Positions 1-32,167 of a stretch of 32,167 nucleotides of DNA are shown in pieces (position 1 is the stretch's first letter; each line of letters opens with the position of its first letter). The translations under genes and the position numbers were made by a program. Below the pieces are notes generated by a model. The model saw only the letters and a list, made by a program, of their open reading frames with translations, made no database searches and had not been told where the DNA came from. Source of the stretch: an uncultured Clostridia bacterium. GTDB lineage: Bacteria > Bacillota > Clostridia > Oscillospirales > Acutalibacteraceae. The stretch is taken from NCBI GenBank assembly GCA_947632385.1, contig CANRPD010000022.1:1-32167 (forward strand). Direction: 5' to 3'.

Positions 1-1
1 C

Positions 2-89
2 CCGCCGCCGCGGCCGGGCTGCGCCCGGCCCGGCCTTCCCCGCAGGGGAAGGCCGCCCGCGCCCCCCGCGGGGGCGCGGGCGGCGGCGG
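2..89. repeat. Cloverleaf palindromic repeat, copy 1
   Basis: This 88-bp GC-only-looking element folds almost perfectly. An outer 9-bp stem pairs 2-10 with 81-89. It encloses three consecutive hairpins: 12-19/23-30 (8 bp), 31-41/45-55 (11 bp) and 56-66/70-80 (11 bp). Each hairpin has a 3-nt loop, and only base 11 is left unpaired. The arm order is the reverse of copies 2 and 3, so this copy lies in the opposite orientation. The window starts at the outer stem, so further sequence to the left may belong to it. It carries no ORF and no T-tract, so it does not look like an ordinary terminator. Its function is unknown; it could be a MITE- or REP-like dispersed repeat. Confidence 0.8.
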
Positions 90-313
90 AAAGTCGGGTC
101 CTTTGCTCCGTGCGGGCGGGCCGCCCACCGGCCAAGCTCCCGGCCGAGCCCACCGGCGGCCTGCCGCCTGACCGGGGGACCAGGAGGCTCGCTCCCTGCC
201 GGAACCGGCGCCCGGTGCAGGGCCGGAACCGCCCGATTTTGCTCCCACCAAATTGCAGAAATTGTCAAAAAATGAGGGCCGGTTTTTCCCGGCATTCCGG
301 GAAAAATCGAAGA
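90..313. other. GC-rich intergenic stretch without a gene
   Basis: No convincing gene lies between the first cloverleaf and parS. The short open frames here have proline/arginine-rich composition typical of chance ORFs in GC-rich DNA, and no ribosome binding site. Several small GC hairpins occur around 108-180. A short direct repeat, CCGGAACC, occurs twice near 200-230. The AT-richer end (236-313) leads into the palindrome and parS. Confidence 0.6.
281..308. repeat. Split palindrome next to parS
   Basis: TTTTTCCCGG at 283-292 and CCGGGAAAAA at 297-306 form a perfect 10-bp dyad around a 4-nt spacer. G·T and G-C pairs at 282/307 and 281/308 can extend it. The A and T runs lie inside the arms, so it is not an intrinsic terminator on either strand. 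It ends 8 bp from parS. The half-sites TTTCCC/GGGAAA resemble those of the nucleoid-occlusion protein Noc, but known Noc sites have no central spacer, so that reading is only suggestive. Confidence 0.5.
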
Positions 314-329
314 TGTTTCACGTGAAACA
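314..329. promoter_or_regulatory. parS centromere site (ParB/Spo0J binding)
   Basis: TGTTTCACGTGAAACA is a perfect 16-bp palindrome identical to the bacterial parS consensus, and the dyad extends one base each side (313-330). ParB-family proteins load here and, with ParA, organise and segregate the origin. It sits about 9 kb from dnaA, just beyond the rsmG stop codon. In Firmicutes the noc/parA/parB genes usually follow rsmG, so they probably lie just off the left edge. Confidence 0.95.
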
Positions 330-349
330 TGCCACAAAAGATGGAAAGG

Positions 350-1081
350 TCACGCCGGTTTTCCCGCCCCCAGGGGGTGCTTGACGATGGTGCCGCCGTG
401 GCGGGGGTAGGCCTTGGGGGTGAAGGCCCGCTTCTGCACGGAGAGGAGGACCCGCTCCCCTGCGGTGGGCAGGGCGAACCGGTGCACCTGGGCCCGCTCG
501 CCCCCCAACAGGGCCAGGGCGGGGCCGGCGGCGGTGAGCTCCTCTTCGGCGCCGGGGCCCTTCATGGCCCAGAAGAAGCCCTTCATTTTGACGAGGGGCA
601 GGCAGTATTCCGCTAAAACGGGCAGGGGCGCCACGGCCCGGGCGGTGGCCACGTCGAACTGCTCCCGGAAGGCGGGGAGGCGGCCGGCCTCCTCGGCCCG
701 CTTGTGCACCGTCTCCGCGGGCAGGCCCAGGGCGGCGCAGAGCTCCGTCAAAAAAGCGAGGCGCTTATTGGAGCCGTCCAGCAGGGTCAGGCGGATGTCG
801 GGGCGGAGGATCTTCACCGGGACGCCGGGAAAGCCCGCCCCTGTGCCCACGTCGATGAGCCGGGCGCCTTCCTTCAGCGGGCAGAAGGCCAGGAGGCTGA
901 TGCTGTCCAGAAAGTGCTTTTCCGCCACCTGGGCGGGTTCGGTGATGGCGGTGAGGTTCAGCCTTTCGTTCCAGTCCAGCAGCAGCTCCAGGTAGCGCTG
1001 GAACCGGTCCAGCTGCTCGCCGGTGAGCCGCAGGCCCAGGGCCTGGGCGCTGGTTTTCAGGCCGGGACGGATGTCTTCCAT
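350..1081 (-). CDS. rsmG: 16S rRNA (guanine527-N7)-methyltransferase RsmG
   Basis: This enzyme uses S-adenosylmethionine to methylate N7 of the 530-loop guanine (G527) of 16S rRNA. The 243-aa product has the usual length for RsmG. The glycine-rich SAM-binding motif DVGTGAGFPG is at about residues 77-86, followed by LLDGSNKR near 100-107 and the TARAVAPL segment near 146. The C-terminus has the family's YPRxxGT-like ending (AYPRHGGTIVKHPLG). I chose the ATG at 1081 because AGAGGAG precedes it by a normal distance and the protein then begins like its family. The open frame continues upstream to 1315, but only through the cloverleaf repeat as low-complexity sequence. It is the last gene of the leftward block, between cloverleaf copies 1 and 2, with parS just past its stop. 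Confidence 0.95.
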   Translation of the reverse strand: MEDIRPGLKTSAQALGLRLTGEQLDRFQRYLELLLDWNERLNLTAITEPAQVAEKHFLDSISLLAFCPLKEGARLIDVGTGAGFPGVPVKILRPDIRLTLLDGSNKRLAFLTELCAALGLPAETVHKRAEEAGRLPAFREQFDVATARAVAPLPVLAEYCLPLVKMKGFFWAMKGPGAEEELTAAGPALALLGGERAQVHRFALPTAGERVLLSVQKRAFTPKAYPRHGGTIVKHPLGAGKPA

Positions 1082-1159
1082 GGGGATGCTCCTCTCTGTC
1101 AAGGGGTTGGTGCAGGGCAGGGGGCCGGGGCCGCCCCCACATGAGCGGTGGGCACCGGC

Positions 1160-1251
1160 CCCCGCCGCCGCAGGCCCGCGCCCCCCAAGGGGCGCGGGCC
1201 GTCCGCCCCTGCGGGGCGGGCGGCCGGGCGCAGCCCGGCGCGGCGGCGGGG
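1160..1251. repeat. Cloverleaf palindromic repeat, copy 2
   Basis: The outer 12-bp stem pairs 1160-1171 with 1240-1251. Inside are three arms: 1173-1184/1189-1200 (12 bp), 1201-1209/1213-1221 (9 bp with one G·T) and 1223-1229/1233-1239 (7 bp). The third arm, GCCGGGCGCAGCCCGGC, is the exact reverse complement of the first arm of copy 1. The middle arm keeps the CCCC-TGC-GGGG tip of copy 1 while its stem base differs on both sides. This is the same element in inverted orientation. It lies between the mnmG stop and the rsmG start, in the leader of rsmG. Confidence 0.8.
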
Positions 1252-1311
1252 AGGTCGGGAGACCGCTCCCTCTCGGCGGGCCGCAGACCGGGACCCGGCC
1301 GGGGGCGGCCT

Positions 1312-3183
1312 TCACGGCCGGGCGGCGGCTAAATAGATCAGCAGCACGGAGATGTCCGCCGGGCTGACCCCGGAGATGCGGCCCGCCTGGCCCACGTTCT
1401 CCGGGCGGAGGGCCTGCAGCTTCTCCCGGGCCTCCAGCCGCAGGCCGGCGATGGCGCTGTAATCCAGGTCAGCGGGGAGGCGCTTTTGCTCCAGCCGGCG
1501 CATCTCCTCCACCTGGGCCTGCTGCTTTTTGATGTACCCCTCGTACTTGAGGGCGATCTCCACGCTCTCCAGCACGGCGGCGGGCAGCGGGGGCCGGGTG
1601 GGGTCCACCGGGGCCAGGTCGGCATAGGTGATCTGGGGCCGGCGGAGCAGGTCCGCCAGGCGGACGCCGGTGGTCACCGGGGCGGTGCCTTTGGCCGTGA
1701 GGATGGCGTTGAGGGCGTCCCCCGGGGGCAGCGAGGTGCGCTGGACCCGGCGGAGCTCCGCCTCCTTTTGGGCCTGCTTGCGGCAGAACTTCTCCCACCG
1801 GGCGTCGGAGATCAGGCCCAGCTCCCGGCCCAGGGGGGTCAGGCGCTCGTCGGCGTTGTCCTGGCGCAGGAGCAGCCGGTACTCGGAGCGGGAGGTCATC
1901 ATGCGGTAGGGGTCGTTCACGCCCTTGGTGATCAAATCGTCGATGAGGGTGCCGATGTAGCTGGAGGCCCGGTCCAGGACGAACCGGGGCCGGCCCAGCA
2001 CTTTGCGGGCGGCGTTGATCCCGGCGATAAGGCCCTGGGCGGCGGCCTCCTCATAGCCGGAGCTGCCGTTGAACTGCCCCGCGCCGTACAGCCCCGGCAG
2101 GTCCTTGAACTCCAGGGCGGGAGACAGGGCGGTGGGGTCGCAGCAGTCGTACTCGATGGCGTAGGCGCTGCGCATGATCTGGGCGTGCTCCAGGCCGGGG
2201 ATGGTGTGGTAAAACGCCTGCTGGACCTCCTCCGGCAGGGAGGAGCTCATGCCCTGGAGGTACATCTCCTCGGTCTCCAGGCCGCAGGGCTCGATGAACA
2301 GCTGGTGGCGGCTGCGGTCCGGGAAGCGCACCATTTTGTCCTCGATGCTTGGGCAGTACCGGGGCCCGATGCCCTGGATCTCCCCGGCGTAGAGGGGGGA
2401 GCGGTCCAGGTTCTCCAGGATCACCCGGCGGGTCTCGTCGTTGGTCCAGGTGATGTGGCAGACCCGCTGGTTTTCCGGCGGGGTCTCGGTGTCGTAGGAA
2501 AAGGGGACCACGGGCTCGTCCCCGGGCTGGACCTCCAGGCCGGAAAAGTCGATGGAGGAACGCAGGACCCGGGCCGGGGTGCCGGTCTTGAACCGGCGCA
2601 GGGAGATGCCCAGCGCCCGCAGGGCGTCCGGCAAAAAGGCCGCCGGGAAGAGCCCGTCGGGCCCGCTGGGATAGGAGACCTCCCCCACGAAGACCTTGCC
2701 CCCCAGAAAGGTGCCGGTGCAGAGGATCACCGCCTCGGCGGCGTACACCGCCCCCAGCCGGGTGCTGACCTGCCAGCGGCCCTCCGCCGGCCGCAGGTCC
2801 ACCACCTCCGCCTGGAGGAGGGACAGGCCGGGGGTCTGCTCCAGGGTGTGCTTCATGCGCCGGGAATAGGCGGTGCGGTCGATCTGGGCCCGGAGAGAGT
2901 GGACCGCCGGGCCTTTGCCCCGGTTGAGCATCCGGCTCTGGAGGGTGCAGGCGTCCGCGGCCCGGCCCATCTCCCCACCCAGGGCGTCGATCTCCCGGAC
3001 CAGGTGGCCCTTGGCGGTGCCGCCGATGCTGGGGTTGCAGGGGCAGTTGCCCACGGCGTCCAGCTGGATGGTGAAGACGGTGGTGGGCACGCCCAGCCGG
3101 GCGGCGGCCAGGGCGGCCTCGATGCCGGCGTGGCCCGCGCCGATGACGGCCACGCCGGTCTCGCCGGCAAAATAGGTTTGCAT
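1312..3183 (-). CDS. mnmG: tRNA uridine-34 5-carboxymethylaminomethyl modification enzyme MnmG (GidA)
   Basis: This is the FAD- and NADH-dependent subunit of the MnmE-MnmG complex, which installs the (carboxymethyl)aminomethyl group at C5 of wobble uridine in tRNAs. The 623-aa product is full length for the family. An N-terminal Rossmann FAD motif, GAGHAGIEAA, lies near residues 16-25. The conserved RMLNRGKGPAVHSLRAQID block is near residue 85, and the GxGQFNGSSGYEEAAAQG-type block near 365. Its helical C-terminal domain is of the kind that contacts MnmE. The ATG at 3183 has an AGAAGGGA ribosome binding site. In many Firmicutes mnmE directly precedes mnmG. Here a NUDIX gene and a broken gene lie between them. 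Confidence 0.97.
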   Translation of the reverse strand: MQTYFAGETGVAVIGAGHAGIEAALAAARLGVPTTVFTIQLDAVGNCPCNPSIGGTAKGHLVREIDALGGEMGRAADACTLQSRMLNRGKGPAVHSLRAQIDRTAYSRRMKHTLEQTPGLSLLQAEVVDLRPAEGRWQVSTRLGAVYAAEAVILCTGTFLGGKVFVGEVSYPSGPDGLFPAAFLPDALRALGISLRRFKTGTPARVLRSSIDFSGLEVQPGDEPVVPFSYDTETPPENQRVCHITWTNDETRRVILENLDRSPLYAGEIQGIGPRYCPSIEDKMVRFPDRSRHQLFIEPCGLETEEMYLQGMSSSLPEEVQQAFYHTIPGLEHAQIMRSAYAIEYDCCDPTALSPALEFKDLPGLYGAGQFNGSSGYEEAAAQGLIAGINAARKVLGRPRFVLDRASSYIGTLIDDLITKGVNDPYRMMTSRSEYRLLLRQDNADERLTPLGRELGLISDARWEKFCRKQAQKEAELRRVQRTSLPPGDALNAILTAKGTAPVTTGVRLADLLRRPQITYADLAPVDPTRPPLPAAVLESVEIALKYEGYIKKQQAQVEEMRRLEQKRLPADLDYSAIAGLRLEAREKLQALRPENVGQAGRISGVSPADISVLLIYLAAARP

Positions 3184-3250
3184 GGAAATCCCTTCTGTTG
3201 CGATGAAAATACAAGATGTAGTGGATGATTAAGTAAAATGTTCTGGATAT

Positions 3251-3259
3251 TGTGGATGA
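3251..3259. promoter_or_regulatory. DnaA-box-like nonamer upstream of mnmG
   Basis: TGTGGATGA (reverse TCATCCACA) differs from the standard DnaA box TTATCCACA at one base. It sits alone in the AT-rich leader of mnmG. A single near-match outside the origin may be chance or a minor DnaA-titration or regulatory site. Confidence 0.3.
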
Positions 3260-3261
3260 AA

Positions 3262-3339
3262 CGCCGCGGGCGCGCGACCGGAGGGAGAGCGCCGGGCCGC
3301 CCGCAGTGCGGCGCCGGGTGAATACCCGGCAGCGCGGCG
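3262..3339. repeat. Cloverleaf palindromic repeat, copy 3 (diverged)
   Basis: The outer 7-bp stem pairs CGCCGCG (3262-3268) with CGCGGCG (3333-3339). Three arms follow: 3269-3273/3289-3293 (5 bp, long loop), 3296-3300/3308-3312 (5 bp) and 3313-3319/3324-3330 (7 bp, GCCGGGT/ACCCGGC). The orientation and arm order are those of copy 2. In the last arm the C-G closing pair of copy 2 is replaced by T-A, a compensated change that supports a selected fold. It lies between the NUDIX stop and the mnmG start. It is weaker than copies 1 and 2. Confidence 0.6.
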
Positions 3340-3354
3340 GGGGCTGGGAGGGGC

Positions 3355-3903
3355 TCAGTCTGGGGAAAGGCGCAGCAGCGCGCCGACCCGGCGGAGGACC
3401 GGCAGCTCCCGGCTGCAGATCAGGCGGCCCAGCGGGGTGCAGGCCCGGCGCTGGTATTCCGCCAGGGCTTCAGGGTAGGTCAGGCGCAGGGTGGACAGGT
3501 GGAAGTCCTGCTGCTCCTCCGGCGTTTGGTGGGTGGGGCCCCAGGAGAGGGCCCGGCAGAGGAAGTAGTGGTTGTGGTTGCGGCGGTGGATAAGGTGGTA
3601 GGCATCGTGGACCTGGGCAATCTCTCCCAGGACCTGGGTGCGGACGCCCAGCTCCTCCGAGAGCTCCCGATGGATGGCGGTCTCTAGGTCCTCCCCGGGC
3701 TCCACGCCGCCGCCGGCGGTCTCGATAAGGGTGGCCCGGCCGAAATCGTCGTCCCGGTCCACCCGGACAAAGTAGAAGAAGCCTGCGTCGTCGTAGACGA
3801 TGGCCCGGGCGATCTGGCGGTCGTGGTCCAGGTAGGTGAAGGGCCACTGGGTGTCCGTGAGGGTGAGGGTGAGCGGAGGAAGATTTGAGATTTGAGGGTT
3901 CAT
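3355..3903 (-). CDS. NUDIX hydrolase
   Basis: NUDIX enzymes cleave nucleoside diphosphates linked to another moiety, using divalent metal held by the NUDIX box. The box is perfect here: G65, five residues, E71, seven residues, then RELSEELGV at 79-87. The product is 182 aa, starting from the ATG at 3903, which has a textbook AGGAGG site. A longer frame reaches 4011 but would run into the neighbouring pseudogene. The substrate cannot be read from the sequence; the fold around residues 18-65 (QWPFTYLDHDRQIARAIVY) suggests a stand-alone hydrolase of the MutT/ADP-ribose type. It lies between mnmE and mnmG, on the same strand. Several Oscillospiraceae carry small NUDIX genes, but I do not recognise this one as part of the mnm pathway. 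Confidence 0.88.
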   Translation of the reverse strand: MNPQISNLPPLTLTLTDTQWPFTYLDHDRQIARAIVYDDAGFFYFVRVDRDDDFGRATLIETAGGGVEPGEDLETAIHRELSEELGVRTQVLGEIAQVHDAYHLIHRRNHNHYFLCRALSWGPTHQTPEEQQDFHLSTLRLTYPEALAEYQRRACTPLGRLICSRELPVLRRVGALLRLSPD

Positions 3904-3970
3904 AGAGGGCCTCCTGAATGCGGCTGTTGGGAAATGGAACGCTCTCCTGTTGCTGGCAACAATCAGCCTG

Positions 3971-4380
3971 CTACCGTTCGTACCGCGTGCCATGGGAAAG
4001 CAGGACCGCATCGGTCAATGCCAGGCGCAGGAGAACGGTATGTGGGTCCGAACAATCGGTATGCCCGTCGTCGATCCAGCTGGCAAAGGCCTGCTTCAGT
4101 TTTTCGGCCAGGGGACGGTTCGGTTCCGCACCAAACCAGCCCAAGCTTTCTCCTTGCGCGTGTGCGGTGAACCAATCCCCCGCGATGGCCACCGTGGGGT
4201 TGGCTTGCATGTGCCGCATCTTATTGGAGAGCGCATGGGTGATGACATAAAAGGAACCGTTCTCCTAATAGGCGTTGACCGAGCGCACATAGGGAACTCC
4301 GTGCTCTACCGTCGCCAAAGAGAGGACCGTATCTTTGCCAAAGCGCTCCTGCATGATGCGTTCAGCCTGTTCGTTCCATG
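3971..4380 (-). pseudogene. Broken pyridoxamine 5'-phosphate oxidase-family (general-stress flavin-binding) gene
   Basis: Read on the minus strand, two adjoining stretches together give a recognisable small PNPOx-like split-barrel protein. From 4354 the reading runs MQERFGKDTVLSLATVEHG and on to SVNAY. It then meets an in-frame TAG at 4267-4265 and continues ENGSFYVITHALSNKM. The second part contains TVAIAGDWFTAHAQGESLGW and ends VLLSHGTRYER at 3971. Family members have an unbroken sequence with a Tyr or similar residue where the TAG stands. The start also looks damaged: a GAGGAGGAG ribosome site (4392-4400) is followed by an ATG at 4380 that is one base out of frame with the conserved NEQAERIMQERFG. 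The C-terminus is a few residues shorter than I would expect. A sequencing error is possible at either lesion. It lies just after mnmE. Confidence 0.75.
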
Positions 4381-4425
4381 GCAGGGTCTTGCTCCTCCTC
4401 AAATGAAATCAACCGAAAGGAAAAA

Positions 4426-5787
4426 CTATTTGCCTACGCAGAACTGTTCGAAGACGCGGTCCACCACTTCCTCGGAGACCAGGCGGCCGGTGAGGGCATA
4501 CAGGGCGGACAGGGCTTCCTCCACGCAGACGGTGGCGGCGTCCAGCGTCATGCCCTGGAGCAGGGCGGACTGGGCCTGGGACAGGGCGGCGGCGGCGGCA
4601 CGCACCTGCTCCAGCTGGCGGTCGGTGAAGAGGACGGCGTCGGGGGCGGAAAAGTCCCGGGCGCCCAGGATGGACAGCACCGCGGCGGTGAGGTCCTCCA
4701 GGCCCTGGCCCGTGGCGGCGCTGAGGCGCACCGTGGGCAGATCCGGCAGCTGGGAAGGGTCCAGGCGGGCGGGAAGGTCGGATTTATTGAGCACCAGCAA
4801 AGTGCTCCGGGCCGGTAGGTCCAGAAGGCGGGCGCGCTCCTCGGCGGTCAGGGGGCGAGAAGAATCCAGCACCAGCAGGGTGAGCTGGGCGGTATCCAGA
4901 CGGGCCTGAGCCGCCCGGACGCCGATCTGCTCCACGGGGTCGTCGGTGGCGCGCAGGCCGGCGGTGTCGGACAGGCGCAGGGGCACGCCCCCCAGGGAAA
5001 CGGTCTCCTCCACCACGTCCCGGGTGGTGCCGGGGACGGGGGTGACGATGGAGCGATCGTACCCCGCCAGCAGGTTCATCAGGGTGGACTTGCCCACATT
5101 GGGGCTGCCGGCGATGACCGTTTGGACCCCGGAGCGGTAGACCCGGGCGGACTGGGACAACTGCCAGAGAGACTCCAGGGCGGCGCGCAGGGTGGACAGG
5201 CGGGAGAGGGTCTCCTCCTCGGTGAGGATGGGGACGTCTTCCTCCGGGAAATCGGCCCAAGCGGCCAGGTGGGCGGCCAGATCGGCCAGGGAATCGGCCA
5301 GGGAATCGATCTTTTTCGACAGGGCGCCCTCCGCCCCCAGACGGGCTGCCCGGGCGGCCTGCTCCCCCTGGGCGGCGATGAGCTGGGCCACGGCCTCGGC
5401 CTGGGCCAGGTCCAGCTTGCCATTGAGAAAGGCTCGGCGGGTGAACTCCCCCGGCTGGGCCGGGACCGCCCCCGCCCGGAGGACCTCCTCCAAAATGCGG
5501 CGGGTGACGTACAGCCCGCCGTGGCAGGAGAGCTCCACCACGTCCTCGCCGGTGTAGCTTTTGGGGGCGGCGAACACCAGGGCCAGGCACTGGTCGATGG
5601 GCTCGCCCTCCAGGGTATGGACGGCGCCCAGGGCGGCGGTGTAGCCCCGCATGTGCGCCACGGGACGGCCGGAGACCCCGGTGAAGACCCGGTCCGCCAC
5701 GGCCCGGGCCTGGGGCCCGGAGAGCCGAACGATGCCGATCCCCCCGGGGGCGGGGCCGGTGGAGACCGCTGCGATGGTGGTTTGCAC
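4426..5787 (-). CDS. mnmE: tRNA uridine-34 modification GTPase MnmE (TrmE)
   Basis: MnmE is the GTPase partner of MnmG in wobble-uridine modification; it binds a formyl-folate cofactor in its N-terminal domain. The 453-aa product is full length. It has an N-terminal tetrahydrofolate-binding domain (residues 1-118), then a helical domain interrupted by a G domain with P-loop GSPNVGKS (227-234), DTAG (274-277) and NKSD (334-337). It ends in the C-terminal CxGK motif (FEQFCVGK), with valine in place of the commoner isoleucine. I chose the GTG at 5787 because GGAGAGG precedes it and the protein then starts MQTTIAAVSTGPAPGGIGIVR as in the family. The same frame stays open to 6873, but that sequence is the antisense-like shadow of jag. 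Confidence 0.96.
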   Translation of the reverse strand: MQTTIAAVSTGPAPGGIGIVRLSGPQARAVADRVFTGVSGRPVAHMRGYTAALGAVHTLEGEPIDQCLALVFAAPKSYTGEDVVELSCHGGLYVTRRILEEVLRAGAVPAQPGEFTRRAFLNGKLDLAQAEAVAQLIAAQGEQAARAARLGAEGALSKKIDSLADSLADLAAHLAAWADFPEEDVPILTEEETLSRLSTLRAALESLWQLSQSARVYRSGVQTVIAGSPNVGKSTLMNLLAGYDRSIVTPVPGTTRDVVEETVSLGGVPLRLSDTAGLRATDDPVEQIGVRAAQARLDTAQLTLLVLDSSRPLTAEERARLLDLPARSTLLVLNKSDLPARLDPSQLPDLPTVRLSAATGQGLEDLTAAVLSILGARDFSAPDAVLFTDRQLEQVRAAAAALSQAQSALLQGMTLDAATVCVEEALSALYALTGRLVSEEVVDRVFEQFCVGK

Positions 5788-5805
5788 GGACAGTCCTCTC
5801 CTTCG

Positions 5806-5834
5806 AAAAAGGAGCGGCCCCGAGGACCGCTCCT
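5806..5834 (-). terminator. Intrinsic terminator between jag and mnmE
   Basis: On the minus strand AGGAGCGG (5834-5827) and CCGCTCCT (5817-5810) form an 8-bp stem with a 9-nt loop, followed directly by TTTTT (5810-5806). It lies between the jag stop and the mnmE ribosome site. It would reduce readthrough into mnmE or force mnmE to depend on a separate promoter. Confidence 0.7.
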
Positions 5835-5846
5835 GCGCGTGATGGT

Positions 5847-6866
5847 TTACTTTTTGGCCTCGATGCGACCGTAGATGGGCGTGGTGGGGTCGTCGCTGCG
5901 GGGCGCGGTGTTTTTGGGCGCGGAGGCAGCCGGCTTGCCGCCCCGGTTCCCGCCGCCCGAACGGGGACGGGAGCCGCCGCTGCGGCGGTCGGAGCCGGAC
6001 CGACGGCGGTCGTTGCTGCGGCGGGTGACCCGCTCGCCGCCCTCGGGCCCGATGACCACGTGGCGGTTCTGGTCCACGCCTTCGCTCCAGGAGGTGGCGC
6101 CCTCCACCGCCTGGACGGCGGTGTGGATGATGCGGCGCTCGTAGGGGTTCATGGGCTCCAGAGAGGAGTTGCGCCCCGTGCGCACCGCCCGAATGGCCAT
6201 CCGGCGGCCCAGGGCCTCCAGGGTGGTCTTGCGCTTCTCCCGGTAGTTGCCCACGTCCAGGGTGATGCGGTAGTACGCCTCTCCCACGTGGTTGGCCACC
6301 AGAGAGGCCAGATACTGCAGGGCGTCCAGGGTCTCGCCCCGGTGGCCGATGATAAAGCTGACGTCGCCGCCCACCAGGGTCAGGGACGCGCTGTTTTCTT
6401 CTGCATGGATCTCCACCTCCACGTCGGTGAGGCCCATCTGGGCCAGGACGCGCTTGAGGTACGCGGCGGCTTCGCCGGCGGGATCGGCGCCCTCGGGACG
6501 GGGCTTGGGGGCGGGCTTGTCCGCCGGAGCGGGAGCAGGGGCCGGCTGGGCCGGAGCGGCCTGGGCCGGAGCCGGACGGGACGTCGCCGGCTGAGAGGCC
6601 TTGGGGGCCTGCTGGGGCCGGGGCTGCTTTTCCGCCGGGGCGGGAGCGGGCTTGGGAGCCGGGGCCGGGGGCACCGGAGCGGGATCCGGAAGTTCGATAT
6701 ACGCCCGGGCCTTGGCCGGTTTGCCGCCGAAAATGCCGAAAGTCTTCTTGGTGGGGAGCTCCAGCACCTCGCAGGTGGCCTCGCTGGGATCCACGCCCAG
6801 GGCGGCGCAGGCACGGGCAAAGGCTTCTTCCACGGTCGCGCCTTGCGCAATGGCTTCTTTGATCAT
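5847..6866 (-). CDS. jag: RNA-binding protein Jag/KhpB
   Basis: Jag (KhpB, EloR) is a KH/R3H RNA-binding protein that works with KhpA and is linked to cell elongation and division in Firmicutes; in Bacillus it is encoded beside the SpoIIIJ insertase. The 339-aa product has a Jag_N domain (residues 1-52, MIKEAIAQGATVEEAF), an A/P/K-rich linker (about 57-130), a KH domain with the SFIIGHRGETLDALQ GxxG loop (about 168-182), and an R3H domain around NPYERRIIHTAVQ. The 55-residue tail is rich in Arg, Gly and Ser (RRSNDRRRSGSDRRSGG). The linker and tail make it longer than the roughly 208-aa Bacillus protein. The gene follows yidC by 33 bp, so the two are probably co-transcribed, and it is followed by a terminator. 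Confidence 0.93.
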   Translation of the reverse strand: MIKEAIAQGATVEEAFARACAALGVDPSEATCEVLELPTKKTFGIFGGKPAKARAYIELPDPAPVPPAPAPKPAPAPAEKQPRPQQAPKASQPATSRPAPAQAAPAQPAPAPAPADKPAPKPRPEGADPAGEAAAYLKRVLAQMGLTDVEVEIHAEENSASLTLVGGDVSFIIGHRGETLDALQYLASLVANHVGEAYYRITLDVGNYREKRKTTLEALGRRMAIRAVRTGRNSSLEPMNPYERRIIHTAVQAVEGATSWSEGVDQNRHVVIGPEGGERVTRRSNDRRRSGSDRRSGGSRPRSGGGNRGGKPAASAPKNTAPRSDDPTTPIYGRIEAKK

Positions 6867-6899
6867 TTGACATTCCCTACCTTTCTCTCGTTCACTGGT

Positions 6900-8009
6900 T
6901 TATTTCTTGGTCCCGATGTAAGCGCTGGGGTCAGCGGGACCCGATCCGCCTTTTTTCTTCTTATTGCCGCCGGAGGCAGCAGGCTTTTTGGCCTGAGCGG
7001 CCTTTTTCTGCTGCTGGCGCTGGAGGCCTGCCTGGGTGCTGGCGGTGAGCTTTTCGGCGATCTCCTGCTGCGCGGAGGCAGGCAGGGGGCGCACCGAGGC
7101 TTCGGCCAGCTCCAGCGTGACGGCGTGCTGCGCCTCCGCCATGGCGGTGAGCTGGTTATTGGAGAAGAACACGTTGGTGATGATGCTCTGGGCAAAGGAG
7201 GTGACGTTGGAGACCACCCAGTAGAAGCCCACAGCGGCGGGCATGGTGTAAGCCCAGTAGAGGCTGATGAGGGGGAAGACCACCATCATCACCAGCATAC
7301 AGCCCATCTGCTGGGACTGGCCGGTGGTCTTTTTCTGGTACCACAGGGTGTAGACCTGGAAGGCGATGCCGGTGACCAGGGACAGGACGGGGATCACCCA
7401 CAGGAAGGTGGTGAAGGCAGAGCCCTTGGGCGTGCCCAGCAGGTCGATGCCGAAGAAGCGGAAGCCCCGGGAGAAGCTCTCGATCTTGGCCAGGTCCTTC
7501 TGGGAGAACATGGTCAGGTTGTCCCGGAGGGCGTCGAAATTGTGGATGATGTTGAGCTGGGAGTAGAAGTCGCCGGCGGCGTTGGTGTAGAGCACGCCGG
7601 GGATCTTGGAGATGTAGGCCGTGGCCTGGTTCACCGCGTCGGAGGCGCAGTGGAGGGTGTTGGACAGGGGCGCGATGACGGAGCGGTAGATGCCCAGCAT
7701 GATGGGGAATGGCAGGAGGCTGGTGAGACAGCCGCTGGTGGGGTTGACGCCCTCGCGCTCGTAGAGCTTCATGAGCTCATCGTTATATTTCTGCTTGTTG
7801 TTGGCGTAGCGCTCCTGCAGCTGCTTTTGCTTGGCAGTGAGCTTGGACTGGGCGGCAAAGCTCTTTTGCTGTTTGATGGAGGTGGGGAACATCGCCACTT
7901 TCAAAATGATGGTGAAAAGCAGGATCGCGATGCCGTAGTTCCGGAAGATGGTGTACAGGAACCAGAGCAGGTAGCCCAGGATGCTGCCGAAAAAATCAAA
8001 GATACCCAA
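6900..8009 (-). CDS. yidC: Membrane protein insertase YidC/OxaA
   Basis: YidC inserts membrane proteins, alone or with SecYEG. The 369-aa product has the Oxa1-type core: an N-terminal membrane segment (IFDFFGSILGYLLWFLYTIF), a hydrophobic segment with a cytoplasmic hairpin rich in Lys/Gln (SIKQQKSFAAQSKLTAKQKQ), and further membrane segments (ISLYWAYTMPAAVGFYWVVSN). It ends in a long basic Lys/Gln tail (KKKKGG) suited to ribosome contact. I place the start at TTG 8009 because GGGGAG precedes it by a normal distance and the frame upstream of it is unlike the family. No lipobox is seen, unlike Bacillus SpoIIIJ/YqjG. A good sigma-A-like promoter lies at 8090-8119. Confidence 0.93.
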   Translation of the reverse strand: MGIFDFFGSILGYLLWFLYTIFRNYGIAILLFTIILKVAMFPTSIKQQKSFAAQSKLTAKQKQLQERYANNKQKYNDELMKLYEREGVNPTSGCLTSLLPFPIMLGIYRSVIAPLSNTLHCASDAVNQATAYISKIPGVLYTNAAGDFYSQLNIIHNFDALRDNLTMFSQKDLAKIESFSRGFRFFGIDLLGTPKGSAFTTFLWVIPVLSLVTGIAFQVYTLWYQKKTTGQSQQMGCMLVMMVVFPLISLYWAYTMPAAVGFYWVVSNVTSFAQSIITNVFFSNNQLTAMAEAQHAVTLELAEASVRPLPASAQQEIAEKLTASTQAGLQRQQQKKAAQAKKPAASGGNKKKKGGSGPADPSAYIGTKK

Positions 8010-8089
8010 AAGATGTGCTCCCCTTTGCAGTTTGGATAGACGGGAAAGACCGCGAAAACCGGGCGAAGCGCCCGCACACGCCAACAAAT

Positions 8090-8119
8090 ATTATACTCCC
8101 AAAGGGCCCGGCGCGTAAA
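8090..8119 (-). promoter_or_regulatory. Sigma-A-type promoter for yidC
   Basis: Reading the minus strand, TTTACG (8119-8114), an 18-bp spacer and a perfect TATAAT (8095-8090) lie about 80 bp upstream of the yidC start. Its leader contains a GGGCG/CGCCC hairpin. It gives yidC-jag a promoter separate from rpmH-rnpA-yidD. Confidence 0.7.
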
Positions 8120-8190
8120 GGCCTTTGAAAGGAATGGGGGAAAAATCACAGAAAACGCCAGAAGTTCTCCACATGAACGGGAAAAACCGT

Positions 8191-8433
8191 TTACTTTTCG
8201 GAACGGTTCCAGGGGGGCCAGCGCTCCGGGACGGGATCGTAGCCGCCCTTGCTCCAGGGATTGCACCGGAGCACCCGCCAGAGGGTGAGCAGGCCGCCTT
8301 TGAAGGCGCCGAAGCGCTCGATGGCCTCCAGTCCGTACTGGGAACAGGTGGGGATGTATTTGCAGGTGGCAGGCGTCAGGGGGGAGATGTACTTCCGGTA
8401 GAACCGGATGAACCCCAGCAGCAGGCGTTTCAC
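8191..8433 (-). CDS. yidD: Membrane protein insertion efficiency factor YidD
   Basis: YidD is a small membrane-associated protein that helps insertion of YidC/SecYEG substrates. The 80-aa product has the family's signature: [20 protein letters not shown], then [15 protein letters not shown], and [13 protein letters not shown] near the end. The conserved cysteines (23, 30 and 57) are present. Its ATG overlaps the end of rnpA by 4 bp, implying translational coupling, and yidC follows 181 bp downstream. Confidence 0.95.
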
Positions 8434-8780
8434 GGGGACGGAAGGGCCGGGAGCACCCCAGCCAAGCGCAGCTGCCGGGTCAGGTGGAGGGCCACCTCGG
8501 TGCTCTTGACGAAGGGCGTTTTCCCCCGGGAGACCAGGACCAGGTCATAGCCCGGGCGCACCCCGCCGGACAGGCCGCGAAACGCCTCCCGCAGGACCCG
8601 GCGGGCACGGTTGCGCTGGACTGCGCCGCCCACCTTTTTGCTGGTGGTGATGCCCACCCGGGTGACGGGCAGGCGGTTTTTCCGGACATAGCAAACCACC
8701 AGGGGACCGACGAAGCTCTTTCCCTTGGTGTAGGCCCGGCGAAAATCATTGTTGCGGGTGAGGGTGACGATCGTTTTCAT
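8430..8780 (-). CDS. rnpA: Ribonuclease P protein component RnpA
   Basis: RnpA binds the RNase P RNA and helps it recognise and process the 5' leader of precursor tRNAs. The 116-aa product has the family's basic core: [19 protein letters not shown] near the start, then the RNR signature [20 protein letters not shown] at about residues 49-68. The C-terminus ([17 protein letters not shown]) is amphipathic, as usual. It sits between rpmH and yidD, the order common to most bacteria. Confidence 0.96.
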
Positions 8781-8816
8781 GCGGACTGCCTTTCCTGCGG
8801 CAAGCCGACCCGGCCC

Positions 8817-8852
8817 GGGAAAAAGAAAGAAAGGCCACGCGAGGTGACCTTT
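8817..8852 (-). terminator. Terminator-like hairpin between rpmH and rnpA
   Basis: On the minus strand AAAGGTCAC (8852-8844) and GTGGCCTTT (8838-8830) form a 9-bp stem with one G·U pair and a 5-nt loop. It is followed by a T-rich tract with interspersed C residues. It lies between rpmH and rnpA and could attenuate transcription so that L34 is made in excess over RnpA. Confidence 0.5.
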
Positions 8853-8860
8853 GGAGCGTC

Positions 8861-8995
8861 TCAGTAGGTAAGACGCGCTCTGCCTTTTGCCCGGCGGCGT
8901 GCAAGCACCTTGCGTCCGTTACTGTCGGACATTCTCTTGCGGAACCCGTGCTCCTTCTTCCGGTGGAGCTTCTTCGGCTGATAGGTTCTAAGCAT
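8861..8995 (-). CDS. rpmH: 50S ribosomal protein L34
   Basis: L34 is a small structural protein of the large ribosomal subunit. The 44-aa product matches the near-universal sequence: [18 protein letters not shown] at the start, then [19 protein letters not shown] and LTY at the end. The ATG at 8995 is preceded by an AAAGGAGGG site. A consensus promoter lies just upstream at 9038-9067. It is the first gene of the leftward arm and is divergent from dnaA, as in most Gram-positive origins. Confidence 0.98.
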
Positions 8996-9037
8996 ATGAA
9001 AACCCTCCTTTCGGGCTGCGTTCCTTCGCGTTTACAT

Positions 9038-9067
9038 ATTATAGCCTAAACGGGCGGAGACTGTCAA
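9038..9067 (-). promoter_or_regulatory. Sigma-A promoter for rpmH
   Basis: On the minus strand a perfect TTGACA (9067-9062) and a perfect TATAAT (9043-9038) are separated by 18 bp. It is about 42 bp upstream of the rpmH start, consistent with a strong ribosomal-protein promoter. Confidence 0.88.
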
Positions 9068-9169
9068 CACAAATTTTCTCGGAGAGGGGAAAGTTTTTTC
9101 CCGGACCGGAGGGTTTTTTCATTCCCGAAGGGAATCAAAGAGCAGAACTGGGCGAACCGGGACCGGCGA

Positions 9170-9189
9170 CCACAAGAAATTGTGGAGAA
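9170..9189. promoter_or_regulatory. DnaA-box-like dyad upstream of dnaA
   Basis: CCACAA (9170-9175) and TTGTGG (9180-9185) form a 6-bp dyad. It overlaps TGTGGAGAA (9181-9189), whose reverse TTCTCCACA is two bases from the consensus box. It lies 40 bp upstream of the dnaA promoter, where DnaA could autoregulate its own gene or seed an origin complex. Confidence 0.45.
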
Positions 9190-9228
9190 AACGGGAACGG
9201 ACGGACTTGGAGGGAGGCAGAAAAAAAT

Positions 9229-9258
9229 TTGCAAAGAGGGTGCGAAATATGGTATACT
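9229..9258 (+). promoter_or_regulatory. Sigma-A-type promoter for dnaA
   Basis: TTGCAA (9229-9234) and TATACT (9253-9258) are separated by 18 bp, about 68 bp upstream of the likely dnaA start. The stretch 9068-9228 between this and the rpmH promoter holds no gene, only the DnaA-box-like dyad and poly-T/poly-A runs. Confidence 0.75.
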
Positions 9259-9325
9259 GTTGGATACGAAACCGTGTCCAGGGGGAAGACTGCCCTTTTG
9301 GACAAGCAATGGAGAGGTGAGGGCT

Positions 9326-10636
9326 TTGGAATCCTTTGATCAAGCCTGGGAACTGATCTGCGACTTTTGCAGGGAACGGATCACGGAAGTGGCCTATAAG
9401 ACCTGGTTCAGCCGGCTGAAGCCGGTCTCTTTGGATTTTGAAAATGGGATCGCCATTTTGGAGGCGCCCAATGATTTTCACCGGCAGACGCTGCTGCGGT
9501 GCTACAGCGAGCTGCTGGGACAAGCCTTTGAAAGCGTGTTCGGCCTGGGGATCCAGTTCAAGATCCAGGTGGAGGAGGAGATCCAGCCGGTCCCCGTGCG
9601 GGAGAGCGACCCCGAGGAGGGCGACGGCCTGACCTTTGAGAGCTTCGTGGTGGGATCGTCCAACCGGTTCGCCCACGCGGCGGCCCAGGCGGTGGCGGCC
9701 AACCCGGCGAAGCTCTATAACCCGCTGTTCATCTACGGGGGACCGGGGCTGGGCAAGACCCACCTGCTCAACGCCGTGTCCAAGGAATTCACCAAGAATT
9801 TTCCCGGCCGGACGGTGATCTACATCAAGGGCGAGGACTTCGCCAACGAGGTCATCGAGGGCATTGCCCGGGGCACCATGCCCAAGGTGCGGGAGAAATA
9901 CCGCCACGCAGACCTGCTGCTGCTGGACGACGTCCAGTTCATCGCCGGAAAGACCTCTACCCAGGAGGAGTTCTTCCACACCTTCGACGCGCTGCATGAA
10001 GCGAAAAAGCAGATCATCCTCACATCGGACCGGCCGCCCAAGGAGATCGCCACGCTGGAGGAACGGCTGAAGTCCCGGTTCGAGTCCGGGCTGCTGGCGG
10101 ACATCCAGCCGCCGGACTTTGAGACCCGGGTGGCCATCGTGGCCCGGAAGGCGGAGTCGCTGTCCTTTGTGATCCCGGCCAACGTGTGCGAATACATTGC
10201 CAATAAGCTGAAGAACAACATTCGGCAGCTGGAAGGGGCGGTGAAAAAGCTGCGGGCCTTCAATCTGCTGGACGACAAGCCCATCAACATCACCACGGCC
10301 CAGGCGGCCATCAGCGATATCATCAACAACTCCCAGCCGGCGCCGGTGACGGTGGACAAGATCATCGACGAGGTGGCCCGGACCTGGGGCTCGGTGACGC
10401 CGGAGGACATCCTCTCCAAAAAGCGCAACGCCAACATCTCCATGGCCCGGCAGGTCTCTATGTACATCGTCCGGGAGATCACCGACCTCTCCATGGTGGA
10501 CATCGGAAAGACCTTTGGCGGGCGGGACCACTCCACCGTGGTGTATGCCATCAGCCAGGTGGAACAGCGCCTGAGCGCCGATCCACGGACCCGGGATATC
10601 GTCAACGACATCATCAAAAATATCCGGGACCAGTGA
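9326..10636 (+). CDS. dnaA: Chromosomal replication initiator protein DnaA
   Basis: DnaA is the AAA+ ATPase that binds DnaA boxes and opens the origin. The 436-aa product has domain I (residues 1-80, ESFDQAWELICDFCRERIT), a short acidic linker, an AAA+ core with Walker A GGPGLGKT (138-145) and Walker B LLLLDDVQF (Asp201-Asp202), and a C-terminal helix-turn-helix. The DnaA signature GGRDHSTVVYAI starts at 398. I chose the TTG at 9326: GGAGAGG and GAGGTGAG sites precede it, and the protein then starts as homologs do. An open frame reaches back to 9182 but would cover the promoter. It is transcribed away from rpmH. The 5' end of dnaA and the downstream gap are both expected parts of the origin. 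Confidence 0.97.
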   Translation: MESFDQAWELICDFCRERITEVAYKTWFSRLKPVSLDFENGIAILEAPNDFHRQTLLRCYSELLGQAFESVFGLGIQFKIQVEEEIQPVPVRESDPEEGDGLTFESFVVGSSNRFAHAAAQAVAANPAKLYNPLFIYGGPGLGKTHLLNAVSKEFTKNFPGRTVIYIKGEDFANEVIEGIARGTMPKVREKYRHADLLLLDDVQFIAGKTSTQEEFFHTFDALHEAKKQIILTSDRPPKEIATLEERLKSRFESGLLADIQPPDFETRVAIVARKAESLSFVIPANVCEYIANKLKNNIRQLEGAVKKLRAFNLLDDKPINITTAQAAISDIINNSQPAPVTVDKIIDEVARTWGSVTPEDILSKKRNANISMARQVSMYIVREITDLSMVDIGKTFGGRDHSTVVYAISQVEQRLSADPRTRDIVNDIIKNIRDQ

Positions 10637-10644
10637 GCAAAGGG

Positions 10645-10799
10645 TTTTCCACGAAGTTTTGGGTTTTCCCAGGGGAATGAAAGGGGAAAAGTCCAAACTG
10701 TGGAATGTGGGCAATCTTTTCCAGGGTTTTTTGACGGGAGATGTGGGGAACAGGATCGCCGCAGGGACTGGAAAAAAAGGGGATTTCCACAATTTCACA
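10645..10799. other. Putative oriC, DnaA-box cluster
   Basis: The 251-bp gap between dnaA and dnaN holds several box-like nonamers: TTTTCCACG (10645), TGTGGAATG (10699), TGTGGGCAA (10706), TGTGGGGAA (10742), ATTTCCACA (10783) and AATTTCACA (10791). None is a perfect TTATCCACA. The shared core is T-T-[TC]-CCACA on one strand, which suggests a GC-shifted box preference. A TTTTCCC/GGGAAAA inverted repeat also lies at 10664-10690. With the trio repeat that follows, this is the expected unwinding zone of a Bacillus-like origin. Confidence 0.75.
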
Positions 10800-10803
10800 G
10801 GCC

Positions 10804-10824
10804 CTACTACTAAGACTAAATCTA
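10804..10824 (+). other. DnaA-trio-like repeat in the unwinding element
   Basis: The run CTA CTA CTA AGA CTA AAT CTA starts 4 bp after the last box-like sequence, across a short GC patch (GGCC). This is the arrangement described for the basal unwinding system of Bacillus: DnaA box, GC spacer, then repeating trinucleotides on which DnaA assembles. Five of seven triplets are CTA, on the same strand relative to the boxes as in Bacillus. The next 60 bp are AT-rich. Confidence 0.75.
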
Positions 10825-10887
10825 TCAAAGAAAAAATGAGAGAAATAAGACCCGAAGGAAGGGTCTTCTCCGGAAAGGAAGACAATC

Positions 10888-11991
10888 ATGAAATTTACCG
10901 TGTTGAAAGATGAGATCACGGCCGCCGTCTCCAATTTGCAGCGTGCGGTCTCTACCAAGTCCTCTGTGCCCGCGCTGGAGTGTATTTTGATCTCCGCCAA
11001 CGAAAGCGGGCTGGAAATGTATGCGTATGACCTGGAGCTGGGGATGTCCACGGTGCTGCCCGCCCAGGTGGAGGAACGGGGGCGGGCCGCCCTGCCGGCC
11101 CGGATGTTCTCGGACATCGTGCGGCGGACCCCGGACGCCCACGTGACCGTGACCGTGGACGAAAAGAACATCGCCACCATCGAAAGCGGCAACAGCCGGT
11201 TCTCCATCATCGCGGTGGCGGCGGAGGAATTCCCGGAGATGCCCAAGGTCGCCGACGGGACGGCGGTGGAGCTGCCCGGGAACCTGCTCAAGAGCATGAT
11301 CCGGCAGACCCTGTATGCCGTGGGCCAGGCGGACGCCAAGCCCGTGATGCAGGGCAGTCTGTTCCAGATTGAAAACGGCGTGCTGGATGTGGTGTCCATC
11401 GACGGGTTCCGGCTGGCCATGCGCAGCGAACCGGTGAACTTTCCCGAGGAGGTCTCCTTTGTAGTGCCCGGTAAGACCTTAAGTGAGGTGCTGAAGCTGT
11501 TGAAGGATACCGACGATCCGGTGCAGCTCTCCGCCGGCAGAAAGCACATTTTGTTTACTATTGAGAATTACACGGTGATCTCCAGCCTGCTCAGCGGCGA
11601 GTTCATCAACTATAAATCGGTGATCCCGCCGGACGGGAAGACCCAGGTGACGGTCAAAACCGACGAGATCATTGCCAGCGTGGACCGGGTGTCCCAGGTG
11701 ATCACCGACCGGCTGCGCAGCCCCGTGCGGTGCCAGTTCGAGGACAATGAGATCCGGTTCCTGGGGACCACCGCCGTGGGCCGGGCCAGCGACCGGATCC
11801 CCGTGGAGATGAGCGGCGAGACGTTGGAGATCGGGTTCAACAACCGGTATCTGCTGGACGCTCTGCGGAATACGGAGTGCGACGAGGTGCGGCTGCAGCT
11901 CAGCGGGCCGCTGGCGCCCATGACCATCCATCCCAAGGAGGGGAACAGCTTCCTGTTCCTGGTGCTGCCGGTGCGGCTGCGCAGCGAATAA
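10888..11991 (+). CDS. dnaN: DNA polymerase III beta subunit (sliding clamp)
   Basis: The sliding clamp is a ring-shaped dimer that tethers DNA polymerase III to the template. The 367-aa product has the usual three-domain clamp length, starting MKFTVLKDEITAAVSNLQRA. Its middle holds RFSIIAVAAEEFPEMP, and it ends with the conserved-type LVLPVRLRSE. The ATG at 10888 follows GGAAAGGAAG. It is the first gene after the origin and starts the dnaN-yaaA-recF-remB cluster. I did not find a clear promoter of its own; it is probably transcribed partly from dnaA. Confidence 0.97.
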   Translation: MKFTVLKDEITAAVSNLQRAVSTKSSVPALECILISANESGLEMYAYDLELGMSTVLPAQVEERGRAALPARMFSDIVRRTPDAHVTVTVDEKNIATIESGNSRFSIIAVAAEEFPEMPKVADGTAVELPGNLLKSMIRQTLYAVGQADAKPVMQGSLFQIENGVLDVVSIDGFRLAMRSEPVNFPEEVSFVVPGKTLSEVLKLLKDTDDPVQLSAGRKHILFTIENYTVISSLLSGEFINYKSVIPPDGKTQVTVKTDEIIASVDRVSQVITDRLRSPVRCQFEDNEIRFLGTTAVGRASDRIPVEMSGETLEIGFNNRYLLDALRNTECDEVRLQLSGPLAPMTIHPKEGNSFLFLVLPVRLRSE

Positions 11992-12006
11992 GGTGCGGGA
12001 GGACGT

Positions 12007-12213
12007 ATGGAATCGGTGAAGATCGAGACAGATTTTATTCGGCTGGACGCGCTGCTGAAATTCGCGGGCCTGTGCGAGACCGGCGGCCAGGCCAAGGCGG
12101 CCATCCAGGCGGGGAAGGTCCGGGTGAACGGTGCGGTGTGCACGGCCCGGGGGACCAAGCTGCGGCCGGGGGACCGGGTGGAATGGAACGGACGGTCCGT
12201 AGGGATCGAATAA
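12007..12213 (+). CDS. yaaA: S4 domain protein YaaA (RlbA-like)
   Basis: This 68-aa protein is a single S4-type RNA-binding domain, beginning [20 protein letters not shown] and containing [17 protein letters not shown], the conserved core of the family. YaaA is found between dnaN and recF across Firmicutes and is thought to take part in ribosome assembly. It starts 15 bp after the dnaN stop with GGTGCGGGAGG nearby as a ribosome site, and recF begins 22 bp later, so all three are co-transcribed. Confidence 0.92.
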
Positions 12214-12235
12214 ACGGTGGAAAGGATGGGGTCTC

Positions 12236-13363
12236 ATGAATGTACAGCGGCTGGAGACCCGGTCTTTTCGGAACCTGGCCGACGGGGAGATCTTTCCCAG
12301 CGGCGGGGTCAATGTGATCTATGGGGACAACGCCCAGGGCAAGACCAATCTGTTGGAGGCGCTGTGGCTGTTTACGGGGGGACATTCCTTTCGGGGCGCC
12401 AAGGACAGCGAGCTGCCCCGGCTGGACAGTGCGGGACACAACGCGCCGGGAGCGCAGCTGGCGCTGGATTTTTTCAGTGAAGAACGGGATCAAAAGGCGA
12501 TCTTGAAGATCGAAAACGGTCGGCGGAGCTCGGTGATCAACGGGGTGGCCAAAAAGACCGGGGCGGCCCTGGTGGGCAAGATCCGGGCGGTGATCTTTTC
12601 CCCGGAGCACCTGCTGCTGGTGAAAGAGGGGCCGCACCGGCGGCGCAGCTTTATCGACGGGGCGCTCTGCCAGCTGCGGCCGGGATTTGCCGGGACCTTG
12701 AGCATGTACAATCGGGCGCTGCTGCAGCGCAACGCTTTACTGAAGGACCTGGTACGGTTTGCTGATCTGCGGGATACGCTGGATGTCTGGGACGCCCGCC
12801 TGGCAAAGCTGGGGGCGGCCGTGATGACGGAACGGAGGACCTATGTGGAGACCCTGGCCCCTCGGGTGGAGGCCGTCTATCGGGGGATCTCCAAAGGGAA
12901 AGAGGCGCTGACCGCCGTTTATGCGTCCTCGGTGAAGGAGCTGTCCCGGGGATTCGATCTCAGGCAGGCGGAAGCCGCCTTTTTGGAGCAGCTGCGGCAG
13001 GGTATCCGCGGGGATATTCGGGCTGGGTTCACCGCCTGTGGGCCGCATCGGGATGACCTGGAGCTTTTTTTGGACGGTTTTTCTGCCCGCGCGTACGGAT
13101 CGCAGGGACAGCAGAGAAGCGCCGTTTTGGCCCTGAAGCTGGCCGAAGCGGAGGCTCTGGCAGATGTCTCCGGAGAGACGCCGGTGGTGCTGCTGGACGA
13201 TGTGATGAGCGAGCTGGACCAGAGCCGGCAGGATTATCTGCTCAACCATCTGCACGGGCGGCAGGTGTTTATCACCTGCTGTTCCCCGGAGACCGTGGGT
13301 CTGCAGGAGACCGGCAGGCGCTTTCGGGTGGAGAGTGGTCAGATCGCGACGGAAGAGGTGTAG
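12236..13363 (+). CDS. recF: DNA replication/repair protein RecF
   Basis: RecF is an SMC-like ATPase that acts with RecO and RecR to load RecA at stalled forks and gaps. The 375-aa product has Walker A GDNAQGKT (residues 30-37), the conserved N-terminal sequence NLLEALWLFTGGHSFRG, the SMC-type signature GSQGQQRSAVLALKLAE near residue 287, and Walker B VVLLDDVMSELD near residue 320. The ATG at 12236 has a GGAAAGG site 10 bp upstream. It follows yaaA closely and precedes remB by about 10 bp. Confidence 0.96.
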   Translation: MNVQRLETRSFRNLADGEIFPSGGVNVIYGDNAQGKTNLLEALWLFTGGHSFRGAKDSELPRLDSAGHNAPGAQLALDFFSEERDQKAILKIENGRRSSVINGVAKKTGAALVGKIRAVIFSPEHLLLVKEGPHRRRSFIDGALCQLRPGFAGTLSMYNRALLQRNALLKDLVRFADLRDTLDVWDARLAKLGAAVMTERRTYVETLAPRVEAVYRGISKGKEALTAVYASSVKELSRGFDLRQAEAAFLEQLRQGIRGDIRAGFTACGPHRDDLELFLDGFSARAYGSQGQQRSAVLALKLAEAEALADVSGETPVVLLDDVMSELDQSRQDYLLNHLHGRQVFITCCSPETVGLQETGRRFRVESGQIATEEV

Positions 13364-13375
13364 CAGTTCTTGATG

Positions 13376-13645
13376 ATGTACCTGCATTTGGGACAAGATA
13401 CCGTTGTGCGCACCGACACGGTGCTGGGCGTGTTCGATCTGGACAACGCCTCCGTTTCCCCCCGCACCCGGGAATTTTTGAACCGGGCCCAGCGGGAGGG
13501 GCGTGTGGTGAACGTCTCTATGGAGCTGCCCAGGGCCTTTGTGGTGTGTGCCGAGCCCCAGGGAGTCACCGTGTATCTTTCCCAGATCTCTCCGGCTACG
13601 CTGCTGCGCAGGGCCAAAGCCGGAGAGGCCGTAGACAATCCGTGA
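13376..13645 (+). CDS. remB: Extracellular matrix regulator RemB-like (YaaB, DUF370)
   Basis: RemB/YaaB is a small DNA-binding regulator of biofilm genes in Bacillus; its gene follows recF there. The 89-aa product begins MYLHLGQDTVVRTDTVLGVFDLD, close in pattern to the Bacillus MYIHLGDD-start. It carries the short DUF370 core (TREFLNRAQREGRVVNVSME). Three consecutive start-like codons lie at 13370 (TTG), 13373 and 13376 (ATG). I chose 13376 by similarity, although the GGAAGAGG site is then rather far (about 17 nt). C-terminal positions beyond residue 80 are not conserved. Confidence 0.85.
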   Translation: MYLHLGQDTVVRTDTVLGVFDLDNASVSPRTREFLNRAQREGRVVNVSMELPRAFVVCAEPQGVTVYLSQISPATLLRRAKAGEAVDNP

Positions 13646-13661
13646 ATGGAGGAGAAGAACC

Positions 13662-14468
13662 ATGCGCTATTTCGGAATTCCCACCTGTCCGTACTGCAAA
13701 AAACGGGTGAATCTCATCCGGACCTGGTCCTTGAAAAAGCAGGGCGAGTACCGGTGTCCCCGGTGCGGCGGTATTTCCAATATTTTCCTGTCGCCGCTGG
13801 TGTATGTGCTGGCGGTGCTGGCGGTGTTTCTGTCCGGAGCCATCTATTTTTTCCACAAGTTTCTCTTAAATGACTTAAAAGTGAGCACGGTGGAGCAGGT
13901 GATCCTGCCCTTTATCGGATTTTTCCTGCTGAGTTTGTTTATGGTCTATCTGGAGAAACCGGTGATCAAACGGAAAACGGTGCGGCGGGCTGCGGCCCAG
14001 GAGACCGCTGACAGTCGGACGCGGAGCCACAGTTCACGGGAGACTCGACGGAGCCATCCGGAACGGGACGAGTGGGAGGAACCTGTCCCAGTGCGCAGAC
14101 CGGCATCACGGTCCATTCCGGTGGACCCCCGGGAAAATGATGCCGATATGAAGGTCTATGTGGCCGCCCATCGGTCCGGCGGGGAAAACGTTCGGTCCAA
14201 TGTGCCGGCGCAGGAAGAAGCGCCGATCCGGCTGGCGGATCCCCCGGCATCGGCCCCGGCGCGGAATACTGCCCGGCCGGCTGCGCGCATGGCACGGGCT
14301 CTTTCCGACGAGGCGGATGCGGCCGTCCCCCGGGCCGAATCGACCCGCACGGCAGCTGCTTCCCACACGGTGAGCCGCGTGGAGATCCCCACCTCCGGGG
14401 AAGGTGCTTTTCCGAAACGGAGGAGTACGGACAGCCGGGATGCAGGGTCCCGGTGGGATCCGTTCTAA
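13662..14468 (+). CDS. Zinc-ribbon membrane protein of unknown function
   Basis: I do not recognise this 268-aa protein. It starts with two CPxC pairs, CPYC (residues 9-12) and CPRC (32-35), as in a zinc ribbon. Two hydrophobic segments follow, about 43-64 and 78-97, likely membrane spanning. The remaining C-terminal half (100-268) is rich in Arg, Ala, Ser, Pro and Glu and looks disordered, with a run of conserved-looking RRRSTDSRDAGSRWDPF at the end. The ATG at 13662 follows AGGAGAAGAACC. It starts 16 bp after remB and precedes gyrB with a terminator between them. Zinc-ribbon membrane proteins with disordered tails occur in Clostridia at this locus only as hypothetical proteins to my knowledge; function unknown. 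It may be topologically an anchor that presents a charged tail to the cytoplasm. Confidence 0.85.
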   Translation: MRYFGIPTCPYCKKRVNLIRTWSLKKQGEYRCPRCGGISNIFLSPLVYVLAVLAVFLSGAIYFFHKFLLNDLKVSTVEQVILPFIGFFLLSLFMVYLEKPVIKRKTVRRAAAQETADSRTRSHSSRETRRSHPERDEWEEPVPVRRPASRSIPVDPRENDADMKVYVAAHRSGGENVRSNVPAQEEAPIRLADPPASAPARNTARPAARMARALSDEADAAVPRAESTRTAAASHTVSRVEIPTSGEGAFPKRRSTDSRDAGSRWDPF

Positions 14469-16664
<2,196 letters not shown>

Positions 16665-16679
16665 CGGGGGAAAACACCA

Positions 16680-19211
<2,532 letters not shown>

Positions 19212-19223
19212 CGTGTCCGGACG

Positions 19224-19258
19224 AAGCCGCGGCAGGAGCATCCTCCTGCCGCGGCTTT
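19224..19258. terminator. Intrinsic terminator after gyrA
   Basis: AAGCCGCGGCAGGAG (19224-19238) and CTCCTGCCGCGGCTT (19243-19257) form a perfect 15-bp stem with a 4-nt loop, followed by TTTT. It lies 13 bp after gyrA and 20 bp before the end of the convergent NUDIX gene, so it may work in both directions, though the minus strand lacks a clear T-run. Confidence 0.85.
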
Positions 19259-19277
19259 TCGATTTCCCGATCTGCGC

Positions 19278-19826
19278 TCACAGCAGCCCGCGTTCCACCA
19301 GCGCCGCCGTTTTGAGGATGCCCACCTGGGTCTTGGCGTCGGGGATCTCGTTGCTCAGGACCATTTCCACGGCCTTTTGCAGCGGGATCCGCTCGTTGGT
19401 GAGGAACTCATCCGCGTCCAGGTGGAGCTCCCCGGTGGTCTCCGCTTCCCGGCAGGCCCACAGCCGGATGATCTCCCCGCAGTAGCCCGGCGTGGGGTAG
19501 ACATTTCCCAGGGAAACATATCCCTCGCCCCGGGTGCCGGTCTCCTCCATCTGCTCCCGCAGCATGGCCTGATAGGGGTCCTCCCCGGGCTCCAGCTTGC
19601 CGGCGGGCAGCTCCAGCAGCAGCTGTTTGTACGGGTACCGGAACTGCCGCACAAAGATCAGCTCGTTTGCCCGGGTGAGCACCGCCACGCTGACGCCGCC
19701 GGGATGCTCCACCACTTCCCGCATGCCGGTGGCGCCGTTTTCCAGCTCCACGTCATCCACGTGCACTCGGATGATCCGCCCGTTGTAGATCTCCTGCTGC
19801 CGCAGGGTTTTTTCGTCGTGATTCAT
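19278..19826 (-). CDS. ADP-ribose pyrophosphatase-type NUDIX hydrolase
   Basis: NUDIX hydrolases of this type split ADP-ribose to AMP and ribose 5-phosphate. The 182-aa product has the ADPRase layout: N-terminal beta-rich part (EIYNGRIIRVHVDDVELENG), the HPGGVSVAVL strand, and a NUDIX box with G76, E82 and RE90-91, then EE94-95 and G97 (AGKLEPGEDPYQAMLREQ). Gln92 replaces the usual hydrophobic residue after RE. VYPTPGYCGEIIRLW follows the box, as in NudF. Two ATGs are possible at 19832 and 19826; the second has better spacing from AAGGGG. Transcribed head-on to replication, it follows the unknown gene by about 23 bp and is probably in its operon. Confidence 0.9.
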   Translation of the reverse strand: MNHDEKTLRQQEIYNGRIIRVHVDDVELENGATGMREVVEHPGGVSVAVLTRANELIFVRQFRYPYKQLLLELPAGKLEPGEDPYQAMLREQMEETGTRGEGYVSLGNVYPTPGYCGEIIRLWACREAETTGELHLDADEFLTNERIPLQKAVEMVLSNEIPDAKTQVGILKTAALVERGLL

Positions 19827-19848
19827 GTTCATTTCCCCTTAGGATTCT

Positions 19849-20409
19849 TTATTCCCGGACCGATGGTCCGAAGGTGTTCAAAAATGCAGAGAGCACCGCC
19901 GGGTCCGGCTCGGCCTGCTCCTGGGCAGAGAGCAGCATGGGCAGATACTCTGCTTCCCCGGGGAACCGCCCCGCCTGCAGTAGCGCTTTCCGGCGTTGCA
20001 GCGCTTCGCGATAGGCCGTCTCTCCCTGCAGCAGGGTGAGCACGGCGGGGGCCAGGTCTTCCTGCAGGGCCGCAATAGCCAGGGTGTCGTTGATCACCCA
20101 CAGCCGCAGCCGGTCTGGCCCTACGGTTCGGTCCTCCCGGGGCCGAACGGTACCCGCCAGGTTCTGCAGCCGCCGGGCAGTGATGCCCTTGGGATCCGGA
20201 TACGACGCCCAGACCGGACCGTCTGCTCGGCCACCGGGCCGGACCACCCCAGTGGCAAAGGGTTCCAGCAGCACCCTGCCCATGAACCCCCAAAACACCG
20301 GTCCTTCCTCCCGCTGCACCGTACAGAGATACAGCCCCGGCCACCGGTCTGCCACACGCTGTCCGTCCGGACCCCGGTGGCTGCCGGTCCAAGCATACAC
20401 CGCCGCCAT
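19849..20409 (-). CDS. Protein of unknown function, 186 aa
   Basis: I do not recognise this 186-aa protein. It begins MAAVYAWTGSHRGPDGQRVAD and has the middle WGFMGRVLLEPFATGVVRPGG and a helical C-terminal half (ETAYREALQRRKALLQAG). No signal peptide, membrane segment or nucleotide-binding motif is apparent, so it may be a soluble protein. The ATG at 20409 has a strong GGGGGGAG site and a sigma-A-like promoter 27 bp upstream. Overlapping frames on the same strand are weaker. It is the first gene of a two-gene unit with the ADP-ribose pyrophosphatase, both facing the replication fork. Confidence 0.75.
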   Translation of the reverse strand: MAAVYAWTGSHRGPDGQRVADRWPGLYLCTVQREEGPVFWGFMGRVLLEPFATGVVRPGGRADGPVWASYPDPKGITARRLQNLAGTVRPREDRTVGPDRLRLWVINDTLAIAALQEDLAPAVLTLLQGETAYREALQRRKALLQAGRFPGEAEYLPMLLSAQEQAEPDPAVLSAFLNTFGPSVRE

Positions 20410-20435
20410 GGCGCTCCCCCCTTTATCTACCCCCT

Positions 20436-20464
20436 ATTGTATTCGTTTCCGGTTTTTCCGTCAA
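20436..20464 (-). promoter_or_regulatory. Sigma-A-type promoter for the unknown gene/NUDIX pair
   Basis: On the minus strand TTGACG (20464-20459) and TACAAT (20441-20436) are separated by 17 bp, just upstream of the start at 20409. Confidence 0.7.
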
Positions 20465-20584
20465 GTCTCTTGCAACAGTCACCGGTTCTTCACCCAGTGT
20501 TCACAAACAGGCGGTAAAATGCTGCTATGATCGGGCCAAAGGCGCCTTTTTTTGCGAACGGGACAGGTAAAATCATGAAAATGC

Positions 20585-20613
20585 TTGCAAAGTTGGGCGT
20601 TTTGCTGTACTAT
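20585..20613 (+). promoter_or_regulatory. Sigma-A-type promoter for the ABC-2 operon
   Basis: TTGCAA (20585-20590) and TACTAT (20608-20613) are separated by 17 bp, 45 bp before the first ATG. The rest of 20465-20657 holds no gene. Confidence 0.6.
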
Positions 20614-20657
20614 TTTAGGGTACGCGGTAAGTCGATTGACAGGAGGATTATAAAACA

Positions 20658-21656
20658 ATGGTAGAGGTCAGAAATCTCACGAAGCGCTACGGCGTCAATC
20701 TGGCGCTGGACAACGTGAGCTTTACGGTCGAGGAAGGCACCATTGTGGGTTTCTTGGGACCCAACGGCGCCGGAAAATCCACCACCATGAACATCATCAC
20801 CGGTTACCTCTCCGCCACCTCCGGCGAGGTGCTGGTGGCCGGCAAAAATACCCTGGACGAGCCCTTGGAGGTCAAGAAGCTCATCGGGTATCTGCCGGAG
20901 CAGCCCCCGCTGTATATGGACATGACGGTGAAGGAATATCTCAATTTTATGTATGACCTGAAAAAGGCCAAGCTCCCTCGGGCACAGCACCTGCAGGAGA
21001 TCTGCCAGCTGGTGCGGATCGAAGAGGTCTTCAACCGCCTGGTGGGGAACCTTTCCAAGGGCTATAAGCAGCGCGTAGGCATTGCGCAGGCATTGATCGG
21101 CAATCCCCCCGTGCTCATTCTGGACGAGCCCACCGTGGGCCTGGATCCCAAGCAGATCATCGAGATCCGGGACCTGATCAAACGGCTGGGCAAGAACCAC
21201 ACGGTCATCCTCAGCTCCCACATCCTGCCCGAGGTCCAGGCCATTTGCGAACGGATCATCGTCGTCAACAACGGCAGGCTGGTGGCCGACGGCGCCACCG
21301 ATACCCTGGCCCACGATCTTTCCAAGGATCACCGGCTGCTGCTCCGGGCCGAGGGGCCTGAGCGGGAAATGGTCCACGCCCTGCGGGCGCTGCCCCGCAT
21401 CGTGGAGGTGGTCTCCATGGGCGAGAAGGAGCCCGGGGTCTATGAGATCAGCGTGGAGACCGAACCCACCGCCGATCCCCGCAAGGACATCTTCGCACTG
21501 ATGGTCCGCAAGGGCTGGCCGCTGATGGCGCTGAAAAATATGGATCTCACCCTGGAGGACCTGTTCCTGCAGCTGACCAGCACCGATGCCGCTTCGGCCG
21601 TCCACACAGAGGAAACGGCCGTGGAGGACGCGGAGATCTTTGAAAGGAGAGAGTAA
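20658..21656 (+). CDS. ABC transporter ATP-binding protein (GldA/CcmA-like)
   Basis: The ATPase of an ABC-2 type exporter. Walker A GPNGAGKST is at residues 34-42, the signature LSKGYKQRVGIAQAL near 133, and Walker B PVLILDEPTVGLD near 150. The 332-aa length and the C-terminal extension beyond residue 220 fit the drug/lipid/gliding-type ABC-2 ATPases. The start ATG has AGGAGG 11 bp upstream. The permease starts 3 bp later, so the genes are translationally linked. Its closest architecture is the Bacteroidetes gliding-motility ATPase GldA, but the substrate is unknown and this is likely a general envelope exporter. Confidence 0.9.
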   Translation: MVEVRNLTKRYGVNLALDNVSFTVEEGTIVGFLGPNGAGKSTTMNIITGYLSATSGEVLVAGKNTLDEPLEVKKLIGYLPEQPPLYMDMTVKEYLNFMYDLKKAKLPRAQHLQEICQLVRIEEVFNRLVGNLSKGYKQRVGIAQALIGNPPVLILDEPTVGLDPKQIIEIRDLIKRLGKNHTVILSSHILPEVQAICERIIVVNNGRLVADGATDTLAHDLSKDHRLLLRAEGPEREMVHALRALPRIVEVVSMGEKEPGVYEISVETEPTADPRKDIFALMVRKGWPLMALKNMDLTLEDLFLQLTSTDAASAVHTEETAVEDAEIFERRE

Positions 21657-21659
21657 CCG

Positions 21660-22364
21660 TTGAAAGCCATTTACAAGCGCGAAATGCGCGCCTTCTTCAA
21701 TGCCCCGGTGGGCTATGTCTGCGTGGCGGTGCTCATCGCCCTGTACGGGTTCATGTACCTGCAGGTCATGGCCATGGGTTCCACCAGCGTCATCGGCTCG
21801 GTCTATTCCACCATGTTCACCTTCGGCATGATGATCATCCCCATCATCACCATGCGCAGCATGTCCGATGACCAGAAAAACAAGACCGACCAGGCCCTGC
21901 TCACCGCGCCCGTGGGCGTCGGCTCCATCGTCCTGGGGAAATTCCTGGCCTGCGTCACTGTGTTCGGGTTCGCTTCCACCCTGGGCCTGCTCCCCGCTGT
22001 GGCCCTCAGCTTTTTCTCCTCCCCGCCCTGGGGCGAGATCGTGGGCTACTACCTGGGCACCATCCTCTATGGCGGCGCCATGGTCTCCATCGGCGTGTTC
22101 ATCTCCAGCCTGACCATCAGCCAGATCATCGCGGCCATCGGCACCTTCGTGGTAGCTGTGGCCCTGATGTACATCGACAACCTGGCTTCGGTCTCCTCCA
22201 ATGCCGTATTCCACGCCATTGTGGGCTGGATCTCCTTCAACAGCCGCTACACCACCTTCACCCAGGGCATGTTCAGCATCTCCAGCGCCGTGTTCTTCCT
22301 CAGCGTCATGGCCGTGTTCGTCTTTTTGACGGCCCGCCGGCTGGAGAGCCGCCGCTGGAACTAA
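21660..22364 (+). CDS. ABC-2 type permease (GldF-like)
   Basis: The membrane part of the exporter. The 234-aa product begins MKAIYKREMRAFFNAPVGYVC, a conserved opening for GldF-type permeases. It has about six hydrophobic segments (examples VCVAVLIALYGFMYLQ and IIAAIGTFVVAVALMYI). The start is a TTG at 21660 after GAAAGGAGAG, following the ATPase stop by 3 bp. It is shorter than the two-permease ABC-2 proteins and probably works as a homodimer or with the GldG-like protein next to it. Confidence 0.88.
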   Translation: MKAIYKREMRAFFNAPVGYVCVAVLIALYGFMYLQVMAMGSTSVIGSVYSTMFTFGMMIIPIITMRSMSDDQKNKTDQALLTAPVGVGSIVLGKFLACVTVFGFASTLGLLPAVALSFFSSPPWGEIVGYYLGTILYGGAMVSIGVFISSLTISQIIAAIGTFVVAVALMYIDNLASVSSNAVFHAIVGWISFNSRYTTFTQGMFSISSAVFFLSVMAVFVFLTARRLESRRWN

Positions 22365-22379
22365 AGGGAGGGAATCAAC

Positions 22380-24089
22380 ATGGAATTCTATGACAACAAT
22401 CTTCCCGAAGAGGAGAACGTCCAGTCCGGCTCTCCGGAGACCCCGGAGACCCCTGCTGCGCCGGAAGCGCCTGCGGCCGAGGCCCCTGCGGAGCCGGCCG
22501 ATGCAGAGCTCACCCCCGCGGAAACGTCTGCCGACGAGCCCGCCCCGGCGGACGGACCCACCGCCGTGTGGCAGTCCTCCCGGAAAAAGCCTACCCTGGC
22601 CCGGATGTTCCGCTCGGAGAAGTTCAAGCGCGGGGGCATGGCCACCGCTTTGACGGCCATCTTCATCGCGGTAGTGGTGGTCATCAACATCCTGGTCAGC
22701 GTCCTGACCAACCGCTTCCCCTCCATGAACATCGACCTGACCGCCCAGCACCGCAACTCGCTGTCCGATCAGGCGGAGGAAGTGGCCCGGGGCGTGGCCA
22801 ATCCCACCGAGATCTTCCTCATCGGCTCCGAGGACTTTTTCCGCAAAAACGAGAACCCCTACTATTCCCAGCTGCGCATCGAGTTCAGCCAGGTCTCCAA
22901 CCTGGCGGACCGCCTGGCCGAGGTCAATCCCCTGATCTCCGTGCAGTTTGTGGACCTGGACCTGAACCCCGACTTCGTGGCCCAGTATTCCAGCGAAACG
23001 CTGTCCAGCGGCATGGTGCTGGTGCGCACGGAAAAGCGCTATAAGGTCCTGCAGCCCGACGATCTCTTCATCCTCACCCAGGATACCTCCGGCAGCGGCT
23101 ACAAGAGCTACACCAACGTGGACAGCTGCCTGGCCGGCGCCCTGGAGATCGTCAACCTGGACAAGGTCCCCGTGGTGGCCATCGCCCAGGGCAGCAACCA
23201 GGAGCTCCTGGCCGGCCAGCTGACCCAGTTCTCCGATCTGATGGAGCGGCAGAACTACGAGGTCCGGGAGTTCAACCTCTTCACCGAGGAGATCCCCGAG
23301 AACACCCAGCTGCTGGTGCTGCCGACGCCCAGCAACGACTACGACCCCGGCCAGATCCAGAAGCTGCGGGACTATATCGAGGATGAGGACCGCCGGGAGA
23401 ACCTGAACATCCTGATCACCTGCTATCCCACCCAGGGCGAGCTGCCCAATTTGGCCAGCTTCCTGGAGGAATGGGGCGTGCGGGTGGAAAGCGGCACCGT
23501 CTTCGAGACCGACCCCAACCGCAAGGCCTCCTATAACGAGAACCTGATCCTCACCGAGTACAACAAGAACATCGTCGACAACAACTACAACTACCTGATG
23601 TCCGGCTACACCTCCCCCATCACCATGCTGTTCGAGGGCAACGGCGACACCAACGTGGCGCCCATTTGGACCACTGCCGACACAGCCTACGTGGTCACCA
23701 ACGACAGCACCGAGGAAGAGCTGGAGAACCCCGTCACCGACTCCTACAACGTGGCCACCCTGTCCCACCGCATCCTCCAAATGGAGGATTATGAGACCTT
23801 CCGCCGGAACATCATGGTGTTCGGCTCCTCCATCGTCTTTGCGGACGGCTACATCCAGTCCTCTGCCTTTGACAACAGCCGCTATATCGAGGACCTGATG
23901 CGCTACGCCACCGGCACCGGCGGCAGCTCCGTCACCGTTTACTCCAACCCCACCGAGACCAACACCCTGGACATCCAGATGTCCGCCAACCTGGTGACGA
24001 TCCTGGGCCTGGGCGTGTTCACCATCGGCCTGCCCGTGGCCGTCCTGATCGCGGGTCTGGTGGTGTTCCTCAAGAGGAGGCACCTGTAA
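22380..24089 (+). CDS. GldG-family ABC-type auxiliary protein
   Basis: The 569-aa product is the third component of the GldFG-like exporter. Residues 1-68 are an A/P/E-rich, probably disordered cytoplasmic segment. One membrane segment lies at about 88-110 (ALTAIFIAVVVVINILVSVL), then comes a large extracytoplasmic domain with the GldG-type beginning RFPSMNIDLTAQHRNSLSD and strands such as VPVVAIAQGSNQELLAGQ. A second membrane segment (about 541-565, VTILGLGVFTIGLPVAVLIAGL) is near the C-terminus. The ATG at 22380 follows AAAGGGAGG. The same arrangement (GldA-F-G then DUF4340) is seen in many bacteria outside gliding species; the substrate is not known. Confidence 0.85.
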   Translation: MEFYDNNLPEEENVQSGSPETPETPAAPEAPAAEAPAEPADAELTPAETSADEPAPADGPTAVWQSSRKKPTLARMFRSEKFKRGGMATALTAIFIAVVVVINILVSVLTNRFPSMNIDLTAQHRNSLSDQAEEVARGVANPTEIFLIGSEDFFRKNENPYYSQLRIEFSQVSNLADRLAEVNPLISVQFVDLDLNPDFVAQYSSETLSSGMVLVRTEKRYKVLQPDDLFILTQDTSGSGYKSYTNVDSCLAGALEIVNLDKVPVVAIAQGSNQELLAGQLTQFSDLMERQNYEVREFNLFTEEIPENTQLLVLPTPSNDYDPGQIQKLRDYIEDEDRRENLNILITCYPTQGELPNLASFLEEWGVRVESGTVFETDPNRKASYNENLILTEYNKNIVDNNYNYLMSGYTSPITMLFEGNGDTNVAPIWTTADTAYVVTNDSTEEELENPVTDSYNVATLSHRILQMEDYETFRRNIMVFGSSIVFADGYIQSSAFDNSRYIEDLMRYATGTGGSSVTVYSNPTETNTLDIQMSANLVTILGLGVFTIGLPVAVLIAGLVVFLKRRHL

Positions 24090-24093
24090 GCCT

Positions 24094-25572
24094 ATGAAGA
24101 AAAACCTGAAATACCTGCTGATCGGCGTGATCGTCCTGGCCGTGCTGGCGGGGGTGGTGCTGGCGGTCATCCTATTCCCCTCCGGCCAGGGGGATTCCCC
24201 CTCCGAGACCAGCTCCACCGCGCCCCAAAACGTTGTTTTCACGGACCGTTCCTACTCCGACGTCTCCGCCATGGACATCACCAGCAGCGCAGGGGATCTG
24301 CACATCGTGGCCGCCCCGGAGGACAACACCAGCGGCCGGGACTTCCTGCTGGAGGCCTACGAGCAGTACGACCTGAACACCATCGCCCTGGATTCCGCCG
24401 TGCACAGCCTGTTCTCCTGCACCAATGCCCGGGAGCTGGGCGCCCAGTCCGATCTGGAGAGCTTCGGCCTGTCGGGAGAAAACGCCGCGAAGGTGTCCAT
24501 CGACTATAAGGACGGCAGCCACGAGGACGTGGTGATCGGGATCCGCTCCGCCGAGTCCATCGGGCGGTACCTGCTGCGGGGCGGCCAGGTGTACATCGTC
24601 TCCGCTCTGTCCGATATGCTCTACCAGAAGACCGCCCTGAACTTCATCCTCACCACTGGCCTGGTAGCCGTCTCCGACCGCGTCCCGGATGAGGAAGAGG
24701 GCCTGTCGGAGCTCTACACCGAGGACGTGATCTCCAAGCTGCAGCTTTCCGGCGAAAATTACCCCGCCGCCATCGAGATCGTCCCCGATTCCACCATGCT
24801 CAGCGGCTACCGCATCACCGAACCGGTCACCGCCGAGTCCGGCAACACCGCCTTCATGGAGCTGCGGGACTCCCTCAAGAGCATCTCCGCCTATGACGTG
24901 GTCGATGTGGGCGATTCCGACGAGATCCTGGAGCAGTACGGGCTGAAGACCCCCTTTGCCCGGGTGAGCTATGTGCTCAACGGCGAGGAACACACCATCA
25001 GCGTCAGCGCCGTCAGCGGCGGGTACCGCTACATGACCGTGGACGACCGCGGGGTGATCTACCGGGTGGCCCGGGAGGATGTCCAGCCCTGGGCCGAGAG
25101 CAGCCTCCAGGAGCTGCGCATGAGCTACGTCATGGTGGCCATGATCTACAACGTGGAGAACCTGCGGATGAACTGGAACGGCCAGGTCTACGACTTCCAC
25201 ATCGACCGCACGTACAACGAGGAGCGCTCTGAGACCACCGGCACCGACACCTACGACCTGTCCATCACCAACGACAAGGGCGATCCCATCGAGTACGAGA
25301 ACTACCAGAACTTCTACAGCACCATCATGGGCCTGCCCATCCTCAACAGCCAGCCGGTGGACTTTAACGAGAAGGACCTGGTGTTCACCCTGACCTACGA
25401 GTACTTCGACGGCGGCTCCGACACGGTGAAGTTCTACACCGAGGGCACCGGCCGCTACAACGCCGTGCTCAACGGCAAATCCAGCGGCGTGCTCCGTTCG
25501 GCGGAGGCCGACAAGGCCTTTGCCCTGCTGCCCAAGCTGTATGCAGGCGAGACTGTGGAAAAGAAAAAGTAA
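24094..25572 (+). CDS. DUF4340-like membrane-anchored protein
   Basis: The 492-aa product starts with a membrane anchor (residues 7-28, LLIGVIVLAVLAGVVLAVIL), followed by a large extracytoplasmic domain rich in beta-strand sequence. Segments such as YRYMTVDDRGVIYRVARED and the repeated SDxxLTxxLNSxxAYDVVD pattern resemble DUF4340 proteins, which often follow GldG-like genes. Its role is unknown; it may be a periplasmic or surface partner of the exporter. It starts 4 bp after the GldG-like gene, with AAGAGGAGG inside that gene's end. It ends the operon, and the T-box promoter begins 13 bp later. Confidence 0.8.
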   Translation: MKKNLKYLLIGVIVLAVLAGVVLAVILFPSGQGDSPSETSSTAPQNVVFTDRSYSDVSAMDITSSAGDLHIVAAPEDNTSGRDFLLEAYEQYDLNTIALDSAVHSLFSCTNARELGAQSDLESFGLSGENAAKVSIDYKDGSHEDVVIGIRSAESIGRYLLRGGQVYIVSALSDMLYQKTALNFILTTGLVAVSDRVPDEEEGLSELYTEDVISKLQLSGENYPAAIEIVPDSTMLSGYRITEPVTAESGNTAFMELRDSLKSISAYDVVDVGDSDEILEQYGLKTPFARVSYVLNGEEHTISVSAVSGGYRYMTVDDRGVIYRVAREDVQPWAESSLQELRMSYVMVAMIYNVENLRMNWNGQVYDFHIDRTYNEERSETTGTDTYDLSITNDKGDPIEYENYQNFYSTIMGLPILNSQPVDFNEKDLVFTLTYEYFDGGSDTVKFYTEGTGRYNAVLNGKSSGVLRSAEADKAFALLPKLYAGETVEKKK

Positions 25573-25584
25573 CAAGAATTTAAC

Positions 25585-25613
25585 TTGACAATTCCGGTCC
25601 CGTGTGTTTTAAT
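25585..25613 (+). promoter_or_regulatory. Sigma-A promoter for the trpXYZ T-box leader
   Basis: A perfect TTGACA (25585-25590) and TTTAAT (25608-25613) are separated by 17 bp, immediately upstream of the T-box leader. Confidence 0.75.
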
Positions 25614-25621
25614 AGCCTCAA

Positions 25622-25898
25622 AGAAAACCGATGACGGGGAAGTCAAACCCAGAGATGCCTCTACAGAGAGCCGGTGTGGATGGAAATCCGGCGGGAAACG
25701 GCTGGGCAAATGGGCCCCGGAGGGTTCGGCGAACGGCGAAAGCCCAGTATCCCGAAACGCTGCCCGCGTTATCCGGCAGGGATGTGTCCGCATCCCGCAG
25801 AGCGGCCGGTGAGATCCGGCAAGCAAGGTGGCACCGCAGAAACGTTCTTTCTGTCCTTGCGTTTTTCCCAAACAGGGAGAAACGCAGGGACTTTTTTT
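25622..25898 (+). ncRNA. T-box leader (tryptophan-specific)
   Basis: The leader has the classical T-box RNA features. Stem I begins with GATGACGGGGAAG near 25630 and carries the distal-loop AGAGAG at about 25665. The specifier loop reads AAATGGGCC, with UGG at 25711-25713 as the tryptophan codon. The T-box AAGGTGGCACCGCAG is at 25825-25839. Its UGGC would pair with a tRNA ending GCCA, which fits the G73 discriminator of bacterial tRNA-Trp. A terminator at 25853-25898 follows. Uncharged tRNA-Trp would favour the antiterminator and turn on the downstream transporter. Confidence 0.93.
25853..25898 (+). terminator. T-box terminator hairpin
   Basis: GTCCTTGCGTTT and AAACGCAGGGAC pair (with one G·U), with the inner TTCCC/GGGAG step, followed by seven T (25892-25898). 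The alternative antiterminator uses the T-box at 25825-25839, so the two structures exclude each other. Confidence 0.88.
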
Positions 25899-25942
25899 GT
25901 CCCCTCTCCCTGAAAAAACCATTCCGGAAAGGAAAGATCCCC

Positions 25943-26989
25943 ATGAAAAAGTCCATCGTCCGCAAGCTCCTCCCGATACTGCTGTGCCTGTCCCTGCTGG
26001 TGTGCTTCGCCGCCTGCCGGCAGACCGGCGCCTCCTCCGCCCCCTCCGGCACGCAGAACTCCACCCCCGCCTCGTCTTCCGGTCCCTTCCACATCGGCCT
26101 CATCCAGTACATGGAGCACCCCTCCCTGGACACCATCCGGGAGGCCTTCCTGGACCGGCTGGAGGAATGGGGCTATGACGACGCCAAGGTCACCGTGGAT
26201 TACCAGAACGCCAGCGGCGACATGAGCAACGTGAACACCATCTGCCAGAAGTTCGTGGGCGACCAGGTGGACATGATCGTGGCCATCGCCACGCCGGCCG
26301 CCCAGGTGGCCGCCGCTGCTGCAGAGAACACCGATATCCCCGTGGTGTTCGCCGCCGTCAGCAATGCCAAAGAGGACCTGGGCATCGCCGATCCCGAGCA
26401 TCCCGAGGGCAACGTCACCGGCACCTCCGACCTGGTGCCCGTCACCGCCGCGGTGGATCTGGCCCTGCGGGTGGACCCGGACCTCAAGACCTTCGGCCTG
26501 CTGTACAGCTCCGGCGAATCCAACGCCGTGGCCAACGCCCAGGAGGCCAAGGCCTATCTGGAGAGCAAGAACATCGAGGTCATCGAGGGCACCGTGTCCA
26601 ACACCAGCGAGATCCAGCAGGTGGCCACGTCCCTGTGTGAAAAGGCCGACGCCATCTTCTCCTCCACCGACAACGCCATCGCCCAGAACATCGCCGTGGT
26701 CACCGAAGCCACCCGCAAGGCCAAGGTGCCGTGGTACGTGGGCGCGGATTCCATGGTGCAGGACGGCGGCCTGGCCGCCATCGGCATCGACTACACCGAG
26801 CTGGGCCACATGAACGCGGACATGGCCGTGGAGATCCTGGAGGGCAAGCCCGTTTCCGAAGTGCCCGTGTTCACCTTTGAGACCTACGACACCTACGTCA
26901 ACGAGGACACCCTGGCCGCCCTGGGCGTGGAGCTGCCCCAGGACGTGCTGGACAGCGCCGTCTTCCTGTCGGACGGCGGACAGTCTTGA
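25943..26989 (+). CDS. trpX: ABC transporter substrate-binding lipoprotein (TrpX-like, tryptophan)
   Basis: This 348-aa protein is the substrate-binding lipoprotein of a tryptophan importer. The signal peptide (MKKSIVRKLLPILLCLSLLV) ends in a lipobox FAAC with Cys25 as the lipidated residue. The mature part is the ABC-sugar/periplasmic-binding-like fold of the TrpX family (DUF534/BMP-like), for example GPFHIGLIQYMEHPSLDTIRE and VFAAVSNAKEDLG. The ATG at 25943 follows GGAAAGGAAAG. It is placed behind the tRNA-Trp T-box, so the substrate is inferred to be tryptophan or a precursor. The permease start overlaps the end by 4 bp. Confidence 0.92.
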   Translation: MKKSIVRKLLPILLCLSLLVCFAACRQTGASSAPSGTQNSTPASSSGPFHIGLIQYMEHPSLDTIREAFLDRLEEWGYDDAKVTVDYQNASGDMSNVNTICQKFVGDQVDMIVAIATPAAQVAAAAAENTDIPVVFAAVSNAKEDLGIADPEHPEGNVTGTSDLVPVTAAVDLALRVDPDLKTFGLLYSSGESNAVANAQEAKAYLESKNIEVIEGTVSNTSEIQQVATSLCEKADAIFSSTDNAIAQNIAVVTEATRKAKVPWYVGADSMVQDGGLAAIGIDYTELGHMNADMAVEILEGKPVSEVPVFTFETYDTYVNEDTLAALGVELPQDVLDSAVFLSDGGQS

Positions 26990-27948
26990 CCGCCGTTGCC
27001 CTGCGGGGCGCCATCGAGCTGGGGCTGCTGTATGCCCTGGTCACCGCGGGGCTGTTCCTCAGCTACCGCATTCTCAACCTGGCGGACCTCACCGTGGACG
27101 GCAGCTTCACCCTGGGGGGCGCCGCCTCCATCATGGTGGCGCTGACGGGGCACCCCTGGCTGGGGATCCTGGCCGGGGTGCTCACCGGGGCCCTGGCGGG
27201 GCTGGTCACCGCCGTGATGCAGACCAAGCTGGGCATCCAGCCCATCCTGGCGGGCATCCTGACCATGACGGGGCTCTACTCCATCAACCTGCGGGTGATG
27301 GACGGCCGGGCCAGCGTCAACGTCATCGGCAAGGTCACGGTGTTCACCCCCTTCCAAAACGCTTTGGGCGACCTGGGCAAGCTGGTGCTCATCGCCCTGG
27401 TGGGAGCCGTGGCCCTGGGCCTGCTGGTGCTGTTTCTCTGCACCCAGGTGGGCCTGGCGGTGCGGGCCACCGGCGACAACGAACGCATGGTGCGCTCCTC
27501 CTCCGTCAATGTGGATCTGATGAAGACCCTGGGCCTGGTGCTGGCCAACGCCCTGGTGGGCCTCAGCGGGGCCCTGCTGGCCCAGTACCAGCAGTCCTGT
27601 GACGTGGGCATGGGCACCGGCGTGGTGGTCATCGGCCTGGCGTCCCTCATCATCGGAGAGGCCGTTTTCGGCACGCTGGTGTATTTCTGCACCAAGCGCC
27701 AGGGGGTGCTCACCGGGGCGGGCTGCGCCGTGGTGGGGGCCGTGCTCTACCGGCTCATCATCGCCCTGGTCATCCAGTACAACAACGCCCCGGCCCTGCG
27801 GTTTTTGCACATCACCGCCTCGGATATGAAGCTCCTCTCGGCGCTGATCGTGGTGGTGGCCATCTCCTACCCCGCCCTGCGCTCCGCCGCGGCCCTGCGC
27901 CGCAAGCGGGCCCGGACCCAGAAACAGGCGAAGGGGGGCGGCTCCTGA
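26986..27948 (+). CDS. trpY: ABC transporter permease (TrpY-like, tryptophan)
   Basis: The membrane part of the importer, 320 aa, with about nine hydrophobic segments of the branched-chain amino-acid/ribose-transporter permease type. The N-terminus, TAVALRGAIELGLLYALVTAG, and the conserved loop LADLTVDGSFTLGG match the TrpY/DUF-like permeases found next to TrpX. It starts with a TTG at 26986 whose codon overlaps the trpX stop (TTGA), consistent with coupled translation. The next gene also overlaps by 1 bp. Confidence 0.9.
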   Translation: MTAVALRGAIELGLLYALVTAGLFLSYRILNLADLTVDGSFTLGGAASIMVALTGHPWLGILAGVLTGALAGLVTAVMQTKLGIQPILAGILTMTGLYSINLRVMDGRASVNVIGKVTVFTPFQNALGDLGKLVLIALVGAVALGLLVLFLCTQVGLAVRATGDNERMVRSSSVNVDLMKTLGLVLANALVGLSGALLAQYQQSCDVGMGTGVVVIGLASLIIGEAVFGTLVYFCTKRQGVLTGAGCAVVGAVLYRLIIALVIQYNNAPALRFLHITASDMKLLSALIVVVAISYPALRSAAALRRKRARTQKQAKGGGS

Positions 27949-28748
27949 TGCTGGAACTCAGCCACCTGGTCAAGACCTTCCACCCCGGCACCGTCAACGA
28001 GCGCCGGGCCATTCGGGACCTCTCCCTCACCGTGCCGGAGGGCCAGTTCGTCACCGTCATCGGCGGCAACGGCGCCGGCAAATCCACCCTGCTCAACCTC
28101 ATCTCCGGGGCCCTGTTCCCGGATTCCGGCTCCGTCCGGCTGGACGGCCAGGACGTGACCTTCCTGCCGGAGCACCGCCGGGCCCGGGACATCGGCCGGC
28201 TGTTCCAGGACCCCCTCATGGGCACCGCCCCCAACATGACCCTGGAGGAGAACCTCTCCCTGGCCTACCTGCGGGGCTCCCACCGGACCTTCGCCCCGGC
28301 CCCCAGCCGGAAAAACGAGGCCTTTTTCCGGGAAAAGCTCCGCTCCCTGGACCTGGGCCTGGAGGACCGCCTGAAGACCCGGGTGGGGCTGCTCTCCGGC
28401 GGGCAGCGCCAAGCGCTGACTTTGCTCATGGCCACCGTGGCCACGCCGCGGCTGCTGCTGCTGGATGAACACACCGCCGCCCTGGATCCCGCCACCGCCG
28501 ACAAGGTCCTGGCGCTGACGGACCGCATCGTGCGGGAGAACCGCATCACCACTCTGATGATCACCCACAACATGGCCTCTGCCCTGGCCCTGGGGGACCG
28601 CACCCTCATGCTGGAGCAGGGGGAGATCCTGCTGGATGTGTCCGGGGAGGAGCGGGCCAGCATGACGGTGGACGCCCTGCTGGAGCGCTTTCAGCACCAG
28701 TCCGGCGCCCAGCTGGTCAACGACCGGCTGCTGCTGAGTCGCGGGTAA
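27948..28748 (+). CDS. trpZ: ABC transporter ATP-binding protein (TrpZ-like, tryptophan)
   Basis: The ATPase of the tryptophan importer, 266 aa. Walker A is GGNGAGKST (39-47), the signature LLSGGQRQALTLLMA near 148, and Walker B LLLLDEHTAALDP. The DEHT in place of the commoner DEPT is a known trait of this branch of ABC ATPases, and TLMITHNMASALALGD holds the switch His. It is tightly coupled with the permease (TGATG). No clear terminator follows in the 113 bp before spoVT. Confidence 0.92.
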   Translation: MLELSHLVKTFHPGTVNERRAIRDLSLTVPEGQFVTVIGGNGAGKSTLLNLISGALFPDSGSVRLDGQDVTFLPEHRRARDIGRLFQDPLMGTAPNMTLEENLSLAYLRGSHRTFAPAPSRKNEAFFREKLRSLDLGLEDRLKTRVGLLSGGQRQALTLLMATVATPRLLLLDEHTAALDPATADKVLALTDRIVRENRITTLMITHNMASALALGDRTLMLEQGEILLDVSGEERASMTVDALLERFQHQSGAQLVNDRLLLSRG

Positions 28749-28781
28749 TTTTTGACAGCCCTTCAAAATCCGCGAAAAACA

Positions 28782-28811
28782 GGATAAACCTGCGGCGGGC
28801 GGCCCATACTA
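28782..28811 (+). promoter_or_regulatory. Sigma-G/F-like promoter for spoVT
   Basis: CATACTA (28805-28811) matches the forespore consensus CATWHTA exactly, and GGATA (28782-28786) is one base away from the GHATR -35, with an 18-bp spacer. Bacillus spoVT is transcribed by sigma-G, so the site fits. A TTGACA at 28752 has no good -10 partner. Confidence 0.6.
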
Positions 28812-28861
28812 ACCTCACGCGAAAAGCAGCAGAGATCTGCGAAGAAAAGAGGTTATGTCCC

Positions 28862-29401
28862 ATGAAAGCAACGGGAATCGTCCGCCGGATCGACGACTTG
28901 GGCCGGGTGGTCATCCCCAAGGAGATCCGCCGCACCCTGAAGATCCGGGAAGGCATGCCCATGGAGATCTTCACCGACGTGTCCGGCGAGGTCATTTTGA
29001 AAAAATACTCTCCGGTGGGAGAGATGTCCCAGCTGGCCCAGGCCTATGCCGAGGCCCTGCTCAGTCTCACCGGCCAGGCGGCGGTGGTGTGCGATGCGGA
29101 ACAGATCATCGCCGTGGCGGGCCCCGGCACCCGGGACCTGCTCCACAAGGCCATCGCGCCCCCCTTCGACGAGCTGCTGCGCTCCCGGCGCAGCTTCGTC
29201 ACCGACCAGAACGCCACCCTCCTGGTGTGCAAGGATCCCCCCGCCGCGGCCCTGGCCGCCTTCCCCGTGGTCTCCGTGGGGGACATCATGGGCGGCGTGG
29301 CCCTGATCAAGGGAGAAAAATCCCCGCCCAAGCTGTCTGCCGAGAGCGTGGAGAGCGTCAAGGCCGCCGCCATGTTCCTCTCCCGGCAGCTGGAGACCTG
29401 A
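28862..29401 (+). CDS. spoVT: Stage V sporulation protein T (SpoVT), AbrB-family regulator
   Basis: SpoVT is a forespore transcription factor that tunes the sigma-G regulon and spore coat/cortex properties. The 179-aa product has the AbrB swapped-hairpin DNA-binding domain (KATGIVRRIDDLGRVVIPKE to RRTLKIREGMPMEIFTD, residues 2-41) and a C-terminal GAF-like sensor domain (AEALLSLTGQAAVVCDAEQI and on). The length equals the usual 178 aa. The ATG at 28862 has AAGAGG at a normal distance. It indicates an endospore-forming lineage. Confidence 0.96.
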   Translation: MKATGIVRRIDDLGRVVIPKEIRRTLKIREGMPMEIFTDVSGEVILKKYSPVGEMSQLAQAYAEALLSLTGQAAVVCDAEQIIAVAGPGTRDLLHKAIAPPFDELLRSRRSFVTDQNATLLVCKDPPAAALAAFPVVSVGDIMGGVALIKGEKSPPKLSAESVESVKAAAMFLSRQLET

Positions 29402-29430
29402 AAATCTCCCGGAGAAATCCCAAAAAGGCC

Positions 29431-29459
29431 TTGATTTTCGGAAAAACCGGTGTTATAAT
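29431..29459 (+). promoter_or_regulatory. Sigma-A promoter for the rimP-nusA-infB operon
   Basis: TTGATT (29431-29436) and a perfect TATAAT (29454-29459) are separated by 17 bp, 87 bp before the likely rimP start. Confidence 0.85.
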
Positions 29460-29488
29460 AACACATGGTAAGCATAGGAAGAACGATG

Positions 29489-29513
29489 AGAGTGGGGCGA
29501 CCCACTCTTTTTT
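29489..29513 (+). terminator. Leader hairpin/attenuator upstream of rimP
   Basis: AGAGTGGG (29489-29496) and CCCACTCT (29501-29508) form a perfect 8-bp stem with a GCGA loop and six T (29508-29513). It begins about 22-30 nt into the expected transcript. In Bacillus subtilis, NusA stimulates a terminator in the leader of this operon and so limits its own synthesis; this hairpin is placed to do the same. Confidence 0.75.
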
Positions 29514-29545
29514 CGTGACAACACCCCCCGGAAAGGATGAGCCCT

Positions 29546-30061
29546 GTGCCCGGAACAAACCCCAAAAAAGTGCCCGTGATCCAGCAGGTCTGGCAGCTGG
29601 CCCAGCCCCTGGCCCAGCAGCTGGGCCTCACGCTGTGGGACGTAACGTACCAGAAGGAGGGCGCCGACTGGTTTTTGCGCGTGTTCATCGACAAGCCCGG
29701 CGGCGTGGGCATCGACGACTGCGTGGACATGACCCACGCCCTGGACCCCGTCCTGGACGAAGCGGACCCGGTGCCCCAGGAATACATGCTGGAGGTCTCC
29801 TCCCCCGGGGTGGAACGGCGGCTGACGCGGCCGGAACACTTCATGGCCTTTGCAGGCTGTCCGGTCCGGGTCCGGCTCACCCGGCCCCTGCCGGGCTTCG
29901 GCCGGGAGGTCCTGGGCCTGCTGGCCCAGCCCCAGGCGGATTCCTTCGGCCTGGAGCTGGACAGCGGCGAGACCCTGACCCTGCTCAAAAAAGACTGCTC
30001 CGCCGTGTTCACGGTGGATGACGGGGAGGAGCTGGAGGATCCGGATGACCCGGACCTGTGA
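29546..30061 (+). CDS. rimP: Ribosome maturation factor RimP
   Basis: RimP assists late maturation of the 30S subunit. The 171-aa product has the RimP N-domain with LGLTLWDVTYQKEGADWFLR and DDCVDMTHALDPVLDEADPV, the segment YMLEVSSPGVERRLTRPEHF near residue 77, and the Sm-like C-domain. I prefer the GTG at 29546 over the ATG at 29537, because the GGAAAGG site directly abuts that ATG but stands 9 bp from the GTG. The C-terminus ends in an acidic run (DDGEELEDPDDPDL). nusA follows 41 bp later. Confidence 0.95.
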   Translation: MPGTNPKKVPVIQQVWQLAQPLAQQLGLTLWDVTYQKEGADWFLRVFIDKPGGVGIDDCVDMTHALDPVLDEADPVPQEYMLEVSSPGVERRLTRPEHFMAFAGCPVRVRLTRPLPGFGREVLGLLAQPQADSFGLELDSGETLTLLKKDCSAVFTVDDGEELEDPDDPDL

Positions 30062-30102
30062 CCCGCCCCCAGACCCTCTGATCAAACGAAAGGGAGAGAA
30101 TC

Positions 30103-31188
30103 ATGGCATCGAGAAAGAAGCAAGAGCCGGAACAAGTCGGCAACGAGGAATTATTCCTGGCCCTGAGCCTGCTGGAGCGGGAAAAGGGCATCCCGGTGGA
30201 ATTCATGCTGGATAAGATCAAAAAGGCCATTGCCACCGCCTGCAAGAACAGCTACGGCAACGAGAACGTGGAGATCCGCGTGGACGAGGCCGAGGGCCGG
30301 TTCGACGTGTTCCTGCTCAAGGACGTGGTGGAAGAGGTGGAGAACCCCAACCGGGAGATCCTGCTGGACAAGGCCAAGGAGATGGACCCCACCGTGGAGG
30401 TGGGCGGCACCGTGGGCATCCAGCTGGACACCAAGCAGTTCGGCCGGGTGGCCGCCCAGACCGCCCGGAACATCATCCGCCAGGGCATCCGGGACAGCGA
30501 ACGCGGCCAGATGCTCCAGGAGTTCCAGAGCAAGCACCAGGAGCTGGTCAGCGCCGTGGTGGAGCGGGTGGATCCCAAGACCGGGGCGCTGTCCCTGCGC
30601 TTGGGCAAGGCGGAGGCCGTCCTGCCCAAGACCGAGCAGATCGGCGGCGAGAGCGTCCGGGAGGGGGACTACATCAAGGTTTACGTGGTGGACGTCCGGG
30701 ACACCGAAAAAGGCCCCAAGGCCATCATTTCCCGCACCCATCCCGACCTGGTCAAGCGCATGTTCGAGACCGAGGTCCCCGAGATCTACGACGGCACCGT
30801 GGAGATCAAGGCCGTCTCCCGCGAGGCCGGCTCCCGCACCAAGCTGGCGGTCTATTCCCACAATCCGGACGTGGATGCCGTGGGCGCCTGCATCGGCACC
30901 CGGGGCGCCCGCGTCTCCGGCATCGTGGAGGAGCTGGGCGGCGAGAAGATCGACATCGTGGAATACAGCGACGACCCCAAGGAGTTCATCGCGGCGGCGC
31001 TGTCCCCCGCCCGGGTCCTCAGCGTGGAGACCGCCGAGGACGGCTCCCACTCCTGCCGGGTCACCGTGCCGGACCACCAGCTGTCCCTGGCCATCGGCAA
31101 CAAGGGGCAAAACGTCCGCCTGGCGGCCCGCCTCACCGGCTGGAAGATCGACATCAAGCCCGAAAGCGGCTTTTACGGGGAAGACTGA
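30103..31188 (+). CDS. nusA: Transcription termination/antitermination factor NusA
   Basis: NusA binds RNA polymerase and modulates pausing and termination. The 361-aa product has the N-terminal domain (residues 1-135, ELFLALSLLEREKGIP and on), an S1 domain (about 140-205), and KH domains with the segment GACIGTRGARVSGIVEELGGEKIDIV and AIGNKGQNVRLAARLTGWKIDI. It lacks the C-terminal acidic repeats of E. coli NusA, as is normal for Firmicutes. The ATG at 30103 has an AAAGGGAGAG site. The leader hairpin upstream of rimP may be NusA-responsive. Confidence 0.97.
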   Translation: MASRKKQEPEQVGNEELFLALSLLEREKGIPVEFMLDKIKKAIATACKNSYGNENVEIRVDEAEGRFDVFLLKDVVEEVENPNREILLDKAKEMDPTVEVGGTVGIQLDTKQFGRVAAQTARNIIRQGIRDSERGQMLQEFQSKHQELVSAVVERVDPKTGALSLRLGKAEAVLPKTEQIGGESVREGDYIKVYVVDVRDTEKGPKAIISRTHPDLVKRMFETEVPEIYDGTVEIKAVSREAGSRTKLAVYSHNPDVDAVGACIGTRGARVSGIVEELGGEKIDIVEYSDDPKEFIAAALSPARVLSVETAEDGSHSCRVTVPDHQLSLAIGNKGQNVRLAARLTGWKIDIKPESGFYGED

Positions 31189-31228
31189 TCCCCGACTTTG
31201 AGACCCCGTTGGGAAAGGAGGAGACACC

Positions 31229-31534
31229 GTGCGACCCAGAAAGATCCCGCTGCGCATGTGCCTGGGCTGCGGCGAGATGAAACCGAAAAAAGAGCTGATC
31301 CGGGTGGTCCGCGCGCCGGAAAAGACCGACGAGGCCGGCCGCCCCCTGCCCCCAGAGATCAGCCTGGACTTCACCGGGAAAAAGCCCGGCCGGGGCGCGT
31401 ATCTGTGCCCGGACCCCAACTGCCTGCGGGCCGCCCGGAAGTCCCGCCGGCTGGAGAAGACCTTCGGCTGTCCCATCCCTGCGGAGGTCTACGACCGGCT
31501 GGAGGAGGAGATGGCCCATGGCGGCGGCGAATAG
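31229..31534 (+). CDS. ylxR: YlxR/RnpM family RNA-binding protein
   Basis: YlxR (RnpM) is a small cysteine-rich protein that binds the RNase P RNA in Bacillus. The 101-aa product has MCLGCGEMKPKKELIRVVR (Cys11, Cys14) and the GRGAYLCPDPNCLRAARK motif (Cys60, Cys65). It starts with a GTG at 31229 with AAAGGAGGAG upstream. Its end overlaps ylxQ by 17 bp, and the order nusA-ylxR-ylxQ-infB is conserved in Firmicutes. Confidence 0.93.
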   Translation: MRPRKIPLRMCLGCGEMKPKKELIRVVRAPEKTDEAGRPLPPEISLDFTGKKPGRGAYLCPDPNCLRAARKSRRLEKTFGCPIPAEVYDRLEEEMAHGGGE

Positions 31535-31832
31535 GACCCTGTCCCTGCTGGGCCTGGCCCGGCGCGCCGGCAAGCTGGCCCTGGGCAGCGAAGCCGTGCA
31601 GGCGGCCCTGCGGCAGCACCGGGCCCGCCTGGTGCTGGCAGCCGCCGACCTTTCCGAAAAGACCTTTTCCCAGCTGGCCTTTCTGGCCCGGCAGCAGGGC
31701 GTGCCCTGTTGGCGGCTGGCCTGCCCCATGACCCAGCTCAGCCGGGCCGTGGGCCAGAACACCGGCACCGCCGCTGTTTTGGATGCGGGCTTCGCCCGGT
31801 CCATCGGGCAGGCAGAACACCCTCAAGAGTAA
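31518..31832 (+). CDS. ylxQ: L7Ae/L30e-family ribosomal-like protein YlxQ
   Basis: YlxQ is an L7Ae/L30e-family kink-turn RNA-binding protein of unsettled role. The 104-aa product has the family's core: TLSLLGLARRAGKLALGSEA, LVLAAADLSEKTFSQLAFL, and LSRAVGQNTGTAAVLDAGFA at the end. The ATG at 31518 sits inside the 3' end of ylxR, where GGAGGAG acts as the ribosome site, indicating coupling. infB follows 13 bp later. Confidence 0.92.
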   Translation: MAAANRTLSLLGLARRAGKLALGSEAVQAALRQHRARLVLAAADLSEKTFSQLAFLARQQGVPCWRLACPMTQLSRAVGQNTGTAAVLDAGFARSIGQAEHPQE

Positions 31833-31845
31833 GGAGGAAACCACT

Positions 31846-32167
31846 ATGATGATCAAATACCGCGTGCGGGAAGTGGCCAAGGATCTGGGCGTCTCCAACA
31901 AGGAGATCATCGATATCCTGGCGAAATATTTTACCGAACCCAAAAAGGTCATGACGGCTCTGGTGGAGGAGGAGCTGGACGTGATCTTCGAGACCTTCAC
32001 CCAGCAGCGGGCCATGGAGAGCCTGGACCCCTTCTTTGCCGACCGGGGCCCCGCCCCGGCCCCCGCGCCGGAAGAGCCCGCTCCCCCCGCCCCGGAGGTC
32101 CCCGCCCCGGCGGAGCCCGCCCCCCAGCCGGCAGCCCCGGCGAAGGCGGAGCCTGCCCCCCGGCCCG
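31846..32167 (+). CDS. infB: Translation initiation factor IF-2, N-terminal part (cut by window edge)
   Basis: Only the first 107 codons are in the window. The start MMIKYRVREVAKDLGVSNKE is the IF-2 N-terminal domain (IF2_N), which helps bring initiator fMet-tRNA and the ribosomal subunits together. It is followed by an A/P/E-rich, probably disordered linker, longer and more proline-rich than in most species. The ATG at 31846 has AAGGAGG 8 bp upstream. The G-domain lies beyond the right edge. Confidence 0.95.
   Translation, partial: MMIKYRVREVAKDLGVSNKEIIDILAKYFTEPKKVMTALVEEELDVIFETFTQQRAMESLDPFFADRGPAPAPAPEEPAPPAPEVPAPAEPAPQPAAPAKAEPAPRP

Follow-up and report, generated by a model that had tools for sequence, protein, structure and literature searches.

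The window, a stretch of 32,167 nucleotides, is contig C22 of a 1.96 Mb draft genome of an uncultured Clostridia bacterium that comprises 76 contigs and is 97.8% complete. Near its left end, rsmG (positions 350-1081; TIGR00138, NCBIfam) and mnmG (positions 1312-3183; TIGR00136, NCBIfam) are both encoded on the reverse strand, and the nearest relatives of the MnmG protein carry names such as uncultured Clostridia, Acutalibacter and Neglectibacter. Copy 1 of a three-arm cloverleaf occupies positions 2-89 on the reverse strand, at the left edge of the contig, copy 2 lies at positions 1160-1251 on the forward strand in the gap between mnmG and rsmG, and a doubtful copy 3, possibly a decayed cloverleaf, is found at positions 3262-3339 (forward strand). 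The region between mnmE and mnmG (window 3184-4425) contains a Nudix-like gene and other sequence, and this joint varies among relatives, in contrast to that between mnmG and rsmG.

Between copy 1 and rsmG, a pattern search revealed the site TGTTTCACGTGAAACA (positions 314-329), which we take to be parS from the Bacillus consensus. The genome contains eight such sites, six exact and two with one mismatch, and parS is present in 21 of the 24 genomes searched, this one included. The site in the window is preceded by a hairpin box (positions 269-313, forward strand) with counterparts at five more of the genome's parS sites; judged by eye, a box of about 45 bp thus stands on one side of six of the eight sites (window 269-329 and loci L143, L140, L197, L137 and L139), lying on the opposite strand and having diverged in L139 (contig C42). 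At L141:2890-4010 on contig C13, imperfect direct repeats, each a few hundred bp long, form an array that ends beside a parS site with one mismatch.

Copies 1 and 2 are confirmed as real three-arm cloverleafs. Copy 1, with an outer stem of 9 bp and arms of 8, 11 and 11 bp, was recovered by folding, by blastn, by a descriptor that requires three hairpins in a row inside an outer stem and by the covariance model R1 (see below), and copy 2, with an outer stem of 12 bp and arms of 11, 10 and 7 bp, by folding, descriptor parse and R1; both copies had gone into the building of R1. On the forward strand, outer stem and three arms fold with energies of -88.5 kcal/mol (copy 1) and -95.7 kcal/mol (copy 2), equivalent to z-scores of -6.9 and -7.6 against dinucleotide shuffles. 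The corresponding z-scores for the reverse strand are -5.9 and -5.2, and none of 200 shuffles folded as well for either copy on either strand. When the window was scanned with the descriptor, exactly these two elements were returned, and ten shuffles yielded nothing. An earlier note on this DNA had described copy 1 as inverted relative to copy 2 and as sharing an arm with it, and had remarked on a fold almost devoid of unpaired bases in copy 1 and on the absence of T-tract terminators. These points are borne out: the two copies are 84% identical in inverted orientation (blastn, positions 6-91 of 92), inspection of the sequences shows the arm GCCGGGC-TGC/GCA-GCCCGGC in both, their folds leave hardly a base unpaired and no T-tract is seen by eye beside the copies in the window.

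The same note had attributed one architecture to all three spots, which is correct for copies 1 and 2 (parsed, with the z-scores given above) but doubtful for copy 3. Its fold has z-scores of only -2.1 (forward) and -2.0 (reverse), equalled by 5 and 8 of 200 shuffles, and its outer stem and arms, all of 7 bp, are parsed only when loops of up to 11 nt are allowed, with a score of 27.4 in a range where shuffled hits of at least 26 occur once per 338 kb. R1 did not match it in the window search. Neither did the second covariance model, R2, a result of little weight because R2 also misses copy 2 (nothing at E 1) and finds copy 1 only at E 0.47.

Elements of this kind are abundant in the genome. 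Searching with copy 2 by blastn retrieved four full copies, the window's own two and a pair on contig C49 that flanks a parS site between noc-like and soj-like genes; the remaining matches are partial, from E 8e-5 down. R1 was built from these four copies with an automatic alignment structure that misplaced the arms, and scored other places in the genome at E 0.01 to 8. The sequences of these leads are quite different, yet most of them parse as three-arm cloverleafs, and three were used to build R2 with an explicit three-arm structure. R2 produced 87 matches in the genome, both strands counted, and 54 distinct places at E ≤1e-3, 50 of which are also parsed by the descriptor; many places are matched on both strands. 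The descriptor returned 78 parses from 338 kb of stretches, mostly taken around matches, versus one in shuffled sequence. With four parses dropped, the union, which includes copy 3, amounts to about 79 places, i.e., 74 descriptor parses and five places recognized by covariance model or pattern only. The covariance-model search that the earlier note had proposed did turn up further copies, so that the refuting outcome named there did not occur, and its view of three copies of one family holds in part: copies 1 and 2 and the two on contig C49 are firmly linked by sequence, but copy 3 is not. The window copies are tied to most of the others by shape and weak scores, from which we infer common descent.

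Two parses, one in coding DNA and one in an AT-rich core, were set aside before stem lengths, G-U pairs and occupied gaps were counted. Most elements measure about 80-115 bp, and their outer stem has about 9 bp (range 5-17); a length of 14 bp is not exceeded by 227 of the 228 arms or by 75 of the 76 outer stems. G-U pairs make up only 67 of 5557 pairs in the 76 elements, counted on both strands, a figure biased toward perfect pairing, as are all counts based on the descriptor, because it requires paired arms. Locus L157 (positions 1165-1580) contains a tandem run of three cloverleaf-like units in which the first arm is nearly identical.

A young subfamily is defined by the exact outer stem CCGTCTCGC...GCGAGACGG, which occurs at 39 places in the genome when the interior is left unconstrained (reversed control: 0). 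Three arms were present in all 38 of the places fetched and in none of 28 viral-contig stretches that match the outer stem of this family or of a second one described below (4 + 24 stretches). In 35 aligned young copies, the outer stem (nine pairs) and the central arm (seven pairs) are invariant, while five of seven scored pairs of arm C are altered on both sides. Changes on both sides affect 49 cells compared with 16.4 in shuffled alignments, 96.4% of the cells are paired compared with 92.2%, and covariation reaches 0.122 compared with 0.052 (0 of 500 shuffles in each case; slid alignments gave at most 0.059). There is no excess in the number of pairs changed on both sides (6 versus 5.1 shuffled) or of further pair types (12 versus 11.3) in these copies. 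Under the fixed alignment, 87.8% of the arm-C cells are paired. When 33 distinct arm-C sequences were refolded on their own, 382 Watson-Crick pairs, four G-T pairs and three internal unpaired positions were obtained, not counting mismatches at the arm base; two of the 38 copies that do not have the expected central arm were excluded, and one of the 33 sequences is arm A of a misoriented copy. The arms also reassort: all four combinations of the two common arm-A and the two common arm-C types are present. Each arm, almost perfect internally, thus acts as a module that can be exchanged, and dozens of near-identical copies with one varying but mostly paired arm constitute a natural experiment on selection versus copying mechanism.

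The young copies are embedded in larger mosaic repeats that include an AT-rich core with 28 matches, and part of their spread may therefore have occurred as parts of larger blocks. The core (L203:2740-2870 and 27 other places in the genome) consists of the palindrome TTTGTTCAAATATGAACAAA and the hairpin GTTTCCCT..AGGGAAAC and is often flanked by two cloverleafs. Short modules that end in GTCGCG and carry small variable hairpins (TACTGGAAA..CCAGTGGG) recur many times within the same gaps, at L197:2270-3300, L203:2300-3000 and L209:1620-1880, and form another mosaic repeat.

The position of the elements relative to genes was assessed with gene calls from a hexamer model trained on seed genes, one of which (noc) was out of frame; noc-soj gaps in relatives, for which the noc query was likewise out of frame, were left out of consideration. 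Gene calls were available around 75 parses: tandem gaps account for 32 of them, convergent gaps for 30 and divergent gaps for seven, and five are at stretch edges. Only one, a weak parse, overlaps a called gene, in agreement with the description of the elements as gene-free in the earlier note. If each gap of at least 90 bp is counted once, elements are present in 28 of 69 gaps between tandem genes, in 21 of 27 between convergent genes and in 7 of 29 between divergent genes. The divergent class is occupied too rarely (Fisher p 0.011), in stretches that were mostly chosen for holding elements. Within tandem gaps, 23 elements are nearer to the 3' end of the upstream gene and nine nearer to the next start. 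Young copies are often paired, and 12 of 56 gaps contain two elements. Old copies in tandem gaps are oriented opposite to the genes in seven cases and in the same direction in two (eight unclear), and young copies in the same direction in eight and opposite in five (two unclear). The mnmG-rsmG gap that harbors copy 2 measures 230 nt. In 22 of 23 relatives, the two genes are separated by -17 to 101 nt, and by less than 20 nt in 21 of these; the 23rd relative was miscalled in this comparison. None of the 23 loci contains a cloverleaf parse.

Searches of related genomes showed a patchy distribution. In 23 relatives (15 congeners and eight further members of the order, up to 150 candidates each), R2 detected nothing at E 0.1 except for two weak hits in one congener (E 0.04 and 0.05), one at a locus with a poor cloverleaf parse (score 27.1, outer stem 5) and the other at an unparsed locus, so that one copy in this congener is possible. 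In another congener, a 36-nt segment of copy 2 was matched by blastn (E 6.7e-5) at a place without a parse. At E 1e-4, R2 matched the genome of the window alone among 398 genomes of the family, for each of which at most ten candidates were scored under strict filters; as this search recovered only nine of the genome's own places, the absence weighs less than that in the 23 relatives. The descriptor found no element in 303 kb of congener DNA (20 stretches, three of which consist of N only) or in 311 kb from the family's other genera (20 stretches).

When 80 MnmG loci were scanned with the descriptor, L115 stood out as a strong case; a further parse, in L079, was weak and AT-rich (score 27.0) and was taken as chance. 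L115, which R2 did not match at E 0.1, belongs to an uncultured Clostridia genome (Lapin-015 bin65, here G432) with a cloverleaf family of its own and of different sequence: the outer stem is GGGCGAAGCCC/GGGCTTCGCCC, and the arms, e.g., GGCGGCAGC/GCTGCCGCC, vary in order. The first 30 loci contained 32 distinct three-arm, three two-arm and no four-arm parses, and shuffles none; pooled loci yielded 64 distinct parses, with stems of at most 14 bp in all 192 arms and all 64 outer stems. Of 30 elements, 16 lie in tandem, six in convergent and one in divergent gaps and seven at an edge, and the values for 33 elements in shorter loci are 12, three, eight and ten, respectively. Among 60 genomes searched around and including G432, the sole other match was a single copy in genome G454, a perfect three-arm cloverleaf that shares the outer stem and the CTTG central loop with G432 and has different arms.

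The earlier note had considered mobilisation by a tyrosine transposase, for which the genome offers no support: the Y1 transposase family PF01797 has no match in this 97.8% complete draft assembly, the control being positive in five of 14 genomes. G432 has one PF01797 place (L354, contig C14), broken by internal stops, presumably a decayed element of the IS200/IS605 type, and we rejected it as the mover as no cloverleaf was parsed in its locus. Inspection of the first 40 residues per gene did not lead to the recognition of a mover next to the G432 clusters. For the young copies, whose flanks were all turned the same way, target-site duplications were counted in 11 of 39 cases versus 11.5 in shuffled sequence (443 of 500 shuffles reach this value); the counts were five of 35 for old copies at a length of at least 3 nt versus 2.3 (18 of 300) and three of 64 for G432 elements versus 3.4. 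An apparent excess (16 versus 6.4; young copies 11 versus 5.8) was due to mixed flank orientation and vanished upon orienting the flanks (11 versus 11.5). Viral carriage was also dismissed: of the 39 viral contigs that contain an exact 16-base pattern, none has the outer-stem pair, gapped outer-stem patterns match 4 and 24 viral contigs with no cloverleaf among them, and a weak parse in viral locus L300 (score 21.8) was taken as chance. The longer G432 pattern matched no viral contig, and no match was obtained in the plasmids and phages searched.

Direct observations are the existence of this set of elements, the way they fold, their intergenic spread, their abundance relative to the relatives searched, the change of arms with pairing largely kept and the mixing of arm modules. 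We see about an even chance that copies 1 and 2 are non-autonomous, REP/MITE-like dispersed DNA elements in which the conserved feature is a shape, a four-way junction. A REP/MITE-like palindrome had already been suggested in the earlier note, and copy number, dispersal, gene-free sites on the 3' side of genes, patchiness and the mnmG-rsmG joint that is closed in relatives all speak for it. Such elements would spread by insertion into gene-free spacers, mostly on the 3' side, possibly helped in trans by a putative enzyme that recognizes the DNA as a folded single strand or a cruciform, and old-type copies such as 1 and 2 would share descent with the young subfamily. DNA-level palindrome correction, i.e., template switching at replication, may keep the arms perfect, and gene conversion between copies may mix them; together, these two processes are our proposed reason for the double-sided changes, the few G-T intermediates and the reassorted arms. 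Template switching has been described to create and maintain perfect hairpins, in a report concerned with RNA stems (PMC8794818). The division of a long palindrome among four stems, of which nearly all measure at most 14 bp, may in addition allow escape from hairpin nucleases such as SbcCD. The minimum stem for SbcCD cleavage is given as 8 to 16 bp and REP heterodimers may be protected (PMC3733652); evasion by cloverleafs is extrapolated from REP, and many of the stems described here fall within 8-16 bp.

Other explanations have to be weighed against a mobile DNA element. The cloverleafs could be neutral by-products, hairpins made by template switching and multiplied by block duplication and ectopic gene conversion without any transposition. 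The embedding of young copies in larger mosaic repeats, the reassorting arms, the lack of target-site duplications and the reported ability of template switching to make and keep perfect hairpins (PMC8794818) fit this scenario, and it gains some weight relative to the mobile-element reading from the failure of R2 to match copy 2 and from the negative test for duplications. We still regard it as rather improbable: an arm number of three recurs (32 versus three two-arm and no four-arm parses in the first G432 loci) and the window's genome has the same shape with different sequence, a copy sits between mnmG and rsmG, which lie close together in relatives, and the window contig has no match to the AT-rich core seen in the young blocks. 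Selection on RNA, with the elements serving as 3'-UTR stabilisers of transcripts, bidirectional terminators or processing sites, would agree with the 3'-side bias in tandem gaps (23 versus 9), with the rarity in divergent gaps (p 0.011), with pairing retained through sequence change and with the one-sided orientation of the readable old tandem copies (seven opposite, two same). It is unlikely in view of the scarcity of G-U pairs (67 of 5557, in descriptor-chosen elements), the about equal folding of both strands with R2 matching both at many places, the mixed orientation of young tandem copies (eight same, five opposite, two unclear), the lack of T-tracts by eye, of Rfam matches in the loci scanned and of parses in the congener DNA sampled.

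A role in chromosome architecture, in which the cloverleafs would be sites tied to parS/ParB or a nucleoid protein, had also been raised in the earlier note. In its favor, a cloverleaf lies 41-225 bp from four of the eight parS sites, and the four copies closest in sequence are those at noc-soj and rsmG-mnmG. On the other hand, the other four parS sites are without a parse in the fetched stretches (about 4 kb on either side), the remaining cloverleaf places lie elsewhere, the compared loci of the 23 relatives are unparsed although relatives have parS, and parS and cloverleafs both prefer intergenic gaps. Such a role is possible but weak, and we consider it very improbable.

Returning to the mobile DNA element, a more general idea is offered tentatively: the cloverleafs might represent a class of selfish or domesticated DNA that is defined by a fixed three-arm shape with hypervariable, exchangeable arms under palindrome correction, that arose separately, or diverged past recognition, in different Clostridia and that is moved by a cloverleaf-recognizing enzyme. 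Mobility of the elements would point to an enzyme yet to be identified. Cloverleafs may also break assemblies, as the window contig starts at a copy.

The earlier note knew of no named family that would match, and a scan against Rfam 15 at gathering score (13 + 10 sources) indeed returned only 5S rRNA, tRNA and tmRNA, with no match at the cloverleaf loci scanned. Dispersed palindromic repeats are well known, whereas a constant three-arm junction with replaceable arms is, in the open-licence papers searched, undescribed. REP sequences are palindromic, of high copy number and extragenic, are located mainly downstream of or between convergent or unidirectional genes, occur in close pairs and are species-specific in certain families (PMC3733652). 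The cloverleafs resemble these REP/REPIN/BIME systems (RAYT, TnpA_REP) in being palindromic, abundant, extragenic, located on the 3' side and partly arranged in close pairs, and in the window's genome they share the REP-like location. They differ in consisting of an outer stem and three arms, mostly 80-115 bp, instead of single palindromes of 20-40 bp, in arms that diverge strongly between copies and in the lack of a Y1 match in the genome. They also have no unpaired GTAG/CGTC end tag, the CGTC of the young outer stem being paired, and therefore fall outside the GTAG/CGTC superfamily of REPs (20-40 bp, unpaired tag). Within 10 nt outside the ends, GTAG/CTAC was counted at 3 and CGTC/GACG at 6 flanks of 76 elements of this genome and at 3 and 2 flanks of 64 G432 elements. 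Runs of T are missing by eye from the printed flanks of most parsed elements, with TTTT or more at two elements in L157 and one in L209. REP dimers with two stem-loops in the spacer are mentioned in PMC3733652, and among the systems compared these come nearest to the cloverleaf architecture.

Resemblances extend to other repeats. MITEs are likewise short, non-coding and dispersed, and the outer stem of the cloverleafs may be counted as terminal inverted repeats, but target duplications were not detected here and no transposase is known as their partner. The GC clusters of yeast mitochondria, GC-rich, palindromic and mobile-like, undergo merging and shuffling, and most of their changes fall in loops (PMC4478555); they differ in being mitochondrial, in size (42 bp for GC42), in their short flanking direct repeats and in not being three-arm bacterial units. 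Modular organization is shared with the BOX elements of Streptococcus pneumoniae, which are small, interspersed, strongly folded and commoner between convergent genes (PMC3049150). BOX modules (boxA, B and C), however, are defined by sequence and accompanied by terminal inverted repeats and target duplications, whereas cloverleafs combine replaceable arms with a constant number of them.
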